From: Tropicibacter sp. Alg240-R139
Lineage (GTDB): Bacteria > Pseudomonadota > Alphaproteobacteria > Rhodobacterales > Rhodobacteraceae
Direction: 5' to 3'
Length of the DNA stretch: 64,000 bases
Assembly: GCF_900537075.1 (NCBI RefSeq)
Contig: NZ_UNRA01000002.1
Span: 186,001-250,000, forward strand
Part shown: positions 1-64,000 of the stretch, in pieces
How positions within the stretch are numbered: position 1 is the stretch's first letter
Layout of the letters: each line of letters begins with the position of its first letter
Notes under the pieces: generated by a model
What the model was told of the DNA's origin: nothing
What the model saw: only the letters and a program-made list of their open reading frames with translations
Databases searched by the model: none
Translations under genes and position numbers: made by a program

Positions 1-401
1 TTACCGGCAAAGGCAACAACGTCGACATGGTGTTTGAACACCCAGGTGAGACGACGTTCCCGGTGTCGACCTTTGTTGTGAAAAAAGGCGGCATGGTTGT
101 GATTTGTGCCGGTACAACTGGCTACAACCTGACGTTTGACGTTCGTTATGTCTGGATGCACCAGAAGCGCATCCAGGGCTCGCACTTTGCGCACCTCAAG
201 CAGGCTGCTGCTGCGAACCAGCTGATGATCGAACGTCGTTTGGACCCGTGTATGTCTGAAGTGTTTGCATGGAGCGATCTGCCCGAAGCGCACATGAAAA
301 TGCTGCGCAACGAGCACAAGCCCGGCAACATGTCGGTGCTGGTTCAGGCCCCCAAGACCGGCTTGCGCACTCTGGACGAGGTTCTGGACGCAGGCAATTA
401 A
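1..401 (+). CDS. ccr: Crotonyl-CoA carboxylase/reductase, C-terminal part (5' end outside window)
   Basis: This is the last ~133 residues of an MDR-superfamily (zinc-alcohol-dehydrogenase-like) enzyme; the reading frame is open from base 3 and ends in TAA at 399-401. The C-terminal run with FEHPGE, FPVSTFVVKKGGMVV, CAGTTGYNL and RIQGSHFAHL is characteristic of crotonyl-CoA carboxylase/reductase. The family catalyses NADPH-dependent reductive carboxylation of crotonyl-CoA to ethylmalonyl-CoA, the defining step of the ethylmalonyl-CoA pathway for acetyl-CoA assimilation in many alphaproteobacteria. It acts in the cytoplasm. The N-terminal substrate domain and start are off the window, so integrity cannot be judged. 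A strong hairpin terminator follows 32 bp after the stop, so ccr does not read into the quorum-sensing locus by design. Confidence 0.9.
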   Translation, partial: TGKGNNVDMVFEHPGETTFPVSTFVVKKGGMVVICAGTTGYNLTFDVRYVWMHQKRIQGSHFAHLKQAAAANQLMIERRLDPCMSEVFAWSDLPEAHMKMLRNEHKPGNMSVLVQAPKTGLRTLDEVLDAGN

Positions 402-432
402 CCTTACCTGTAGAATCAAGCTGACAAACTGG

Positions 433-467
433 CCCGCGAATCACCACTGTGGTTCGCGGGTTTCTTT
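433..467 (+). terminator. Rho-independent terminator of ccr
   Basis: Arms CCCGCGAA (433-440) and TTCGCGGG (453-460) pair perfectly. The stem extends inward by four pairs (441-444 with 449-452, one of them a wobble) around a CACT loop, and a T-rich tract TTTCTTT follows at 461-467. It sits 32 bp after the ccr stop. Confidence 0.85.
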
Positions 468-580
468 GTGCTTGGGGGCGTCTTTTTCTGTTTCAGTAGG
501 TTAAGAATTCTGACCTCGCTGTTTATGGGGAGTAGAAAGAAGTGAATTTCCTAACGCAAATCGCACATGCTATAGTTGTG

Positions 581-596
581 TTAACCTTTCGTTAAC
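581..596. promoter_or_regulatory. CtrA-type binding site upstream of the luxR unit
   Basis: The 16-mer TTAACCTTTCGTTAAC fits the CtrA consensus TTAA-N7-TTAAC exactly, and the flanking bases make two GTTAAC hexamers (580-585, 591-596). It lies 18 bp upstream of the ATG at 615. A TATAGT hexamer at 571-576 could be a -10 element; if so, the site would overlap the start point. Alternatively the site acts as the -35 region of a promoter starting near 615. CtrA binding is inferred from the motif only. Confidence 0.6.
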
Positions 597-614
597 TGTT
601 TCGGAGAGACTCTG

Positions 615-833
615 ATGGCGCACAATGACTGGATTTTGGACGTTCTGGCGGATCTCAAGACTTTCGCTTCCGCGAACGGGTTGGGGAAGTTGGCCGAACA
701 GCTGGATGACACCACGCTGGTCGCCGCCGCCGAAATTGCGTCCCAGAAGGAAGAGGCACGCACGCGCGCGAATGGGGAACAGGGCCAATTTGGATCAAGT
801 GCTGGAGGCGTTGGACGCTACCAGCGGGCTTGA
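615..833 (+). CDS. Small conserved-looking protein (72 aa) overlapping the luxR start
   Basis: The ORF encodes 72 residues beginning MAHNDWILDVLADLK. ATG at 615 is preceded by a good ribosome binding site (GGAGA, 603-607). The first ~45 residues look like an amphipathic helical protein with DWILDVLADL, LAEQLDDT and LVAAAEIA blocks, while the tail is Gly/Ser-rich. I recall similar small ORFs directly before luxR in other roseobacters, but have not verified this. It overlaps the luxR start by 62 bp in another frame, so translation of the two may be coupled. No known domain or function is recognised. The first half is more convincing as protein than the last 25 residues, and a frameshift relative to relatives cannot be excluded. 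Confidence 0.6.
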   Translation: MAHNDWILDVLADLKTFASANGLGKLAEQLDDTTLVAAAEIASQKEEARTRANGEQGQFGSSAGGVGRYQRA

Positions 834-1491
834 GGATTTACAGGCGATATCAGAAGCATTGAGAGATGCCTTGGGTGTCCGCCATATCGTCTATCATTGG
901 GTAGACAGTGCCGGGGACCAATATGGGTGCGGAACGTATTCTGACGCATGGGTCCAACGCTATGTCGAGCAGAACTACCATCGCATCGACCCCGTCATTC
1001 TAGGGTGCTTTCAGCGATTTCACCCCGTGGACTGGAAGCGGATGGACTGGTCTGGCAAGGCCGCCAAGGCGATGCTTGCAGATGCTCTGGATCATGACGT
1101 GGGAAATCAAGGGTATTCGATTCCCATTCGTGGGCCAAACGGCCAATTTGCCCTGTTTACGGCCAATCACGATTGCAACGATGAAGAGTGGGAGGCATTC
1201 ACCGAGGCCTATGGCCGGGATCTGTTGCTGATTGCTCATTACTTCAATCGCAAGGCATTGGATTTTGAAACAGACAGGCAGCCGGAACCGACCCGGTCTC
1301 TGTCCCCGCGTGAGGTGGACGCGATGACGTTGCTGGCCATGGGGTACAACCGGGCCCAGGTGGCACACAGCCTGTCAATTTCGGAGCATACCTTGCGGGT
1401 CTACATCGAAAGCGCGCGGTTCAAGCTTGGGGCACTCAACACAACCCACGCGATAGCAACCGCCATGAGTCGAGGGTTAATCTTGGTTTAA
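772..1491 (+). CDS. luxR: LuxR-family acyl-homoserine-lactone-responsive transcriptional regulator
   Basis: 239 aa. Residues ~15-165 form the autoinducer-binding domain and ~175-239 the LuxR helix-turn-helix. The four residues that contact the AHL in TraR (W57, Y61, D70, W85) are all present at the same spacing as W60, Y64, D73 and W88. The DNA-binding part begins LSPREVDAM and has the conserved E, L and G of the family. It should bind an N-acyl-homoserine lactone in the cytoplasm and control genes with lux-box operators. The open frame extends upstream to 625, but that part reads as a shadow of the small ORF at 615-833. ATG at 772 gives the usual family length; an SD-like AAGGAAGAGG lies at 748-757, a rather long spacing. 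luxI follows in the same orientation after 84 bp, so they form a cognate pair. Confidence 0.93.
   Translation: MGNRANLDQVLEALDATSGLEDLQAISEALRDALGVRHIVYHWVDSAGDQYGCGTYSDAWVQRYVEQNYHRIDPVILGCFQRFHPVDWKRMDWSGKAAKAMLADALDHDVGNQGYSIPIRGPNGQFALFTANHDCNDEEWEAFTEAYGRDLLLIAHYFNRKALDFETDRQPEPTRSLSPREVDAMTLLAMGYNRAQVAHSLSISEHTLRVYIESARFKLGALNTTHAIATAMSRGLILV
1477..1491. promoter_or_regulatory. Second CtrA-type TTAA-N7-TTAA site, before luxI
   Basis: TTAATCTTGGTTTAA has the TTAA-N7-TTAA spacing. It lies over the last codons of luxR, 84 bp before the luxI ATG, where a -35 element of a luxI promoter could be. A further half-site TTAACCAT is at 1519-1526. Being inside coding sequence lowers confidence. 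Confidence 0.4.
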
Positions 1492-1530
1492 GCCTTCGTT
1501 CGTCGTCCTGACCAGATATTAACCATTGCT

Positions 1531-1550
1531 CTGTACTCCCTTTGTTCCAG
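1531..1550. promoter_or_regulatory. Possible lux-box-like imperfect dyad before luxI
   Basis: CTGTACTCCCTTTGTTCCAG is 20 bp long with CTG.A at one end and T.CAG at the other, the usual length and edge bases of LuxR operators. The centre is not symmetric, so this is only a weak candidate for autoregulation of luxI. Confidence 0.25.
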
Positions 1551-1575
1551 CGACGGACGAAAAGGGGACCAGCAG

Positions 1576-2214
1576 ATGTTGCGATATATTTATGCGGATG
1601 AATTGAATCGTTTTCCCGAACTTGCCAAATCAATGTTCCGGGATCGGGCTGACCAGTTTAAAACTCGCCTTGGCTGGGAAGTGACAGTCGATGAAGACGG
1701 TGAAGAGCGCGATCAGTATGACGATCTCAACCCTCTCTATGTCATCTGGGAAGAGGCTGACGGCCGTCACGGGGGATCCATGCGGTTCCTGCCCACCACC
1801 GGGCCCGTGATGGTGAACGAGGTGTTTGGTCATCTGACGGGAGGAGCCCCGATTTGCAGCCCACTGATCTGGGAATGCACCCGGTTCTGTCTGGCGCGGG
1901 ATGCCAGCCCGAATGTGGCCGCAGCATTGATGTTGGGCGGTGGTGAAATCATGACGGGGTTCGGCGTTCGCCATTTTGCAGGCGTGTTCGACGCTCGTAT
2001 GGTGCGAATCTACAAGGCGATTGGGTCCTCCCCTGAGGTTCTGGGGGCCGAGGGCACCGGTCGAGACCGAATCTCGGTTGGTTTATGGGAGTTTACGCCC
2101 GAGGCCCGTGAACGTGTCGCCAAGCGCGCAGGCATCTCGCCCGATTTGTCAAAGCTGTGGTTCACTTCGGCATTCGGCAAAGCAAGGGCATCGCGTTTCG
2201 CCAAGGCAGGATAA
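1576..2214 (+). CDS. luxI: Acyl-homoserine-lactone synthase (LuxI family)
   Basis: 212 aa, normal for LuxI. It makes an N-acyl-homoserine lactone from S-adenosylmethionine and acyl-ACP in the cytoplasm. Invariant family residues are visible: R24 and F28 (FRDRADQF), W34 (RLGW), D46 and D49 (DQYDD), R70 (GGSMRFLP), and E100 and R103 (WECTRF). ATG at 1576 is preceded by an AGGGGA-like SD. The chain length of the product cannot be read from sequence. It is paired with the luxR gene just upstream. The intergenic stretch carries CtrA-type and possible lux-box motifs, so expression may depend on both cell-cycle/CtrA signalling and autoinduction. Confidence 0.95.
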   Translation: MLRYIYADELNRFPELAKSMFRDRADQFKTRLGWEVTVDEDGEERDQYDDLNPLYVIWEEADGRHGGSMRFLPTTGPVMVNEVFGHLTGGAPICSPLIWECTRFCLARDASPNVAAALMLGGGEIMTGFGVRHFAGVFDARMVRIYKAIGSSPEVLGAEGTGRDRISVGLWEFTPEARERVAKRAGISPDLSKLWFTSAFGKARASRFAKAG

Positions 2215-2276
2215 TTTTCCACAAACTGCGCGTCGGGCATCTGGTGGTGTCCGAGGCGTCTCTATAGGGTCGCGAT

Positions 2277-3809
2277 ATGACCCAAGTACCTGTCGTTTTC
2301 TCCGAAGATCAGGCCGCCGCCTTTGATTCCGTAACCGAACTGTTGCGCAGCTCAGGTGTTGACTTGGAAGATGATGCGCTGTTGAAGTCTCCCGCCGGTG
2401 GTGAGGCAGGCGTTATGGCCGTGATCGGCAAGGCGGGATCAGGCAAAACGCTGCTCTTATCCGAGCTTTACAAGGCACTTGAGGCTACAGGTGTGCAAGT
2501 GGTTTCTGGCGATTACGACGGGCGCAAGCACCGCGATCGGCGTAGTCTGGCGATACTGGCGCCTACGAACAAGGCTGCCAGTGTCTTGCGTCTACGGGGT
2601 GTGCCCGCGACCACCATTCACCGCATCTTATACACCCCGGTCTATGACCCCGAATACGAGCGCATCGCCGAATGGTTGGCCGGAAATGGTGAAAAACCTG
2701 AGGTCGAAGGACTAACCGACGAGGCGCTGGCCCGTGCGGCCGCATTCTACGAACGGAACAAGTCTATTCCTGGCGCACTGGCCTCTGCCGGCTTGCGCGG
2801 GTCGGATTTCATCACTGGATGGAAACGGCGGGACGAGCCGCTGGACATCGGTTTTGTTGACGAGGCCTCGATGCTGGACGATCGGCAGTTTGAGGACCTA
2901 AAAGAGATTTTTCCGACCCTTTTGCTGTTTGGCGATCCGGCCCAGTTGGCCCCGGTTAATCAATCCGGCGCGATGGTGTTTGATGCTCTGCCTGAACCTC
3001 GCAAGCTCGAGCTGCAACGCATCCACCGGCAAGAGGCGGACAATCCGATTCTGGATTTGGCCCATGCTCTGGCCGATCCGCAATTGGAGTTTCACGATTT
3101 CGAGCGGATGATCGAAGACACCGCCAAAAGGGACGAGCGTGTGGTCTGGGGCCAACGGGTCGAGGTCGACCTGATGGCGCGCAGTCCGGTTCTGGTCTGG
3201 CGAAATGCGACCCGTATTCGCTTGATCAATGCGTTCCGCACGGTGCACGGGGCACCGGAAGAAGAACTTCTGGAAGGTGAACCTCTGATCTGCGACGGTC
3301 TTGAGTTGCCGCTCAAACACCGCAAGAAACGTCTGGACCTTGAGGCGCGTGGCCTGATCAAAGGCGCGCAGGTGATTTATTTGGGGCTCGGGCGAAAACC
3401 TGGGTTCTCTCGATTGCACGTGATGGGTGCCGAAGACCCACAGGTCAGCGCCGCCTCGATAGTGAAGATCGAAAAGCCGGACGAAGAGGAGCCGTTCATC
3501 CCTTTTGCAGCGCGGATGGGGGCCACGTTCCTGCATGGAGCGGCTGTGACGATTCACAAGGCGCAAGGCTCGCAATGGGACACGGTGCAAGTCTTCGCGC
3601 CCGACATCTACGTTGCGGCGCGTATGGGGCGCGTAGAGGCTGGGCAGCCGCTATGGAAGCGGTTGGCCTATGTCGCGATTACGCGGGCACAAGAACGATT
3701 GATCTGGGTGGTGCGCAACCGTCTGGCCAAACCTACCTATCCGCTGCGGGTCGACGACTTACGTGCAAAACCCGCAGCAACCCTGACACTGGAGGCAGAG
3801 ACCACATGA
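2277..3809 (+). CDS. RecD-like superfamily 1 ATP-dependent DNA helicase
   Basis: 510 aa. Motif I (Walker A) GKAGSGKT is at residues 51-58, followed by the Walker-B-like DEASML, motif III GDPAQLAPV, motif IV RIHRQ, the UvrD-like C-terminal motif TIHKAQGSQW and VAITRAQ near the end. These belong to RecD/Pif1-like SF1B helicases. It is not RecD of RecBCD, being shorter and without recB/recC neighbours. It probably unwinds DNA 5'-3' during repair or recombination. It begins 62 bp after luxI with no clear SD (AGGG at 2266-2269), so it may be co-transcribed with luxI. Its stop overlaps the start of the next gene (ATGA). A link to quorum sensing is not implied by sequence. Confidence 0.9.
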   Translation: MTQVPVVFSEDQAAAFDSVTELLRSSGVDLEDDALLKSPAGGEAGVMAVIGKAGSGKTLLLSELYKALEATGVQVVSGDYDGRKHRDRRSLAILAPTNKAASVLRLRGVPATTIHRILYTPVYDPEYERIAEWLAGNGEKPEVEGLTDEALARAAAFYERNKSIPGALASAGLRGSDFITGWKRRDEPLDIGFVDEASMLDDRQFEDLKEIFPTLLLFGDPAQLAPVNQSGAMVFDALPEPRKLELQRIHRQEADNPILDLAHALADPQLEFHDFERMIEDTAKRDERVVWGQRVEVDLMARSPVLVWRNATRIRLINAFRTVHGAPEEELLEGEPLICDGLELPLKHRKKRLDLEARGLIKGAQVIYLGLGRKPGFSRLHVMGAEDPQVSAASIVKIEKPDEEEPFIPFAARMGATFLHGAAVTIHKAQGSQWDTVQVFAPDIYVAARMGRVEAGQPLWKRLAYVAITRAQERLIWVVRNRLAKPTYPLRVDDLRAKPAATLTLEAETT

Positions 3810-4534
3810 GTACGATCATTGTCACTGGCGCAAGTTCGGGCATCGGCCGGGCCACGGCAGAGCTTTTCCTTGCCAACGGGTGGACTGTCGGCCTGCTGGC
3901 TCGTCGAGGGAATGCGCTAGCAGAGGTCGCCGAGACCAATCAAAAAGCGGTCCCACTGGTCGCCGACGTAACCGACCCCAAAGCTGTGCAGGAATCGTTT
4001 GATACTTTCCTGCAAAAGACGGGTCGCTTGGACGTGCTGTTCAACAACGCAGGCGTATTCGCCCCCGGCGGTGCGATTGACGAGATTGCCCTGGATGATT
4101 GGTACCAGACCGTTAACGTGAATCTGAACGGGATGTTCTTAGCTGCGAGAGCAGCATTTGCGGCGATGCGCAAACAGGCCCCGCAAGGCGGACGGATCAT
4201 CAACAACGGCTCTATCGCGGCGCATGTGCCACGTCCTAACTCGGTGCACTACACCGCTACCAAACATGCGATCACGGGTCTGACACGCAGCTTATCGTTG
4301 GATGGCCGTGATCTGGGGATTGCCTGCGGTCAGATTGACATCGGCAATGCGCGAACACCGATGGTGCAGGGCTTGAACGACGCGGCGACCGCAGCTGGCC
4401 GCGACCCCGACCCGTCCATGGCGGTTGAAGACGCTGCGAAATCGGTCTTGCACATGGCCGAACTTCCGCTCGAAGCGAACGTGCAGTTCATGACAGTGAT
4501 GGCCACCACCATGCCCTATATCGGGCGCGGCTGA
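3806..4534 (+). CDS. SDR family oxidoreductase
   Basis: 242 aa classical short-chain dehydrogenase. The NAD(P)-binding TGASSGIG is at residues 7-14, NNAG follows beta-4, the catalytic pair is YTATK, and an upstream Ser lies in NNGSIAAH. The open frame runs further upstream, but ATG at 3806 has a GGAGG ribosome site (3791-3795) and overlaps the helicase stop by 4 bp, so it is the start. It should catalyse NAD(P)H-dependent reduction or oxidation of a carbonyl/alcohol; the substrate is unknown. It is the last gene of the luxI-side transcription unit, and its stop codon lies inside a strong hairpin shared with the convergent gene. Confidence 0.9.
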   Translation: MSTIIVTGASSGIGRATAELFLANGWTVGLLARRGNALAEVAETNQKAVPLVADVTDPKAVQESFDTFLQKTGRLDVLFNNAGVFAPGGAIDEIALDDWYQTVNVNLNGMFLAARAAFAAMRKQAPQGGRIINNGSIAAHVPRPNSVHYTATKHAITGLTRSLSLDGRDLGIACGQIDIGNARTPMVQGLNDAATAAGRDPDPSMAVEDAAKSVLHMAELPLEANVQFMTVMATTMPYIGRG

Positions 4535-4550
4535 GAACAGTCAGCCGCGC
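4525..4550. terminator. Hairpin between convergent genes (likely bidirectional terminator)
   Basis: GCGCGGCTGA (4525-4534) and TCAGCCGCGC (4541-4550) are a perfect 10-bp inverted repeat with loop GAACAG. It lies between the SDR and the converging TIGR02186 gene. There is no T tract on either side. Confidence 0.5.
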
Positions 4551-4556
4551 GCTGTG

Positions 4557-5318
4557 TTACCCGGCGCGGAAGATGCGGAACACGGCCGACGCGCCCCAAC
4601 CAGCCGCGATGGCAATGGCCAGCGACATCAGACCATACCAGACGGGTTGCTCGCGGGACATGTTGAACAGGAATCGCTCGAGGCCCACTTTTTCGACCGC
4701 AATCGAAGTTTCGTAGTCGCCCACGATTTCGCCGTTGCGGGTCAGAAAAATGCGGGTTGTATAGTCACCTTCAGTCAGGTCGGCAGGCATGTCGATCGAC
4801 GTCCGGAACAAGGTCTGCTGATCTAGAGCAACCTGGCCTTCCAGCGTCTGGTACAGCCCCTGGTTTTCCTTGATGCGGATGACGGCTTCAGTGAAGCTCT
4901 CGGCGTCTGTGATGTCCGACGGCGCCCCAACCGAGCGGATGGCGTTGTCGATGGTGATCTTCCGGCGCAAGTCTTCGGTGTTGCTGAGCACTTGGTCGAT
5001 CGGGCCGGTGGTGGCTACGGCATAGAAACTGGGTGCTGCGTCGACCTCGACCGCGTCGGTGTTTACCCAAATGCCGAACACATGTTCTTTGCGACGCACC
5101 ACAACAGGCTCGGACGGGCCGGCCACGGTGATCACCACTTCAAGCGGTGAGGATTGATCAATCGGAGATTCACGTTTGACAGCTCCAAAGATCAGGATTT
5201 CTGATCCGTCAAAGCTGGTGGTGATTGCGACGTTTTCTTTGCTCAGCCCCAGCACGACCTCTTCGGCGACAGCGAAAGAGGGCAGCAGAAACAGCAGGGT
5301 CAGAAGGATGCGGAGCAT
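4557..5318 (-). CDS. TIGR02186 family (Alph_Pro_TM) periplasmic/membrane protein
   Basis: 253 aa. An N-terminal signal peptide (residues 1-18, cleavage after FAVA) is followed by a ~200-residue beta-rich extracytoplasmic region. One C-terminal membrane helix (about 223-245) ends in a short basic tail, so the bulk faces the periplasm. This architecture and sequence match TIGR02186, an alphaproteobacterial family of unknown function. The ATG lies only 3 bp after the TSUP exporter stop, so the two are one operon. The constant pairing suggests an accessory role for sulfur-compound export, but that is inference from context. Confidence 0.9.
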   Translation of the reverse strand: MLRILLTLLFLLPSFAVAEEVVLGLSKENVAITTSFDGSEILIFGAVKRESPIDQSSPLEVVITVAGPSEPVVVRRKEHVFGIWVNTDAVEVDAAPSFYAVATTGPIDQVLSNTEDLRRKITIDNAIRSVGAPSDITDAESFTEAVIRIKENQGLYQTLEGQVALDQQTLFRTSIDMPADLTEGDYTTRIFLTRNGEIVGDYETSIAVEKVGLERFLFNMSREQPVWYGLMSLAIAIAAGWGASAVFRIFRAG

Positions 5319-5321
5319 GGT

Positions 5322-6245
5322 TTAGTGACCTCCGGCTGCGCCGAGCGAGTAGAGCTCGGTGGGTTGCAGGAGTAGATCCAGCGCCAGTTTGCCGCAGACC
5401 ACCAACACCATGAGGGCCAGCAGAACACGCAACTGTTCGGCCTTCATCTTGACGCCGATCCGGGTACCGATCTGGGCGCCGATCACACCGCCGACCAGCA
5501 GCAAAACCGCCAGCACAATGTCCACGGTATAGTTTGTGGTCGCGTGCAGCATGGTGGTGAACGCGGTCACAAAGATGATCTGAAACAGCGACGTACCCAC
5601 GACAACTTTGGTGGGCATGCCAAGCAGATAGATCATCGCAGGCACCATGATAAAACCACCGCCGACACCCATGATGGCCGACAGGATGCCAACAAACACA
5701 CCAACGATTAGCGGTGGAATGACCGAGATATAAAGGCCGGATGTGCGAAACCGCATTTTGATCGGCAGGGCATGAACCCATGTCCGCTGGCGACGCTTGG
5801 CAGGGGCACCACCATCTGCACGGCGCGCTTTGCGGATCGCGTTCAGACTTTCGACAAACATCAGGCTACCGATGATGCCAAGGAAGACAACGTAACAAAG
5901 CTTAACCAGCAGATCGACTTGGCCGAGGCTCTTTAGGTAGTTGAAGACCACCACACCAAGGGCGGCCCCTGTAAGGCCCCCGACCAGAAGCACCGTTCCC
6001 ATTTTTAGGTCCACGGTCTTTCGTCGGAAATGTGCAAGCACCCCGGAAAAGGACGAGGCAACGATTTGGTTGGCCTCTGTGGCAACCGCAACAGCAGGCG
6101 GAATACCGATAAAGAACAACAGTGGCGTCATCAGGAATCCACCTCCGACACCAAACATGCCGGACAGGATCCCGACCATGCCGCCAAGGCCTAACAAAAG
6201 AAAGGCATTAACGGACACTTCGGCTATGGGAAGGTAAATCTGCAT
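5322..6245 (-). CDS. Sulfite exporter TauE/SafE (TSUP) family permease
   Basis: 307 aa, hydrophobic, with two internally homologous halves. Each begins with the family motif: GVGGGFLMTPL near residues 32-42 and GVGGGFIMVPA near 193-203. About eight membrane helices are expected, with a basic cytoplasmic linker (~138-165) between halves. TSUP proteins export sulfite, sulfoacetate or related organosulfur anions or act as symporters; the substrate here is not determined. The gene is first of a two-gene operon with the TIGR02186 protein. ATG at 6245 is the only reasonable start. Confidence 0.93.
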   Translation of the reverse strand: MQIYLPIAEVSVNAFLLLGLGGMVGILSGMFGVGGGFLMTPLLFFIGIPPAVAVATEANQIVASSFSGVLAHFRRKTVDLKMGTVLLVGGLTGAALGVVVFNYLKSLGQVDLLVKLCYVVFLGIIGSLMFVESLNAIRKARRADGGAPAKRRQRTWVHALPIKMRFRTSGLYISVIPPLIVGVFVGILSAIMGVGGGFIMVPAMIYLLGMPTKVVVGTSLFQIIFVTAFTTMLHATTNYTVDIVLAVLLLVGGVIGAQIGTRIGVKMKAEQLRVLLALMVLVVCGKLALDLLLQPTELYSLGAAGGH

Positions 6246-6336
6246 GAATACTGTTAGACTGCGACACAGGGCGAAATCAACCGCCCATGCTGCCTTGCAG
6301 AAAACAGGACTGATTTGCCACAGCCAACTGGACCTA

Positions 6337-7302
6337 TCAGCGTTCCTTTACATAGGGCTCACCGCCAGCTCGCGGTGGAATGGCCTTGCCGACAAAGCCA
6401 GCCAGGATCACCACGGTCAGGATATAGGGCAGGGCGTCCATCACTTGGACGGGAATCACCACACCACCTAGGTCGATATTCTGGAACCTCAGCGCGACGG
6501 CCTGAAGCAGACCAAAGAGCAGACAGGCCCACATCGCCTGCCACGGACGCCACTTTGCAAAGATCAAGGCGGCCAATGCGATAAAGCCGCGACCCGCTGT
6601 CATGTCCTTGACGAAACCCGCCTGCAATGCAGTCGCCAGATAGGCCCCGGCAATTCCGCAGAGCACACCACAGATCGCCACCGCCGCATAACGCAAACCC
6701 ACTACCGAAACGCCTGCGGTATCCACGGCGGCCGGATTTTCACCCACGGCCCGCAGGCGCAGGCCAAAGCGGGTGCGATACAGGACCCACCAAGTGCCCG
6801 GTACGGCCAGGAACGCAATGTAAACCAGGATCGAATGCCCCGACAGCAACTCGGAATATACCGGGCCCAGAATCGGCACGCCACTCACGGCCTCGGCAAA
6901 AGGAAATTCGATTGGTTCGAACCGGCCCCCGGCAAAGAGGGACGGTGTACGCCCACCCTGTTTGAACCAGTCCTGAGCGATCAATACGGTCATGCCGGCG
7001 GCCAGAAAGTTGATCGCGACCCCGGAAATCAGCTGATTTCCTCGGAACGTGATCGAGGCCAAGCCATGCAACCCGCTCAGCACCAAAGACGAACCAATTC
7101 CTGCCAGCAGACCCAACCAGACAGAACCACTCACGGCTGCCACAGCGGCCGAAAAGAACGCGGCCATCAACATCTTGCCTTCAAGCCCGATGTCAAAGAT
7201 GCCCGCGCGTTCGGAATAAAGTCCCGCCAAACAGGCCAGCAGCAGTGGCGTGGCCAGGCGAACCGTCGAATCGAGAACTTGGATGATCGTCAGGAAATCC
7301 AT
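6337..7302 (-). CDS. ABC transporter permease, nucleoside/BMP type, second subunit
   Basis: 321 aa integral membrane permease of the branched-chain/ribose (BPD_transp_2) family, with IGLEGKMLMAAFF near the N-terminus and AVGENPAAVDTAGV in the middle. The arrangement matches YufQ/NupQ-type subunits of BMP-linked nucleoside importers. A GTG at 7305 is possible, but the ATG at 7302 overlaps the previous stop by one base (TGATG) and has an AAAGG site upstream, so I use it. It is the last gene of the four-gene transporter operon. With the first permease it forms the transmembrane channel. Confidence 0.93.
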   Translation of the reverse strand: MDFLTIIQVLDSTVRLATPLLLACLAGLYSERAGIFDIGLEGKMLMAAFFSAAVAAVSGSVWLGLLAGIGSSLVLSGLHGLASITFRGNQLISGVAINFLAAGMTVLIAQDWFKQGGRTPSLFAGGRFEPIEFPFAEAVSGVPILGPVYSELLSGHSILVYIAFLAVPGTWWVLYRTRFGLRLRAVGENPAAVDTAGVSVVGLRYAAVAICGVLCGIAGAYLATALQAGFVKDMTAGRGFIALAALIFAKWRPWQAMWACLLFGLLQAVALRFQNIDLGGVVIPVQVMDALPYILTVVILAGFVGKAIPPRAGGEPYVKER

Positions 7303-8396
7303 CACGCTTTGCCTTTCCGCATCGCCAGGAATATCTTTTCAAGAGGCATGCGCACCATGTTGTCCAATGCCCCAGTGAACAGGATCACCAACGCCTGGAT
7401 CACCACGATCAATTCGCGCGGGATCGAGGTCCACAGCGCCAGTTCGGCGCCACCCTGGTAAAGGAACCCAAACAAGATCGCGGCCAGGAACACGCCAAAC
7501 GGGTGGCTGCGCCCCATCAGGGCTACGGCGATGCCGATGAACCCCGCGCCCTCGGTCGAGTTCAGGACCAGCCGCTCTGCTTCGCCCATGACATTGTTGG
7601 TGGCCATCAGGCCCGCCAACGCGCCCGAGATTATCATGGCGATCATAGTGATTTTGACCGGCGAGATACCGGCATACAGAGCACCGGTTTCCGAATGGCC
7701 ATAGGCGCGGATTTCATAGCCCAGCTTGGTGCGCCAGATCAGCGCCCAGACCACGAAACAGGCCAGGATCGCGACCAACAGTGTGACGTTGGCAGGTGCG
7801 GCCTTGGAAAAGCTGATCCCAATCGGGGTCAACAGCTCGTGCAATGTCGGTAAGTGTACTGCTTCGGGGAATCGTGCCGAAGCCGGATCCATCGACCCCT
7901 GCGGGCGCATTACGTTGACCAGCATGTAGTTTAGCACCGCAGCGGCGATGAAGTTGAACATGATGGTCGTGATCACGATGTGACTGCCACGTTTGGCTTG
8001 CAGATAGGCCGGGATCGCAGCCCAGGCTGCACCAAAGATCATCGCGCCGGCGCAGGCCCCAAGCAGGGCCAGCGACCAATGCGGCCAGGGTACGTAAAGG
8101 CAAACCATAGCAACGCCAAGCCCGCCCAGCATGGCCTGACCTTCGCCGCCGATGTTGAACATTCGCGCATGAAACGCCACGGCCACGGCCAACCCGGTGA
8201 ACATAAAGTTGGTGGCATAATAGAGCGTATAGCCCCAGCCATAGGTCGACCCGAGCGCGCCTGTGACCATAAGGTTCACGGCCTCGACCGGGTCTTCGCC
8301 GATCGCAACAATCACAAGAGCTGACAGGCTTGCGGCTAGGATCAGGCTGATGACGGGAATAAGGACCACGTCGGCCCATTTGGGCATCTTGTCCAT
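7302..8396 (-). CDS. ABC transporter permease, nucleoside/BMP type, first subunit
   Basis: 364 aa membrane protein of the BPD_transp_2 family. It carries FHARMFNIGGEGQAMLGGLG, the family motif for the ATPase contact region, and GYEIRAYGHSETGALYAGI in the second half. It corresponds to YufP/NupP-type permeases. An upstream ATG at 8414 would overlap the ATPase gene by 17 bp. The ATG at 8396 starts one base after its TAA and has AAAGG 9 bp upstream, so it is preferred. With the neighbouring permease it should form the heterodimeric channel for nucleosides or purines. Confidence 0.93.
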   Translation of the reverse strand: MDKMPKWADVVLIPVISLILAASLSALVIVAIGEDPVEAVNLMVTGALGSTYGWGYTLYYATNFMFTGLAVAVAFHARMFNIGGEGQAMLGGLGVAMVCLYVPWPHWSLALLGACAGAMIFGAAWAAIPAYLQAKRGSHIVITTIMFNFIAAAVLNYMLVNVMRPQGSMDPASARFPEAVHLPTLHELLTPIGISFSKAAPANVTLLVAILACFVVWALIWRTKLGYEIRAYGHSETGALYAGISPVKITMIAMIISGALAGLMATNNVMGEAERLVLNSTEGAGFIGIAVALMGRSHPFGVFLAAILFGFLYQGGAELALWTSIPRELIVVIQALVILFTGALDNMVRMPLEKIFLAMRKGKA

Positions 8397-8397
8397 C

Positions 8398-9927
8398 TTA
8401 TGCAGCCTTTCCATCGACGCCTGCCATCAGCAGGCCCAGTTCTTTTTCGTCCGTTTCATGGGGCAGGCGCTCGCCCATGATGTGCCCGTCAAACATGACA
8501 GCGATCCGGTCAGAGAGCGAAAAGATTTCTTCCAGTTCCACCGATACCAGCAGCACCGCTTTGCCCTGATCGCGCAGGGCGACGATCTGCTGGTGGATGA
8601 ATTCGATGGCGCCGATGTCCACACCGCGGGTCGGTTGCCCGACCAGCAGCAGGTCCGGGTTCCGCTCGATCTCGCGCGCAACGACGATCTTTTGTTGGTT
8701 GCCACCCGAGAAGTTCTTGGCCGCCAGCCAACCGTCGGCGGGGCGCACATCAAACTTTTCAATCTTGCGCTCGGTGTCCGCACGCAGGGCGGCGTTGTTC
8801 ATGAAGATGCCGCTTTGGTAGGCGGGATCGTGGTGATAGCCAAAGGCCACATTCTCCCAGGCGTGAAAGTCCATAATTAGACCCTCGCGCTGACGGTCTT
8901 CGGGGACGTGGGCAATATGCTGATCGCGGCGCGCACGCGCGTCCGATCCAGCGCCACTGAGCGCCAACGGCGAACCGTTCAAGCGAATGCTACCTGTACC
9001 GGGACGCATTCCGCCGAGAACTTCCAGCAGCTCTGATTGTCCGTTACCAGCCACGCCTGCAATGCCTAGAATTTCCCCGGCTCGAACCTGCAAGTTGATG
9101 CCTTTGACCCGCTCGACACCTTTTTCATCGGTGACATGCAGGTTCTCGACCTCCAGAACCGGCGCTCCGACTTTGGCAGGGACCTTGTCCACTTGCAGCA
9201 GAACCTTACGGCCCACCATCAGCTCGGCCAGATGCTGTGGGTCGGTTTCGGACGTCTTGACCGTCGCGGTCATCTGCCCGCGCCGCATGACGCTGACAGT
9301 GTCGGTCGCCTCCATGATCTCGCGCAGCTTGTGTGTGATCAGGATGATGGTTTTGCCCTCATCCTTGAGGCGGTGAAGGATGCGGAACAGTTGATCGGCC
9401 TCGGCAGGGGTCAGCACGCCGGTCGGCTCGTCCAAGATTAGAATGTCGGCCTGACGATAGAGCGCCTTCAGGATCTCGACTCGCTGCTGCATCCCGACGC
9501 CGATCTCTTCGATCACTGCGTCCGGGTCGACGTTCAACTCATACTCAGCCGCTAGTTCCTTGAGCGATTTCCTCGCCTTGGCCAGCGAAGGCTTGAGCAG
9601 CCCACCGTCCTCGGCCCCCAGAATGATGTTTTCCAGAACGGTAAAGTTCTCGACCAGTTTAAAGTGCTGGAACACCATGCCGATGCCTGCTGCAATGGCG
9701 GCTTGGCTGTCCGGAATCTCGGTCTTTTTGCCGTTGATCCAGATCTCGCCTTTGTCGGCTTTGTAAAATCCATAGAGAATGCTCATCAGCGTGGATTTGC
9801 CCGCACCGTTTTCACCGATGATCCCATGGATCGTACCGGGGGCGACGCTGATAGAGATGTCCTTGTTTGCCTGGACGGGGCCAAAGGATTTGGAAATCCC
9901 TTTAAGCTCGATGGCTGGGACGGTCAT
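8398..9927 (-). CDS. ABC transporter ATP-binding protein (dual-domain, nucleoside/BMP type)
   Basis: 509 aa with two tandem ABC cassettes, as in sugar and nucleoside importers (RbsA/YufO type). Domain 1 (about 5-245) has Walker A GENGAGKS at 38-45 and Walker [12 protein letters not shown]. Domain 2 (about 255-500) has the degenerate P-loop GVAGNGQS and the signature NFSGGNQQK, typical for this class where only one site is fully competent. It powers uptake through the two permeases encoded immediately downstream. It follows the substrate-binding protein gene after 118 bp containing a hairpin, which likely lowers ATPase expression relative to the binding protein. Confidence 0.95.
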
Positions 9928-10007
9928 GATTTAACCTCGATGGCCGAAGAGGAGCGCGCAATATCTGGTGATGTGCCGTCAAAAGCGCACGGGGGGAGGT
10001 GAAAGGC

Positions 10008-10031
10008 GGGCCGGTGCAATCACACCGGCCC
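10008..10031 (-). other. Intercistronic hairpin after the BMP gene (likely mRNA-stabilising/attenuating)
   Basis: GGGCCGGTG (10008-10016) and CACCGGCCC (10023-10031) are a perfect 9-bp dyad with loop CAATCA. It lies 14 bp after the binding-protein stop and is not followed by a proper T run. Such hairpins are common after binding-protein genes and favour their higher expression. Confidence 0.5.
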
Positions 10032-10045
10032 ACATGAATAAGCGA

Positions 10046-11044
10046 TTAGAAGCTTACAGCAGGGCAGCTGTCGTTTTCGTAATAGCTGACAACGGATGTC
10101 TTGCCGTCGATGATGTCCTGACGCGCCTTTTCGACGGCGCCTTTCATGTCATCACTAACCAGCGAGGCATTGTTGTCGTCCATGGCAACGCCCACGCCTT
10201 CTTCGGCCAGACCCATGGTGAAGACACCGGTTTCAACGTCTGTACCGGCTTTCATCGCCTCATAGACGGCCACGTCCACACGTTTCAGCATCGAGGTTAG
10301 GACTTTGCCTGGGTGCAAGTGGTTCTGGTTGCTGTCCACACCGATCGAAAGGATGCCTTCGTCGGCTGCGGTCTGCAGAACACCAACGCCGGTGCCACCA
10401 GCAGCCGCATAGATCACGTCAGCGCCTTGTGCGATTTGCGCTTTGGTCAGTTCCGATCCTTTGACCGGGTCATTCCAAGCCGACGGAGTTGTGCCGGTCA
10501 TGTTGGCAACGATATTGACGTCCGGGTTTACTGCCTTGGCACCTTGGGCATAGCCGCAGCCAAAGTGACGGATCAATGGGATGTCCATGCCACCGATGAA
10601 GCCGACGGTGCCCGATTCCGATGCCATCGCAGCCATCATACCAACCAGGTATGAGCCCTCGTGTTCGGCAAAGCCGATTTGACGAAGGTTTGGCGCGTCC
10701 AGCCAAGTGACATCAACAGCGACGAATTTAGTGTCGGGGTAATCTGGCGCAACGGCGCTCAACGGATCTGCCATGCCAAAGCCCATGGTGATAACCGGGT
10801 TGGCGCCAGCTTCGGCAAAGCGGCGCAGAGCCTGCTCGCGCTGAGCCTCGGATTGCAGCTCGATCTCGCGGTACTTGCCGCCGGTTTCTTCGGCCCAACG
10901 GGACGCGCCGTTGTGGGCTGCTTCGTTGAAGGATTTGTCGAACTTACCGCCCAAGTCAAAGATCAGCGCGGGCTCGGCCAATGCGGCCCCTGCGGTCAGC
11001 GCCAGCGAGGCTGCGGCGCCCATCAGCGATTTCATGAGGGTCAT
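10046..11044 (-). CDS. BMP family ABC transporter substrate-binding protein
   Basis: 332 aa. The signal peptide (residues 1-23, cleaved after ALA) has no lipobox, so the mature protein is periplasmic and soluble. The mature part shows the BMP/PnrA motifs LGGKFDKSFNEAAHNGA and GFIGGMDIPLI, and IGVDSNQN in the C-terminal lobe. This family binds purine nucleosides or related ligands. The frame extends to 11131, but ATG at 11044 has GGGAGAA seven bases upstream and begins a proper signal peptide. It heads a four-gene importer operon (binding protein, ATPase, two permeases). Exact ligand not known. Confidence 0.95.
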   Translation of the reverse strand: MTLMKSLMGAAASLALTAGAALAEPALIFDLGGKFDKSFNEAAHNGASRWAEETGGKYREIELQSEAQREQALRRFAEAGANPVITMGFGMADPLSAVAPDYPDTKFVAVDVTWLDAPNLRQIGFAEHEGSYLVGMMAAMASESGTVGFIGGMDIPLIRHFGCGYAQGAKAVNPDVNIVANMTGTTPSAWNDPVKGSELTKAQIAQGADVIYAAAGGTGVGVLQTAADEGILSIGVDSNQNHLHPGKVLTSMLKRVDVAVYEAMKAGTDVETGVFTMGLAEEGVGVAMDDNNASLVSDDMKGAVEKARQDIIDGKTSVVSYYENDSCPAVSF

Positions 11045-11201
11045 TTGTTTTCTCCCGTTGGTTTTTTGTTTCAGACGCCCGGTCTGCGCCAGGGTCCGTG
11101 CATTCGAGCAGAACTGCAATAATACTGGCAATTAAGGACGGAGCCAGCCCAAAGAATCAACCGCTTTTTGACCGGATGGTCCAAGAAACGCGAGAATGCC
11201 G

Positions 11202-11615
11202 TCAGGGCAGGGGTCGTTGCATCACGATGGCGTCGATACTCTCTGTATCGGAACGCTTATAATAGCCGGGTCTGCGGGTGTGGAGCGCGTATCCGCACCT
11301 GTGATAGAGCGCAATGGCCGGGGTATTGTCGACCGCCACATCAAGGAACGCGCGACCTGCGCCTTGGCTGATGGCTTGGGTGTGCCAAGCGGACATGACC
11401 TGTGCGGCCAGCCCCTGACGCTGGTGATCCGGTTGAGTCGCGATGGTCAGTAATTCGGCCTCACCGGCTATCACTTGGATCAGGGCAAAGCAGCTTTTGT
11501 CACCCACAACATATGTAAAACGGTTGGACAGAAGATCGGAAAATTCCGTTTCGCTCCAAGGACGTGACTGGGTGAAGGCCGCCTTGTGAGTGTCGGCCAT
11601 TTCCGCGGGCGTCAT
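11202..11615 (-). CDS. rimI: Ribosomal protein bS18-alanine N-acetyltransferase
   Basis: 137 aa GNAT acetyltransferase. Motif A is visible as ATQPDHQRQGLAAQVM, the Q/RxxGxG/A acetyl-CoA loop, followed by a motif B region DNTPAIALYHRCGY. The family acetylates the N-terminal Ala of ribosomal protein S18 and related N-termini. The ATG overlaps the tsaB stop by 4 bp (ATGA), and tsaB-rimI is a widespread pair, which supports RimI over other GNATs. It belongs to the nfu-tsaB-rimI operon. Confidence 0.9.
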   Translation of the reverse strand: MTPAEMADTHKAAFTQSRPWSETEFSDLLSNRFTYVVGDKSCFALIQVIAGEAELLTIATQPDHQRQGLAAQVMSAWHTQAISQGAGRAFLDVAVDNTPAIALYHRCGYALHTRRPGYYKRSDTESIDAIVMQRPLP

Positions 11616-12202
11616 TCGTCCAGCAGGACCGGCGGCACATCGCGCGAAGGGGCAGCGTCGGCCGGTCGAATGTAGAATGGGACAGGTGGGATCACTGTGT
11701 CGAGATAGCGTTCAGACGCGATGCGCGCGATGGCAACGGCTGTCTTTGCACCATCATTGGTCAGATAGAGCGGCGCTAGGTTCTCTGCTTCGGTGATCGG
11801 TAATAGCATGGCTGCTTCTCGATCGCGTCTGATGTAGACGTGTTCGCGGGGGGCAGGGATGGCAGGGAGAGTGTCAACGGGTGCAATCAGACCAAGCGAT
11901 TCGAAACCGGTGACGCCGACCGCGGGCACTTTCAGACCCAAGGCCAATCCTCGCGCAGCCGAAACCGAGATACGGATGCCGGTAAAGTTTCCCGGACCAG
12001 TGCCAACGCCGATTGCATCCAGATCGGTCCAGGTCAGCCCTCCCTCGGCCAACACCTCTTCGAGCAGGGGCATCAAACGCTCGGCCTGTCCGCGTTTCAT
12101 CTCTTCAACACGGGCCACAAGAGTTTCACCCCCTCGCAACAAAGCGGCCGCGCAATGCGCGGCCGATGTGTCAAATGCCAGAATGAGTGGATCAGACGGC
12201 AA
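11612..12202 (-). CDS. tsaB: tRNA threonylcarbamoyladenosine biosynthesis protein TsaB
   Basis: 196 aa, ASKHA fold. It starts with ILAFDTSAAHCAAALL (phosphate-1-like strand) and has GVGTGPGNFTGIRI near residue 65-78, both TsaB signatures. TsaB dimerises with TsaD and, with TsaE, forms the complex that puts the threonylcarbamoyl group on A37 of ANN-decoding tRNAs. The likely start is TTG at 12202, inside the nfu stop region (11-bp overlap), with GAGG upstream as ribosome site; no ATG is available nearby. Cytoplasmic; translationally coupled to nfu and rimI. Confidence 0.92.
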   Translation of the reverse strand: MPSDPLILAFDTSAAHCAAALLRGGETLVARVEEMKRGQAERLMPLLEEVLAEGGLTWTDLDAIGVGTGPGNFTGIRISVSAARGLALGLKVPAVGVTGFESLGLIAPVDTLPAIPAPREHVYIRRDREAAMLLPITEAENLAPLYLTNDGAKTAVAIARIASERYLDTVIPPVPFYIRPADAAPSRDVPPVLLDE

Positions 12203-12755
12203 CGGGGCGAACCTCGGTCACCTCGGGGATGTAGTGGCGCAGCAGGTTCTCGATGCCCATTTTCAGCGTCAAGGTCGACGAGGGGCAACCGGCGCAAGCG
12301 CCTTGCATGTGCAAGTAGACAACACCGCGATCAAAGCCATGAAACGTGATGTCGCCGCCGTCTTGGGCGACTGCGGGGCGTACACGGCTGTCCAACAGCT
12401 CTTTGATTTGATCGACAATTTCGCCGTCTTCGCCTGTATGCTCGGCATGACCAGACACGGTTTGCGCGCCGTCATCCATCACCGGTTGGCCCGACTGATA
12501 GTGCTCCATCACCGCGCCAAGGATGGCTGGCTTTATGTGGTCCCATTCGACAGCGTCGTCTTTGGTGACAGTGACAAAATCGTTGCCAAAGAACACGCCT
12601 GTTACGCCAGTGACTGCGAACACTCGGGTGGCGAGGGGCGACTTGCCAGCCGCTTCGGCAGATGGGAAGTCTGCTGTGCCCATTTCGAGCACGGTTTGAC
12701 CGGGCAAGAATTTCAACGTCGCCGGGTTCGGCGTCGATTCGGTTTGAATGAACAT
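12192..12755 (-). CDS. NifU family Fe-S cluster carrier protein (Nfu)
   Basis: 187 aa with two domains. The N-terminal Nfu_N (about 1-88) starts MFIQTESTPNPATLKFLPG. The C-terminal NifU domain (about 105-180) carries the cluster-binding CXXC in GACAGCPSST. It carries and delivers [4Fe-4S] clusters to client proteins in the cytoplasm. The frame extends 18 codons further, but ATG at 12755 has GGAGG upstream and is the family start. It leads the nfu-tsaB-rimI operon. Confidence 0.92.
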   Translation of the reverse strand: MFIQTESTPNPATLKFLPGQTVLEMGTADFPSAEAAGKSPLATRVFAVTGVTGVFFGNDFVTVTKDDAVEWDHIKPAILGAVMEHYQSGQPVMDDGAQTVSGHAEHTGEDGEIVDQIKELLDSRVRPAVAQDGGDITFHGFDRGVVYLHMQGACAGCPSSTLTLKMGIENLLRHYIPEVTEVRPVAV

Positions 12756-12823
12756 GGCAGCCTCCGTGATGCTTGGTACTGATATGCGGTCACAGGGATG
12801 GGAAGTCAATAATTGGAACGGTT

Positions 12824-13417
12824 CTAAAATTCTGCGGCAAGCGCCAAAGCTGCATCTAGACGATCATCGCCCCAAAAGAGCTCATCGCCCACAATAAAAC
12901 TGGGTGCTCCGAACAGATCGAGTTCTTGGGCCTTGTTTGACTGCACGCGCAATGCTGCTCTTGTTTCGGGCTGACTTACTGCCGACATCAGGCTTCCATC
13001 CAGTCCAACCAGATGCCAGCAATCCGCCAGAACCCCTGCATGTGAAATGTTCAACCCGCGACCAAATTGCGCCGCATAAACCGCCCGCACAAACGGAGCA
13101 ATCCGACCATGCTGTCGTGCCACCAATGCCAATCGTGCTGCCATCAGCCCGTTTTGTGGAAACGGATCAGGGCGCATGAATGGCAAACTACGTTCCGCGC
13201 AAAGACGCTCCATATCGCGCCACATGTACCGGCCTTTAGCGGGATAGATGTTGAACGGTGAGTTGTTCCAGCCTTGCGCTGCAAAGATTGGACCAAGTAA
13301 AAAAGGCTGCCAATCGACGGCAACCCCATGTCGCGCGGCGGCGTCTTCGATCCGCATGGCGCTGAGATACGAATAGGTCGAGGCGAATTCGAACCAGAAC
13401 TGAATACGCCTCGCCAT
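12824..13417 (-). CDS. DsbA-family / 2-hydroxychromene-2-carboxylate isomerase-like protein
   Basis: 197 aa thioredoxin-fold protein without a signal peptide. It starts IQFWFEFASTYSYLSA, where the position of the DsbA CXXC is replaced by a Ser-containing loop, as in HCCA isomerases and kappa-class GSTs. The C-terminal FGAPSFIVGDELFWGDDRLD is the cis-Pro region and family tail. HCCA isomerases are glutathione-dependent; no aromatic catabolism genes are nearby, so the true substrate is unclear. GAGG lies 8 bp before the ATG at 13417. The USP gene ends 9 bp upstream, so the two probably share a transcript. Confidence 0.88.
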   Translation of the reverse strand: MARRIQFWFEFASTYSYLSAMRIEDAAARHGVAVDWQPFLLGPIFAAQGWNNSPFNIYPAKGRYMWRDMERLCAERSLPFMRPDPFPQNGLMAARLALVARQHGRIAPFVRAVYAAQFGRGLNISHAGVLADCWHLVGLDGSLMSAVSQPETRAALRVQSNKAQELDLFGAPSFIVGDELFWGDDRLDAALALAAEF

Positions 13418-13426
13418 GGCCGAACC

Positions 13427-13882
13427 TCAGGTGATCGCTTCGAGCTTTTCCTTGCTCAAATCGCCAGGAACGATGGTGATCGGGATCGGCAGCGACCCGG
13501 AAGAGCGGCTGAGCTGCGATACCAACGGGCCGGGGCCCTTCTTGTCTGTGCCTGCACCCAGGACCAAAACGCCGATTTCAGAGTCTTCCTGCACTTGTGC
13601 AATGATCTCGTTGAGTGCTTCGCCTTCGCGAATGATCAGTTCGGGTTCGACATGTTGCTTGTCACGCATCCACTTGGCAAACACCTCATAATGCGCATGA
13701 ATGCGTTCGCGGGCCTCTTCGCGCATGACTTCGCCGACGCCGATCCAGTGGTTGAATTCATCTGGCGGAATGATCGACAAAACGGCCACGCCGCCGCCAG
13801 TGTGCGATGCGCGCATGGCGGCAAAACGCATGGCATTCAGACATTCACGGCTGTCATCCAGGACGACAAGAAACTTACGCAT
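13427..13882 (-). CDS. Universal stress protein (UspA family)
   Basis: 151 aa single Usp domain: MRKFLVVLDDSREC at the start and VLVLGAGTDKKGPGP near the end. The classical G-x2-G-x9-G(S/T) ATP loop is not clear, so it may be a non-ATP-binding (UspA-like) member. A TTG two codons upstream is also in frame, but the ATG at 13882 has AGAGGA nine bases ahead and is preferred. Cytoplasmic, general stress survival is the family role; no specific partner visible. It precedes the DsbA-family gene. Confidence 0.9.
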   Translation of the reverse strand: MRKFLVVLDDSRECLNAMRFAAMRASHTGGGVAVLSIIPPDEFNHWIGVGEVMREEARERIHAHYEVFAKWMRDKQHVEPELIIREGEALNEIIAQVQEDSEIGVLVLGAGTDKKGPGPLVSQLSRSSGSLPIPITIVPGDLSKEKLEAIT

Positions 13883-13963
13883 GGGCAATTATCCTCTTTC
13901 ACCGGATCATGCATTACGGGACGAGGGCTTGCAATAACAGGGTTTCTTATTCGATCCAGAGGT

Positions 13964-14827
13964 TTACCCGCTTGCCGCCGCCCAGTCCCAGTAAAGCGCA
14001 CGCGCCTTGCGGGCGATAGGGCCAATCTGGAATTGTGTATCGTCCAGAGCGGTGACGGGCGTGACCTTGTTCATGTTGCCCGACATAAAAATCTCGTCGG
14101 CGTCATGGAAATCCTGAAAGGACAGAACAGCTTCGTGAACTTTGACACCATCGGCCTGTAAATTCTTGATGTGGCGTGCACGGGTGATACCAGCCAGAAA
14201 GGTGCCGTTGGCGATTGGAGTGAACACTTCGCCATCGCGCACCATAAAGATGTTCGCCGTGGCCGTTTCGGCGACATTGCCCATGGCATCTGCCACCAGT
14301 GCGTTGTTGAATCCCTTCGCGCGTGCCTCTTTCAGCATCCGGGCGTTGTTGGGATACAGGCAGCCCGCTTTGGCGTTGACGACGGCGTCTTCCAGTACGG
14401 GACGACGGAAGCGGGTAGTGGTCAGGGTGACCGACGCCTCAGGCGCGGCCATGGGAATCTCTTCCAGGCACAGGGCGAAACCGGTCGAATCCTCCTGCGG
14501 CACGATCGCTGTCGGATCGCCGTCGATGCCCCAATACATCGGGCGGATATAGACAGCCTTGTCCTTGCCATAAGCTTTCAGGCCTTCGCGGGCAATTTCG
14601 ACCATCTCTTCGGTCGTGACCGTCGGAGTCACCATCAATGCCTTGGCCGAGCGGTTGGTGCGGGCACAATGTGCGTCCAGATCCGGGCTCAGGCCGTCAA
14701 AGAACCGAGCGCCATCAAACACGCTTGATCCCAACCAAGCACCATGATCCGCAGCGCGCATGATCTGCACGTTCCCATCATGCCAGGTGCCTTCAAAATA
14801 GGTGCGGATGTTGGTGCCGGTTGCCAT
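13964..14827 (-). CDS. ilvE: Branched-chain amino acid aminotransferase (class IV PLP)
   Basis: 287 aa fold-type IV aminotransferase. The PLP lysine is in VVNAKAGCLYPNN, and the phosphate-binding and family C-terminal motifs ETATANIF and GTFLAGITR are present. It interconverts Leu, Ile and Val with their 2-oxo acids using glutamate/2-oxoglutarate. ATG at 14827 is preceded by GGGAGAG. It is single-gene in layout: a terminator of trpS lies upstream and the USP gene follows after ~80 bp. leuA at 44980 belongs to the same pathway. Confidence 0.93.
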   Translation of the reverse strand: MATGTNIRTYFEGTWHDGNVQIMRAADHGAWLGSSVFDGARFFDGLSPDLDAHCARTNRSAKALMVTPTVTTEEMVEIAREGLKAYGKDKAVYIRPMYWGIDGDPTAIVPQEDSTGFALCLEEIPMAAPEASVTLTTTRFRRPVLEDAVVNAKAGCLYPNNARMLKEARAKGFNNALVADAMGNVAETATANIFMVRDGEVFTPIANGTFLAGITRARHIKNLQADGVKVHEAVLSFQDFHDADEIFMSGNMNKVTPVTALDDTQFQIGPIARKARALYWDWAAASG

Positions 14828-14916
14828 GATACTCTCCCTCTCTCAACTTGAAACTTGAGTGAGAATGGGTCAGAAGTCCAGACCTTTGCGTGACTGCAAT
14901 GCAAACGTGATCGCAG

Positions 14917-14954
14917 GAAAAAAGAAAACTGGCCGACTCGTGCAAGTCGACCGG
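14917..14954 (-). terminator. Rho-independent terminator of trpS
   Basis: Arms 14945-14954 and 14929-14938 pair at 9 of 10 positions around a 6-base loop. On the minus strand they are followed by the T-rich tract TTTTCTTTTTT (complement of 14918-14928). It lies 26 bp after the trpS stop. Confidence 0.75.
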
Positions 14955-14980
14955 TTTGTATCAAAACAATGTTCTCTGGA

Positions 14981-16012
14981 TCAGATCGAGGCCGGAGGAA
15001 CCATTCCCACAATGTCATAGGTCTGGCGCAGGATCGGCGCGGTGATTACGCGTGCCCGTTCCGAGCCGCGGGTTAGAATGCGGTCGATTTCGTCCGGCTC
15101 GTTCATAAGGCGCGCCATCTCGGTTGAAATGGGTGAAAGCTTGGCGACGGCTAGCTCGGCCAGCATCGGTTTGAACGCGCCAAATTGCTTGCCGCCCACG
15201 TCTGCCAGGACTTGATCCACACTCTGCTCGTTCAGGGCGGCATAGATGTTCACCAGATTGCGCGCCTCGGGGCGCTCTTCCAATCCTTTGACCTCGGACG
15301 GTAGGGCATCGGGGTCGGTCTTAGCCTTGCGAATTTTTTTGGCGATGGCGTCGGCGTCATCGGTCATGTTGATGCGGCTGGCATCCGAGGGATCGGATTT
15401 GGACATTTTCTTTGATCCATCCCGCAAGGACATGACACGGGTTGCCGCGCCTTCGATCACCGGTTCCGCCATCGGAAAGAAATCGACGCCATAGTCGTGG
15501 TTGAATTTGGCGGCGATGTCGCGGGTCAGTTCGACGTGTTGCTTCTGATCCTCGCCCACGGGAACATGTGTTGCGTGATAGATCAGGATGTCTGCGGCCA
15601 TCAGTGCAGGATAGGCAAACAGACCCAATGATTGGTTCTGAGCGTTTTTGCCTGCCTTGTCCTTGAACTGAGTCATCCGCTGCATCCAGCCCATGCGGGC
15701 AACGCAGTTGAAGATCCAGCCCAATTGCGCATGCTCGGGCACCTGGCTCTGGTTGATCAGGATCGACTGCTCGGGATCGATGCCCGCAGCGATGAATCCT
15801 GCGCACAGTTCGCGTGTGTTTTTGCGCAGCGCGTCGGGCTCCAGAAACTTGGCCGTGATCGCGTGCAAGTCGACCATGCAATAGACCGTTTCAAACTCGG
15901 GTCCCTGCATGTCCACAAAACGTTTGATCGCACCCAGGTAGTTTCCGAGGGTCAAACCGCCCGAAGGTTGAATGCCGGAAAATACGCGCGGCGTGAATTG
16001 GGTCTTGGACAT
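14981..16012 (-). CDS. trpS: Tryptophanyl-tRNA synthetase
   Basis: 343 aa class I aminoacyl-tRNA synthetase. The HIGH-like motif is TLGNYLGA near residue 22-29, and the KMSKS motif is seen as [10 protein letters not shown]. It charges tRNA-Trp in the cytoplasm. A TTG three codons upstream is in frame, but GGGAG lies nine bases before the ATG at 16012, so that is taken as the start. Transcribed alone toward a clear terminator. It is divergent from the rhomboid-like gene. Confidence 0.97.
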
Positions 16013-16103
16013 GTCAGACAACTCCCGTCTGGAATAATAGGCCTATGTCGCTTACCCATGGGGCCAAAGGACGTCAACAGTCCCCCGTAATGGAGAGCAG
16101 GTC

Positions 16104-16790
16104 ATGAGCAGTAACCCCAACACCCCAGCGGTCAACCCGCTTCCGCCTGTCGTGGTCGCCCTGTGTCTGTTCATCATGGGGGTCGAGCTGGCCTTTACCT
16201 TGGGCACGCGCGGGATAATCGGAGGACCCGAGGCGGTGGGATGGCGTCTGAATGCGATCCAGACCTATTCATTTTCCGGTGAGATTTTTGCGTGGATGTG
16301 GGAAACTGGGCGTTGGCCGCTGGATCAGGTGATGCGGTTTGTGACCTACCCCTTTGTTCATGGCACCTTCACGCAGGCCATATTTGTCTGCGTCTTTGTA
16401 CTGGCGATGGGCAAGATGGTGGCCGAAGTGTTCGGCAGTATTGCAATGCTGTTGATCTTTGTGCTGTCCGGAGTTGGTGGGGCGCTGCTCTACGCGATCT
16501 TGCTGACTGAGCCGTATCCGTTGGTCGGGGGCTTCCCTGCCGTTTACGGCCTGATCGGGGCGTTTACCTTCCTACTTTGGGTCAACCTGTCTTTGGTGGG
16601 TGAAAACCAGAGCCGTGCCTTTACGCTGATAGCCATGCTGATGGGCATACAGTTGGTGTTTGGCCTGCTGTTCGGCGGGACCAAGGATTGGGTCGCGGAC
16701 CTGGGCGGCTTTGCCACAGGCTTTGGTCTGTCGTTTCTGTTCGTCCCAGGCGGGTGGGCGCGCATTCGGCAGTTGCTACAGCGGGACTAA
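16104..16790 (+). CDS. Rhomboid-family membrane protein, predicted catalytically inactive
   Basis: 228 aa with about six membrane helices. The fold markers of rhomboid proteases are present: FVTYPFVHGTFTQ (residues 80-91, the helix-2 HGxxxH-like region), then GGFPAVYGLIGA (142-153) and ADLGGFATGF (198-207). In active rhomboids the second motif is GxSG and the third AHxGG. Here the Ser position is F144 and the His position D199, so the catalytic dyad is missing. It may be a rhomboid pseudoprotease acting as membrane chaperone or adaptor; partner unknown. ATG at 16104 fits. It lies between trpS and murJ and converges on murJ with a 3-bp gap. Confidence 0.85.
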   Translation: MSSNPNTPAVNPLPPVVVALCLFIMGVELAFTLGTRGIIGGPEAVGWRLNAIQTYSFSGEIFAWMWETGRWPLDQVMRFVTYPFVHGTFTQAIFVCVFVLAMGKMVAEVFGSIAMLLIFVLSGVGGALLYAILLTEPYPLVGGFPAVYGLIGAFTFLLWVNLSLVGENQSRAFTLIAMLMGIQLVFGLLFGGTKDWVADLGGFATGFGLSFLFVPGGWARIRQLLQRD

Positions 16791-16793
16791 GCT

Positions 16794-18335
16794 TTAACCG
16801 CGCCGCAGGGACCGTCGGAACTCGGACAAGCGGAACGCGCCGATTAGCTGGCCAACTCCAAAGTAGACTCCTGCGCCAAAGGCAATCAGGCATAGCAGTG
16901 TCAAATATCGCCAGCCAGGAGCGTGCAGCGGCGCTGCTGCGCTAAGGGCTGCAAACCATAAGGCAATGCCCATTACGACCGACGCCAACACGACCCGCCA
17001 GACTCGTGACCGGAACCGCGCATCAAAGCGGGCCACAGCGCCATAGCGGCGTGCCCCCCACATCAGCAACCCGATCATCGCCCACGCAGAAGCTGTTGCG
17101 GCGATAGCTGGGGCCAGCCAGCCCAGCCAAGGCTGCAAGCCAAAGGCCAGCGCTGCGTTCACGACCATGGCCACAACGGCATAGCGAAAGGGCGAACGCG
17201 TGTCCTCGCGCGCAAAATAGAGTGGTTGCACCAGTTTTTGCAGGACAAATGCGGGCAGACCTAATCCATAAATTGAAACCGCGACTGCAATTGCGGCAAC
17301 ATCGTCAGATGTGGTTTGTCCACGTTCATAAAGCACGGAGACCAGCGGCAGTGGGATCACCATAAAGGCAATTGCGGACGGTACAGTGAGCATCAGCGCG
17401 AACTCTCCGGCCCGCGAATAGGCATTGCGCGCGCCGTCGTCGTCCTGCGCGCGCAATCGTCGCGACAGTTCCGGTAGCAACACAAGGCCAACAGCAATAC
17501 CCACAACGCCAAGTGGCAGTTGATACAGTCGGTCCGCTACAAACAGCCAGCTCATCGCATTCTCGGTGCCGGATGCCACAAGCTGACCAACCAGCAGGTT
17601 CACCTGCACCACACCGGACGCCAAAGCAGCCGGGATCGCAATACGCACCAGGTTCGACATCTCAGGGCCCCACTGGGGCAGGCTGGGGCGCAGACGGATA
17701 CCCGCACGCTCGGTTGCGATCCAGACCAGCGCAAGCTGTGCGACACCGGCCACTGGAATAGTCCAGATGAGCCAGGTGATAATCTCTCCGCCAACGACCG
17801 CGCCAAGGATCATCGCGCTGCAAGTGAAGATGTTGAGCAATACCGGAGCGGCGGCCGCAGCAGCAAATCGCCCAACCGAATTTAGAACACCGGAAAAGAG
17901 CGCCGCCAGTGCCATGAAAAAGATGTAAGGAAACACGACGTAGCCATAGCCGACGGCCAGATCGAACCTCTCGTCTCCGTAGGTGCCATTGGCGGTTAAC
18001 CAGACAAAGGCGGGCATGGCGACCATGCCCAAACCCACCAGGGCCAGAACAGTCAGCCCCAAGACATTCAGCGTCTGATTGGCAAAGCCTTGCGCGTCGT
18101 CTCCGCCTTCGAATTTCTTGGAAAACATCGGCACAAAGGCGGCGTTGAACGCCCCCTCGGCAAAGAAGCGTCGGAACATGTTGGGCAGGCGAAAGGCCAC
18201 GACAAAGGCATCCATCACCGGACCGGGGCCGATCAAAGACGTCAGCAGGATTTCCCGCATGAACCCCAGAACACGGCTGGCCAATGTCCAGAACCCAACC
18301 GTCAGAAAGCTCGACGTCAGACGCGAACTCTTCAT
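16794..18335 (-). CDS. murJ: Lipid II flippase MurJ
   Basis: 513 aa MATE/MOP-type membrane protein with about 14 helices, starting SSRLTSSFLTVGFWTLASRVLGFMREILL. MVIPLPLVSVLYERG and the AFVVAFRLPNMFRRFFAEGAF region, containing the Arg-rich cavity helix, are diagnostic of MurJ/MviN. It flips lipid-linked peptidoglycan precursor across the inner membrane. The ATG overlaps the glnD stop by 4 bp, so it is co-transcribed with glnD, an arrangement common in alphaproteobacteria. Confidence 0.95.
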   Translation of the reverse strand: MKSSRLTSSFLTVGFWTLASRVLGFMREILLTSLIGPGPVMDAFVVAFRLPNMFRRFFAEGAFNAAFVPMFSKKFEGGDDAQGFANQTLNVLGLTVLALVGLGMVAMPAFVWLTANGTYGDERFDLAVGYGYVVFPYIFFMALAALFSGVLNSVGRFAAAAAAPVLLNIFTCSAMILGAVVGGEIITWLIWTIPVAGVAQLALVWIATERAGIRLRPSLPQWGPEMSNLVRIAIPAALASGVVQVNLLVGQLVASGTENAMSWLFVADRLYQLPLGVVGIAVGLVLLPELSRRLRAQDDDGARNAYSRAGEFALMLTVPSAIAFMVIPLPLVSVLYERGQTTSDDVAAIAVAVSIYGLGLPAFVLQKLVQPLYFAREDTRSPFRYAVVAMVVNAALAFGLQPWLGWLAPAIAATASAWAMIGLLMWGARRYGAVARFDARFRSRVWRVVLASVVMGIALWFAALSAAAPLHAPGWRYLTLLCLIAFGAGVYFGVGQLIGAFRLSEFRRSLRRG

Positions 18336-21133
18336 GAGTCGGCCCGCTTGGCACCTTCGGTGATTGCTTGGCGCAGTTTCTTTTCCAACGTGCGCTGTTT
18401 GCTTTCCGCGTGGTACTTCAACCCGAACATGTCCTTGACGTAAAAAGTATCGACCACCTGCTCGCCATAGGTCGCGATCACGGCGTTGGCGATGTAGACG
18501 TTGGTGCCTGCAAGCGCGCGGGCCAGGTCATACAGCAAGCCGGGCCGGTCGCGGGTGTCGACCTCGATAATTGTGTAGATTTCGGATCCTTCGTTGTCGA
18601 AGGTGATGTGGGTGGGGACATTGAACGCTCTTTCGCGTTTCTTGATCTTGTCGCGAGACTTAAGCGCGTCACGAGCGACAACCTCACCTTTGAGCGTTTT
18701 GTGAATCATTTGCGTCAAACGCGGCAAACGCGATGCTTCGTATGGGTGTCCCTCGGCATCCTGAATCCAGAATGCGTCGGTCACATAGCCGTCTTTGGTC
18801 GTATAGCTACGAGCGTCCACCACATTTGCACCCACAAGGGCAAGCGCCCCGGCCACGCGGGAAAAGATACCTGGATGATCCCACATAGTGAAACAGGCCC
18901 GCGTCGCGTCACGGTCTTCGTCCGGACGCAGGCGGATTTCGATGTCGCCGGGATCCCCCGAAGCCTCCATCACGCGCAACATTTTGGCGAACTCGACATG
19001 GGTTTCGGTCTGCAAGCCTTGCCAATATGGGGCATAGTGCCGACTGGTCTCAGCCTTAAGGTCGGCTTTGCTCCACCCGGTCAAAGCGGTGCGCAGGGCT
19101 TTCTTGGCCTCGGTCCCTCGATTCTCGCGGTTGAGGTCCTCCATCCCCGTTTCAAGCGCCCGCTTGGTTTCACGGTGCAGGGCACGCAGCAATGTGGCCT
19201 TCCAGTTGTTCCAAGTGTCCGGACCTACGCCCCGAATGTCACAGACTGTCAGAACTGTCAGCAGATCTAGCCGCTTGACCGTCTGCACGGCCTTGGCGAA
19301 ATCCCGTACCGTGCGCGGGTCAGAGATGTCGCGTTTCTGGGCCATGTCAGACATCAGAAGATGATAGCGCACCAGCCATTCCACTGTCTCGCAATCCGAT
19401 TTGTTCAGGCCCAGGCGCGGCGCCACCTTGCGCGCGATCTTGGCCCCAAGGATCGAATGATCTTCGGGCCGCCCCTTGCCGATGTCATGCAGCAGCAGTG
19501 CCACATAAATCACTTTGCGGTTGATCCCGTCCTTGAGGATGCCGGACGCCAGCGGCAGCTCTTCGACAAGTTCGCTTTTTTCGATCATCGCCAGGTTGGT
19601 GATGCACTGGATCGTGTGCTCGTCCACTGTATAGCTGTGATACATGTTGAACTGCATCATCGCCACGATGGGTTCAAACTCGGGGATGAACGCGGACAGG
19701 ACACCTAGTTCATTCATCCTTCGCAGGGCGCGTTCCGGATTGCCGTGTTTCAGCATCAGGTCCAGGAAGATCCTGCGCGCTTCCTTGTCGCCGCGCATGT
19801 CGTCGTCGATCAGCGCCAGGTTCGCCGTCACCAGCCTCATAGCGTCGGGGTGGATCAGCATTCCGGTGCGCAGCCCTTCTTCAAACAGGCGCAGAAGGTT
19901 CAGCTTATTGGACAAAAACGTCTTGGGATCCGCTACATCGAGCCGCCCGTGGACCACCTTGTAGCCAGATTTGACCTTGGGGCGGCGGCGGAAAATGCGT
20001 TCCAGAAGCGGCTCGCTTTTCATATGCGCCGCTTCCAGCTTGGTCAGCAGAATCCGGGTCAGTTCACCGACGCGGGTGGCTTCGCGAAAATACTTCTGCA
20101 TGAACACTTCGACCGCGCGGCGTCCGGCGCGATCCTCGTACCCCATGCGCGCAGCCACCTCGACTTGCAGGTCAAAGGTAAGTTGCTCGGTGGCGCGGTT
20201 GGTCACCAGATGCAGATGCGAGCGCACGGCCCAGAGAAAGCTTTCGGCCTGTACAAAGGTGTCGAATTCATCCGGGTTGAACAGGCCCAGGGGCACCAGT
20301 TCGTCAACTTCTTGAACGCTGTAGATGTATTTGGCGATCCAGTAGAGCGATTGCAGATCGCGCAAACCCCCTTTGCCCTCTTTCACGTTGGGCTCGACCA
20401 TGTACCGCTCGCCTTGCTTCCGGTGGCGTAGGTCGCGTTCGGTCAACTTGGCCTCGATGAATTCTTGCCCAGAACCTTTGAAAAGGTCGTTTTTTAACCG
20501 TTCTTCCAACTCTTCGGCCAGCGGCGCGTGGCCGGCCAGGAACCGTTGCTCCAGCATTGCGGTGCGGATGGTGAAATCTTCGGTCCCCAGACGCAGACAA
20601 TCTTTGATCGTGCGGGACGAGTGGCCAACCTTGAGCCGTAGATCCCACAGCATGTAGAGCATCGATTCAATAACACTCTCGGCCCAGGCTGTGATTTTGT
20701 AAGGGGTCAGAAACAGCAGGTCGACATCTGAAAACGGGGCCATCTCACCACGTCCGTACCCGCCCACCGCCATAACCGCGATGCGTTCGCCCTGGGTTGG
20801 GTTCGCCAAAGGGTGCAATATCGTGCTGGCAACATAGAGCGTCGTGCGTACCAAACCGTCCGTCAGATAAGTGTACGATCGGGTCAACGGTCGTGCGGCA
20901 AAGGGCGCGCCAGCAAAGGCATCGGCAATTTTGGCGCGACCTGCTTTTTGCACGTCGCGCAAGACCGACACCACGCCGTTACGAATGGTGGCATTGTCGG
21001 ATGTATCCTCTGCGAGAGCATCAATACGCTGACGAATGTCGTCAGCGTCAAAGATGTCGTTAGGCTCGCAGATCAATGTGCCCGCAGAGTGGGGCAGCAA
21101 CGGGTTTGTGGGAGTTATTTCAGAAACCGGCAC
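18332..21133 (-). CDS. glnD: [Protein-PII] uridylyltransferase/uridylyl-removing enzyme
   Basis: 933 aa, full family length. The nucleotidyltransferase motif GGYGRGEMAPFSDVDLLF is at ~124-141 (GG...DxD). A central HD domain contains LLLHDIGKGRPEDHS, and two C-terminal ACT domains contain DHPGIFSRVAGAL and DRPGLLYDLARAL. It uridylylates PII when glutamine is low and removes UMP when glutamine is high, so controlling nitrogen metabolism. The start is uncertain: GTG at 21133 gives the longest form and overlaps the upstream gene by 14 bp, with only a weak SD. It is coupled to murJ downstream. Confidence 0.96.
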   Translation of the reverse strand: MPVSEITPTNPLLPHSAGTLICEPNDIFDADDIRQRIDALAEDTSDNATIRNGVVSVLRDVQKAGRAKIADAFAGAPFAARPLTRSYTYLTDGLVRTTLYVASTILHPLANPTQGERIAVMAVGGYGRGEMAPFSDVDLLFLTPYKITAWAESVIESMLYMLWDLRLKVGHSSRTIKDCLRLGTEDFTIRTAMLEQRFLAGHAPLAEELEERLKNDLFKGSGQEFIEAKLTERDLRHRKQGERYMVEPNVKEGKGGLRDLQSLYWIAKYIYSVQEVDELVPLGLFNPDEFDTFVQAESFLWAVRSHLHLVTNRATEQLTFDLQVEVAARMGYEDRAGRRAVEVFMQKYFREATRVGELTRILLTKLEAAHMKSEPLLERIFRRRPKVKSGYKVVHGRLDVADPKTFLSNKLNLLRLFEEGLRTGMLIHPDAMRLVTANLALIDDDMRGDKEARRIFLDLMLKHGNPERALRRMNELGVLSAFIPEFEPIVAMMQFNMYHSYTVDEHTIQCITNLAMIEKSELVEELPLASGILKDGINRKVIYVALLLHDIGKGRPEDHSILGAKIARKVAPRLGLNKSDCETVEWLVRYHLLMSDMAQKRDISDPRTVRDFAKAVQTVKRLDLLTVLTVCDIRGVGPDTWNNWKATLLRALHRETKRALETGMEDLNRENRGTEAKKALRTALTGWSKADLKAETSRHYAPYWQGLQTETHVEFAKMLRVMEASGDPGDIEIRLRPDEDRDATRACFTMWDHPGIFSRVAGALALVGANVVDARSYTTKDGYVTDAFWIQDAEGHPYEASRLPRLTQMIHKTLKGEVVARDALKSRDKIKKRERAFNVPTHITFDNEGSEIYTIIEVDTRDRPGLLYDLARALAGTNVYIANAVIATYGEQVVDTFYVKDMFGLKYHAESKQRTLEKKLRQAITEGAKRADS

Positions 21134-22295
21134 CGGAGAAGCTCTGTGGGGCAGGGTCGATCACGACAACCTGCTTGTCTTGAATGGATGCGACCGCCAG
21201 GCCGCGCTCGTTTGTGCCGTTGGGTAGCAGTCGAAAGATGCCACCGACACCCTGGAAACCGGCGCTCTGGGTCAAGGCGGCACCAGTCAACGCGTTGGAA
21301 TTGCCAGACCCGACCAATGCGCCAATCGCAGCGATCCCGTCATAGGCCAAGCCACCGATGGGGTGCGGCGCGCCACCGTAAGCTGCAGAGTAACGTGCTT
21401 TGAAATTCTGCGACTTGCCGGGATCGGGCAGGGCGAACCAGCCACCCTGAACCCCTGGCAGGTCAAGTGTTTGCGTTGGGATATCCCATCGGGTCAGTCC
21501 GATGTATTGCGTGGTCGTATTCGACACACCGGCCTCAGGAAGCAACTGCGTGAACAGCGGTAAGGCACCTGCGGTGGTCGAAGTCAAAAAGATCGATTGC
21601 GCGCCGCTGCCGTCAACCGTGGCCTTGACTTGTGGAATGGCGTTGATGACCCCCTGCTGTGAGCGCTCGTAGCCGACTGATCCGCTCTGGCTGGCCGATG
21701 TTGCGCTGATGGCGTTCACAATCGCCGACCGGCCCAGCTGACCGGCTTCGTCGTTGCTGTGCACGACGACGATGTTGCCCTTGCCGGCCGCAGCCGCATA
21801 GCTGGTCAGACGTTTTGCTGTGTTGTCAAAGGTCGGCCCCAGAACAAAGACGTTGCCGCCCGCGATGTTGGTGTTGTTCGAAAAGGACAGAACGTTGACG
21901 TTCTTGTTCAGCACCGCAAGGCCTGCGGCGTTGGCTGCTTGGGCATAAACCGGTCCGAGGATGATTTTGGCCCCGTCGTTGACCGCTTGCTGTGCCATAG
22001 CCGATGCCGTGCCCGCGTCGCCCGCAGTGTCATAAACACGTAAGTCGATCTGAACATTCGACAGATCACCAATCGCCAGCCGCGCGGCGTTTTCCAGGCT
22101 TTGCGCCAGAACCGCGTCACCCGATTGGGCCGATCCCTTGGGGACCAGTAGTGCAACCGGCACTGGTTCGGACGTGTCGATAGATGGTCCGCCGCTGGTG
22201 ATTCCCCCTGGTTCACATGCTGTCAGAAAAGCAGCGGCAGTCAGGCCAAGGACCGACAGGGTCACCTTGCGGGTCGACTTAAGAACGGCAAACAT
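21120..22295 (-). CDS. LpoA-like penicillin-binding-protein activator lipoprotein
   Basis: 391 aa. A lipoprotein signal peptide has lipobox LTAC, with C27 as the lipidated residue. The rest is a type-1 periplasmic-binding-protein fold (Peripla_BP_6 type) with LLVPKGSAQSGDAVLAQS and NVLSFSNNTNIAGGNVF. In gammaproteobacteria the LpoA C-terminal domain of this fold activates PBP1A. The position next to the divergent rsmI-yraN genes is the same as in many proteobacteria, supporting the assignment. It is probably anchored in the outer membrane facing the periplasm. The proposed role in peptidoglycan synthesis is consistent with downstream murJ. Confidence 0.9.
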   Translation of the reverse strand: MFAVLKSTRKVTLSVLGLTAAAFLTACEPGGITSGGPSIDTSEPVPVALLVPKGSAQSGDAVLAQSLENAARLAIGDLSNVQIDLRVYDTAGDAGTASAMAQQAVNDGAKIILGPVYAQAANAAGLAVLNKNVNVLSFSNNTNIAGGNVFVLGPTFDNTAKRLTSYAAAAGKGNIVVVHSNDEAGQLGRSAIVNAISATSASQSGSVGYERSQQGVINAIPQVKATVDGSGAQSIFLTSTTAGALPLFTQLLPEAGVSNTTTQYIGLTRWDIPTQTLDLPGVQGGWFALPDPGKSQNFKARYSAAYGGAPHPIGGLAYDGIAAIGALVGSGNSNALTGAALTQSAGFQGVGGIFRLLPNGTNERGLAVASIQDKQVVVIDPAPQSFSGAGF

Positions 22296-22381
22296 CTAAA
22301 TCAAAACTCCCTCATCCGGCCTTGTTCAGCCGAGTTATATACAAGCCGCGATAATAAACGTCAGAAAGGTCGGGTCCAGCG

Positions 22382-23239
22382 TTGAATCACCAAAAGGTCA
22401 GATTGCCCTCGGGGCTCTACTTTGTCGGCACACCCATCGGGACCGCCCGTGACATCACCCTGCGGGCGCTCGACGTATTGGCTTCGGCAGACATGATCGC
22501 GGCCGAAGACACGCGGAGCCTGCGTCGATTGATGGAAATCCACGGTGTTCCACTGGGTGGCCGATATATCCTCGCCTATCACGATCACAGTGGCGCCGGT
22601 GCGCGGGCCAAGGTGTTGGCGGCTTTGGAGGCCGGGCAATCGGTCGCCTATGCGTCAGAGGCCGGGATGCCTTTGATCGCAGATCCGGGGTATGACCTGA
22701 GCCGTGCAGCTTCAGAAGCAGGTTACATGGTTACAGCTGCGCCAGGTGCTACGGCGGTGGTGACAGCCCTAACGTTGGCTGGGTTGCCGACGGATGCGTT
22801 CTTTTTTGCCGGTTTTCTGCCGAACGCGAAATCTGCGCGCCGGTCCCGGTTAGAAGAACTGCGCGAGATCCCCGGCACGCTGGCCTTTTACGAATCGCCC
22901 AAGCGAGTCGCGGCCAGCCTGTCTGACATGGCTTTGGTTTTGGGCGCCGAGCGGCCCGCCGCTTTGTGTCGAGAATTGACGAAGAAGTTCGAAGAGGTCC
23001 GGCGCGGAACCTTGCAAGAGTTGGCCGATGATCTCGCCAGTGCATCTGTAAAGGGCGAGATCGTGGTGCTGGTCGATCGCGCACGTTCAGGTCCTGTTAA
23101 CGAAGAAGACATAGAAATGGCCCTGAAACAGGCGTTGGAAAGCCATTCGGTCAAGGATGCGGCGGATCTGGTGTCCAAGATTTATGGGCTTGCGCGCAGG
23201 CCACTTTACCAAAAGGCGCTGCAGCTCGGGAAAGGGTGA
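22382..23239 (+). CDS. rsmI: 16S rRNA (cytidine(1402)-2'-O)-methyltransferase RsmI
   Basis: 285 aa tetrapyrrole-methylase-fold enzyme with LYFVGTPIGTARDITLRALDV at the start, AAEDTRSLRRLM, and YASEAGMPLIADPGYDL with the SAM-binding loop. It methylates the 2'-OH of C1402 in 16S rRNA. The only plausible start is TTG at 22382, as an in-frame stop lies ten codons upstream and no ATG is near. AAGG at 22366-22369 could serve as SD. It is divergent from the LpoA-like gene and is followed one base later by yraN. Confidence 0.95.
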   Translation: MNHQKVRLPSGLYFVGTPIGTARDITLRALDVLASADMIAAEDTRSLRRLMEIHGVPLGGRYILAYHDHSGAGARAKVLAALEAGQSVAYASEAGMPLIADPGYDLSRAASEAGYMVTAAPGATAVVTALTLAGLPTDAFFFAGFLPNAKSARRSRLEELREIPGTLAFYESPKRVAASLSDMALVLGAERPAALCRELTKKFEEVRRGTLQELADDLASASVKGEIVVLVDRARSGPVNEEDIEMALKQALESHSVKDAADLVSKIYGLARRPLYQKALQLGKG

Positions 23240-23240
23240 C

Positions 23241-23612
23241 ATGCCGGGGCAGGGTTGGCGCGGATCAATGGCGCATTATGCGGGCGACGCTGCTGAGCAG
23301 ATCGTGGCGCGTGCGTACGTCGACAGGGGGTTCAAGTTGGCCGCTGAACGGTGGCGCGGACAAGCCGGAGAGATCGATTTGATCGTCCGGGATGGCGACG
23401 CGGTAATATTCGTCGAAGTCAAGAAAAGCCGGGATTTGGATCAGGCGGCCCTGCGCTTGGGCGCCCGTCAGATCGAGCGAATCTATGCGGCTGGTGCTGA
23501 ATTTTTGACGAACGAACCAAAAGGTCAGCTGACGGATGCGCGGTTTGATGTGGCCCTTGTGGATGCGGCGGGACAGGTTCAAATTCTCGAGAATGCCATC
23601 GGTCTGGGGTGA
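23241..23612 (+). CDS. yraN: YraN family (UPF0102) nuclease-fold protein
   Basis: 123 aa. The core matches a PD-(D/E)XK nuclease-like fold, with GEIDLIVRDGDAVIFVEVKKS providing the acidic residues and Lys. Function is not established for the family; Holliday-junction-resolvase-like folds suggest nucleic-acid processing. Start at ATG 23241, one base after the rsmI stop (TGACATG), rather than the longer frame from 23157. The rsmI-yraN pair is conserved widely. The 174 bp up to gshB show no clear terminator or other feature. Confidence 0.92.
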   Translation: MPGQGWRGSMAHYAGDAAEQIVARAYVDRGFKLAAERWRGQAGEIDLIVRDGDAVIFVEVKKSRDLDQAALRLGARQIERIYAAGAEFLTNEPKGQLTDARFDVALVDAAGQVQILENAIGLG

Positions 23613-23786
23613 TTTCAGCGTTTTGCCGTCTAATTGAGGCATGCTTATCGGAAGGCGCGTTCGACCGAAGGGAGAGGCAGTGCATTCCACTTCAAATCAA
23701 CGGCAAAGCGCTTTAGGGGTGCGTCCCCCATTGAACCCAGCCTGCGCCTGCGCCATGTATCGGGCAGCAGACAACAAGGACGCGCC

Positions 23787-24725
23787 ATGAAAATCGCCTT
23801 TCAGATGGACCCGATCGGGAACGTGGACATCAACGCGGACAGCTCGTTTCGCCTGGCCGAAGAGGCGCAGGAGCGGGGGCATGAGCTGTTCTACTACAGC
23901 CCCGACCACTTGGCCTATCAAGAGGGGCGGATCACCGCGCGCGGTTACGACATGACCGTGCAGCGTGTCGCGGGCGCCCCGGCCGTTCTGGGTGAAATGC
24001 GCGAAGTTGATCTGGGTGATTTCGATGTGGTCTGGCTGCGTCAGGACCCGCCGTTCGATATGCATTACATTACTGCGACCCACCTGCTGGACCGGCTCAA
24101 AGGGCAGGCACTGGTGGTCAATGACCCGTTCTGGGTTCGCAACTATCCTGAAAAGTTGTTGGTGTTGGATTTCCCCGATCTCATCCCGCCGACTACGATT
24201 GCGCGCGATCTGGATACCATCAAGGCGTTCAAGGCCAAGCACGGTGACATCATCCTTAAGCCTTTGTACGGCAATGGTGGCGCAGGTGTGTTCCGCTTGG
24301 ACGCCAACGACCGCAACCTGTCCTCTCTGCATGAACTGTTCACCGGCTTCAGTCGCGAACCGCTGATCGTGCAGAAATTCCTGCCGGATGTTAGCAACGG
24401 CGATAAACGTGTGATCCTGGTTGATGGTGAACCGGTTGGTGCGATCAATCGCGTGCCTGCCGAGGGCGAAACACGTTCGAACATGCACGTTGGCGGGCGG
24501 CCCGAAAAAATTGGCCTCAGCGATCGTGATCTGGAGATCTGCGCAGCCATTGGTCCACTTCTGCGCGAAAAAGGCCAGATATTCGTCGGCATCGACGTGA
24601 TTGGCGACTATCTGACCGAAATCAACGTGACCTCGCCCACAGGCATACAGGAATTGGAACGCTTTGATGGGGTGAACATCGCGGTGAAGATCTGGCAGGC
24701 GATCGAAGGCAAAGTTCAGGCATAA
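23787..24725 (+). CDS. gshB: Glutathione synthetase
   Basis: 312 aa ATP-grasp ligase. It starts [21 protein letters not shown] and contains [36 protein letters not shown] (the ATP-grasp phosphate loop) and [15 protein letters not shown], all GshB signatures. It joins gamma-glutamylcysteine and glycine to give glutathione in the cytoplasm. The frame is open from 23634, but ATG at 23787 has AAGGA upstream and the family N-terminus. Its stop overlaps that of the convergent comM gene by 10 bp. Confidence 0.96.
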
Positions 24726-26230
24726 GCCTTGGTCGTGATCCTAAAGCTCAGCGCTTCGGCCACATGCGGTTTGTGTACGTGCTCCGCCCCTTCAAGATCG
24801 GCAATCGTGCGCGCCACGCGCAGGATGCGATGATACGCACGCGCTGACAGGCCGAACCTGTCAGCGGCCTTGAGCAACATCTCTTTGCCCTCTTTGTCCG
24901 GCGTTGCGATGGCTTCGAGCACTGTGCCTGCGGCATCGGCGTTTTGCGCGGCGTCCGGGGTGTCACGAAACCGCTCGGCTTGCACGTTGCGGGCGGCGGC
25001 CACACGGGCGGCGACAACCTCAGAGCGGTCGCCTGAGGGCGGCAAATCGAGATCAGCAAAGCCCACAGGCGGCACTTCGATCCGCAGATCGAACCGGTCC
25101 ATCAAAGGGCCTGAGATGCGGCCCAAGTAATCTTCACCACAGATCGGCGCGCGCGAACAGGCCCGCGCCGGGTTCGTCATGTAACCGCATTTGCAGGGGT
25201 TTGCGGCGGCCACCAGCATGAATTTGCAGGGGTATTTGACGTGCGCGTTGGCGCGGGCGACCATGACCGTTCCGGTCTCGATGGGTTGGCGCAGGGTTTC
25301 CAACACTGTTCGTGAGAACTCCGGGAATTCATCCATGAACAAGACGCCATTGTGTGCCAATGAAATCTCACCCGGTTTCGCGCCCTTGCCGCCGCCCACA
25401 ATGGCCGCCATCGATGCGGTGTGGTGCGGTTCGCGAAAGGGTCGGGTCATCGAGATCCCACCTTCGTCCAACAGCCCACTGAGCGAATGGATCATTGATG
25501 TGCTCAATGCCTCGGTTGCGCTGAGTGGTGGCAAAATTCCGGGAATGCGCGCGGCCAGCATTGATTTGCCGGACCCGGGTGTGCCGATCATGATCATGTG
25601 GTGACGGCCTGCAGCAGCAATTTCCAGTGCCCGTTTTGCGCGTTCCTGGCCTTTCACGTCGCGCAGGTCTTTGGCGAACGGATCGGCGTGAATCTCTCCG
25701 GCGGTTGCGGGGGACAGCAGGGCCTGGCCGGTGTAGTGGCGCACAACGCTGGCCAAGGTGTCTGCGCCGATGACTTGGGCGGCGTCGACCCAGGCGGCCT
25801 CGGCGCTTGACGCTTGAGGACACAGCAACATCCGGTCATCTTCAGCAGCTGCCATCGCCGCGGGCAGGGCACCCACAACAGGGACCAACGATCCATCCAG
25901 CGATAACTCTCCTAACGCGACGGTTTGTTCGGCGGTTTCCCTTGGCACGATTTCAAGCGCGGCAAGCAGCGACAGTGCGATTGGCAGGTCAAAATGGCTG
26001 CCCTCTTTCGGCAGGTCAGCAGGCGATAGGTTGATGGTGATCCGCTTGGACGGCAGCGCAATGGCCATCGAACTGAGTGCCGAGCGTACCCGGTCACGGG
26101 CTTCGGACACGGCCTTATCGGGTAATCCCACGATGGAAAACGCAGGTAATCCTGGAGTGACAGCGCATTGCACCTCGACCAAGCGGGCGTCAACGCCTTG
26201 AAAGGCAACGGTATAGGCGCGGGCAACCAT
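24716..26230 (-). CDS. comM: YifB/ComM family Mg-chelatase-like AAA+ ATPase
   Basis: 504 aa. The N-terminal ChlI-like domain starts [22 protein letters not shown]. The AAA+ core has Walker [11 protein letters not shown] and Walker [12 protein letters not shown], and the C-terminal Mg_chelatase_C domain contains [19 protein letters not shown]. ComM is a hexameric helicase that promotes branch migration during natural transformation. In Rhodobacter capsulatus, comM is reported to be needed for gene-transfer-agent reception under CtrA control. ATG at 26245 has no SD; ATG at 26230 has AGGA five bases upstream and is chosen. A CtrA-like site lies 48 bp upstream. Confidence 0.95.
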
Positions 26231-26277
26231 CTCTGTCCTGTTCATTGGTTAACAAGACATTGCTAGCGCCCGCGTGG

Positions 26278-26293
26278 TTTAGGAAAGGTTAAC
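26278..26293. promoter_or_regulatory. CtrA-like site upstream of comM
   Basis: On the minus strand the site reads GTTAACCTTTCCTAAA, that is TTAA-N7-TAAA, one base off TTAA-N7-TTAA. It shares the ten bases TTAACCTTTC with the site before the luxR unit (581-590). It overlaps the stop codon of the upstream GST gene. A second GTTAAC hexamer is at 26248-26253. Confidence 0.45.
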
Positions 26294-27161
26294 GCGACCG
26301 GATCATTTCCACGAACGCGGGCCAGGCCTCGGGGTCGGCCACGGTCTTGTCGCGGCAGAACGGATTGCACAGGCCCCAGATCCGGCCGTCAAGCTCCAGG
26401 AAATCGTTCACCGGCTTGCCCGAGTAGGGGCAGTGAGTGTTGACCGATGGGCCGGCGTCAATGGCGATGGCATTGCGGCTGTCAATAGGCCAAGGGACTA
26501 TCGGCAGATCGACAGGGTAGGGGAATGGATCATGGGTTTTGGTCAGTCCCATCGCCCGCCATTGCCGTACTGACAGGTCCGACAGCAGATCCAGGCAATA
26601 AGTGTGGTTGGCTTCCGACACTTGCAGGCCGTACCCGATGATCCGGGCCGCGACGGGCGTATAGAACACATCTGCCAGCGAATAGGTGCCAAAGAGCGGG
26701 CCTGTTTCGGCTCCTGAAACGGACCGCGCGTGGGCCCAGAGTGTCTCGATCCGCTCAAGGTCTGTTAGCGTTTCCGGCGAAGGTTCAAACCCCTCGTAGC
26801 AATGCAGTAGTTGCATAGGACATTCCCCACGCAAGGCCCCAAACCCGGCGACCATCTCGGCACAGAGCCACCGGGCCGCAGCGCGAGCAGCCGGGGCCGA
26901 CGGCCACAGGCCTGCGTCCGGGTTCTCTTCGGCCAGGGTCTCGGCCATTGCCAGGCTTTCACCCACAACGGTTCCCGTCTGCGTGCGTAGGGTCGGAACC
27001 AGGCGGGCGGGCGCAAGCGGGTCCATATCCGCTGCCATGGTCCCTGAATAAAGGCCGATCATGTGGGTTTGGTGGGGGATGCCGAATTTCTCGAGCATCA
27101 GCCACCCGCGCATGGACCAGCTCGAAAACAGCCGGTCGCCGATAAAAAGGTCATAGGTCAT
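26289..27161 (-). CDS. Glutathione S-transferase family protein with C-terminal YHS-like domain
   Basis: 290 aa. Residues 1-~80 are the thioredoxin-like GST N-terminal domain (LFIGDRLFSSWSMRGWLML, then ARLVPTLRTQTG and GESLAMAETL); residues ~90-200 form the helical C-domain. The last ~45 residues (244-288) start CPYSGKPV and continue to WGLCNPFCRDKTVADPEAW. This resembles a YHS/TRASH metal-binding motif, with Cys at 244, 265 and 269 and the usual fourth Cys replaced by Ser247. I use ATG at 27161; the frame extends ten codons further but starts the GST fold there. Substrate unknown. The domain addition suggests metal or redox sensing, which is inference. Confidence 0.88.
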   Translation of the reverse strand: MTYDLFIGDRLFSSWSMRGWLMLEKFGIPHQTHMIGLYSGTMAADMDPLAPARLVPTLRTQTGTVVGESLAMAETLAEENPDAGLWPSAPAARAAARWLCAEMVAGFGALRGECPMQLLHCYEGFEPSPETLTDLERIETLWAHARSVSGAETGPLFGTYSLADVFYTPVAARIIGYGLQVSEANHTYCLDLLSDLSVRQWRAMGLTKTHDPFPYPVDLPIVPWPIDSRNAIAIDAGPSVNTHCPYSGKPVNDFLELDGRIWGLCNPFCRDKTVADPEAWPAFVEMIRSR

Positions 27162-27221
27162 GTGCGCAAAGTTAAATGCCACCTCACCCATCAGTAAATC
27201 AGCTTTTTGTTTTCTTTTGCA

Positions 27222-27806
27222 TCACGGGAGGTGATTGATCCGCGCCACGTCCCACCCTTGCGCGTGGTGGGTCAGTTCGGTGATTGACAGGTTGTCGATC
27301 TTGTGGCCAAAGGCTTGCTCGGCATCCAACCGCAAGGCGCGTTGCACCTGTGTCAGGATCACCCCAAAATGCGCCACGATGATGAGGTCATTGCCGCTGT
27401 GCTGCGCGATCAGTGCATCAATGGCGGCGTTGACACGGGCGCAAACCTCGTTCCAGCTTTCACCGTTTGGTGGGCGCACGTCTCCAGGGGTTTCCCAATA
27501 GGCCCGGATCAGGGCGGGGTCTTCGGCGTCGATTTCGGCAAAGCGGCGCAGCTCCCATTCGCCAAAGTTAATCTCACGCAGATCGGAACGATGTGGCAAG
27601 CGTGTGCGGTTGCCCTGAATGGCGCTGGCGGTGTCCGCGGCGCGCGACAAGTCGGATGAGATAACGATCGCCTGATGCGGCAAGTGATTGGACAGGCGCG
27701 CAATTGCAGCTGTGTCGCTCAGATCAGCGGGTAGATCTGACCACCCCACCATCGTTTTGGCATGAGTTGGTCCGTGGCGCACCATGTGCAGGCGGGTTGT
27801 GGTCAT
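27222..27806 (-). CDS. Histidine phosphatase family protein (probable alpha-ribazole phosphatase)
   Basis: 194 aa phosphoglycerate-mutase-like phosphatase with the catalytic RHG in LHMVRHGPTHAKT near residues 10-12, SSDLSRAADTA, EINFGEWE (acid/base Glu) and the second His in IVAHFGVILTQ. The ATG overlaps the cobU stop by 4 bp, so the partner is a cobalamin nucleotide-loop enzyme. That context favours CobC-like dephosphorylation of alpha-ribazole 5'-phosphate, but sequence alone only proves the superfamily. Confidence 0.85.
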   Translation of the reverse strand: MTTTRLHMVRHGPTHAKTMVGWSDLPADLSDTAAIARLSNHLPHQAIVISSDLSRAADTASAIQGNRTRLPHRSDLREINFGEWELRRFAEIDAEDPALIRAYWETPGDVRPPNGESWNEVCARVNAAIDALIAQHSGNDLIIVAHFGVILTQVQRALRLDAEQAFGHKIDNLSITELTHHAQGWDVARINHLP

Positions 27807-28324
27807 GGCAGTTGTCCTTTCAACACATGAGGTAGGCCAACAGTGACGGAAATCACCAGATCGGCTTTTGCAGCCAACGCGATGTTCAGCCTGCCTTGCG
27901 CCTCGCGGAACTGACGGGCCAGAGCGTTATCGGGAACGATCCCGTAACCAACCTCGTTCGAGACGACAACAACAGATGCGGGGGTGTCGGCAACTGCGGT
28001 CAAGAGGCGCTCTTGCGCCGTGGCCAAGTCGCTATCAGCCAGCAGATGATTGCTTAGCCACATGGTGGCACAGTCGATCAGGCAGATGTCATCTGCATCC
28101 AATTCGGACAGTGCTCCGGCCAGTTCCAAAGGGGCCTCGACGGTACGCCAACCTGAACCGCGCTGAGCAACATGGCGGTCGATTTTAACCTGCATTTCGG
28201 CATCAAATATTTGTGATGTGGCTAGGTAAAACCTGTTTTTACCTGATGAAACAGAAAGTTGCTCGGCGTAGGCAGATTTGCCTGATGCCGCGCCACCAAA
28301 GATAAAGGTGAATTTTGGAAACAA
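27803..28324 (-). CDS. cobU: Adenosylcobinamide kinase / adenosylcobinamide-phosphate guanylyltransferase
   Basis: 173 aa, normal CobU/CobP length. The P-loop FGGAASGKS is at residues 9-17, and the nucleotide-accepting region lies around residue 50 (RHVAQRGSGWRTVEAP). DICLIDCATMWLSNHLL and VVVSNEVGYGIVPDN are typical CobU blocks. It phosphorylates adenosylcobinamide and then transfers GMP to form AdoCbi-GDP. The start is TTG at 28324 with AAGG seven bases upstream; an in-frame stop lies four codons further up and no ATG is available. It is divergent from rpoH and coupled to the phosphatase gene. Confidence 0.95.
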   Translation of the reverse strand: MFPKFTFIFGGAASGKSAYAEQLSVSSGKNRFYLATSQIFDAEMQVKIDRHVAQRGSGWRTVEAPLELAGALSELDADDICLIDCATMWLSNHLLADSDLATAQERLLTAVADTPASVVVVSNEVGYGIVPDNALARQFREAQGRLNIALAAKADLVISVTVGLPHVLKGQLP

Positions 28325-28426
28325 GTTATTACCTTATTTTTGATCTGCCTGACGTTTCTCTGCGTATCCACTGTGAACGCGCAAAACAAGCCACGGCAGG
28401 CGTGCCGGACATTTGGGGAGAGATGT

Positions 28427-29305
28427 ATGGCCTTGGATAACGTACGAGACACGTCGATGTCGCGCAAAGCGATGAAGGCGGAACTGCTGGACGCTGAAAC
28501 AGAGCGGGCGCTTGCCTATGCTTGGCGAGATCACCGCGATGAAGAGGCACTTCATCGACTTATCACTGCTTACATGCGTTTAGCAATTTCGATGGCGGCA
28601 AAGTTTAAGCGCTACGGCGCTCCGATGAATGATCTCATCCAAGAGGCCGGATTGGGCCTGATGAAGGCCGCTGACAAATTTGACCCTGACCGCGGTGTTC
28701 GGTTTTCGACCTATGCGGTTTGGTGGATCAAAGCGAGCATTCAGGATTATGTGATGCGCAACTGGTCGATGGTGCGCACTGGGTCGACCTCGTCGCAGAA
28801 ATCCCTGTTCTTCAACATGCGGCGGGTACAGGCCAAATTCGAGCGTGAAGCCGCCAGCGAAGGCGCAGCGTTGGATCGGCATCAGCTGCATCAGATGATC
28901 GCATCTGAGGTCGGTGTGCCGCTCCGGGATGTAGAGATGATGCATGGTCGTCTTGCCGGTTCAGACTTTTCGCTGAATGCGGTGCAATCCGCTGACGAGG
29001 AAGGGCGCGAATGGATTGATGCACTAGAGGACGATAGCGAGCAGGCCGCAGAATTGGTTGAAAACGCCCATGACACCGCGCAACTGCGCGAATGGCTGCT
29101 CAAGGCTATGGGGGCACTGAACCCGCGTGAGCAGTTCATTATCCGTGAACGCAAGCTGCGCGATACGCCCCGTACACTGGAGAGTCTTGGACAAGAGCTT
29201 AGCCTGTCCAAAGAGCGGGTCCGGCAACTTGAAGCCGCAGCTTTTGCCAAGATGCGCAAAAGTCTTGAAGCTGAATCGCACGAGGTGCAACACTTCCTTG
29301 TATGA
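28427..29305 (+). CDS. rpoH: RNA polymerase sigma-32 family factor, RpoHII type
   Basis: 292 aa sigma-70 family factor. Region 2 has AYMRLAISMAAKF and FSTYAVWWIKASIQDYVMRNW; the RpoH box is QKSLFFNMRR; region 4 ends RTLESLGQELSLSKERVRQLE. The N-terminus MALDNVRDTSMSRKAMKAELLD resembles RpoHII of Rhodobacter sphaeroides rather than the canonical RpoHI. RpoHII handles oxidative and singlet-oxygen stress in R. sphaeroides. ATG at 28427 has GGGGAGAG upstream. An out-of-frame ATG at 28423 is followed by a stop after five codons. The chaN gene overlaps by 4 bp. The divergent promoter region toward cobU is 102 bp. Confidence 0.96.
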   Translation: MALDNVRDTSMSRKAMKAELLDAETERALAYAWRDHRDEEALHRLITAYMRLAISMAAKFKRYGAPMNDLIQEAGLGLMKAADKFDPDRGVRFSTYAVWWIKASIQDYVMRNWSMVRTGSTSSQKSLFFNMRRVQAKFEREAASEGAALDRHQLHQMIASEVGVPLRDVEMMHGRLAGSDFSLNAVQSADEEGREWIDALEDDSEQAAELVENAHDTAQLREWLLKAMGALNPREQFIIRERKLRDTPRTLESLGQELSLSKERVRQLEAAAFAKMRKSLEAESHEVQHFLV

Positions 29306-30135
29306 GACATGTTGCGATTCTGATCTGCGCCTGTGTGGCGTTTCTGGCCGCCCCCATCCGGGCGGCCTTGGCGTCTGAACTGGTGCCGGATGAAATTCTG
29401 TTGAAAATGGCGGGCGCCGATGTGGTGATCTTGGGTGAAGTGCACGACAATCCAGTGCATCACCGGGTTCAGCGAGACGTCGTGGCCGCGTTGGAGCCCC
29501 GCGCGATGGTGTGGGAGATGCTGACCGCAGAAGGCGCTGATCGCATCAACCGCAACCTGATTTCAGAGCCTGAAAAGCTGGCCGCTACCATCCGCTGGGC
29601 CGAATTGGGCTGGCCACCGCTGTCGATGTACTTACCAATTTTTGTGGCCGCACCCGATGCACCGATCTATGGCGCATTGGTCCCACGTGAAGCGGCGCAA
29701 GGGGCGATGGAGGCTGGTGCAGCGGTTGCTTTTGGTGCTGATGCGGCGCGCTATGGGTTGAATGTGCCATTACCGGCTGATGAACAGGCATCGCGCGAAG
29801 CTGGGCAGATGGCGGCCCATTGTGATGCAATGCCCGCAGAGAAACTGCCCGTTCTGGTGCAAATCCAGCGTCTGCGCGATGCGGTGCTGACCCGCGCTAT
29901 CCTAACCGCAATCACGGAAACGGGTGGCCCGGTCGTCGTGATCACGGGCAACGGCCACGCTCGTAAGGATTGGGGCGTTCCCAGCTTCCTGACCCGCATG
30001 CAGCCGGGTTTGCGGGTTTTTGCGTTAGGCCAGTCCGAAGAGGGCGCGATTCAAGGGTCTTTCGATGCCATTCTGGATGCGCCAGAGGTGGAACGCGACG
30101 ATCCCTGCGCGGTGTTTCACAAGGCTGTTGATTGA
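29302..30135 (+). CDS. ChaN family haem/iron-uptake-associated protein
   Basis: 277 aa. An N-terminal hydrophobic signal peptide (~1-24, ends ALAS) without a clear lipobox is followed by the ChaN domain: VVILGEVHDNPVHHRVQRDV, AMVWEMLT, and near the end VVVITGNGHARKDWGVP. In Campylobacter the family is a haem-binding lipoprotein tied to iron uptake. Here the context is stress-related rather than iron transport, being coupled (ATGA) to rpoHII. It is probably periplasmic. Confidence 0.88.
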   Translation: MRHVAILICACVAFLAAPIRAALASELVPDEILLKMAGADVVILGEVHDNPVHHRVQRDVVAALEPRAMVWEMLTAEGADRINRNLISEPEKLAATIRWAELGWPPLSMYLPIFVAAPDAPIYGALVPREAAQGAMEAGAAVAFGADAARYGLNVPLPADEQASREAGQMAAHCDAMPAEKLPVLVQIQRLRDAVLTRAILTAITETGGPVVVITGNGHARKDWGVPSFLTRMQPGLRVFALGQSEEGAIQGSFDAILDAPEVERDDPCAVFHKAVD

Positions 30136-30226
30136 AGTCGACGAAAATCGGCTGGTGGTTGTGGCGGGCTTTGCATAAGGTCTGCCGGGCTCATATCGGG
30201 GCATCCTGAACGGGAAGGGAGCAGCC

Positions 30227-31423
30227 ATGCTGGCATCCAAACGCATACTTCTGATCATCGGAGGCGGGATTGCGGCCTATAAGTCCTTGGATCTGATCCG
30301 CAGGCTGCGCGAGCGCGGTGCCGAGGTGACAGTGGTCCTGACTAAGGCGGCTGAAGAATTTGTAACCCCATTGTCCGTATCGGCGCTGGCAGGAACCAAA
30401 GTTTATCGCGATCTCTTTGATTTGACGGATGAGGCCGAAATGGGCCACATTCAACTGTCGCGCTCTGCCGATCTGGTGGTGGTTGCACCTGCGACCGCTG
30501 ATCTGATGGGCAAGATGGCTTCCGGTCTGGCCAACGATCTTGCATCGACCCTTCTGATGGCTACGGACACGCCTGTGCTCTTGGCTCCTGCGATGAACGT
30601 GCGTATGTGGCAGCATCCAGCAACACAGCGCAACCGGGCCACGCTGGCGGCGGATGGAATTGCCTTTTTCGGTCCCAACGATGGCGATATGGCCTGTGGC
30701 GAATATGGTCCGGGGCGTATGTCCGAACCGCTCGAGATCTTGGCCGCGGTCGAGGCGCATTTTGCCGAGGGGCCGCTGCGGGGCAAACGTATTCTGGTCA
30801 CATCCGGCCCGACCCATGAACCTATCGACCCGGTGCGCTATATCGCCAACCGCTCGTCAGGTGCGCAAGGTACTGCTGTCGCCCGCGCGCTAGCCGAATT
30901 GGGCGCGCATGTGATTTTTGTAACTGGCCCCGCTGATGTGCCTCCTCCAGCAGGGGTCGAGGTCGTTCCCGTGCAAAGCGCCCGTGAAATGGCCGATGCT
31001 GTGCAAGCTGCGCTACCTGTAGATGGGGGCGTTTTTGCGGCAGCAGTAGCTGATTGGCGCGTCGTCAGTGCCTCGGATCGTAAGCTGAAGAAGAGCAAGG
31101 ATGGTTTGCCGGTGCTCGAACTTGCCGAGAACCCCGATATCCTGAAAACCGTCTCTCGGATGGAACAAGGCAGACCGGGCCTGGTTGTGGGCTTTGCGGC
31201 TGAGACCAACGATGTGATCGAAAACGCCACGGCGAAGCGGTTGCGCAAGGGCTGCGACTGGATTGTGGCCAATGACGTCAGCCCCGCGACGGGCATCATG
31301 GGCGGGGCTGAAAACGCGGTGATCCTGATTTCGGACGCAGGCGCCGAAGAATGGCCCCGCATGAGCAAATCAGACGTGGCCGCGCAATTGGCCGATCGGA
31401 TCGCTGCAAAGATGTCCGGCTGA
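30227..31423 (+). CDS. coaBC: Bifunctional phosphopantothenoylcysteine decarboxylase / phosphopantothenate-cysteine ligase
   Basis: 398 aa with two domains. CoaC (about 1-180) begins RILLIIGGGIAAYKSLDLIRRL and has the FMN/active-site PAMNVRMWQHPAT with Asn. CoaB (about 185-398) has the GPTHEPIDPVRYIANRSSGAQG ligase motif, written here only in part, and a KLKKSKDGLPVLELAENPDIL block. It makes 4'-phosphopantetheine from phosphopantothenate and cysteine for coenzyme A. SD GGAAGGGAG precedes the ATG. It is followed by dut and a moeB-like gene in the same direction. Confidence 0.96.
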   Translation: MLASKRILLIIGGGIAAYKSLDLIRRLRERGAEVTVVLTKAAEEFVTPLSVSALAGTKVYRDLFDLTDEAEMGHIQLSRSADLVVVAPATADLMGKMASGLANDLASTLLMATDTPVLLAPAMNVRMWQHPATQRNRATLAADGIAFFGPNDGDMACGEYGPGRMSEPLEILAAVEAHFAEGPLRGKRILVTSGPTHEPIDPVRYIANRSSGAQGTAVARALAELGAHVIFVTGPADVPPPAGVEVVPVQSAREMADAVQAALPVDGGVFAAAVADWRVVSASDRKLKKSKDGLPVLELAENPDILKTVSRMEQGRPGLVVGFAAETNDVIENATAKRLRKGCDWIVANDVSPATGIMGGAENAVILISDAGAEEWPRMSKSDVAAQLADRIAAKMSG

Positions 31424-31462
31424 AATAGATATCGAATGACACTGCAAACAAGAGGCCAGCGT

Positions 31463-31918
31463 ATGATAGCCATCCGGATCATCAGGGACGAAAACAGCGA
31501 TCCGCAGATCGCCTTGCCCAGCTATGAAACGTCCGGGGCCGCTGGCGCCGATGTGCGGGCCAATTTCGCAGACAGAACTGGCGTCTCCCTTGCGCCCGGC
31601 GCCCGGGCTCTGATCCCTACTGGTCTGCGGCTCGAGATACCGGCAGGCTATGAGGTTCAAGTGCGCCCGCGGTCAGGCCTTGCGTTGAAACATGGAATCA
31701 CACTGCCCAATACCCCCGGAACCATCGACAGTGATTATCGCGGCCCGCTGGGAGTGATCCTGCTTAACGCAGGGGCCGAGCCGTTTGAGGTTGCTCATGG
31801 TGAGCGCATTGCCCAACTGATCGTGGCCCCGGTGTTGCAGGCCCAGTTTGATCTGGTGGACGGGCTAAGCGCCACTGACCGCGGCGATGGCGGCTTCGGG
31901 TCGACTGGGCGCGGCTGA
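31463..31918 (+). CDS. dut: dUTP diphosphatase
   Basis: 151 aa trimeric dUTPase with the five family motifs visible in order: [44 protein letters not shown] and the C-terminal GDGGFGSTG arm that closes over the phosphates. It hydrolyses dUTP to dUMP and pyrophosphate, keeping uracil out of DNA and feeding thymidylate synthesis. The frame is open from 31436; ATG at 31463 has AGAGG seven bases upstream. It is coupled to the next gene by a one-base overlap (TGATG). Confidence 0.96.
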
Positions 31919-32967
31919 TGTTTTTGGTTCTGGGAGTGGCCGCGATGCTGTGGGGCATCGGCATGATGATGGGGGTATCCCGTCAGGCACGGTTGACCTT
32001 GATGGGCGCTTTGCTTGCATTGGTGTTGCTGCTGCAGTTCGTGCTGCCAGATGGTCACCCAGTGCGCGATGCGACTGGGCAGTCCCCGGCGCTGTGGTTG
32101 ATCCTGGCAGGCGCAGTTGTTCTGATCACTGGATATTCCCGAATACTTGGTTGGCTTCGGTCGCGTAGCTTACCCGAAAAAACCGAAGAGCCGACTAAAC
32201 CCGCAGGCAGTTTCACAGACACAGAGCTTGAACGTTACGCCCGCCACATCGTGTTGCGCGAACTGGGTGGGCCTGGGCAGAAACGGTTGAAACAGGCCCG
32301 CGTTCTTGTCATCGGAGCAGGTGGCCTGGGGGCTCCGGCATTGCAATACCTTGCAGCGGTTGGTGTCGGCACCATCGGGGTGATTGACGATGACGTGGTC
32401 GAAAACGCCAACCTCCAGCGGCAGGTAATTCACCGCGATGCGGACATCGGTTTGCCCAAGGTGTTCTCGGCCAAATTGGCCATGGAAGCCCAAAACCCAA
32501 ACGTCACTGTGCGCCCCTACAATCGGCGTTTGACGGCGGAAATAGCTGCCGAGCTCTTTGCAGAGTACGACCTGATCCTCGATGGTAGCGACAACTTTGA
32601 GACGCGCTATCTGGCTAATCAAACGGCGGTAAAACTGGGCAAACCCCTAGTTTCCGGCGCTTTGGCGCAGTGGGAAGGGCAACTGAGCGTTTTTCACCCC
32701 GCCGATGTCGGCCCATGCTATCAATGCATCTTCCCCGAGGCGCCACCACCTGGTTTGGCACCATCCTGTTCCGAGGCTGGGGTGATCGGCCCGTTGCCGG
32801 GCGTTGTCGGATCAATGATGGCGGTTGAGACGGTCAAGCTGATCACGAGGGCCGGTGCTGTGCTCAAAGGTGAAATGCTGATTTACGATGCGCTTTACGG
32901 CGAAAGCCGCAAAATCACCCTGTCCAAGCGAGACGATTGCACCATCTGCGGGGCGGCTGATACGTGA
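31918..32967 (+). CDS. ThiF/MoeB/HesA-type adenylyltransferase with N-terminal membrane anchor
   Basis: 349 aa. Residues ~1-19, 25-43 and 58-78 are hydrophobic and form two or three membrane helices; a ~20-residue linker follows. The E1-like domain starts near 100 (FTDTELERYARHIVLRELG), with the nucleotide loop GAGGLG at 133-138, acidic IDDDVVENANLQRQ, Cys284 in PSCSEAGV and the zinc site C267/C270/C341/C344. MoeB/ThiF proteins adenylate the C-terminus of MoaD, ThiS or similar sulfur carriers. Membrane attachment is unusual compared with the soluble E. coli enzyme. No carrier protein gene is adjacent, so the partner is undetermined. Confidence 0.92.
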   Translation: MFLVLGVAAMLWGIGMMMGVSRQARLTLMGALLALVLLLQFVLPDGHPVRDATGQSPALWLILAGAVVLITGYSRILGWLRSRSLPEKTEEPTKPAGSFTDTELERYARHIVLRELGGPGQKRLKQARVLVIGAGGLGAPALQYLAAVGVGTIGVIDDDVVENANLQRQVIHRDADIGLPKVFSAKLAMEAQNPNVTVRPYNRRLTAEIAAELFAEYDLILDGSDNFETRYLANQTAVKLGKPLVSGALAQWEGQLSVFHPADVGPCYQCIFPEAPPPGLAPSCSEAGVIGPLPGVVGSMMAVETVKLITRAGAVLKGEMLIYDALYGESRKITLSKRDDCTICGAADT

Positions 32968-32969
32968 TG

Positions 32970-33054
32970 CAACCGCCGCGCGCCGTCAGGCGCGCGGCCC
33001 GGCCCAACCCCGCCAGCGGGCATCTTTGATGCCTGCGCGGGGGCGGGAGCGCCA
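32970..33054. repeat. GC-rich intergenic repeat, copy A
   Basis: This stretch between two convergent genes starts GCAACCGC, then a strong dyad CCGCGCGCC-GTCA-GGCGCGCGG, then CCGGCCCAAC, a second imperfect hairpin and finally GGGCGGGAGCGCC. The same order occurs in copy B at 36470-36556. It could act as a bidirectional terminator. I recall similar elements in other roseobacters but have not verified this. Confidence 0.5.
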
Positions 33055-33058
33055 CCGG

Positions 33059-34273
33059 TTATGACAATGCAATGTCCAGGTCGGCAATCAGATCCTCGGC
33101 GTCTTCCAACCCCACCGACAGACGAAAAATCCCGTCTCCGGCGAATGCGCGATAAGCGTCAAGTTGCGGCCCGTTCAGTCGGAATGACGTTTCCATTAAC
33201 CCAGCCGTCTCCATCCAAAAGACCAGCGACCGGTGGTGACCCAGCGACACAGCATAGTGGATGACCTGCAACCGATCGATCATCTGCTGCGCGATCCGTT
33301 GACCCGTCTCCGCGTCCCCAACCTGGAACGAAATCATGCCCGAGGTGTTCGACATCTGCCGAGCGGCCAGTTCTGCTTGTGGATGTGACGCAAGCCCCGG
33401 ATAAATCACGCGGGTGACCGATGGATGGCTCTCCAGCCATTCTGCCACCGTCTGTGCGCCCGCCTGATGGGCTTTCATCCGCAGAGGCAAGGTCGAGGCT
33501 CCGCGCGCAATCAGCCACGCGTTGAAGGGCGAAAGGATACCGCCGTGATGGATCGACGCTTCGGCGCGCATCTTGGCGATCAGATCAGCACGGCCCGCAA
33601 TCGCCCCGCCAACGGCGTCCCCGTGCCCGCCGATGTATTTGGTGATCGAATGCATTGTCAGGTCGACGCCCAAACCTGCCGTATTCAATCCCAAAGGTGA
33701 AGCAAAGGTCGCATCACAACTGTGCAACGCACCCGCGTCCCGTGCCAGCTTTGACACCGCTGCCAGATCCGTCAGTCGCCCGATCGGGTTCACCGGTGTT
33801 TCTGTGTGAATGAGCCGCGTATTGGGCCGAAGCGCTGCTGTCACTGCCTCCAGATTGGACATGTTGACGGTACTCACCTCAATCCCCAATCGTGGCAAAG
33901 TCTCGCGCGCCAGCTCTGCGACCCCGGCATAGGACACGTCTGAGACGACCAGGTGATCGCCTGCCGACAGAAACGTCAGAAAGATCGCGGTTGCCGCCGC
34001 CATGCCGGATGCGGTGCACAAACAGGCCTCGGTGCCCTGCATCGCGGCAATCTTCTTCTCCAGCATCGCCACAGTGGGGTTATCCCATCTGGCATATAGA
34101 AACCCCTCTGGCCCATTTTCCAGATCGTGCGCCGAAAATCCTGCGACTTGATCCGTCACAAATGTCGATGACATATGCAGCGGTGGGGCAGATGCACCCG
34201 TCGTCGGGTCCGGTCCTTCACCTGCATGAATGGCTTGCGTCATTGGGCCAACTGGACGGTTTCTTTGCGTCAT
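33059..34273 (-). CDS. Trans-sulfuration family PLP enzyme (cystathionine gamma-lyase/synthase-like)
   Basis: 404 aa Cys/Met metabolism PLP enzyme. The PLP-lysine motif is SITKYIGGHGDAVGG, phosphate-binding tyrosine/arginine YARWDNPT is near residue 60, and the C-terminal block ends FRLSVGLEDAEDLIADL. Members include MetB, MetC, MetZ, CGL and methionine gamma-lyase; sequence alone does not decide. Two ATGs (34279 and 34273) lie close together; GGGAG is six bases before the second, so that is used. It stands alone, convergent with the moeB-like gene and divergent from dcp. The leader can fold so that part of the SD is paired. Confidence 0.9.
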   Translation of the reverse strand: MTQRNRPVGPMTQAIHAGEGPDPTTGASAPPLHMSSTFVTDQVAGFSAHDLENGPEGFLYARWDNPTVAMLEKKIAAMQGTEACLCTASGMAAATAIFLTFLSAGDHLVVSDVSYAGVAELARETLPRLGIEVSTVNMSNLEAVTAALRPNTRLIHTETPVNPIGRLTDLAAVSKLARDAGALHSCDATFASPLGLNTAGLGVDLTMHSITKYIGGHGDAVGGAIAGRADLIAKMRAEASIHHGGILSPFNAWLIARGASTLPLRMKAHQAGAQTVAEWLESHPSVTRVIYPGLASHPQAELAARQMSNTSGMISFQVGDAETGQRIAQQMIDRLQVIHYAVSLGHHRSLVFWMETAGLMETSFRLNGPQLDAYRAFAGDGIFRLSVGLEDAEDLIADLDIALS

Positions 34274-34413
34274 TCTCATCTCCCGTGTTTCGGCCACAGT
34301 GGGGTGGTCTCGAACCCACGGCAAGAAGCTTCACGACACAGCGCGCCAAATCGCGACACGCCCTCTGGACCATCGGCAGGCGCGCACCTAGCTTGAGCGC
34401 AAAGGAGACACCC

Positions 34414-36429
34414 ATGACCAACCCGATCCTTGCCGCCTGGCAAACCCCTTTTGAAATCGCGCCTTTCGATACCATCAGCGATGACGATTTTGCCCCTGCT
34501 TTGGACGCAGCGTTGAGCGCGCACCTTGAGCAAATCCAGACCATCGCAGAAACCGCCGAAACACCCAATTTCGACAACACCATCGGTGCGATGGAGGCCG
34601 CAGGCGAGGATCTCGACAAGGTGCTCTCGGTGTTCTTCACGGTGGCGGGCGCTGACAGCAATCCCAAGCGCGAGGAACTGCAGCGCGCGTTCTCTCCGAA
34701 ACTGGCGGCGCATTTCTCTGCGATTTCATCGAACAAGACGCTGTTTCACCGGGTTGCCGACCTTTGGGATCGCAAAGACAACTTGGATCTGACATCTGAA
34801 CAAGCGCGCGTTTTGATGCTGTCCCACCGAGGCTTTGTCCGCGCTGGTGCTGCTCTGGAAGGGGCTGACGACACCCGCATGCGAGAGATCAAGGCCCGGC
34901 TGGCCACCCTTGGCACGTCGTTCACGCAGAACCTGCTTGCGGATGAGCGTGGGTGGTTCATGGAACTGACCGACGGCGATCTGAATGGCCTGCCTGAATT
35001 CGTAGTTGATGCTGCCCGCGCTGCCGGAGAGGAAAAAGGTGCCGACGGCCCTGTCGTGACCCTGTCCCGCTCGATCATCGTGCCCTTCCTGCAATTCTCG
35101 CCCCGTCGCGACTTGCGCGAGACGGCGTATAAGGCCTGGGTCGCGCGCGGTGCCAACGGTGGTGAAACCGACAACCGCGAAATCGCGGCTGAGACGCTGA
35201 AACTGCGCGAGGAACGCGCTCGCCTTCTGGGGTACGACGACTTCGCCACCTACAAGCTGGAAACCGAAATGGCGCGCACGCCGGATCGGGTGCGCGATTT
35301 GCTGATGCAGGTCTGGGAACCGGCCAAGGCACAGGCCAATGCGGATGCGGAAACTATGACCCAGATGATGCAGTCCGATGGCATCAACGGCCCGCTCGAG
35401 GCCTGGGATTGGCGCTACTACGCCGAAAAACGGCGCAAGGCCGAGCATGATCTGGATGAGGCGGAGCTCAAGCCGTACCTGCAACTCGACCGCATGATCG
35501 ACGCCTCGTTTGCCTGTGCGAACCGCCTGTTCGGTTTGGAATTTGCCCCGCTCGACATCCCGCTCTACCACGAAGACTGCCGCGCATGGGAGGTCACCCG
35601 GAACGGCCAACATGTGGCGGTGTTCATCGGCGATTTCTTCGCCCGCGGGTCCAAACGCTCGGGCGCCTGGTGCAGTGCCATGCGCGCTCAGGCCAAGTTC
35701 CCTAAGGTGCAGGCGCCTATCGTGATCAACGTCTGCAACTTTGCCAAAGGCGATCCGGCGCTATTGTCCTATGACGATGCCCGCACCCTGTTCCACGAAT
35801 TCGGCCACGCCCTGCATCAGATGCTGTCGAATGTGACTTACGAGAGTATCTCGGGCACCTCCGTCGCGCGGGATTTTGTGGAATTGCCCAGCCAGCTTTA
35901 TGAGCACTGGCTTGAAGTCCCCGAGGTGTTGGCGGAATTTGCCACCCACGCTGAAACAGGCGCGCCGATGCCGCAAGAGATGCTGGACAAGGTGCTAAAG
36001 GCTGCGAACTTCGACATGGGGTTTCAGACGGTGGAATATGTGGCTTCGGCTCTGGTGGATTTGGAATTCCACGATGGTGCGGCACCGGCTGATCCAATGG
36101 CCAAGCAGACCGACGTGTTGGACAAGATCGGTATGCCACAGGCTATCGGCATGCGCCATGCGACGCCGCAGTTCGCCCATGTTTTTGCAGGCGACGGCTA
36201 CAGCTCGGCCTATTACAGCTACATGTGGTCCGAAGTGATGGATGCTGATGCCTTTGCCGCTTTCGAGGAGGCAGGCGGGGCGTTTGACGCGGAACGGGCC
36301 AAAGCTCTGGAAGAACACATCCTTTCCACCGGCGGCTCGCGCGAGGCCGAAGAGCTCTACTTGGCGTTCCGCGGCAAACTTCCCGGGGTTGAGGCACTTC
36401 TCAAAGGGCGCGGGCTGATCGCGGCCTGA
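34414..36429 (+). CDS. dcp: M3 family metallopeptidase (peptidyl-dipeptidase Dcp-like)
   Basis: 671 aa, same length as E. coli Dcp. The zinc motif HEFGH is at residues 461-465 in LFHEFGHALHQ, with the third ligand Glu ~25-30 residues on. The N-terminal helical lid FDNTIGAMEAAGEDLDKVLSVF and FVRAGAALEGADDTRM blocks are as in Dcp. It removes dipeptides from peptide C-termini; no signal peptide, so cytoplasmic. The frame is open from 33892, but ATG at 34414 has AAAGGAGA five bases upstream and is the family start. GC-rich repeat copy B follows the stop. Confidence 0.94.
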   Translation: MTNPILAAWQTPFEIAPFDTISDDDFAPALDAALSAHLEQIQTIAETAETPNFDNTIGAMEAAGEDLDKVLSVFFTVAGADSNPKREELQRAFSPKLAAHFSAISSNKTLFHRVADLWDRKDNLDLTSEQARVLMLSHRGFVRAGAALEGADDTRMREIKARLATLGTSFTQNLLADERGWFMELTDGDLNGLPEFVVDAARAAGEEKGADGPVVTLSRSIIVPFLQFSPRRDLRETAYKAWVARGANGGETDNREIAAETLKLREERARLLGYDDFATYKLETEMARTPDRVRDLLMQVWEPAKAQANADAETMTQMMQSDGINGPLEAWDWRYYAEKRRKAEHDLDEAELKPYLQLDRMIDASFACANRLFGLEFAPLDIPLYHEDCRAWEVTRNGQHVAVFIGDFFARGSKRSGAWCSAMRAQAKFPKVQAPIVINVCNFAKGDPALLSYDDARTLFHEFGHALHQMLSNVTYESISGTSVARDFVELPSQLYEHWLEVPEVLAEFATHAETGAPMPQEMLDKVLKAANFDMGFQTVEYVASALVDLEFHDGAAPADPMAKQTDVLDKIGMPQAIGMRHATPQFAHVFAGDGYSSAYYSYMWSEVMDADAFAAFEEAGGAFDAERAKALEEHILSTGGSREAEELYLAFRGKLPGVEALLKGRGLIAA

Positions 36430-36469
36430 GTCAACTCAGGATGGCGTTCGGCGGCTACACCTGCCGCGA

Positions 36470-36556
36470 GCGCAACCGCGCCGCGCGTCAGCGCGGCGCC
36501 GGGCCCAACGGGAGGAGGTGTCCCGCTAGGGGCATCGCCGACGGGCGGGAGCACCC
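36470..36556. repeat. GC-rich intergenic repeat, copy B
   Basis: Starts GCAACCGC, then the dyad GCGCCGCGCG-TCA-GCGCGGCGC, GGGCCCAAC, a second hairpin and GGGCGGGAGCACC, the same architecture as copy A at 32970-33054. It lies between dcp and the convergent ghrA. Confidence 0.5.
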
Positions 36557-36575
36557 CTGAACCTGATCGAATGGG

Positions 36576-37508
36576 TCAGTACCCGAGTGTCCGATCCACA
36601 ACATGCAACAAAGGCTCACCGTTCAGATCACGGCGGATGTTTTCAGCAATGACCTGACTGGCCGTGCTGGCGCGGGTCTCGGACGCGATATGGGGCGTCA
36701 CAGTCACCTGCGGATGCGCCCAAAAGGCGTGATCGGCAGGCAGGGGCTCGATGCGGAACACATCCAGGGTCGCATGGGCGATCTGGCCACTGTCCAGTGC
36801 CACCAACAGAGCGTCGTCGTCGATCAATGGCCCCCGACCCGGGTTGATGATGAAAGCGCCACGCGGCATCAGCGCTAGCGATTCTGCGTTCAGCGTGTTT
36901 TCGGTCGCGGGCGTGTTCGGCAGCAAAAGCACCACAATATCGGCCTCTGATAGCGCTGCCTGCAGCCCCTGCGGCCCGCATTCACAGTGGATTCGGTCGA
37001 TCTCCTTGGGGGACCGGCTCCATCCCGTGACATCGAACCCCAACCCGGCCAAAGCCTGCGCCACCGCAGCCCCCAAAGCACCCAGGCCCAGAACAGTGAC
37101 CTTGCGATCCTGTGCCAGAGGCGGGGCCACATTGCGCCAAATTCCATCTTGCCCGTTAATATGTCCGTCGATCCCCAGATGATAGCGCAGCGTGTGTCCC
37201 ATCACCCATTCGATCATGCCCTGGGTCAGCCCGTGATCCACCAGTCGGGTCAGCGGTACTGTGAGCGTCTCGTTGCCCACCACACCTTCGACCCCGGCCC
37301 ACAGGTTCAGCACTGCGCGCAACCGAGTGTAAGGCGTGAAGTCCTGCACGTCGCTGTTGGGGGCATAGACGATATAGTCTACCTCTTCCGGCGCAAATTC
37401 GGTGCGCAGGTCAAAGTCAATTCCAGCCCCAGTCAGAGCCTTGGTCAAAGGTGTCTCATAGGTCGTCCAGCGTTCCGCCTTGGCGGCGAACAGAATGTTT
37501 GTGGTCAT
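36576..37508 (-). CDS. ghrA: Glyoxylate/hydroxypyruvate reductase A (D-2-hydroxyacid dehydrogenase)
   Basis: 310 aa. The NAD(P)-binding part has VLGLGALGAAVAQAL; NPGRGPLIDDDALL contains the Arg and acid-pair region; the catalytic His is in VTVTPHIASET. GhrA reduces glyoxylate and hydroxypyruvate with NADPH. The ATG lies only 4 bp after the rodA stop, so it is the last gene of the rod-shape operon transcript, though functionally unrelated. Substrate preference is inferred from family resemblance. Confidence 0.9.
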   Translation of the reverse strand: MTTNILFAAKAERWTTYETPLTKALTGAGIDFDLRTEFAPEEVDYIVYAPNSDVQDFTPYTRLRAVLNLWAGVEGVVGNETLTVPLTRLVDHGLTQGMIEWVMGHTLRYHLGIDGHINGQDGIWRNVAPPLAQDRKVTVLGLGALGAAVAQALAGLGFDVTGWSRSPKEIDRIHCECGPQGLQAALSEADIVVLLLPNTPATENTLNAESLALMPRGAFIINPGRGPLIDDDALLVALDSGQIAHATLDVFRIEPLPADHAFWAHPQVTVTPHIASETRASTASQVIAENIRRDLNGEPLLHVVDRTLGY

Positions 37509-37512
37509 GGTG

Positions 37513-38661
37513 TCAGGATCCCAGGCGAGGTCGGTGAATATGCGCGCTTTGCACCAGCCCGAATGCGACCATCAGCACCAGCATGGCCGAACCGCCATAG
37601 CTGACCATCGGAAGCGGGACGCCCACAACCGGCGCCAGCCCCATGACCATCGACATGTTCACGGCAAAGAACAGGAAGAAGTTGATAGAAATCCCCAAGG
37701 TGACCAGGGACGAAAACCTGTCTTTGGTGGCAAGCGCCGTAGTAATGCAGAAGAGGATGATCAGACTGTAGAGGCCCAGCAAGGAAAAGCCGCCGACAAA
37801 CCCGAACTCCTCGGCCAGCGTGGTAAAGATGAAGTCCGTGTGTTTTTCGGGCAAGAAGTTTAGCCGAGACTGCGTACCTTGCATGAACCCGCGCCCAGTC
37901 CAGCCACCTGATCCAAGCGCGATTTTGGATTGGGTGATGTGATAACCCGCGCCCAAAGGATCGGAAGACGGATCAAGGAAGGTGTCGATCCGACGGTATT
38001 GATAGTTCTTGAGCAATTGCCACTCGGTTCCGCGGCTTTGAAACACGGCAGTGACAAGTCCCACGCCTGCTGCGATGACGGCCGCAAAATATGCCCAATG
38101 CACGCCGGCCAGAAACATCAACCCGCCACCTGCAGCCATCAGCAGGATCGACGTGCCCAAATCCGGTTGGCGCAGGACCAGGAAGGTCGGGAACAGGATC
38201 ATTATCACAGGAATCAGAACCCAAAAAGGGCGCGATGTCTTATTGCCGGGGAGCCAGTCATAATAAGCAGCCAGTAGCATCACCAAGGTTATTTTCATCA
38301 GTTCCGAGGGCTGCAGGCGCATGAAGCCGATGTCGATCCAGCGTTGTGCCCCCATGCCCACGGTTCCGAAAAATTCCACGGAAATCAACAGGATAATAGA
38401 TATCAGATAGGCCACCACAGCCATGTTGCGCCAGAACCATATTGGCACCATCGCGACAAACATCATGACAGCAAGGCCAAGCGCGAACCGTTTCATCTGC
38501 GGTTCGGCCCAAGGGGTGAAGGATCCGCCGGCAACAGAATAGAGCATCAGGAAACCGACACCAGCCACGCTCATCAGCAGCACGGTCAGCGCCCAGTTCA
38601 TATAGAACACTTTGCGCAGGCCGGTGGGCGTGGATTTGACCGTGTATTCGAGATAACTCAT
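37513..38661 (-). CDS. rodA: Rod shape-determining peptidoglycan glycosyltransferase RodA
   Basis: 382 aa SEDS-family membrane protein with ten helices expected. It has GMGAQRWIDIGFMRLQPSELMK, LRQPDLGTSILL, NFLPEKHTDFIFTTLAEEFGF and the terminal VGVPLPMVSYGGSAML, all SEDS signatures; the catalytic Asp lies in the EKHTDF loop. It polymerises glycan strands together with the class B PBP2 encoded just upstream. The ATG overlaps the mrdA stop by 4 bp. Confidence 0.96.
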   Translation of the reverse strand: MSYLEYTVKSTPTGLRKVFYMNWALTVLLMSVAGVGFLMLYSVAGGSFTPWAEPQMKRFALGLAVMMFVAMVPIWFWRNMAVVAYLISIILLISVEFFGTVGMGAQRWIDIGFMRLQPSELMKITLVMLLAAYYDWLPGNKTSRPFWVLIPVIMILFPTFLVLRQPDLGTSILLMAAGGGLMFLAGVHWAYFAAVIAAGVGLVTAVFQSRGTEWQLLKNYQYRRIDTFLDPSSDPLGAGYHITQSKIALGSGGWTGRGFMQGTQSRLNFLPEKHTDFIFTTLAEEFGFVGGFSLLGLYSLIILFCITTALATKDRFSSLVTLGISINFFLFFAVNMSMVMGLAPVVGVPLPMVSYGGSAMLVLMVAFGLVQSAHIHRPRLGS

Positions 38662-40604
38662 GCGCGGTCCTTTCCGTCGGTCCGGGCACGGGGGCGGCGC
38701 TCGCGCTTCATGCGCTCTTGCTGTGCCTCGATGCGCCCACGATCCTTTCGGGGGTATGCCTCTATCGGTGGTGTGCCACCAAACAGAGCCTGCAACATGA
38801 TGTCGCGAGCAACCGGAGCGGCCGCCTTGGAGCCGCCGCCGCCGTGTTCAACCACGACCGAGACGGCATATTTCGGATCGTCGTAGGGGGCAAAGCAAAC
38901 AAACAGCGCATGGTCGCGGCGCTCCCACGGCAAGTCGGCGTTGCGGATCACGCCTGCTGCGCGTTCGGCGGCGGTGATGTTGCGGACTTGGCTGGTGCCA
39001 GTCTTGCCCGCCAAACGAAACGCATCGTCGATGATTCGGCTGCCATAAGCCGTGCCGCGCCGATCGTTGCTGACCGAGAACATTGCGCGGCGCAGTTTGC
39101 GCAGGTTGTTTTCATTGACGTCGATGGTCTCCCCCGCGCCCGTTGCCTGTTCCACGCCATCAATGGATTTGACCAGCCGGGGCGTCACACTGCGGCCCGT
39201 AGCGAGCCGTGCTGTCATCACCGCCAATTGCAACGGTGAAGCCAGCATAAAGCCCTGACCAATAGAGGCATTGGCGGTGTCTCCCACCAGCCAATCCTGC
39301 CCGTGCACACGGGATTTCCAGTCGCGGTTGGGTGCCAATCCGCTGGCCACGGCAGACATCGGCAGATCGTGACGCACGCCCAGTCCGAACTTCTGAGCCA
39401 TCGCCGAGATCCTGTCGATCCCGACTTTCAGCGCCACGTCATAGTAATAGACATCGCAGCTGCGTTTGAGCGAATTAAGCAGATCAATACGTCCATGCCC
39501 CCCGCGTTTCCAGCAGTGGAATCTGCGGCTGCTTACTTCCAGATAGCCAGGGCAATAGACGGTGTCATCGGGGCCAACGATTCCGGACTCAAGTGCGGCA
39601 AGCGCGGTGATCATCTTGAAGGTCGAGCCGGGCGGATAGGTGCCTTGGACTGATTTATTGGCCAGCGGGCGATATGGGTCTTCGGTCAGCGACCGGTAAT
39701 CGGCAACCGAGATACCTCGCACAAACAGGTTGGGATCAAACGACGGCGCCGAAGAGATCGCACGAAGATCGCCGGTTTCGCAGTCGATGACTACGGCGCT
39801 GGCGCTTTCGTTGCCCAGTCGAGCCTGCACATATTCTTGCAGAGTGGCATCGACCGAGAGCTGCAGGTCTGCGCCCTGTTGCCCTTCGCGACGATCCAAT
39901 TCGCGCATGACCCGTCCCGTGGCGTTGACTTCGACTCGTTTGGCGCCAGCCTTGCCGCGCAATTGCCTTTCGCGCTTTGCTTCGACACCGACCTTACCAA
40001 TCTGAAAGCGCGGGATGCGCAACACCGGTTCGGGGTCGTCGATCTGGCTCAGGTCATAGTCGCTAACTGGGCCAACATAGCCCAGGACATGAGCGAAATC
40101 AGGACCTTGCGGATAAACGCGCGTCAGGCCGACTTCGGGAGTTATTCCAGGTAGGGCTGGGGCGTTGACCGCAACCTTGGAGATATCGTCCCAGGTGACA
40201 CGTTCAGCCAGTGTAATAGGCAGGAAGGGCGGCGAGCGACGCATCTCGGTACGGGCGCGCTCTACGTCTTCAGGATCCAGCGCCACCAGTTTGGACAGAT
40301 CACCAATTACCTTGTCCAGGTCACCGGCATCCTCACGCACGATGATGATGCGATACAGCGGGATATTCTGACCCAGGATTGCGCCGTTGCGATCAAAAAC
40401 TTCGCCCCGGGTGGGTGGGATCAGGCGGATGTTGACGCGATTTTCTTCGGCCAGAAGACGGAACTGATCGGCCTGATCTACCTGCATGTAGCGCATGCGC
40501 ATAGCCAGCCCGCCGATAAACGCGGCCTGCATTCCACCAAGCAACAGCGCCCGGCGGGATAGCTTGCGATGGGCGCCTTCGACGTCGCGGGGCGGACGCT
40601 TCAT
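38658..40604 (-). CDS. mrdA: Penicillin-binding protein 2 (peptidoglycan D,D-transpeptidase)
   Basis: 648 aa. A single membrane helix (~20-38) is followed by the dimerisation domain with PPTRGEVFDRNG. The transpeptidase domain has the active-site S327-T-F-K330 in YPPGSTFKM, SxD-type motif KRSCDVYYYD and KTG in AGKTGTSQV. It cross-links peptidoglycan for cell elongation together with RodA. The frame is open from 40730; ATG at 40604 has GGGAGG seven bases upstream and overlaps the mreD stop (ATGA). The catalytic domain is periplasmic. Confidence 0.96.
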   Translation of the reverse strand: MKRPPRDVEGAHRKLSRRALLLGGMQAAFIGGLAMRMRYMQVDQADQFRLLAEENRVNIRLIPPTRGEVFDRNGAILGQNIPLYRIIIVREDAGDLDKVIGDLSKLVALDPEDVERARTEMRRSPPFLPITLAERVTWDDISKVAVNAPALPGITPEVGLTRVYPQGPDFAHVLGYVGPVSDYDLSQIDDPEPVLRIPRFQIGKVGVEAKRERQLRGKAGAKRVEVNATGRVMRELDRREGQQGADLQLSVDATLQEYVQARLGNESASAVVIDCETGDLRAISSAPSFDPNLFVRGISVADYRSLTEDPYRPLANKSVQGTYPPGSTFKMITALAALESGIVGPDDTVYCPGYLEVSSRRFHCWKRGGHGRIDLLNSLKRSCDVYYYDVALKVGIDRISAMAQKFGLGVRHDLPMSAVASGLAPNRDWKSRVHGQDWLVGDTANASIGQGFMLASPLQLAVMTARLATGRSVTPRLVKSIDGVEQATGAGETIDVNENNLRKLRRAMFSVSNDRRGTAYGSRIIDDAFRLAGKTGTSQVRNITAAERAAGVIRNADLPWERRDHALFVCFAPYDDPKYAVSVVVEHGGGGSKAAAPVARDIMLQALFGGTPPIEAYPRKDRGRIEAQQERMKRERRPRARTDGKDRA

Positions 40605-41140
40605 GACCGACCTCCCAGGATATCGACGTCTGCAGGGGTCAGTTTGCGCACGCCAAACAGGCTTTGGCTGATAAGCGCCACCAGCGGGTAGATCACGATC
40701 GTCAGGACAAGCTGGACCAGCACCAGCCATAGTGGAGCCTGTTCAACAGCGGTCAGACCCAGGATCGTACGATTCAGAACCATGATCGACACGAGTACCA
40801 ACCCGACGGATGCCCATTCACCCAGAAAACTGGCATCGCTTAGCCCCACAGACCAGTTGCGCAAATACGCTGCCCCGGCCACGACGAGGGCGGATAGCAG
40901 ACCGGGGGGGCGTTGCAGCATGAAATCTGCGATCAACAGGACAAAAGCGATCAGCAGAACCGGCACAAAGTCCGGGCGTCTCAGCGACCAAGCAAAAGTC
41001 AACGAGATCAGCAGATCGGGCGGGGCCCACCGTCTGGGTATGGTATCCAGCGGCAATAGGTGAACGAAAAGGATGATCAGCGCCAAACCCACGTACAGCA
41101 GGCGCATGGTCCAGATGCGAGAGGTCGACAGGCTATCCAT
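40601..41140 (-). CDS. mreD: Rod shape-determining protein MreD
   Basis: 179 aa, about five to six membrane helices, poorly conserved as usual for MreD. The identity rests on hydrophobic profile, length and position between mreC and mrdA. The frame extends upstream inside mreC; ATG at 41140 has AGGAGG at the right distance and overlaps the mreC stop by 8 bp. MreD bridges MreB filaments and the periplasmic elongasome. Confidence 0.9.
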   Translation of the reverse strand: MDSLSTSRIWTMRLLYVGLALIILFVHLLPLDTIPRRWAPPDLLISLTFAWSLRRPDFVPVLLIAFVLLIADFMLQRPPGLLSALVVAGAAYLRNWSVGLSDASFLGEWASVGLVLVSIMVLNRTILGLTAVEQAPLWLVLVQLVLTIVIYPLVALISQSLFGVRKLTPADVDILGGRS

Positions 41141-42047
41141 CAGCCGCCTCCTCGTCTTCGACCACTTGGGCCTCGCCATTCTCGACCGGGGTGGTCGTAA
41201 CAATGTCGCCGGGGGTTTCGATCTGTTCGTGACCCAAATGCCTGATGACGCGCAGGAATTCCAGACGCTCATAATCAGCAGACAAACGCACCCGCAAACG
41301 GCCCGAGGGGTCTTGAGCAATTTGACCGATCAGCAATCCGGCAGGGAACACGCCGCCGTCGCCAGATGTGATAACTCGGTCGCCGGGACGTACAAGCTCA
41401 CGGTTTTCCAGAAAATCCAATACTGGTGCTGCGGTATTGTCGCCGGCAATTAACGTTGTTTGCCCAGAAGGCTGGATCGTCGCGGGGATCGAGCTGGCCG
41501 CGTCAGTCAGCAGGATGACCCGGGCTGTGTTCTGGCCCACGCCAGAGATGCGGCCCACCAGCCCGATGCCATCCATCGCGGCCCACCCGTCGACGATACC
41601 GTCGCGCGCGCCCACGTTCAGCAGCACCGATTGCCGGAATGGGGAACCGCTGTCGGCCATTACGACGCCCGTCACATAGGTCAGCTGCGGATCAAGGCGC
41701 ACGTTGTTGAGGTCCAGCAGGCGCGCGTTTTCCTGCTCCAGCTGCAGCGCCGCCTCTTTCCAGGCACGCATCTGGCGCAGCTCGCTACGCAGCTCGCGGT
41801 TTTGTTCGCTCAGGCGTTGATAGCTTTGGAAATCACGGAACAGATTGACCGTGGCCGTCACAGGCACCATGGCCCATTCCATCGAGGGCACGACCTTATC
41901 GGTGACCTGGGCGCGGAACCGTTCGACACGTGGGCTGTCGATGCGCCAAACCAAGAAGATACCAAGCAGGCACAACAGCAAAGCCCCAAGCAGCAACCTG
42001 CGCAGCGGGGCGGTATAGTCTTCGCGCTGTGAACGATCCTTGGCCAC
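41133..42047 (-). CDS. mreC: Rod shape-determining protein MreC
   Basis: 304 aa. A membrane helix near residues 15-32 (LLLGALLLCLLGIFLVW) is followed by a coiled coil (~70-105, QRLSEQNRELRSELRQMRAWKE, shown in part) and two beta-barrel domains with GVVMADSGSPFRQSVLLN and DRVITSGDGGVFPAGLLIG. The acidic C-terminal tail is typical for alphaproteobacteria. It organises PBP2/RodA on the periplasmic side. The start is GTG at 42047 with AAGGGAG five bases upstream. Confidence 0.94.
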   Translation of the reverse strand: MAKDRSQREDYTAPLRRLLLGALLLCLLGIFLVWRIDSPRVERFRAQVTDKVVPSMEWAMVPVTATVNLFRDFQSYQRLSEQNRELRSELRQMRAWKEAALQLEQENARLLDLNNVRLDPQLTYVTGVVMADSGSPFRQSVLLNVGARDGIVDGWAAMDGIGLVGRISGVGQNTARVILLTDAASSIPATIQPSGQTTLIAGDNTAAPVLDFLENRELVRPGDRVITSGDGGVFPAGLLIGQIAQDPSGRLRVRLSADYERLEFLRVIRHLGHEQIETPGDIVTTTPVENGEAQVVEDEEAADG

Positions 42048-42128
42048 GAGACTCCCTTTCGGCGCGCGGTCAGGTTTGATCCCGGATTAGAGCCGATGCG
42101 CCGTGCAGTGCCCTAAAGGGTGCGCCCC

Positions 42129-43501
<1,373 letters not shown>

Positions 43502-44398
43502 ATGGACTTCCTGAGCCAATACATCAGTGACTTTCAACTGACACATTGGGAAACGTTGATCGACGAATGGTTTCTGGTCTTCGCTCTGGTCTTCTTGGCG
43601 TTTGAGCTGATCCGCTACGCTGTGATCAAGCGGCTGAACTGGCAAATGGTTGGAGACACTGCAACCAACTTCATCACGTTGGCATTCTTCATCGGCATTA
43701 CTTTCTTTGGTATGGCTGCGTTTTATGTGGGTGCATATTTCTATGCTGCACAATTTGCTGTGTTCGAGATCCCGACCACTTGGGCCTCAGTCCTGATCGC
43801 TTTGGTGTTGGCGGACCTGGCCTACTATTGGGAGCACCGAATCCTGCATCGGATCAATTTTCTGTGGGCTACACATTCCGTGCATCACAGTTCCCCCTTC
43901 TTTAATATCTCTGTGGCCTATCGCCATGGCCCGCTGGATGGCTTTTGGCCGTTGTTCTTCCATCTGCCGCTGGTTTTGCTGGGCTTCAACCCGGTTCTGA
44001 TCCTGGTAGTGGAACTATTGGTGCAGCTCTATCAGACCGCGCTGCACACCGAGGTGATCGGCAAGTTCTGGAAGCCCATCGAGCTGATCATGAATACTCC
44101 GTCGCATCACCGAGTGCACCATGGGTCGAACCGTAAGTATCTGGATAAGAACTATGCCGGGATCTTCATAATCTGGGACCGCATGTTCGGCACCTTTGAA
44201 GAGGAAGAAGAAGAGGTGGTTTACGGCCTGGTCAAACCCATCGAATCGATCAACCCTTTTGTGGCGTTCTTTCACGGATTCAAACGCCTTGCGGCAGATG
44301 TCTGGAACATGCCGGGGGTCATGAACAAGCTGGGTGTCCTTTTTGGTCCACCGGGCTGGCAGCCCAAGACCCGCAAAGACACACCGCCTGCAGAATAA
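43502..44398 (+). CDS. Sterol desaturase / fatty acid hydroxylase family membrane protein
   Basis: 298 aa with about four membrane helices. The eight-histidine di-iron motif is complete: H112-x3-H116 (EHRILH), H125-x2-HH128-129 (HSVHH) and H202-H203-x2-HH206-207 (HHRVHHG). The family inserts hydroxyl groups or double bonds into lipids using O2. Bacterial members act on fatty acids, ornithine lipids, carotenoids or sterol-like lipids; substrate unknown here. GAGG precedes the ATG. The DUF2141 gene follows 18 bp later in the same direction, ending in a shared terminator. Confidence 0.88.
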   Translation: MDFLSQYISDFQLTHWETLIDEWFLVFALVFLAFELIRYAVIKRLNWQMVGDTATNFITLAFFIGITFFGMAAFYVGAYFYAAQFAVFEIPTTWASVLIALVLADLAYYWEHRILHRINFLWATHSVHHSSPFFNISVAYRHGPLDGFWPLFFHLPLVLLGFNPVLILVVELLVQLYQTALHTEVIGKFWKPIELIMNTPSHHRVHHGSNRKYLDKNYAGIFIIWDRMFGTFEEEEEEVVYGLVKPIESINPFVAFFHGFKRLAADVWNMPGVMNKLGVLFGPPGWQPKTRKDTPPAE

Positions 44399-44416
44399 GC
44401 CTTAAGGACCGCACAG

Positions 44417-44911
44417 ATGCCAACCAACGTACAACGCATCACCGCCGCCGTGGCGACAGTCGCCCTGTTTGTGGGCGGTGCGTGGGTCGCCTCGGGGTTT
44501 TCGATCGATCTGCCCGACGCTTCGGTGTCGGCCACTGGCGCAACCTCGGACGAGGGCCTGAGCGTCAACCTGCACGGCGCGCGCAATGACACCGGCAATC
44601 TGATCGTCATGGTGTTCGATCAAGCCGGGCCATTTACGAACATGGATTACCAAAACACTGTCGGCTACCTTGAGGTGCCCGCCAGCACTTTTTCGCAGCG
44701 GCTGGATTTCCCTGATCTCAACAACACCTACTACGCCATCGTAGCCATCCATGATGAAAACGGTGACTATGAGTTAAACTATGACGAGACCCATCTGCCG
44801 ACAGAAGGCTATGCCATTTCAGGATCAAACGACCTGTATAGCGATCCGGTGTTCGAATACTCGTTGGTTGAACCAGGAAAGGTCGACCTGGCGATTTATT
44901 ACTGGCAATAA
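44417..44911 (+). CDS. DUF2141 domain-containing exported protein
   Basis: 164 aa. A hydrophobic N-terminus (~8-28) indicates a signal peptide or anchor. A beta-sandwich domain follows: LSVNLHGARNDTGNLIVMVFD, the central DLNNTYYAIVAIHDENGDYELNYDE (shown in part) and PTEGYAISGSN, the hallmark of DUF2141. The function of the family is unknown. It forms a two-gene operon with the sterol-desaturase-like protein (18-bp gap, AAGGA ribosome site), suggesting an envelope or lipid-linked role by association only. Confidence 0.85.
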   Translation: MPTNVQRITAAVATVALFVGGAWVASGFSIDLPDASVSATGATSDEGLSVNLHGARNDTGNLIVMVFDQAGPFTNMDYQNTVGYLEVPASTFSQRLDFPDLNNTYYAIVAIHDENGDYELNYDETHLPTEGYAISGSNDLYSDPVFEYSLVEPGKVDLAIYYWQ

Positions 44912-44927
44912 ATCTGTCCAGACTAAG

Positions 44928-44957
44928 AAAGGGCGGCCCCAGCGAGCCGCCCTTTTT
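44928..44957. terminator. Bidirectional Rho-independent terminator
   Basis: Stem GGGCGGC (44931-44937) with GCCGCCC (44946-44952), loop of 8, flanked by AAA upstream and TTTTT downstream. It ends the desaturase/DUF2141 operon and may also serve leuA from the other side. Confidence 0.85.
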
Positions 44958-44979
44958 GTGTTTGTCCGGAGTGACCGTT

Positions 44980-46554
44980 TCAGGTCGCGTCTTTGTACGA
45001 GATTTCGCGGGTGTCCACGCCCGGCCCTGACTTCTCGCGGCGCACGATCAGACGGTTGAGCGCGTTGATATAGGCCCGCGCACTGGCAACTACCGTGTCG
45101 GTGTTGGCGGATTCGCCCGTGGCGATCACGCCGTCCTCTTCCAGGCGCACGGTCACCGTGGCTTGCGCGTCGGTCCCCGCGGTCACAGCGTGCACCTGAT
45201 ACAGCTGCAGGCGCGCAGAGTTGGGATGGAGAGCCCGGATCGCCTTGAAAGACGCATCGACCGGGCCGTCACCGCTTTCAGTAGCGCTGAAGTCCTTGCC
45301 GTCAATTTCCATTTCAATCGTGGATTCCGCAGGGCCACCGGTGCCGCAAACGACTTTCATCGAGACCAGCTGCAAATGATCGTTTTCGGCGTCCTCGCCC
45401 GAGCGCAACAATGCGACGATGTCGTCATCGAACACTTCTTTCTTGCGGTCAGCCAGTTCCTTGAATCGAACAAAGATGTCCTTGAGCTGGTTGTCGCCCA
45501 CCTCAAACCCAAGCGTTTCCAACTTGTCGCGCAGCGCGGCCCGGCCCGAGTGTTTGCCAAGCGGCAGCGAGGTGCCCGCAAGGCCCACATCCTCGGGGCG
45601 CATGATCTCGAACGTTTCCTTGTTCTTGAGCATGCCGTCCTGGTGGATGCCGGATTCATGGGCAAAGGCGTTCTTGCCGACGATGGCCTTGTTGAACTGC
45701 ACCGGAAAGCCCGACACAGTCGCGACGCGGCGCGAGATGTGCATCAGCTTCTTGGTGTCGATTTCGGTGTGCCAGGGCATGATGTCGTTGCGCACTTTCA
45801 GCGCCATTACGACCTCTTCGAGCGCGGTGTTGCCTGCGCGTTCACCCAGGCCGTTGATGGTGCATTCGATCTGACGGGCACCACCGGCAACAGCCGCCAG
45901 AGAGTTCGCGGTCGCCATGCCCAGATCGTTGTGGCAGTGAGTGGCAAAAATTACCTCGTCCGCGCCGGGAACCGTTTCGATCAGGTTGCGGATCAGATCG
46001 GCGGATTCAACAGGCGCGGTGTAGCCCACGGTGTCGGGGATGTTGATGGTCGTGGCACCTGCCTTGATCGCAATCTCGACCACGCGGCACAGGTAATCCC
46101 ATTCCGTGCGGGTCGCGTCCATCGGCGACCACTGCACGTTTTCGCACAGGTTGCGGGCATGAGTGACGGTCTCGTGGATCTTGTCGGCCATCTCGTCCAT
46201 GGACAGGTTCGGGATGGCGCGGTGCAGGGGCGAGGTGCCGATGAAGGTGTGGATGCGGTTCTTTTCGGCATGCTTCACCGCCTCCCAGCAGCGGTCGATG
46301 TCGGCGAAATTCGCGCGGGCCAGACCGCAAATGCGACTGCTCTTCGAATTTATCGCGATCTCGGACACGGCCTTGAAATCACCTTCTGAGGCGATCGGGA
46401 AACCTGCTTCGATGATGTCGACGCCCATCTCATCCAGCAGGCCCGCGATTTCGAGCTTTTCGGAATGGGTCATGGTCGCGCCAGGGCTTTGTTCGCCGTC
46501 ACGAAGCGTGGTGTCAAAGATCACGACGCGATCTTGGTCAGGAATATTGGTCAT
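44980..46554 (-). CDS. leuA: 2-isopropylmalate synthase
   Basis: 524 aa. The N-terminal HMGL-like TIM barrel has VVIFDTTLRDGEQSPG with metal/catalytic Asp-Arg and the metal ligands HCHNDLG. The C-terminal LeuA dimer (leucine feedback) domain is complete. The enzyme condenses 2-oxoisovalerate with acetyl-CoA, the first step of leucine synthesis, and is inhibited by leucine. The start is ATG at 46554, with GAGAGA upstream. The 160-bp leader carries a Leu-rich ORF and alternative hairpins (46582-46753), so transcription is probably controlled by attenuation. It stands alone; no leuBCD in the window. Confidence 0.97.
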   Translation of the reverse strand: MTNIPDQDRVVIFDTTLRDGEQSPGATMTHSEKLEIAGLLDEMGVDIIEAGFPIASEGDFKAVSEIAINSKSSRICGLARANFADIDRCWEAVKHAEKNRIHTFIGTSPLHRAIPNLSMDEMADKIHETVTHARNLCENVQWSPMDATRTEWDYLCRVVEIAIKAGATTINIPDTVGYTAPVESADLIRNLIETVPGADEVIFATHCHNDLGMATANSLAAVAGGARQIECTINGLGERAGNTALEEVVMALKVRNDIMPWHTEIDTKKLMHISRRVATVSGFPVQFNKAIVGKNAFAHESGIHQDGMLKNKETFEIMRPEDVGLAGTSLPLGKHSGRAALRDKLETLGFEVGDNQLKDIFVRFKELADRKKEVFDDDIVALLRSGEDAENDHLQLVSMKVVCGTGGPAESTIEMEIDGKDFSATESGDGPVDASFKAIRALHPNSARLQLYQVHAVTAGTDAQATVTVRLEEDGVIATGESANTDTVVASARAYINALNRLIVRREKSGPGVDTREISYKDAT

Positions 46555-46581
46555 TTTGGTATCTCTCGTATCTGTCCTAAA

Positions 46582-46640
46582 GCCATTTGGCGCGCGGGCT
46601 GCCTCCTCTGAGCGGGCGCGCCGGATGGCACGCTCAGAGG
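46582..46640 (-). promoter_or_regulatory. leuA attenuator: mutually exclusive hairpins
   Basis: Antiterminator-type stem: 46631-46640 pairs perfectly with 46605-46614 (10 bp); its 5' arm contains the leader stop codon. Terminator-type stem: 46616-46629 pairs with 46582-46595 at 12 of 14 positions, followed on the minus strand by TTT. Each stem encloses an arm of the other, so both cannot form together. The short T tract is weak for a terminator. A small hairpin (46673-46678 with 46682-46687) lies within the leader ORF. Confidence 0.6.
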
Positions 46641-46717
46641 CGGATTAGGATCAGTAGGCCACGCAGCGACGCACCGCTTTCAGCGGTGAAGGTCGAGGTA
46701 TGTGCGCGGTTGATCAT
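46634..46717 (-). CDS. leuL: Leucine-rich leader peptide of leuA (27 aa)
   Basis: 27 codons from ATG 46717 to TGA 46634-46636. The last ten residues before the stop are LRGLLILIRL: five Leu and two Ile, including two of the rare CTA codons. The stop codon lies in the arm of the antiterminator-type stem. If Leu-tRNA is scarce, the ribosome stalls in the Leu run and leaves that arm free, giving readthrough to leuA. There is no SD, and a TATAAA hexamer 8 bp upstream suggests that the transcript begins at or next to the ATG (leaderless), as I recall for trpL of Sinorhizobium. The function is inferred from layout; the peptide itself needs no activity. Confidence 0.7.
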   Translation of the reverse strand: MINRAHTSTFTAESGASLRGLLILIRL

Positions 46718-46725
46718 GAGGAAAG

Positions 46726-46753
46726 TTTATACAGGCCGATTTTGGAATGAAAA
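46726..46753 (-). promoter_or_regulatory. Candidate promoter of the leuL-leuA transcript
   Basis: On the minus strand: TTTTCA (46753-46748), 16 bp, TATAAA (46731-46726). The start point would fall at about 46717-46718, the A of the leader ATG. Confidence 0.4.
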
Positions 46754-46858
46754 GGGTAAAATGCGCAGACCGGGCGGGCCCGGCCAATGCTGTGAAATTT
46801 CCGTATTTGAAACGAGAAGCAGATTGAAGTCGCGCTTTGGCCCGCTAGGTCGGCGGTT

Positions 46859-47524
46859 ATGGAAAAAGCGTTGATCATTGGGGCGACTGGCGGCATCGGG
46901 CGCGCGCTTGTCGCGGAGTTGGAGGCACGAGGCGTATCGGTCGCGGGGCTGTCACGATCTATAGATGGGTTGGATCTGACTGACCCAGAGGCGGTGGAGC
47001 GCATTCTGGGCAGTGTTGAGGGGCCCTTTGATCTGATCCTTGTGGCTTCGGGCGCGTTGGAGGTTGATGGCGCTGCTCCGGAAAAGTCGATTCGCGCGGT
47101 GACCGCACAAGCGATGATGAATCAATTTGCGGTAAACGCGGTGGGGCCTGCTCTGGTCCTGCGGCACGCGGCACGCTTGATGCCACGCGAACGGCGGGTG
47201 GTGGTCGCTGTGTTGTCCGCGCGGGTGGGGTCCATCGGCGACAACCATTTGGGCGGCTGGATAAGTTACCGCGCGGCCAAGGCAGCGGTGAACCAGATCG
47301 TGCACACAGCGGCCATTGAGCTGTCTCGCACGCACAAGCAATCGATTTGCGTCAGCCTGCATCCCGGCACGGTGGCCACCGCGTTCACCGAGAAATACCT
47401 CGGCCGTCATCCTGCTGTCGCGCCCGGCGCGGCTGCCCAGAACGTGCTGGGGGTCATTGACGGGCTGGCACAGGGGGACACCGGCGGGTTCTTTGATTGG
47501 GCCGGCAAGCCGATCTCCTGGTGA
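46859..47524 (+). CDS. SDR family oxidoreductase (C-factor-like)
   Basis: 221 aa short-chain dehydrogenase. ALIIGATGGIGRALV gives the NAD(P)-binding loop. The catalytic region has SARVGSIGDN and YRAAK (YxxxK). The shape, with a short C-terminus, resembles CsgA/C-factor-type SDRs. Substrate unknown. ATG at 46859 has no strong SD. The upstream stretch (46718-46858) is shared with the divergent leuA leader; a short GC palindrome lies at 46770-46783. It converges on the XRE regulator with a 7-bp gap. Confidence 0.88.
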   Translation: MEKALIIGATGGIGRALVAELEARGVSVAGLSRSIDGLDLTDPEAVERILGSVEGPFDLILVASGALEVDGAAPEKSIRAVTAQAMMNQFAVNAVGPALVLRHAARLMPRERRVVVAVLSARVGSIGDNHLGGWISYRAAKAAVNQIVHTAAIELSRTHKQSICVSLHPGTVATAFTEKYLGRHPAVAPGAAAQNVLGVIDGLAQGDTGGFFDWAGKPISW

Positions 47525-47531
47525 CACAGGG

Positions 47532-48113
47532 TCAATAGTGCGGCGGCGTGACCGCCCAGACCAGCACCGTCTTGTCGGGGCCGGGGTTGTGATAGCGATG
47601 CGGGCGGGTCGAAGCGAACTGGATCGTGTCACCGGGACCCAGCAGATAGACCTGATCGTCCACCGTCACCTCCAACTGCCCTTCGGCAACATATCCGGCC
47701 TCTTCCCCTTTGTGCGAAAACAGTTCCTCGCCCGAGCTGGCACCGGGTTCGAATGTGGTCAGCACCAGTTCTAGCTGACCTGACAGAGAGGGGCTGAGCA
47801 GTTCGTCTTTCAAGCCCGATGAGAACCTGAGGGCCCGCCTGCGGTCCGCGCGCACGATCAGGTCGGCTTCGGGGTCTTCTTCGGTTGCGGGATCGGGAAA
47901 GAACCAGTTGATACCCACCCCAAGCGCCTTGCCGATCACGTTGAGCGCGCGGATCGAGGGATCGGCGTCCTGCCGTTCCAGCTGACTGAGGTATCCGACC
48001 GACAGGCCAGTTTCACCGGCCAGCTGTTTCAGGGTCAGGCCGCGCGCCTTGCGCAGTTCGCGCATGCGGGCGCCGATGATGGGCGTTGTTTGGCGGAGCG
48101 AGGTATCCGTCAT
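47532..48113 (-). CDS. XRE family transcriptional regulator with cupin sensor domain
   Basis: 193 aa. The N-terminal helix-turn-helix (about 14-70) reads LRKARGLTLKQLAGETGLSVGYLSQLE. The C-terminal cupin_2 domain (about 115-190) contains FSHKGEEAGYVAEGQLEV and the His-rich TRPHRYHNPG. This is the PuuR-like class, which represses polyamine or amino-acid catabolism genes; the ligand is unknown. It diverges from an MFS transporter with two dyads in the 77-bp gap, so it probably controls both itself and the transporter. Confidence 0.92.
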   Translation of the reverse strand: MTDTSLRQTTPIIGARMRELRKARGLTLKQLAGETGLSVGYLSQLERQDADPSIRALNVIGKALGVGINWFFPDPATEEDPEADLIVRADRRRALRFSSGLKDELLSPSLSGQLELVLTTFEPGASSGEELFSHKGEEAGYVAEGQLEVTVDDQVYLLGPGDTIQFASTRPHRYHNPGPDKTVLVWAVTPPHY

Positions 48114-48142
48114 TGACTCATCTTAATTTTAGATCAAGAATT

Positions 48143-48178
48143 ATGATAAGGAATCATATCGTATCTGAGAATTCAGAT
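48143..48178. promoter_or_regulatory. Operator-like dyads between the XRE regulator and MFS gene
   Basis: Two dyads lie in an AT-rich gap: ATGAT-AAGGA-ATCAT (48143-48157) and ATCTGA-GAAT-TCAGAT (48163-48178). They are the best candidates for binding sites of the adjacent XRE-cupin regulator. The second lies just before the MFS ribosome site. Confidence 0.45.
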
Positions 48179-48190
48179 AAAGGAGACATC

Positions 48191-49375
48191 ATGTTCCGCA
48201 GCCCATTCTTTCTCGCCTATGGGTTCTGGCATTGGGGTGAAGGGCTGCAGACGGTTCTGTTCACCTGGTACATGACTTTTCATGCGGGATTGTCCGCCAT
48301 CGAAATCGGCTTTTTTCAGGCGCTGGTCTTGTCACCGTTTTTGGTGTTCACGATTGCAGGCGGGATGCTGACCGATCGCATCGGGGCAGGGGTGAGCTAC
48401 ATTGGCTCGACCACACTCTTTGGCGTGCTCTTGATCGGATACGGCGCGGTCGATCACATGGTTGGCTTTGTGCCGGTGCTGTTCTTTGCCTATTGCGTGG
48501 CCGCGGGTGTTGTCAGTGCGGTGTCTAATCCCGCCATCGACACGTTCATCCCCGAAGCGGGGCCGGGAACCGCGCATGAGAACGGGTTGTTGGCGGCCAC
48601 GGCGCACAATCTGGCCAAGCTGAGCGGCACGATCACCGGGTTGCTGCTGCCGATGCTGGCGGCGTTTGGTGGGTTTGTCGTCAACGGTGTGCTGATGCTG
48701 CTGAGCGTTGCCTTTTTGCGCAAACATCTGCGCCAAAACAGGGCGCAACCGCAGGTCCATCCAACGGGAGAGGGGCCACCCTGGTCGCGGATCTGGCAGC
48801 ACTATCGCAACTGCCCTGAGAACTTTGACATCCTGCTGTCTAGCGCCATGCTAGGGTTGCTGATCGTGCCAACCGGCTACATCCTGTGGCCGCTGACCCT
48901 GCGGGAGCGCTTTCCCGAATACGGTGATCTGATCGCATTGGTGAACATCGCCAGTTGGATCGGGGCGATCTCGGCCACCGCCATTGCGGGCCGCCATTCC
49001 AGGCGCATTCTAAAGCCGGGGTTGGTGTCGCTTGTAGTGTGGGGTGGCTACGCCGTGATGCTGACCACGCTGACGTTGGTGGGCAGTTTTCCCGCACTTT
49101 GCCTTGTCGTGATGGTCCTTGGCAGCGTCAAGGTTGGCAAAGCGATGGTCTATGGCAAATACATCTACAATTGCCCGTCCAGGGCGCGCGGAGTTCTGAT
49201 CTCGGTCGAACAGACGGCGTTCTGGGGGCTGGCCACATTAGGCACGTTTGTCATGGGGGCATCCGTCGATCTGATCGGGCTGGATACCACCATCCTGACA
49301 ACGGCGCTGCTGGTGCTGGTGTTCGTGGCGGCGTTGGCGTTGCGCGGGCGCTTGCTGCGCCTCAGCCCGGCATGA
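48191..49375 (+). CDS. MFS transporter
   Basis: 394 aa with about 12 membrane helices. The N-terminal half starts FRSPFFLAYGFWHWGEGLQTVLFTWYMTF (part), and GGMLTDRIGAGV carries the MFS loop 2-3 motif. It belongs to the major facilitator superfamily; no specific substrate can be read. ATG at 48191 follows AAAGGAGA, a strong SD; the frame's extension upstream overlaps the XRE gene and operator region and is not used. Probably regulated by the divergent XRE-cupin protein. It ends 3 bp from the convergent MORN gene. Confidence 0.9.
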   Translation: MFRSPFFLAYGFWHWGEGLQTVLFTWYMTFHAGLSAIEIGFFQALVLSPFLVFTIAGGMLTDRIGAGVSYIGSTTLFGVLLIGYGAVDHMVGFVPVLFFAYCVAAGVVSAVSNPAIDTFIPEAGPGTAHENGLLAATAHNLAKLSGTITGLLLPMLAAFGGFVVNGVLMLLSVAFLRKHLRQNRAQPQVHPTGEGPPWSRIWQHYRNCPENFDILLSSAMLGLLIVPTGYILWPLTLRERFPEYGDLIALVNIASWIGAISATAIAGRHSRRILKPGLVSLVVWGGYAVMLTTLTLVGSFPALCLVVMVLGSVKVGKAMVYGKYIYNCPSRARGVLISVEQTAFWGLATLGTFVMGASVDLIGLDTTILTTALLVLVFVAALALRGRLLRLSPA

Positions 49376-49378
49376 GGA

Positions 49379-50788
49379 TCACCCGTCCGAGGCGTTATCG
49401 GATTTCAGCGCGCCGTTTTCCCAATCGCCCTGTTCCTCTTGCCCGCTGGCGTAGCGCATTGTGCCTTTGCCTTGACGTTTGCCGTTCAGAAAGTTGCCCT
49501 CATACACGTCCCCGTTGGCATAGGTCGCGACACCATAACCGCTGATCTTGCCACCGGACCAGGCCCCTTCGTACTTGAACCCGCTGGCCATGGCAATTTC
49601 ACCGGTGCCTTCGCGCTGACCGTTGAAGAACTGTCCAGTGTAGACTGAGCCATCCGGGTAGGTCGCTGTGCCTTGGCCGTGGCGCACGCCGTCTTTCCAG
49701 TCGCCGTCGTAACGGTATCCGTCCGCATAGGTCATGATCCCTTTGCCGTCGTTTTTGGCGTTCTTGAATTCGCCTTTGTAGACGATGCCATTGGCGTAGG
49801 TGGCCGTGCCAATACCTTCGATCACACCAGCGACCCAATCACCCTCGTAGGTAGAGCCGTTGGTATATGTGATCTTGCCCGCGCCGTCCGCCAGATCGGC
49901 GCGGAAGTTGCCCACGTAGATCGAACCATCGGGGTAGGTGACTTGTCCTAGACCTTCTATCTGACCGGCGACCCAATTGCCTGCATAGACGTAGCCGTCC
50001 GTACCAGTGAACGTTCCTGTTCCTTCGCGACGGTCGTCGGCGAACTGGCCATCGTACACATCGCCATTGGCATACGTGACCTTGCCGTTACCTTCGCGTC
50101 GACCAGCGATCAGGTCGCCCTCGTACACGTCGCCGTTGGGTTGGGTCAGCTTGCCTTCACCGCTGATTTGCCCATCTGCCCATAGGCCAACATAGATTAA
50201 TCCGTCCGGCAGTGTCAGTTTACCTTGTCCGTGCCGCTGGCCATTCAGGATTTCGCCCTCATACGATCCGCCGTCGGGATACGTGACTTTGCCCATACCC
50301 TGCTTTTGCCCGTCGATCCAATCGCCATCATAGACATAGCCGCCTGGGCTTTGCATCACGCCCGTACCGTGGTGCTGCGCATTCAGAAAGCTGCCCTCAT
50401 ACCGAACACCGTTGGCGTAGACCGCGACGCCTTGACCGTTGATTACGCCGTCTTTCCATTCACCTTCATAGGTGCCGCCATCGGAAAAGGTGATGCGGCC
50501 CAGGCCCTCGGGTTTGCCCTTGGAAAACTCGCCCTCATAGACCGAGCCATTGGGAAAACGCGCAATCCCGTTGCCCTTGATCTCTCCGTCGGTCCACTGG
50601 CCCGTGTATTCGTACCCGTTGGGCAGTCGGTATGAGCCGGTGCCATGCTGCAGGCCGCCGCGGAACGTCCCCTCGTACACGCCTCCGATGGCGTCCTGAG
50701 TGGTCAGAACCTGGCGGTCTTGTGCCCAGACCGAAGTTGTCACGGTCAACGCAGAAACAACAATTGTCGCGATGCGGATCTGGTTCAT
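49379..50788 (-). CDS. Exported MORN-repeat solenoid protein
   Basis: 469 aa. Signal peptide residues 1-22 (cleaved after VWA, before QD). From residue 36 to 449 there are 18 consecutive MORN units of exactly 23 residues each, pattern [YF]xGxWxxGxxxGxGxxxYxxG, then a degenerate 19th ending at the C-terminus. MORN solenoids form elongated beta-hairpin rods that bind lipids or proteins; enzymatic activity is not expected. Secreted or periplasmic location is predicted, in contrast to most known bacterial MORN proteins. The frame extends upstream, but ATG at 50788 begins the signal peptide. Role unknown; no partner gene nearby. Confidence 0.9.
   Translation of the reverse strand: MNQIRIATIVVSALTVTTSVWAQDRQVLTTQDAIGGVYEGTFRGGLQHGTGSYRLPNGYEYTGQWTDGEIKGNGIARFPNGSVYEGEFSKGKPEGLGRITFSDGGTYEGEWKDGVINGQGVAVYANGVRYEGSFLNAQHHGTGVMQSPGGYVYDGDWIDGQKQGMGKVTYPDGGSYEGEILNGQRHGQGKLTLPDGLIYVGLWADGQISGEGKLTQPNGDVYEGDLIAGRREGNGKVTYANGDVYDGQFADDRREGTGTFTGTDGYVYAGNWVAGQIEGLGQVTYPDGSIYVGNFRADLADGAGKITYTNGSTYEGDWVAGVIEGIGTATYANGIVYKGEFKNAKNDGKGIMTYADGYRYDGDWKDGVRHGQGTATYPDGSVYTGQFFNGQREGTGEIAMASGFKYEGAWSGGKISGYGVATYANGDVYEGNFLNGKRQGKGTMRYASGQEEQGDWENGALKSDNASDG
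49442..50683 (-). repeat. 69-bp in-frame MORN repeat array (18 units)
   Basis: The DNA basis of the solenoid: 18 tandem 69-bp units, diverged in sequence but strict in length, encoding residues 36-449 of the exported protein. No indels are seen between units. Confidence 0.85.
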
Positions 50789-50944
50789 GAGTGTTTTGCC
50801 TGCCCTATCTGCGGCCAACCTTGTGGCTGACAACGTAAAATTAAGGCAGGTCGCACGGATGAGCAACGCCTTTTGCCGCAGAAGGGTTTCCACTGGCTAA
50901 TGATCTGCTACATCGCAGGAAACATCAGCGAAAACGAGAACCCG

Positions 50945-52615
50945 ATGACAGACCGCTTCCGCATTACCTTGGCGCAGCTCAACCCCACCGTTGGCGATCT
51001 GGCCGACAACGCTGCTCTAGCGCAACGGGCTTGGGAAGACGCGCGCACAGCCGGGGCGAACCTGTTGGCGCTGCCCGAGATGTTCATCACGGGCTACAAC
51101 CCGCAAGACCTGGTTTTAAAACCCGCGTTCCAGAAGGCGGCGATGGATCAGGTCCATGCCTTGGCGGCGGACTGCGCTGATGGTCCCGCAATTGCCATTG
51201 GCGCGCCCTGGGTGATCGACGGTAAGCTATATAACGCTTATGTCATTTTGCAGAATGGAAAGGTCAGCGCGGTTGTGCAGAAACACCACCTGCCAAACGA
51301 GGCCGTGTTTGACGAGACGCGCGTTTTTGAACCCGGTCCGGTGGCAGGGCCGTTTTCGGTTGATGGTGTGCGCGTCGGCTCGCCCATTTGCGAAGATGCC
51401 TGGCACGAGGATGTCGCCGAAACGCTGGAGGAAACCGGCGCTGAGTTTCTGCTCGTGCCCAACGGCTCGCCCTATTATCGCGGCAAGCACGACATTCGGC
51501 TCAGCCACATGGTATCGCGCGTTGTCGAAACCGGGCTTCCGCTGATGTATCTGAATATGGTTGGTGGGCAGGACGATCAGGTCTTTGACGGTGGCAGTTT
51601 TGCGCTGAACCCGGGCGGTTCGCTGGCCGTGCAAGTGCCGGTTTTTGACGAAGTGGTCACGCACATTGACCTAGAGCGCATGGATCATGGTTGGCAAATT
51701 GTCGAAGGTGCCAAGGCCAGTCACCCACCCGAGATCGAACAGGATTACCGCGTCATGGTCGAGGCGCTGCGTGACTACATGCGCAAGACCGGCTTTTTCA
51801 AAGTACTGCTAGGGCTATCGGGTGGCGTGGATTCCGCGCTGGTCGCGACCATTGCTGTCGATGCCCTGGGAGCCGACAACGTGCGCTGCGTGATGCTGCC
51901 ATCGGAATACACCAGCCAAGCCTCGCTGGATGATGCGCGCGCCGTGGTGGATGCATTGGGTGTGCGTTATGACACGGTTCCGATTGCCGACAGCCGGGCG
52001 GCTGTGACCGGTACGCTCGGACCACTTTTCGCAGGAACAGAAACAGGCCTGACCGAGGAAAACATCCAGTCCCGTCTACGGGGACTGCTACTTATGGCGA
52101 TCTCGAACAAGTTCGGTGAGATGCTGCTGACCACTGGCAACAAATCCGAGGTAGCGGTGGGGTACGCAACGATCTATGGGGACATGAATGGCGGCTACAA
52201 CCCGATCAAGGATCTCTACAAAACACGCGTGTTCGAAACCTGTCGTTGGCGCAACAAGACCCACCGAGATTGGATGTGCGGTCCTGCCGGGCAGGTGATC
52301 TTGCCGTCCATTATCGACAAACCCCCAAGTGCCGAGTTGCGCGAGGACCAGAAAGACAGTGACAGCTTGCCGGATTACCCTGTGCTGGACGCGATTCTGG
52401 AAATTCTGGTCGATCAGGACGGTTCCATAGCCGATTGCACCACAGCCGGAATTGACCTGGACGTGGCACGCCAGATCGAGCATCTGCTGCTGATCAGCGA
52501 ATACAAGCGGTTTCAATCCGCCCCTGGCGCGCGCCTAAGCCACCGGGCGTTCTGGTTGGACCGGCGCTATCCCATCGCAAACCGGTGGCGCGACCGGGGC
52601 GAACTCTCAGACTGA
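50945..52615 (+). CDS. nadE: NAD+ synthase (glutamine-hydrolysing)
   Basis: 556 aa. The N-terminal nitrilase-type glutaminase domain (about 5-265) has catalytic E45 (ALPEMF), K113 (VVQKHHLPN) and C149 (SPICEDAWH). The C-terminal NAD synthase domain has the PP-loop LSGGVDSAL and GNKSEVAVGYATIYGDM. It amidates nicotinic acid adenine dinucleotide using glutamine, the last step to NAD. The frame is open from 50873; ATG at 50945 gives the family N-terminus MTDRFRITLAQLNPTVGD. The 156 bp shared with the divergent MORN gene show no obvious motif. Confidence 0.96.
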   Translation: MTDRFRITLAQLNPTVGDLADNAALAQRAWEDARTAGANLLALPEMFITGYNPQDLVLKPAFQKAAMDQVHALAADCADGPAIAIGAPWVIDGKLYNAYVILQNGKVSAVVQKHHLPNEAVFDETRVFEPGPVAGPFSVDGVRVGSPICEDAWHEDVAETLEETGAEFLLVPNGSPYYRGKHDIRLSHMVSRVVETGLPLMYLNMVGGQDDQVFDGGSFALNPGGSLAVQVPVFDEVVTHIDLERMDHGWQIVEGAKASHPPEIEQDYRVMVEALRDYMRKTGFFKVLLGLSGGVDSALVATIAVDALGADNVRCVMLPSEYTSQASLDDARAVVDALGVRYDTVPIADSRAAVTGTLGPLFAGTETGLTEENIQSRLRGLLLMAISNKFGEMLLTTGNKSEVAVGYATIYGDMNGGYNPIKDLYKTRVFETCRWRNKTHRDWMCGPAGQVILPSIIDKPPSAELREDQKDSDSLPDYPVLDAILEILVDQDGSIADCTTAGIDLDVARQIEHLLLISEYKRFQSAPGARLSHRAFWLDRRYPIANRWRDRGELSD

Positions 52616-52728
52616 GTCCTTGAGACCACAGTATTGTGAAAGAAGTTCTTGTAAGATACGTGGAGACCTTGTCTCGGCGGCATGGTGCCCCCCATATCGC
52701 TTGAGTTGCCAGAAGTGAATTTCCAGCC

Positions 52729-54060
52729 ATGCCCGGACCCCGCCTGACAGAGTTTTATTCGGACCTTGCGGTGCCGAAAAAGGTCGACGTCGTCGTAATC
52801 GGCGGCGGCATCATTGGCGTGTCGACGGCGTTGGAACTGGCGGATCGCGGCGTTTCGGTTCTGCTGTGCGAAAAGGGGCAGATTGGGGCCGAGCAGAGCT
52901 CGCGCAATTGGGGTTGGGTCCGTTTGGGTATGCGCGACCCGCGTGAGATCCCCCTAATGGTCGAGGCCATTCGCATGTGGCATGGGCTGGATGAACGGCT
53001 GGGGCGCAAGACGGGCTATACCCAATCGGGCATCGTGTTTGGTGCGTCCGGTAAGCGCGACCTTGCTGGGTTGGAACGGTGGGCCGAGCATGTGGCTGGC
53101 TTGCAGGTGGGCGACCGGATTGCGCGGGGCGTTGATTTGGACGATGTGCTAGCGGGCCACCGGACGAGCTTGACCGGCGGACTTTACATGCCTGGCGATG
53201 GACGGGCCGAACCCCAGTGGGCGGCGCCTGCAATCGCCGAGGGTGCACGCGACCGGGGGGCATCGATCTTGACTGGTTGCGCTGTTCGGTCGGTTGACGT
53301 GCAAGGTGGCAAAGTGGCGGGTGTAATCACTGAACGCGGTCGTGTGACTTGTGATCGGGTGGTCCTGGCTGGCGGTGCGTGGTCGCGCCTTTTTGCCGGG
53401 AACGCGGGGATCGACCTGCCGCAACTCAAGGTTATGAACACGGTCATGCGCACATCACCGGTTAAAGACGGTCCCGAAGTTGCGCTGTGGTCAGATAAAT
53501 TCGCCATCCGTAAACGGGCTGATGGGGGGTATTCTATCGCCTCGGGTCACGAAAACACCGTGGATCTGGTGCCGGATAGTTTGCGGTTGGCCTGGTCATT
53601 CCTGCCAGCGTTTCGACAAGAGTGGCGCTCGCTGAGGTTTCGTTTGTCCAAGCAGTGGCTGGAAGAGGCTCGGCAGGATCGCCGGTGGTCGCCAACGGAT
53701 GTAACCCCATTCGAGCAGTGCCGTATTCTGGATCCCGAACCGTCCGAGAAGGTGCTGCGCAACGCGTGGAGCAGCGCACGCAAAGCGTTTCCCGCCTTGG
53801 AAAGCGCCGAGATCGTGCAAAGTTGGGCAGGGATGATAGACGTGACGCCGGATGCGATCCCTGTGATTTCGCAGGTGGCAGATCTGCCGGGTATGCATAT
53901 CGCCACTGGGTTTTCTGGGCACGGCTTTGGCATTGGCCCTGGAGCGGGGCAGCTGATGGCCGATTTGGTGACGGGGGCATCCCCGCTGGTGGACCCGTGG
54001 GAATTCCGGCTGTCGCGATTCACCGATGGCGCCCGCGTGGCCCCTGATCCGGGCTACTAG
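52729..54060 (+). CDS. FAD-dependent oxidoreductase (DadA/glycine-oxidase-like, DAO family)
   Basis: 443 aa DAO-superfamily flavoenzyme. The dinucleotide loop VVVIGGGIIGVSTALELADRG is near residue 20-40 (written in part), SSRNWGWVRLGMRDPRE follows, and the FAD-pyrophosphate end GFSGHGFGIGPGAGQLMADL lies near the C-terminus. Such enzymes oxidise D-amino acids, glycine, sarcosine or dimethylglycine. The substrate is unknown and the neighbours do not decide. It starts 113 bp after nadE, so it may have its own promoter; the SD is weak. The M19 dipeptidase follows after 134 bp. Confidence 0.9.
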   Translation: MPGPRLTEFYSDLAVPKKVDVVVIGGGIIGVSTALELADRGVSVLLCEKGQIGAEQSSRNWGWVRLGMRDPREIPLMVEAIRMWHGLDERLGRKTGYTQSGIVFGASGKRDLAGLERWAEHVAGLQVGDRIARGVDLDDVLAGHRTSLTGGLYMPGDGRAEPQWAAPAIAEGARDRGASILTGCAVRSVDVQGGKVAGVITERGRVTCDRVVLAGGAWSRLFAGNAGIDLPQLKVMNTVMRTSPVKDGPEVALWSDKFAIRKRADGGYSIASGHENTVDLVPDSLRLAWSFLPAFRQEWRSLRFRLSKQWLEEARQDRRWSPTDVTPFEQCRILDPEPSEKVLRNAWSSARKAFPALESAEIVQSWAGMIDVTPDAIPVISQVADLPGMHIATGFSGHGFGIGPGAGQLMADLVTGASPLVDPWEFRLSRFTDGARVAPDPGY

Positions 54061-54194
54061 CCAAGCTTAGGTGAGTTCTTCGAGTTTCACTTGGAAAACT
54101 GACGTTTTGACTGTGCATGTTGATCCTGCGCGCAGTCACTTGCTAGGAATAACTTATTACAGTTCAGCTAGTAGATCAGAGGCTTTTTCCCATC

Positions 54195-55253
54195 ATGCAG
54201 GTTCAGCACTCTTACATCTTCGATGGTCACAACGATGTCCTAAGCCGGATGTTGTCACGTTCTCCGCTCGACTACACAAAAGCATTCGAAACCGGATGGG
54301 ATGGCCATATCGACGTGCCCAAGGCCAAGGCAGGCGGTTTGAATGCGGGGTTTTTCGCTGTCTACATCTCTTCTGGCGGCGATGGGGCAAGCATCGTCGA
54401 ACTGATGCAGAGGCATGGCTATGACCTGCCTTTGCCCGAGCAGATAAAAACTGGCGATGCTGGTCCCGTTGCTTGGCAGCAGATCGAAATCCTCAAAACG
54501 TTAGAGCAACATGGTCTTGTCAGGATTTGCACAGATGTCTCGCAGATCAAAGAGAGTGTTGAAAATGGCCCGATAGCCGCGGTTCTTCATATGGAAGGCG
54601 CAGAAGCGATTGGGCCTGACTTGGCCGAACTGGATGCGTTTCACGCTGAGGGGCTGCGATCTTTGGGTCCGGTTTGGAGCCGCCCGACAATTTTTGGCGA
54701 AGGGGTGCCATTTCGCTTTCCCTCCACACCTGACACTGGCGGCGGCCTGACAGAGGCGGGGCACAGATTGGTGCGCCGCTGCAACACGTTGGGGATTATG
54801 CTGGATGTGTCTCATCTTAACGAAGCTGGTTTTTGGGATCTGGCGTCCACAACAGATGCGCCCATTGTAGCGACACATTCCAATGTGCACGCCATCTGTC
54901 CCCACTCCCGTAATCTTACGGACAAGCAACTTGAGGCCATCGCCGAAAGTGGTGGAGTGGTTGGCTTGAACTACGCCACGGCCATGTTGCGGGCGGATGG
55001 CCGCATGGTTGCCGAAACACCGGTGGCTGAGATGATCCGGCATCTGGAGCATATGCTGGGAATCTTGGGTGAAAATGGCGTGGCGCTTGGGTCGGATTTT
55101 GACGGCGCCATGGTGCCAGAGACCATTGGCGACGCCAGCGGGCTGGGTGTTCTGAGGTCCGCGATGCAGGATGCTGGATTTGGCGCGGAACTGATCGAAA
55201 AGATCTGTCACCGGAACTGGCTGGACGTTCTGGCGCGTACTTGGGACGTGTAA
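54195..55253 (+). CDS. Membrane dipeptidase (peptidase family M19)
   Basis: 352 aa TIM-barrel metallopeptidase. Zinc ligands are seen in DGHNDVLSRML (HxD near residue 11-13), HMEGAEAIG (bridging Glu), ATHSNVHAICPHSRN (His ligands) and GSDFDGA (catalytic Asp region). No signal peptide, so likely cytoplasmic despite the family name. It hydrolyses dipeptides including D-amino-acid ones. ATG at 54195. The 134-bp gap before it contains no clear terminator or promoter. A hairpin follows the stop. Confidence 0.93.
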   Translation: MQVQHSYIFDGHNDVLSRMLSRSPLDYTKAFETGWDGHIDVPKAKAGGLNAGFFAVYISSGGDGASIVELMQRHGYDLPLPEQIKTGDAGPVAWQQIEILKTLEQHGLVRICTDVSQIKESVENGPIAAVLHMEGAEAIGPDLAELDAFHAEGLRSLGPVWSRPTIFGEGVPFRFPSTPDTGGGLTEAGHRLVRRCNTLGIMLDVSHLNEAGFWDLASTTDAPIVATHSNVHAICPHSRNLTDKQLEAIAESGGVVGLNYATAMLRADGRMVAETPVAEMIRHLEHMLGILGENGVALGSDFDGAMVPETIGDASGLGVLRSAMQDAGFGAELIEKICHRNWLDVLARTWDV

Positions 55254-55258
55254 GAGGG

Positions 55259-55281
55259 GGTGGCCCAACTGGCAGGCCACC
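55259..55281. terminator. Hairpin between convergent genes
   Basis: GGTGGCC (55259-55265) and GGCCACC (55275-55281), loop of 9, without a T tract. It lies between the M19 dipeptidase and the convergent MBL gene. Confidence 0.35.
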
Positions 55282-55290
55282 GCGCTTGGA

Positions 55291-56223
55291 TTAACCCATC
55301 AACTGATAGCTGACCGGCACATAGCGAAAGCCTTCGTCGCGGGTTTCAACGTAGCCAGCGGCGGGGAAGGGCATGTGATAACCGATCATCGGGATCTTGT
55401 CGGCGGCCAGCATTCCCAGAACGCGACGTCGCGAGGCAGCGGCATCTTCGGGCGAGGCGTCAAAGCTGAAGGCCCAGTCGGGGCGCGCAAAGCTCCAGAC
55501 ATAGTGGTTGGCCAGGTCCGCCGTCAAAACCAACTGACGCCCGCCGCTTTCCAGCATGAAACAGGTGTGACCGGGCGTGTGGCCGTGGCTGGCCACGGCT
55601 GTAACGCCGGACACGACACTGTCGCCATCGTTTAGGAAGGTCATCTTTTCGGCCAAAGGCGTGACCAGTTTGGCGACCATGTCACCCACGCGATTCCCGG
55701 CCTCCATCTTGGACCAGAAATTGTATTCGGCCGCCGCCGTCACATATCTTGCGTTGGGGAATGTCGGGGCGCCGTCGGTCATCATGCCGCCAATGTGGTC
55801 GGGGTGCATGTGGGTGATGACTACTACATCGATGGCGTCCGCCGAAACACCCGCCTGCGCCATCGCCTTTGCGATGCCGCCCTGGCCCAGACCAGTGTCG
55901 AACAGCACGAGTTCGCTGCCCGTGTCGATCACGGTAGGGGTGAAATAGAACTGCACACTGTCTGACGGAATGAAGTTTTCGGCAGACAGTTGCGCGAACT
56001 CGTCATCCGATGCGGCCTTGCCGAACATGTCCTTTGGACCTTCACGCATGGCGCTGCCATCAAGCAGCGTAGTCACGGACATATCGCCCAATTTGAAACT
56101 ACGTGCGAGCGGTGCGGGGGCCTTGCCGCCATGTCCACCTGCCAACAAGGGCGAAGCAGCGGCAGCAAGCGGAAGGGCGGCGGCACCGGTCAGCGCGGCG
56201 CGGCGGGTCATGTTCAGGGTCAT
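55291..56223 (-). CDS. MBL-fold metallo-hydrolase with Tat-like signal
   Basis: 310 aa. The N-terminus MTLNMTRRAALTGAAALP is a twin-arginine-like signal (TRRAALTG) cleaved after LLA or similar, so the protein is periplasmic. The metallo-beta-lactamase fold has THMHPDHIGG (HxHxDH), then ASHGHTPGH and TADLANH, with a terminal GYHMPFPAAG His. Substrate unknown; quorum-quenching lactonases share the fold, but specific features are not visible. The frame extends to 56271; ATG at 56223 has AAGGAG eight bases upstream. Confidence 0.9.
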   Translation of the reverse strand: MTLNMTRRAALTGAAALPLAAAASPLLAGGHGGKAPAPLARSFKLGDMSVTTLLDGSAMREGPKDMFGKAASDDEFAQLSAENFIPSDSVQFYFTPTVIDTGSELVLFDTGLGQGGIAKAMAQAGVSADAIDVVVITHMHPDHIGGMMTDGAPTFPNARYVTAAAEYNFWSKMEAGNRVGDMVAKLVTPLAEKMTFLNDGDSVVSGVTAVASHGHTPGHTCFMLESGGRQLVLTADLANHYVWSFARPDWAFSFDASPEDAAASRRRVLGMLAADKIPMIGYHMPFPAAGYVETRDEGFRYVPVSYQLMG

Positions 56224-56355
56224 CGGGTCACTCCTTGTTGGTCTTTCAACGTGCTGGTCCAATATCGCCAAAGCTAGTCCGGTTTGGTGACATGACCATC
56301 ACCTTCGCGTGTGCTTTTTCTGGCTTGGTGTCGGGATGGCGCCTAAAGTGGTGAC

Positions 56356-56784
56356 ATGAGCGCCAACAAGACCCAACCCACCGACGCAGACGTTGCAGCA
56401 TATCTTGCCAGGGTGATGCCCGCATCCAAAGCCGCAGACGCTGTGCGATTGGACCAGCTGTTTCGTGAAGTCACGGGGTTTCAGCCGGTGATGTGGGGCG
56501 AGGCCATCGTGGGGTATGGGCGGTATCACTATCGCTACAAAACGGGCCGCGAGGGGGATTTTCTTGCCACTGGCTTTGCGCCGCGCAAATTGGCCCTGTC
56601 GATCTACATCATGCCGGGTTATGCGGATTTTGATGATATTCTGGCGCGCCTGGGTAAACACAAGATCGGCAAATCCTGCCTGTATGTGAACAAGCTGGCG
56701 GATATTGATCTGGAAGTGTTGGCAGAGCTAATCCGTGCCGGGTTGCGTGATCTTGGTAACCACTGGCCGGTTGAACCAACCTGA
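56356..56784 (+). CDS. DUF1801 domain-containing protein
   Basis: 142 aa soluble protein. It contains a YdhG/DUF1801-like fold: LFREVTGFQPVMWGEAIVGYGRYHYRYKTG, written in part, then FAPRKLALSIYIMPGY and KHKIGKSCLYVNKLADID. No enzymatic role is established for the family. ATG at 56356 is the first in frame and lies in the short gap after the divergent MBL gene. gltX follows in the same direction after ~75 bp. Confidence 0.88.
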   Translation: MSANKTQPTDADVAAYLARVMPASKAADAVRLDQLFREVTGFQPVMWGEAIVGYGRYHYRYKTGREGDFLATGFAPRKLALSIYIMPGYADFDDILARLGKHKIGKSCLYVNKLADIDLEVLAELIRAGLRDLGNHWPVEPT

Positions 56785-56859
56785 CCTTGCAGCACTCCTT
56801 GCCCTCTACTGGACAAAACGGCACGCCTGTGACAATTGACGCGGCAACAGGAGATGCTG

Positions 56860-58182
56860 ATGACCACCACCCGTTTCGCCCCGTCGCCCACCGGTTACAT
56901 TCACGTGGGCAACCTGCGCACTGCGCTGATGAACTATCTGATCGCCCGCAAAGCAGGCGGCACGTTCATCTTGCGCATCGACGACACCGACCCGGAGCGC
57001 TCGAAAGAGGAATACGTCGACGGCATCAAGCAGGATTTGGAATGGCTGGGTCTGCAGTGGGATCGGGTCGAACGGCAGTCCGAGCGGTTGGAGCAGTACA
57101 ACGCAGCCGCCGACAAACTGCGCGAGATGGGTCGGTTTTATGAGGCATTCGAGACGCCGGTCGAGCTAGACCTGAAGCGCAAGAAACAACTCAACATGGG
57201 CAAACCGCCAGTCTATGACCGTGCTGCGCTGAACCTGTCAGATGCCGAAAAAGACGCCCTGCGCGCCGAGCGTGGCAATGGCGTCTGGCGGTTTAAGCTG
57301 GATCACGAACGGATCGATTGGACCGATGGCATTCTTGGCGACATCTCGATTGATGCCTCCAGCGTGTCGGACCCGGTTCTGATCCGTGGTGATGGGCAGC
57401 TGCTCTATACCTTGGCGTCGGTCGTGGATGACACTGAAATGGGCGTGACGGATGTGGTGCGTGGGTCGGATCACGTGACCAACACTGCGACACAGATCCA
57501 GATCATCAAGGCCCTTGGTGGCGATTGCCCGCGTTTTGCACACCATTCGTTGCTGACCGGCCCGCAGGGCGAGGCGCTGTCGAAACGACTGGGCACTTTG
57601 GCCTTGCGTGATCTGCGCGAGGCGGGCGTGCAGCCGATGGCATTGCTGTCGCTGATGGCACGTTTGGGCTCGTCCGACCCGGTCGAGCTGCGTTCGGATA
57701 TGGCACAGCTGATCGACGGGTTCGACATAAATCGCTTTGGTGCTGCACCAACCAAGTTCGACGAGCAGGACCTGTACCCGCTGACCGCGCATTACCTGCA
57801 GACGCTGCCGCTAAGCGCGGTTGCTGATCAGGTTTCAGGTGTTGGTGTTCCGGGTGAATTGGCCGAAGCGTTCTGGTTGATGGCGCGTGGCAACATCTCC
57901 ACGCTCAAGGATCTGGGTGCTTGGTGGCAGCTTTGCCGCGACGGGGCCGAGCCGCTGATCGATGACGAAGACCGCGAATTCATTGCCGAGGCCATGGCGC
58001 TGTTGCCTGACGACGTAGATGGCGACACCTGGGGCAGCTGGACCAAGGCCGTGAAAGAGGCCACCGGTCGCAAGGGCAAGGGCCTGTTCATGCCGCTGCG
58101 CAAGGCGCTGACCGGTCAGGAACGGGGCCCGGAAATGGCGGTTCTGCTGCCGCTGTTGCAGGTGATCAAGGCGCGCGGGTAA
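56860..58182 (+). CDS. gltX: Glutamyl-tRNA synthetase
   Basis: 440 aa class I synthetase: RFAPSPTGYIHVGNLR (HIGH motif) at residues 5-20, and ALSKRLGTLAL as the KMSKS equivalent. It charges tRNA-Glu (in alphaproteobacteria often also tRNA-Gln, later amidated). Alphaproteobacteria commonly carry two gltX copies; this short type resembles GltX2. Two ATGs six bases apart occur; AGGAG (56849-56853) is six bases before 56860, which I take. A terminator follows. Confidence 0.97.
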   Translation: MTTTRFAPSPTGYIHVGNLRTALMNYLIARKAGGTFILRIDDTDPERSKEEYVDGIKQDLEWLGLQWDRVERQSERLEQYNAAADKLREMGRFYEAFETPVELDLKRKKQLNMGKPPVYDRAALNLSDAEKDALRAERGNGVWRFKLDHERIDWTDGILGDISIDASSVSDPVLIRGDGQLLYTLASVVDDTEMGVTDVVRGSDHVTNTATQIQIIKALGGDCPRFAHHSLLTGPQGEALSKRLGTLALRDLREAGVQPMALLSLMARLGSSDPVELRSDMAQLIDGFDINRFGAAPTKFDEQDLYPLTAHYLQTLPLSAVADQVSGVGVPGELAEAFWLMARGNISTLKDLGAWWQLCRDGAEPLIDDEDREFIAEAMALLPDDVDGDTWGSWTKAVKEATGRKGKGLFMPLRKALTGQERGPEMAVLLPLLQVIKARG

Positions 58183-58240
58183 GTCGTGCCGTTCAGGCGC
58201 GTGCTTCTGGCGGAGCCGTATTTGGAACAAAAAGAAACGA

Positions 58241-58270
58241 GGGCGGCTTTGATCCAGGGCTGCCCTTTTC
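58241..58270 (+). terminator. Rho-independent terminator of gltX
   Basis: Stem GGGCGGC (58241-58247) with GCTGCCC (58259-58265), one wobble pair, followed by TTTTCTT. Its end touches the stop of the convergent GGCT gene. Confidence 0.75.
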
Positions 58271-58846
58271 TTATGCTGGTTGGATGGGCTTGACGTTTAG
58301 GTCTGCGAGGTGGCTCTCCACCAGAGCGGTCTCCTCCGGGGTGAGTGTTTGGTGGCGTGGGTAACGGGGCGCTGCGCGGTCATCCAGAATCGGAGCATCC
58401 CAACCGTCGGTGGTGGCAAAGAAATCGGTGACACCTTTAAGCCCGAACATCTGGTGATAGCCCTGAACAACTACGTCCAGGTAGCTCAGAAGGATCGGGT
58501 GCCGGGTGTCAGGTGGTGATTGTCGCGCCACTGGGACGGCATAGACGGCGATCTCGGCCGGGTGGGGTAGATTGTGGCTGATGGACTGGGTCGATGAATG
58601 GCGATCATAGGCCCATTCGCGTTCATCCAAGGCGGCCCAATCGTTGTTGGGGACATGGGCGATCAACCCGTCGATCTCGGACGCCTCGCACGGAACGGCG
58701 GTCAGAAAGGCCACGGGACGCAGGTCGGTGTGCCGCCAAGCGCGCCGCCACCCACGCAAGCGGGCTGGTTGCGGGTTCAAGTAGTCGTGCGTGGCGCGGT
58801 TCACTAGGCTGCCGTAGCCAAAGAAATAGGGGGAGGTCATCGTCAT
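58271..58846 (-). CDS. Gamma-glutamylcyclotransferase-like protein
   Basis: 191 aa (from 58846). The GGCT fold is seen in FFGYGSLVN (the substrate loop YGSL), FLTAVPCEASEIDGLIAHV, and a likely catalytic Glu in LDEREWAYD. Members cyclise gamma-glutamyl groups, for example in glutathione turnover. Several in-frame ATGs exist (58867, 58846, 58840); none has a strong SD, so the start is uncertain by about nine codons. Divergent from the Rrf2 regulator, with an FNR-like box between. Confidence 0.85.
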   Translation of the reverse strand: MTMTSPYFFGYGSLVNRATHDYLNPQPARLRGWRRAWRHTDLRPVAFLTAVPCEASEIDGLIAHVPNNDWAALDEREWAYDRHSSTQSISHNLPHPAEIAVYAVPVARQSPPDTRHPILLSYLDVVVQGYHQMFGLKGVTDFFATTDGWDAPILDDRAAPRYPRHQTLTPEETALVESHLADLNVKPIQPA

Positions 58847-58866
58847 TCTGCCGCTCGGTTGCTCCA

Positions 58867-58880
58867 TTGATGTATGTCAA
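58867..58880. promoter_or_regulatory. FNR/NnrR-like box before the Rrf2 gene
   Basis: TTGATGTATGTCAA fits TTGAT-N4-ATCAA with one mismatch and TTG-N8-CAA exactly, the FNR/CRP superfamily sites for FnrL and NnrR. It lies about 60 bp upstream of the Rrf2 start. Confidence 0.4.
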
Positions 58881-58939
58881 ACCGCTTTTTTGCGGGATGT
58901 GCAATAGATGGCGCAGCTAGAGACCGAGGAGGCGTTGCC

Positions 58940-59386
58940 ATGCGTATCACCAAGAGAACCAACATTGCTGTGCGGTTGTTGATGTATTGTGCCGCGCATA
59001 CCGACCGGCTGGTGACAAAATCCGAGATCGCCGAGGTTTGCAACATCTCGGAAAACCATCTGGCACAGGTCATCAACCAATTGAGCCAGCTGAATTTCCT
59101 GAGCACACAGCGCGGTCGCAACGGCGGTATGAGTTTGGCGCGCAGTGCCGATCAGATCCAAATCGGCGACGTGTTTCGCCATATTGAAGGAAATCTGCCT
59201 ATTGCCGAATGTTTTGCGGATGTCGACAACACTTGCCCCCTGACAGACGCCTGTCGATTGCGCGTGGCGCTGAGTGACGCAGCGCAGGCGTTCTATGCCT
59301 CGCTGGATGAGATCACGCTGGAAGCTCTGGTGTGTGACAACACCGACCTGTTGAAGATACTACAACCGATCACCTGCGGGCGCTGA
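58940..59386 (+). CDS. Rrf2 family transcriptional regulator, NsrR-like
   Basis: 148 aa. N-terminal winged helix (about 1-65) with RITKRTNIAVRLLMY and ISENHLAQVINQLSQL. Three cysteines C91, C99 and C105 (ECF, TCP, ACRLR) are the positions that hold the Fe-S cluster in NsrR, followed by the NsrR-like tail FYASLDEITLEALV. NsrR senses nitric oxide through its cluster and represses NO-detoxification genes. The first spacing (C-x7-C) is longer than I recall for E. coli NsrR. The start is ATG 58940 with GAGGAGG at 58926-58932. No target gene is evident next to it. Confidence 0.92.
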   Translation: MRITKRTNIAVRLLMYCAAHTDRLVTKSEIAEVCNISENHLAQVINQLSQLNFLSTQRGRNGGMSLARSADQIQIGDVFRHIEGNLPIAECFADVDNTCPLTDACRLRVALSDAAQAFYASLDEITLEALVCDNTDLLKILQPITCGR

Positions 59387-61915
59387 TCATTCGCGCGCCC
59401 GCAAATTCTGCGCCGGGCTGACGGACAGAGGACGCCAGGCAAAGGCGAGCCCTGCAAGCAGGGTCGCAAACACCCCGCCTGAGACGATGGCTACCGCCGA
59501 GGGCCAAATCACAGTAAAGTCGGTTTCCAGCACATAGTTACTGACGGCCCATCCGCCCAACACACCTGCCAAAAGCGCTATGCAGCCAGCAGCCGCGCCC
59601 AAGAATGCCGAGCGTAGCGCAAAGCTGGACAACACCCGCGCGCGTGTTGCGCCCAAGGTTTTCAGGATCGATGCCTCGTAGGTGCGCGCGGCCTCACCCG
59701 CAGCGGCGGCTCCGATCAGGACCAAAAAGCCGGTCAACAGCGAAGCGCCTGCGCCGTATGATGTGGCTGCTGCCAAACCGGCCAGAACATCCGACACACG
59801 GTCGATGGCGTCTTTCACACGGATTGCAGTGATGTTGGGATAGTCCTCGGCCAGATCGCGCAGGATCTGGGTTTCAGCCTCTTCTTCGGCATAAACGGTC
59901 GAGATGAAACTGTGCGGGGCACCCGCGACGGCAGACGGGTTCATCGTCATCACAAATCCGATCCCGGCAGTCGAGAAATCAACCTCGCGGAATGATGTGA
60001 TGGTCGCATCAATGTCCCGACCAAGGATGTTTACGGTCAGCGTGTCGCCAAGCGAGAGGCCCAGTTCTTCGCCCTCCTCGGCGGCAAAGCTGATTTGTGG
60101 CGGGCCAGTGTAGTCCTTGGGCCACCACTCACCTTCGAGCAGGCGGGTGTTGTCGGGCATATCGGCGGCATAGGTAATGCCCCGGTCGCCTTCGATCACC
60201 CAGTGATCGCCGGCCACTTCGATGGCGGATTCCCCGTTGATCTGGGTGATCACGCCACGCAACATCGGGGCGCTTTCGATCTTGCTGACAGCGGGATCGT
60301 TTTCCAGCCGTTCCATGTAGCCCGGCATCTGATCCTTCTGGATGTCGACAAAGAAATACGAGGGCGCGATGTCGGGCAGGTTGCCGGAAATGGCATTTCG
60401 CAGGTTGCCGTCGATTTGCCCGACGGCGGCCAGTACCGACAGCCCCAGACCGAGCGAAAGAACCACCGAAGCTGCCCCTTCGCGCGGGTCCGAGATGGCT
60501 GCGAATGCCCATCGGAGCGCGGGTTTGCCGCGTGCCGGACGCGACCCAAGTCGCGCCAGCTTGCGCAAGCCGATTGCCGAAAGCGAAAGCAGCAGCAACG
60601 TGCCAATCAAGCCACCTGTGGTCCAAAGCGTCAATTCAGCCGAACCGCTGAACCAGGCCGCCAAACCGATCAGCAACGCCAAACCGCTCAAAGTCGCAAG
60701 AAGATACCCAAAGCGCGGTAGCAGCCGGGCGCGGCTGAGCGCGTCGCGGTAGAGCGCAGCGGGGCCTATCTCGGCCGTGCGCGACAGAGGCCAGAGGGTG
60801 AACACAAACGCAGTGAGCAAGCCATAAAGCGCAGCTTCGGCTAGCGGGCCGGGGTAGATTGAAAAGGCCGCCGGAATTGGCAAGCGGGCCTCGATAATTG
60901 GGGCCAGCAGGACAGGCACAAGGCCGCCCAACAACAAGCCCAGGGCTATGCCCAGGATCGACAGGGCGCCGATTTGCAGGAAGTAGGTTTGGAAGATAGT
61001 GGCCCGGTCTGCTCCGAGTGTGCGGAAAGTGGCAATGGTGCTGGTTTTCCCTGCTAGATATGACCGTACAGCGGCAGACACGCCGACGCCGCCAACGGCC
61101 AGGCCAGCCAAGCCCACCAAAATTAGAAACGCACCCAAACGGTTTACGAATTCAGCTACGCCTGGCGCACCATTGCGGGAATCGGTCCAGCGCATGCCCG
61201 ATGTAGTGAACGCATCTTTGGCCTGTTCGGATAAGATCGGCAGGTCTGCCTGTGGCGGCAGGTCCATGCGATACTTGGTCGAATAAAGCGATCCGGGTAC
61301 GAGCAACCCGGAGTCCTGCAGGTCTGTCGTGTACAACAAGGTTCGAGGGCCCAGACCAAAACCATCTGCGGCGGCATCTGGTTCGCGTGTGAGCTCTGCC
61401 ATCAGAACAAAGTCTTGTGTGCCCAGTCGAAAGGTTTCCCCTGGTGTCAAACCCAGACGGTCCATCAAAACGCGGTCCATCACGGCACCCGGCAAACCGC
61501 CGGTTCCATCCAAGGCGGTGGGCAGCGGCATGTCTGGGTTCAACTCCACCGTGCCCACCAGCGGGTATAGCTCATCGACCGATTTCACCTGTGTCAGACC
61601 GCGTTCGGTAACACCGTCATTGTCAACCACGGCCATAGAGCGAAAATCGGTCACCTCGGAAACCTGAGTTGCATTCTCGGCCATCCAGGCGCGTTCCAGG
61701 TCAGAGGCAAACCGATATGTGAACTCCATCTGCGCGTCGCCGCCCAGAATGGCGGATCCTTCGCGTGTTAGTCCCTCGGTGATACCGGCACGGATCGAAC
61801 CGACCGCAGCGATGGCAGCGACACCAAGGGCAAGACACGCAAGGAAGATGCGAAAGCCGTGCAGGCCGCCGCGCAACTCTCGGGCCGCAAAGCGGGAAGC
61901 TAGGCGCAGGCTCAT
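59387..61915 (-). CDS. FtsX-like ABC permease (YbbP/LolC-type)
   Basis: 842 aa with about ten membrane helices: one N-terminal, a large periplasmic domain (~45-250), a central block of helices, a second periplasmic region and a C-terminal FtsX domain (~720-835, GFLVLIGAAAAGEAARTYEASILKTLGA in part). This is the MacB/YbbP-type duplicated FtsX architecture. These mechanotransmission-type ABC systems move lipids, peptides or work on the envelope; the substrate is unknown. The ATG overlaps the ATPase stop by 4 bp, and the stop abuts the convergent Rrf2 stop. Confidence 0.92.
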   Translation of the reverse strand: MSLRLASRFAARELRGGLHGFRIFLACLALGVAAIAAVGSIRAGITEGLTREGSAILGGDAQMEFTYRFASDLERAWMAENATQVSEVTDFRSMAVVDNDGVTERGLTQVKSVDELYPLVGTVELNPDMPLPTALDGTGGLPGAVMDRVLMDRLGLTPGETFRLGTQDFVLMAELTREPDAAADGFGLGPRTLLYTTDLQDSGLLVPGSLYSTKYRMDLPPQADLPILSEQAKDAFTTSGMRWTDSRNGAPGVAEFVNRLGAFLILVGLAGLAVGGVGVSAAVRSYLAGKTSTIATFRTLGADRATIFQTYFLQIGALSILGIALGLLLGGLVPVLLAPIIEARLPIPAAFSIYPGPLAEAALYGLLTAFVFTLWPLSRTAEIGPAALYRDALSRARLLPRFGYLLATLSGLALLIGLAAWFSGSAELTLWTTGGLIGTLLLLSLSAIGLRKLARLGSRPARGKPALRWAFAAISDPREGAASVVLSLGLGLSVLAAVGQIDGNLRNAISGNLPDIAPSYFFVDIQKDQMPGYMERLENDPAVSKIESAPMLRGVITQINGESAIEVAGDHWVIEGDRGITYAADMPDNTRLLEGEWWPKDYTGPPQISFAAEEGEELGLSLGDTLTVNILGRDIDATITSFREVDFSTAGIGFVMTMNPSAVAGAPHSFISTVYAEEEAETQILRDLAEDYPNITAIRVKDAIDRVSDVLAGLAAATSYGAGASLLTGFLVLIGAAAAGEAARTYEASILKTLGATRARVLSSFALRSAFLGAAAGCIALLAGVLGGWAVSNYVLETDFTVIWPSAVAIVSGGVFATLLAGLAFAWRPLSVSPAQNLRARE

Positions 61916-62607
61916 TCCGCGGCCTCTTGCACAGCGTTCCGATCAATTCGCCCGTCGCGCAAGCGAATCACCCGGTCACAGCGCGCCGCCAGTGCGCGGG
62001 AGTGTGTGACTAGAACTAGCGTCGCTCCATGACGGTCACGCAAGTCAAAGAGTAGGTCCATGATGGCATTTCCGTTGGTGCCGTCCAAGTTGCCGGTGGG
62101 TTCATCGGCCAACAGGATGTCAGGGCGTGGTGCAATGGCTCGGGCCAGGGCGACCCGTTGTTGTTCACCGCCAGACATCTGGGTTGGATAGTGATGGCTA
62201 CGGTGAGCTAGCCCCACGGCTTCGAGTTCTGCTTCGGCGCGGTCAAATGCGTCGCGATGCCCTGCCAGCTCCAGCGGCGTCGCGACGTTTTCCAAGGCAG
62301 TCATCGTGGGGATCAGGTGAAAATTTTGAAACACCACTCCCATGTGCGCCCGGCGAAATGTGGCGAGTTGATCCTCGGACATGTCTGTCAGGTTTTGCCC
62401 GAGGGCGGTTATCGTGCCGCCGGTTGCGTGCTCCAACCCGCCGATCAGCATCAATAGCGAAGATTTGCCTGAACCGGACGGCCCGATCATTCCCACAGTC
62501 TCGCCCTTAGCGACCTCCAATGAGATGCCGTGTAGAATATCCACCCGTCCGGCATTGCCATCCAGTGACAAACACGCATTTTGGAGGGAGAGAATGGGCT
62601 GTGTCAT
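61912..62607 (-). CDS. ABC transporter ATP-binding protein (YbbA/LolD type)
   Basis: 231 aa single ABC cassette: Walker [12 protein letters not shown], signature [14 protein letters not shown] and Walker [13 protein letters not shown], followed by switch His THSRALA. The sequence is LolD/MacB-like and pairs with the FtsX-type permease directly downstream. Divergent from the arylesterase gene, the same layout as ybbA-ybbP-tesA in E. coli. Confidence 0.94.
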
Positions 62608-62658
62608 GTGGGCCGTCCTGTTGTCGTTTGTTCATTGGGATATGGAGTGTACTGCGAA

Positions 62659-63291
62659 ATGCGCAAGGTTCTGTTTGCTGGGCTTTTTGTCTTGTGCGGT
62701 TTTCCGGCAACGGCGGATCCGCTGGTGGTCGCCGCTTTGGGCGACAGCCTGACCCAAGGATATGGCCTGCCGCAGGGACAGGGGTTCGTGCCACAGCTGC
62801 AAGGCTGGCTGGATGAACAGGGCGTCGAGGTGAAATTGATCAACGCGGGTGTTTCAGGCGATACAACCGCCGGTGGCGCCGCTCGGGTGGCTTGGACATT
62901 AACACCAAACGTCGACGCGATGATCGTGACGCTTGGCGGCAACGACATGCTGCGCGGGATCGACCCGGCTGCAGTGCGTCAGAACCTGACGACGATCCTG
63001 ACGGCTGCGCGCGATGCAGATGTTCAGGTTCTGCTGGTCGGCATGCAAGCGCCGGGCAATTATGGTCCCGAGTACAAAGCGGACTTCGACAACGCGTATG
63101 TTGAGTTGGCCGATGAGTTCGGGGTGCTTCTGGCCGAGAGCTTCTTTCAAGGCTTCCCAGTGAACGATGATCCGTCCGCTGTACAGCAATGGATGCAGGC
63201 CGACGGCATTCACCCGAATCCCGAGGGTGTGACTCTGATCGTAGAAGCGTTGGGGCCGCAAGTTTTGGACCTGGTCGATGCTGCGAAGTGA
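62659..63291 (+). CDS. Periplasmic GDSL arylesterase / lysophospholipase (TesA-like)
   Basis: 210 aa SGNH hydrolase. Signal peptide ~1-19 (cleaved after ATA). Blocks: ALGDSLTQGYG (nucleophile Ser), NAGVSGDTTAGG (Gly), LGGNDMLRG (Asn) and DGIHPN (Asp-His). It hydrolyses esters/thioesters of fatty acids in the periplasm. ATG at 62659 begins the signal peptide; the longer frame from 62581 overlaps the divergent ABC gene. The ybbA-tesA divergence is as in E. coli. Confidence 0.92.
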   Translation: MRKVLFAGLFVLCGFPATADPLVVAALGDSLTQGYGLPQGQGFVPQLQGWLDEQGVEVKLINAGVSGDTTAGGAARVAWTLTPNVDAMIVTLGGNDMLRGIDPAAVRQNLTTILTAARDADVQVLLVGMQAPGNYGPEYKADFDNAYVELADEFGVLLAESFFQGFPVNDDPSAVQQWMQADGIHPNPEGVTLIVEALGPQVLDLVDAAK

Positions 63292-63347
63292 TTTGTCTTC
63301 TGGCCAACCGGTCCTTTAGGCTGATTGAGGAAGCGAAGGAAATTCAA

Positions 63348-63965
63348 ATGCCGGGGCGTTTTTTTCTGACCACGCCGATGACAGAGGTGGCTGAGCAGTT
63401 GTGCGTTCCGGTCGGCGACCTGACCGATGAACCGCCGCGCCAAAACATCCAGCCGGGTCAAGACATCGTGGTACTGACCCCCCTGGGATTGACCCAAATG
63501 CGATGGGGTATGATCCCTGTCGGTCGGGTCAATGCAAGGGGACGTCCAGTGATGGAGACCATCATCAACGCCCGCTCGGAGACGGTGTTCGACAAGTCGG
63601 CGTTTGACGGGGTTGGCCGGGCCATCATCCCGGTGGATGGGTGGTATGAATGGACAGGCGAGAAACGACGCAAAACCACTTGGCGCCTTTCTGCCAGAGA
63701 TGGGCGGCCGCTATTTTTTGCTGCCATCACAGACGTCTGGATTGCTCCGGGTGGGTTGCAGGTTCCGCAAGCTGCAGCTGTTACCTGTGAACCGAACGCC
63801 GATGTCGAACCCATCCACCACCGGATGGGTGTCATCCTGAAGGAAGATGATGTGCAAACTTGGTTAACTGGAGAAGAGGGCGTCGCCCGCGATCTGATGC
63901 GTCCATTGCCAAATGGCCTTCTGGACATCCGCGAGGCAAAAGATGTGAACTGGTCAAGCCCATAG
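63348..63965 (+). CDS. SRAP (HMCES/YedK) family protein with Pro in place of catalytic Cys2
   Basis: 205 aa SOS-response-associated-peptidase domain. Normal members start MCGRF, where Cys2 forms a thiazolidine crosslink with abasic sites in single-stranded DNA after Met removal. This one starts MPGRFF (codons ATG CCG GGG CGT), so the mature N-terminus would be Pro. Other active-site residues appear conserved: N75 and R77 (NARSET), E101 (GWYEW), His157/158 (IHHRMG). ATG at 63348 is clearly the start by family alignment. The role is uncertain: an N-terminal proline could still form a Schiff base with an abasic site, or the protein may be inactive. It stands alone with a strong terminator after it. 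Confidence 0.9.
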   Translation: MPGRFFLTTPMTEVAEQLCVPVGDLTDEPPRQNIQPGQDIVVLTPLGLTQMRWGMIPVGRVNARGRPVMETIINARSETVFDKSAFDGVGRAIIPVDGWYEWTGEKRRKTTWRLSARDGRPLFFAAITDVWIAPGGLQVPQAAAVTCEPNADVEPIHHRMGVILKEDDVQTWLTGEEGVARDLMRPLPNGLLDIREAKDVNWSSP

Positions 63966-63970
63966 AAAAA

Positions 63971-63997
63971 GGGCGGGTCACAGACTGACCCGCCCTT
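63971..63997. terminator. Rho-independent terminator after the SRAP gene
   Basis: Perfect 10-bp stem GGGCGGGTCA (63971-63980) / TGACCCGCCC (63986-63995), loop CAGAC, with AAAAA on the left and TT on the right. It may be bidirectional; the window ends three bases later. Confidence 0.75.
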
Positions 63998-64000
63998 CGA

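Follow-up and report, generated by a model that had tools for sequence, protein, structure and literature searches.

Proline takes the place of the catalytic cysteine at residue 2 of a SRAP family protein encoded by Tropicibacter sp. Alg240-R139, and it is fixed in a clade of Rhodobacterales proteins which have kept the other catalytic residues of the family. By analogy with characterized enzymes, we lean towards the view that these Pro2 SRAP proteins form an iminium with abasic sites, which would proceed to beta-elimination or remain a reversible capture, without a stable crosslink.

The Pro2 SRAP gene and its conservation

In the window, by which the whole analyzed stretch of 64,000 nucleotides is meant, an open reading frame on the plus strand (MPGRFFLTTPMTEV...) comprises 205 codons followed by a stop and specifies a protein with the N-terminus MPGRFF. 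Residues 1-195 match the Pfam family SRAP (PF02586) with 135.4 bits at a curated cut-off of 27.1, and the coordinates 63348-63965 are exact. The MPGRF start in a SRAP/HMCES protein, which had been claimed in a sequence-only reading of this DNA, is thus confirmed. SRAP was the sole Pfam family detected at E <= 0.001; the domains of Fpg/Nei enzymes, an N-terminal Fapy-glycosylase domain, H2TH, and a zinc ribbon, were absent at this threshold. NCBIfam yielded a single match, PRK09951, with 48.1 bits, far below its cut-off of 349.

The chemistry of the family is known from YedK. Cys2 uses its alpha-amine to attack the aldehyde of the abasic (AP) site, after which the thiol closes a thiazolidine; Glu105 drives formation of the Schiff base, and Glu105 together with His160 opens the sugar (excerpts of PMC9436759). 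In the available portions of the literature the SRAP cysteine is described as absolutely conserved and always residue 2 (PMC3765255) or as invariant (PMC9436759). With the sequence from E. coli K-12 as the YedK reference, the following features were assigned to the Pro2 gene.

63348..63965, plus strand: Pro2 SRAP-fold protein, 205 aa (ORF, Pfam, alignment, structure model)
63351..63353, plus strand: codon 2, proline replacing Cys2 of the SRAP family (N-terminus reads, codon tally)
63525..63551, plus strand: clade-specific loop RVNARGRPV (residues 60-68), in the position taken by W67-W68 in YedK (alignment)
63567..63569, plus strand: Asn74, equivalent to YedK N75 (alignment with E. coli YedK)
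63573..63575, plus strand: Arg76, equivalent to YedK R77 (alignment with E. coli YedK)
63648..63650, plus strand: Glu101, equivalent to YedK E105, in YedK the general acid/base of Schiff base formation (alignment)
63816..63818, plus strand: His157, equivalent to YedK H160, in YedK involved in ring opening (alignment)

Relatives were collected from a species-genome collection, and the best 80 of 137 were kept (best-segment identity 58-86%). Pro-Gly-Arg occupies residues 2-4 in all 80. The N-terminus reads MPGR in 71 of them, so that the MPGR-starting paralogues of Rhodobacteraceae, which had been mentioned in the sequence-only reading, are real; seven read VPGR with a GTG start and one LPGR with a TTG start. 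In the remaining one, L061 from a MAG, Pro-Gly-Arg is present without a start codon immediately 5' of it. Codon 2 of the other 79 is CCG (45), CCC (22), CCT (8), or CCA (4). Since all four proline codons are used, the residue is conserved and not merely the DNA, and chance or a sequencing error as the source of Pro2 is ruled out by these codons and the 80 relatives.

When the window protein is included, all 81 proteins agree at 47 alignment columns, among them P2, G3, R4, N33, P36, W53, N74, R76, E101, T146, H157, and R159. Random residues at position 2, for which the relatives were checked, were not found; Pro2 is fixed in the clade, with Glu and His invariant throughout. The catalytic Asn, Arg, Glu, and His had been named as kept, and the equivalents of YedK N75, R77, E105, and H160 are indeed present in all 81 proteins, the numbers given then being those of YedK for N75 and R77 and the window protein's own for E101. 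Like YedK and HMCES, the clade has the SRAP fold with these four equivalents, and it has also kept the positions R4, N37, P40, T149, and R162. It differs from them in Pro for Cys2, the loss of Trp67, and the RVNARGRPV loop, and YedK residues 208-215 are unmatched near the C-terminus of the Pro2 protein. Mean net charge is barely different, -2.6 in 80 Pro2 versus -1.8 in 46 Cys2 proteins (repeats included).

Another thiol is offered by Cys147 (63786-63788), which adjoins the T149 equivalent and is invariant in the 81 Pro2 proteins. As a relocated catalytic thiol it was rejected, because 12 of 44 sampled Rhodobacterales Cys2 proteins likewise have cysteine here, and the deep member G198a has valine. 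The family name and an early proposal (excerpt of PMC3765255) would make the product an autoproteolytic protein or peptidase; the proposed peptidase, however, requires the cysteine that is absent here, and this reading is hardly credible.

Distribution and origin of Pro2

A clade profile built from 24 Pro2 proteins was searched against 244 Rhodobacterales genomes, and the scores split cleanly. Matches of at least 305 bits were obtained in 54 genomes, the window's own included, G198 gave two matches with 238 and 146 bits, and all other matches listed reached at most 130.2 bits. The best 30 loci of this search, again including that of the window, start with MPGR (28) or VPGR (2). When 385 genomes drawn from the class were searched, only four exceeded 133.7 bits, all from the window's own family and all found in the Rhodobacterales search.

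The patchy occurrence in 54 of 244 genomes, and one copy with an internal TAG in G032, could indicate a degenerate paralogue heading for loss. This is highly unlikely, as 53 of the 54 copies are free of internal stops and, among the 81 proteins, 47 columns show no variation at all, in contrast to others that vary freely. In the G032 copy (L116, G032:C5:222592-223167) the TAG replaces the conserved Trp of RWG, and it represents a pseudogene or a sequencing error.

Residue 2 was also read across the family. Among the fetched loci, 262 SRAP N-termini were readable (gene repeats included): 146 with CGR, 12 with another Cys context, 103 with PGR, and one with a misplaced start (L284). These and 25 further matches without a readable start, 14 of them Pro2 loci (including the L116 fragment that follows the TAG) and the other 11 divergent or partial, make up the material. 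Of the PGR matches, 101 bear the NARGRPV loop; the remaining two both stem from the second Pro2 gene of G198. Counted as distinct N-termini, 153 have Cys and 89 Pro. Cysteine is present in all 18 Rhodobacterales matches sampled at scores of no more than 130.2 bits. The same is true of 28 of 29 further SRAP matches, the 29th being a member of the Pro2 clade, and of all 40 SRAP matches sampled from other Alphaproteobacteria. Outside the Pro2 group the readable second residue is therefore always Cys, save in the second G198 gene, and against this near-universal background Pro suggests a switch rather than drift. Eight divergent SRAP proteins (L266, L267, L268, L270, L273, L274, L277, L281) start with MCNL instead of MCGR and still have Cys2; their EW motif is altered, with Glu kept and Trp not.

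The tree was calculated from 73 proteins, 20 Pro2 and 53 Cys2, after removal of residues 1-2. All 20 Pro2 proteins, the second G198 protein included, form one Rhodobacterales clade (100/98), which adjoins a Rhodobacterales Cys2 clade (94/83, below the starred level). On this tree, for which the bootstrap had not fully settled, the state of residue 2 needs one change from Cys to Pro. Most simply, Cys2 was thus replaced by Pro once, in Rhodobacterales. The two Pro2 genes of G198 complicate the picture:

L115:4274-4864: Pro2 gene of G198
L115:6925-7533: second Pro2 gene of G198, with starts about 2.7 kb apart

As in the clade, the W67-W68 positions of the second protein are Gly and Arg, and its W103 position is Trp (Trp99). 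The three extra loop residues are missing from it, and its C-terminus is of the Cys2 type. It may represent an intermediate form between the Cys2 and Pro2 types. Its placement with the Cys2 group was not rejected in an AU test (p-AU 0.12), and a second, separate origin of Pro2 is possible.

A mobile origin of the clade was considered and dropped. By tblastn, matches were obtained in 1560 plasmid and 50 phage records, all below 60% identity and the best among those listed at 37.6%; viral contigs contributed 32 relatives with at best 37% identity. No mobile clade member was recognized among them.

Most genomes with the Pro2 gene have more than one SRAP match. By Pfam, at least two were counted in 48 of the 54 and one in six, short fragments being included in these counts, and a second match reached at least 200 bits in 39. 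Tropicibacter sp. Alg240-R139 has two, the Pro2 gene and an MCGRF (Cys2) copy at G000:C2:662190 on the same contig, 413 kb away; a normal MCGRF paralogue elsewhere in the genome, raised in the sequence-only reading, is therefore present. With another SRAP match in those 48 genomes, the Pro2 protein could be a non-covalent reader, its abasic-site pocket kept for binding or shielding and Pro2 selected against crosslinking, with no consequential iminium. The invariance of R4, R76, and R159 would fit such a role, and loss of the thiol should abolish the stable crosslink, judging from the excerpted mechanism (PMC9436759). To eliminate the thiol, any small residue would do, yet only Pro occurs, and the invariant Glu101 and His157 correspond to YedK residues described in the same excerpts as catalytic rather than binding. 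In six of the 54 genomes, moreover, the Pro2 gene is the sole SRAP match. Overall, we regard a non-covalent reader as rather unlikely.

The changed loop and the gene neighbourhood

The second feature setting the clade apart is the RVNARGRPV loop. Eight of its residues are identical in 81 of 81 proteins, and the second, residue 61, is V in 71, K in seven, and R in three. At the YedK W67 position Trp is found in 44 of 44 Rhodobacterales Cys2 proteins, which had been preselected for Cys2 and do not constitute a count of residue 2, and in 39 of 40 other sampled Cys2 proteins; the Pro2 clade has Gly in 79 and Ala in two. The W68 position is Arg in all 81. Compared with the 44 Rhodobacterales and 36 of the 40 other Cys2 proteins, the loop is three residues longer. 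At the W103 position the clade has Trp, and the 44 Rhodobacterales Cys2 copies have Phe. From the YedK-DNA structures we take the W67-W68 region to contact DNA next to the abasic site. With this region changed and a new loop in place, the DNA contact may be altered or gone, and the substrate may differ. According to the alignments, the presumed nucleophile and the neighbouring surface changed together, and the residues assigned to ring opening and Schiff base formation stayed.

An AlphaFold model based on a 24-row alignment had a pLDDT of 88.1. Confidence was lowest in residues 51-90 (block means 63-76), where Asn74, Arg76, and the new loop are located. Foldseek gave 21 matches at E <= 0.001, every one a SRAP structure, among them 2f20 (E 5.4e-14) and 8d2m (E 6.9e-13). 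In the available part of PMC3765255, 2f20, 1zn6, 2bdv, and 2aeg are named as SRAP structures.

The genes next to the Pro2 gene in the window, whose kinds were confirmed by Pfam, are the following.

62659..63291, plus strand: TesA-like GDSL hydrolase, immediately 5' of the Pro2 SRAP gene (Pfam, loci comparison)
61912..62607, minus strand: YbbA/LolD-like ABC ATPase, divergent neighbour (Pfam)
59387..61915, minus strand: YbbP-like FtsX-type permease, divergent neighbour (Pfam)

Of 80 loci, 67 have a TesA-like hydrolase gene immediately upstream in the same orientation, and 13 lack this neighbour. The spacing to the SRAP gene is -1 to 4 bases in 53 of the 67, and 56 bases in the window. Matches to the YbbA/LolD-like ATPase were detected in 78 of the 80 loci, some of them other ABC genes, and matches to the permease in 67. 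A gene for an Rrf2-type regulator (58874-59386 in the window) adjoins that of the YbbP-like permease and was matched in 28 of the 80 loci. RidA-like genes (imine deaminase family, named by eye) lie near the Pro2 gene at L064:4504-4902, L070:4527-4919, and L069:3919-4311, and a ParA-like gene is found downstream in some loci; being matched in only three and five of 80 loci, respectively, both are too few to serve as a functional clue.

The neighbours are envelope-lipid genes. E. coli has a lipid hydrolase complex, YbbAP-TesA. The likeness of the Pro2 locus to it is confined to the gene neighbourhood, and the paper describing the E. coli complex makes no use of the word SRAP. In contrast to YedK and HMCES, the Pro2 genes have non-SOS neighbours, and the neighbourhood examined contains no pointer to DNA repair. 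The LexA box of Alphaproteobacteria is GTTC/GAAC with a 7-base spacing. Within 250 bases upstream such boxes were found in one of 80 loci, which is chance level (mean of shuffled sequences 0.74). Mainly because the gene context lacks a link to DNA repair, our confidence in the proposed iminium chemistry at abasic sites is moderate.

With a TesA-like hydrolase directly upstream in most loci, YbbA/YbbP-like genes alongside, and the Trp67 region replaced, a switch of substrate could be envisaged, in which the iminium formed by Pro2 with the aid of Glu101 would involve a small aldehyde, or some other carbonyl compound connected with lipid turnover, instead of DNA. Against this, the positions surrounding the site that are common to Cys2 proteins are kept, and the 13 loci without the hydrolase neighbour remain unaccounted for by it. 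In addition, the hydrolase has a signal-like N-terminal stretch, as judged by eye, and the Pro2 SRAP has none, so that the two probably reside in different compartments. Such a switch is clearly improbable in our estimation.

Predicted chemistry and its implications

One precedent for iminium formation at abasic DNA is an engineered protein. YedK C2A, without the thiol, forms a Schiff base via its N-terminal amine, which can be trapped with borohydride (rate constant 1.7, unit unstated in the excerpt), and it cleaves AP-DNA (rate constant 0.05, unit likewise unstated); adding E105Q slows Schiff base formation 10-fold and cleavage 25-fold (excerpts of PMC9436759). The Pro2 clade looks like a natural version of this change. 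As in YedK C2A, whose Schiff base with abasic DNA is represented by PDB 8d2m, the thiol is gone and Glu and His are kept. Both would offer a free N-terminal alpha-amine, in the Pro2 protein presumably only after removal of Met1. They differ in the kind of amine, which is primary and belongs to Ala in the laboratory mutant C2A, and is secondary in Pro2, a residue fixed in a natural clade.

The second precedent is provided by the Fpg/Nei enzymes MutM and Nei2, which share with the Pro2 SRAP an N-terminal Pro after Met1, in the latter the proposed nucleophile for C1'. Fpg/Nei enzymes form their Schiff base through this proline. In Nei2, Pro2 is required for AP lyase activity and P2C is inactive (excerpt of PMC11323726). 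The Pro2 SRAP has no Fpg/Nei domain and no known glycosylase part, and its residue 3 is Gly versus Glu3 in Nei2.

Given Pro2, the intact Glu and His, and the precedents of YedK C2A and Nei2, an iminium that is released by hydrolysis or beta-elimination is expected. Met1 removal would expose Pro2, and its secondary amine would attack the ring-opened aldehyde of the abasic site, aided by Glu101 and His157 as in YedK. As the thiol is absent, the iminium should not be closed to a thiazolidine. It could be hydrolyzed, making the capture reversible, or undergo beta-elimination, making the protein an AP lyase. The Pro2 SRAP would then combine a SRAP scaffold with the lyase reaction known from Fpg/Nei, and suicide crosslinking would not be its mode of action; in this explanation Met1 removal, the Pro2 chemistry, and the substrate are all inferred. 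The lyase or reversible sensor proposed in the sequence-only reading is supported in part: its chemistry is backed by the excerpted data on YedK C2A (PMC9436759) and Nei2 (PMC11323726), and in view of the changed loop and the lipid-hydrolase context the natural substrate may be another one. A need for an extra AP lyase is not obvious, since both Fpg and Nth are encoded in the window's own genome; the Pro2 SRAP as a substitute for a missing lyase was rejected on the same grounds.

In a more far-reaching form, about which we are evenly divided, the Pro2 SRAP converged on the N-terminal-proline catalysis of Fpg/Nei and became a turnover AP lyase or a reversible AP-site sensor; its ancestor would have been a suicide crosslinker, in which one residue was exchanged and a new substrate loop was acquired. 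In its boldest version, the target would be another aldehyde, either 3'-unsaturated ends or one derived from lipids beside TesA.

A search of open-licence literature, excluding preprints and covering titles, terms, and abstract starts, revealed no paper on any Pro2 SRAP among the matches listed. The fixed Pro2 clade contradicts the absolutely conserved or invariant SRAP cysteine of the published descriptions, as worded in the excerpts (PMC3765255, PMC9436759), and it constitutes a natural experiment in which Schiff base chemistry is separated from thiazolidine crosslinking. If the proposed reading is true, it would add an AP lyase or sensor acting through an N-terminal proline on a fold for which none is known, and one that could easily be tested side by side with the Cys2 paralogue from the same cell. 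It would also caution against labelling Pro2 SRAP genes as peptidases or crosslinkers.
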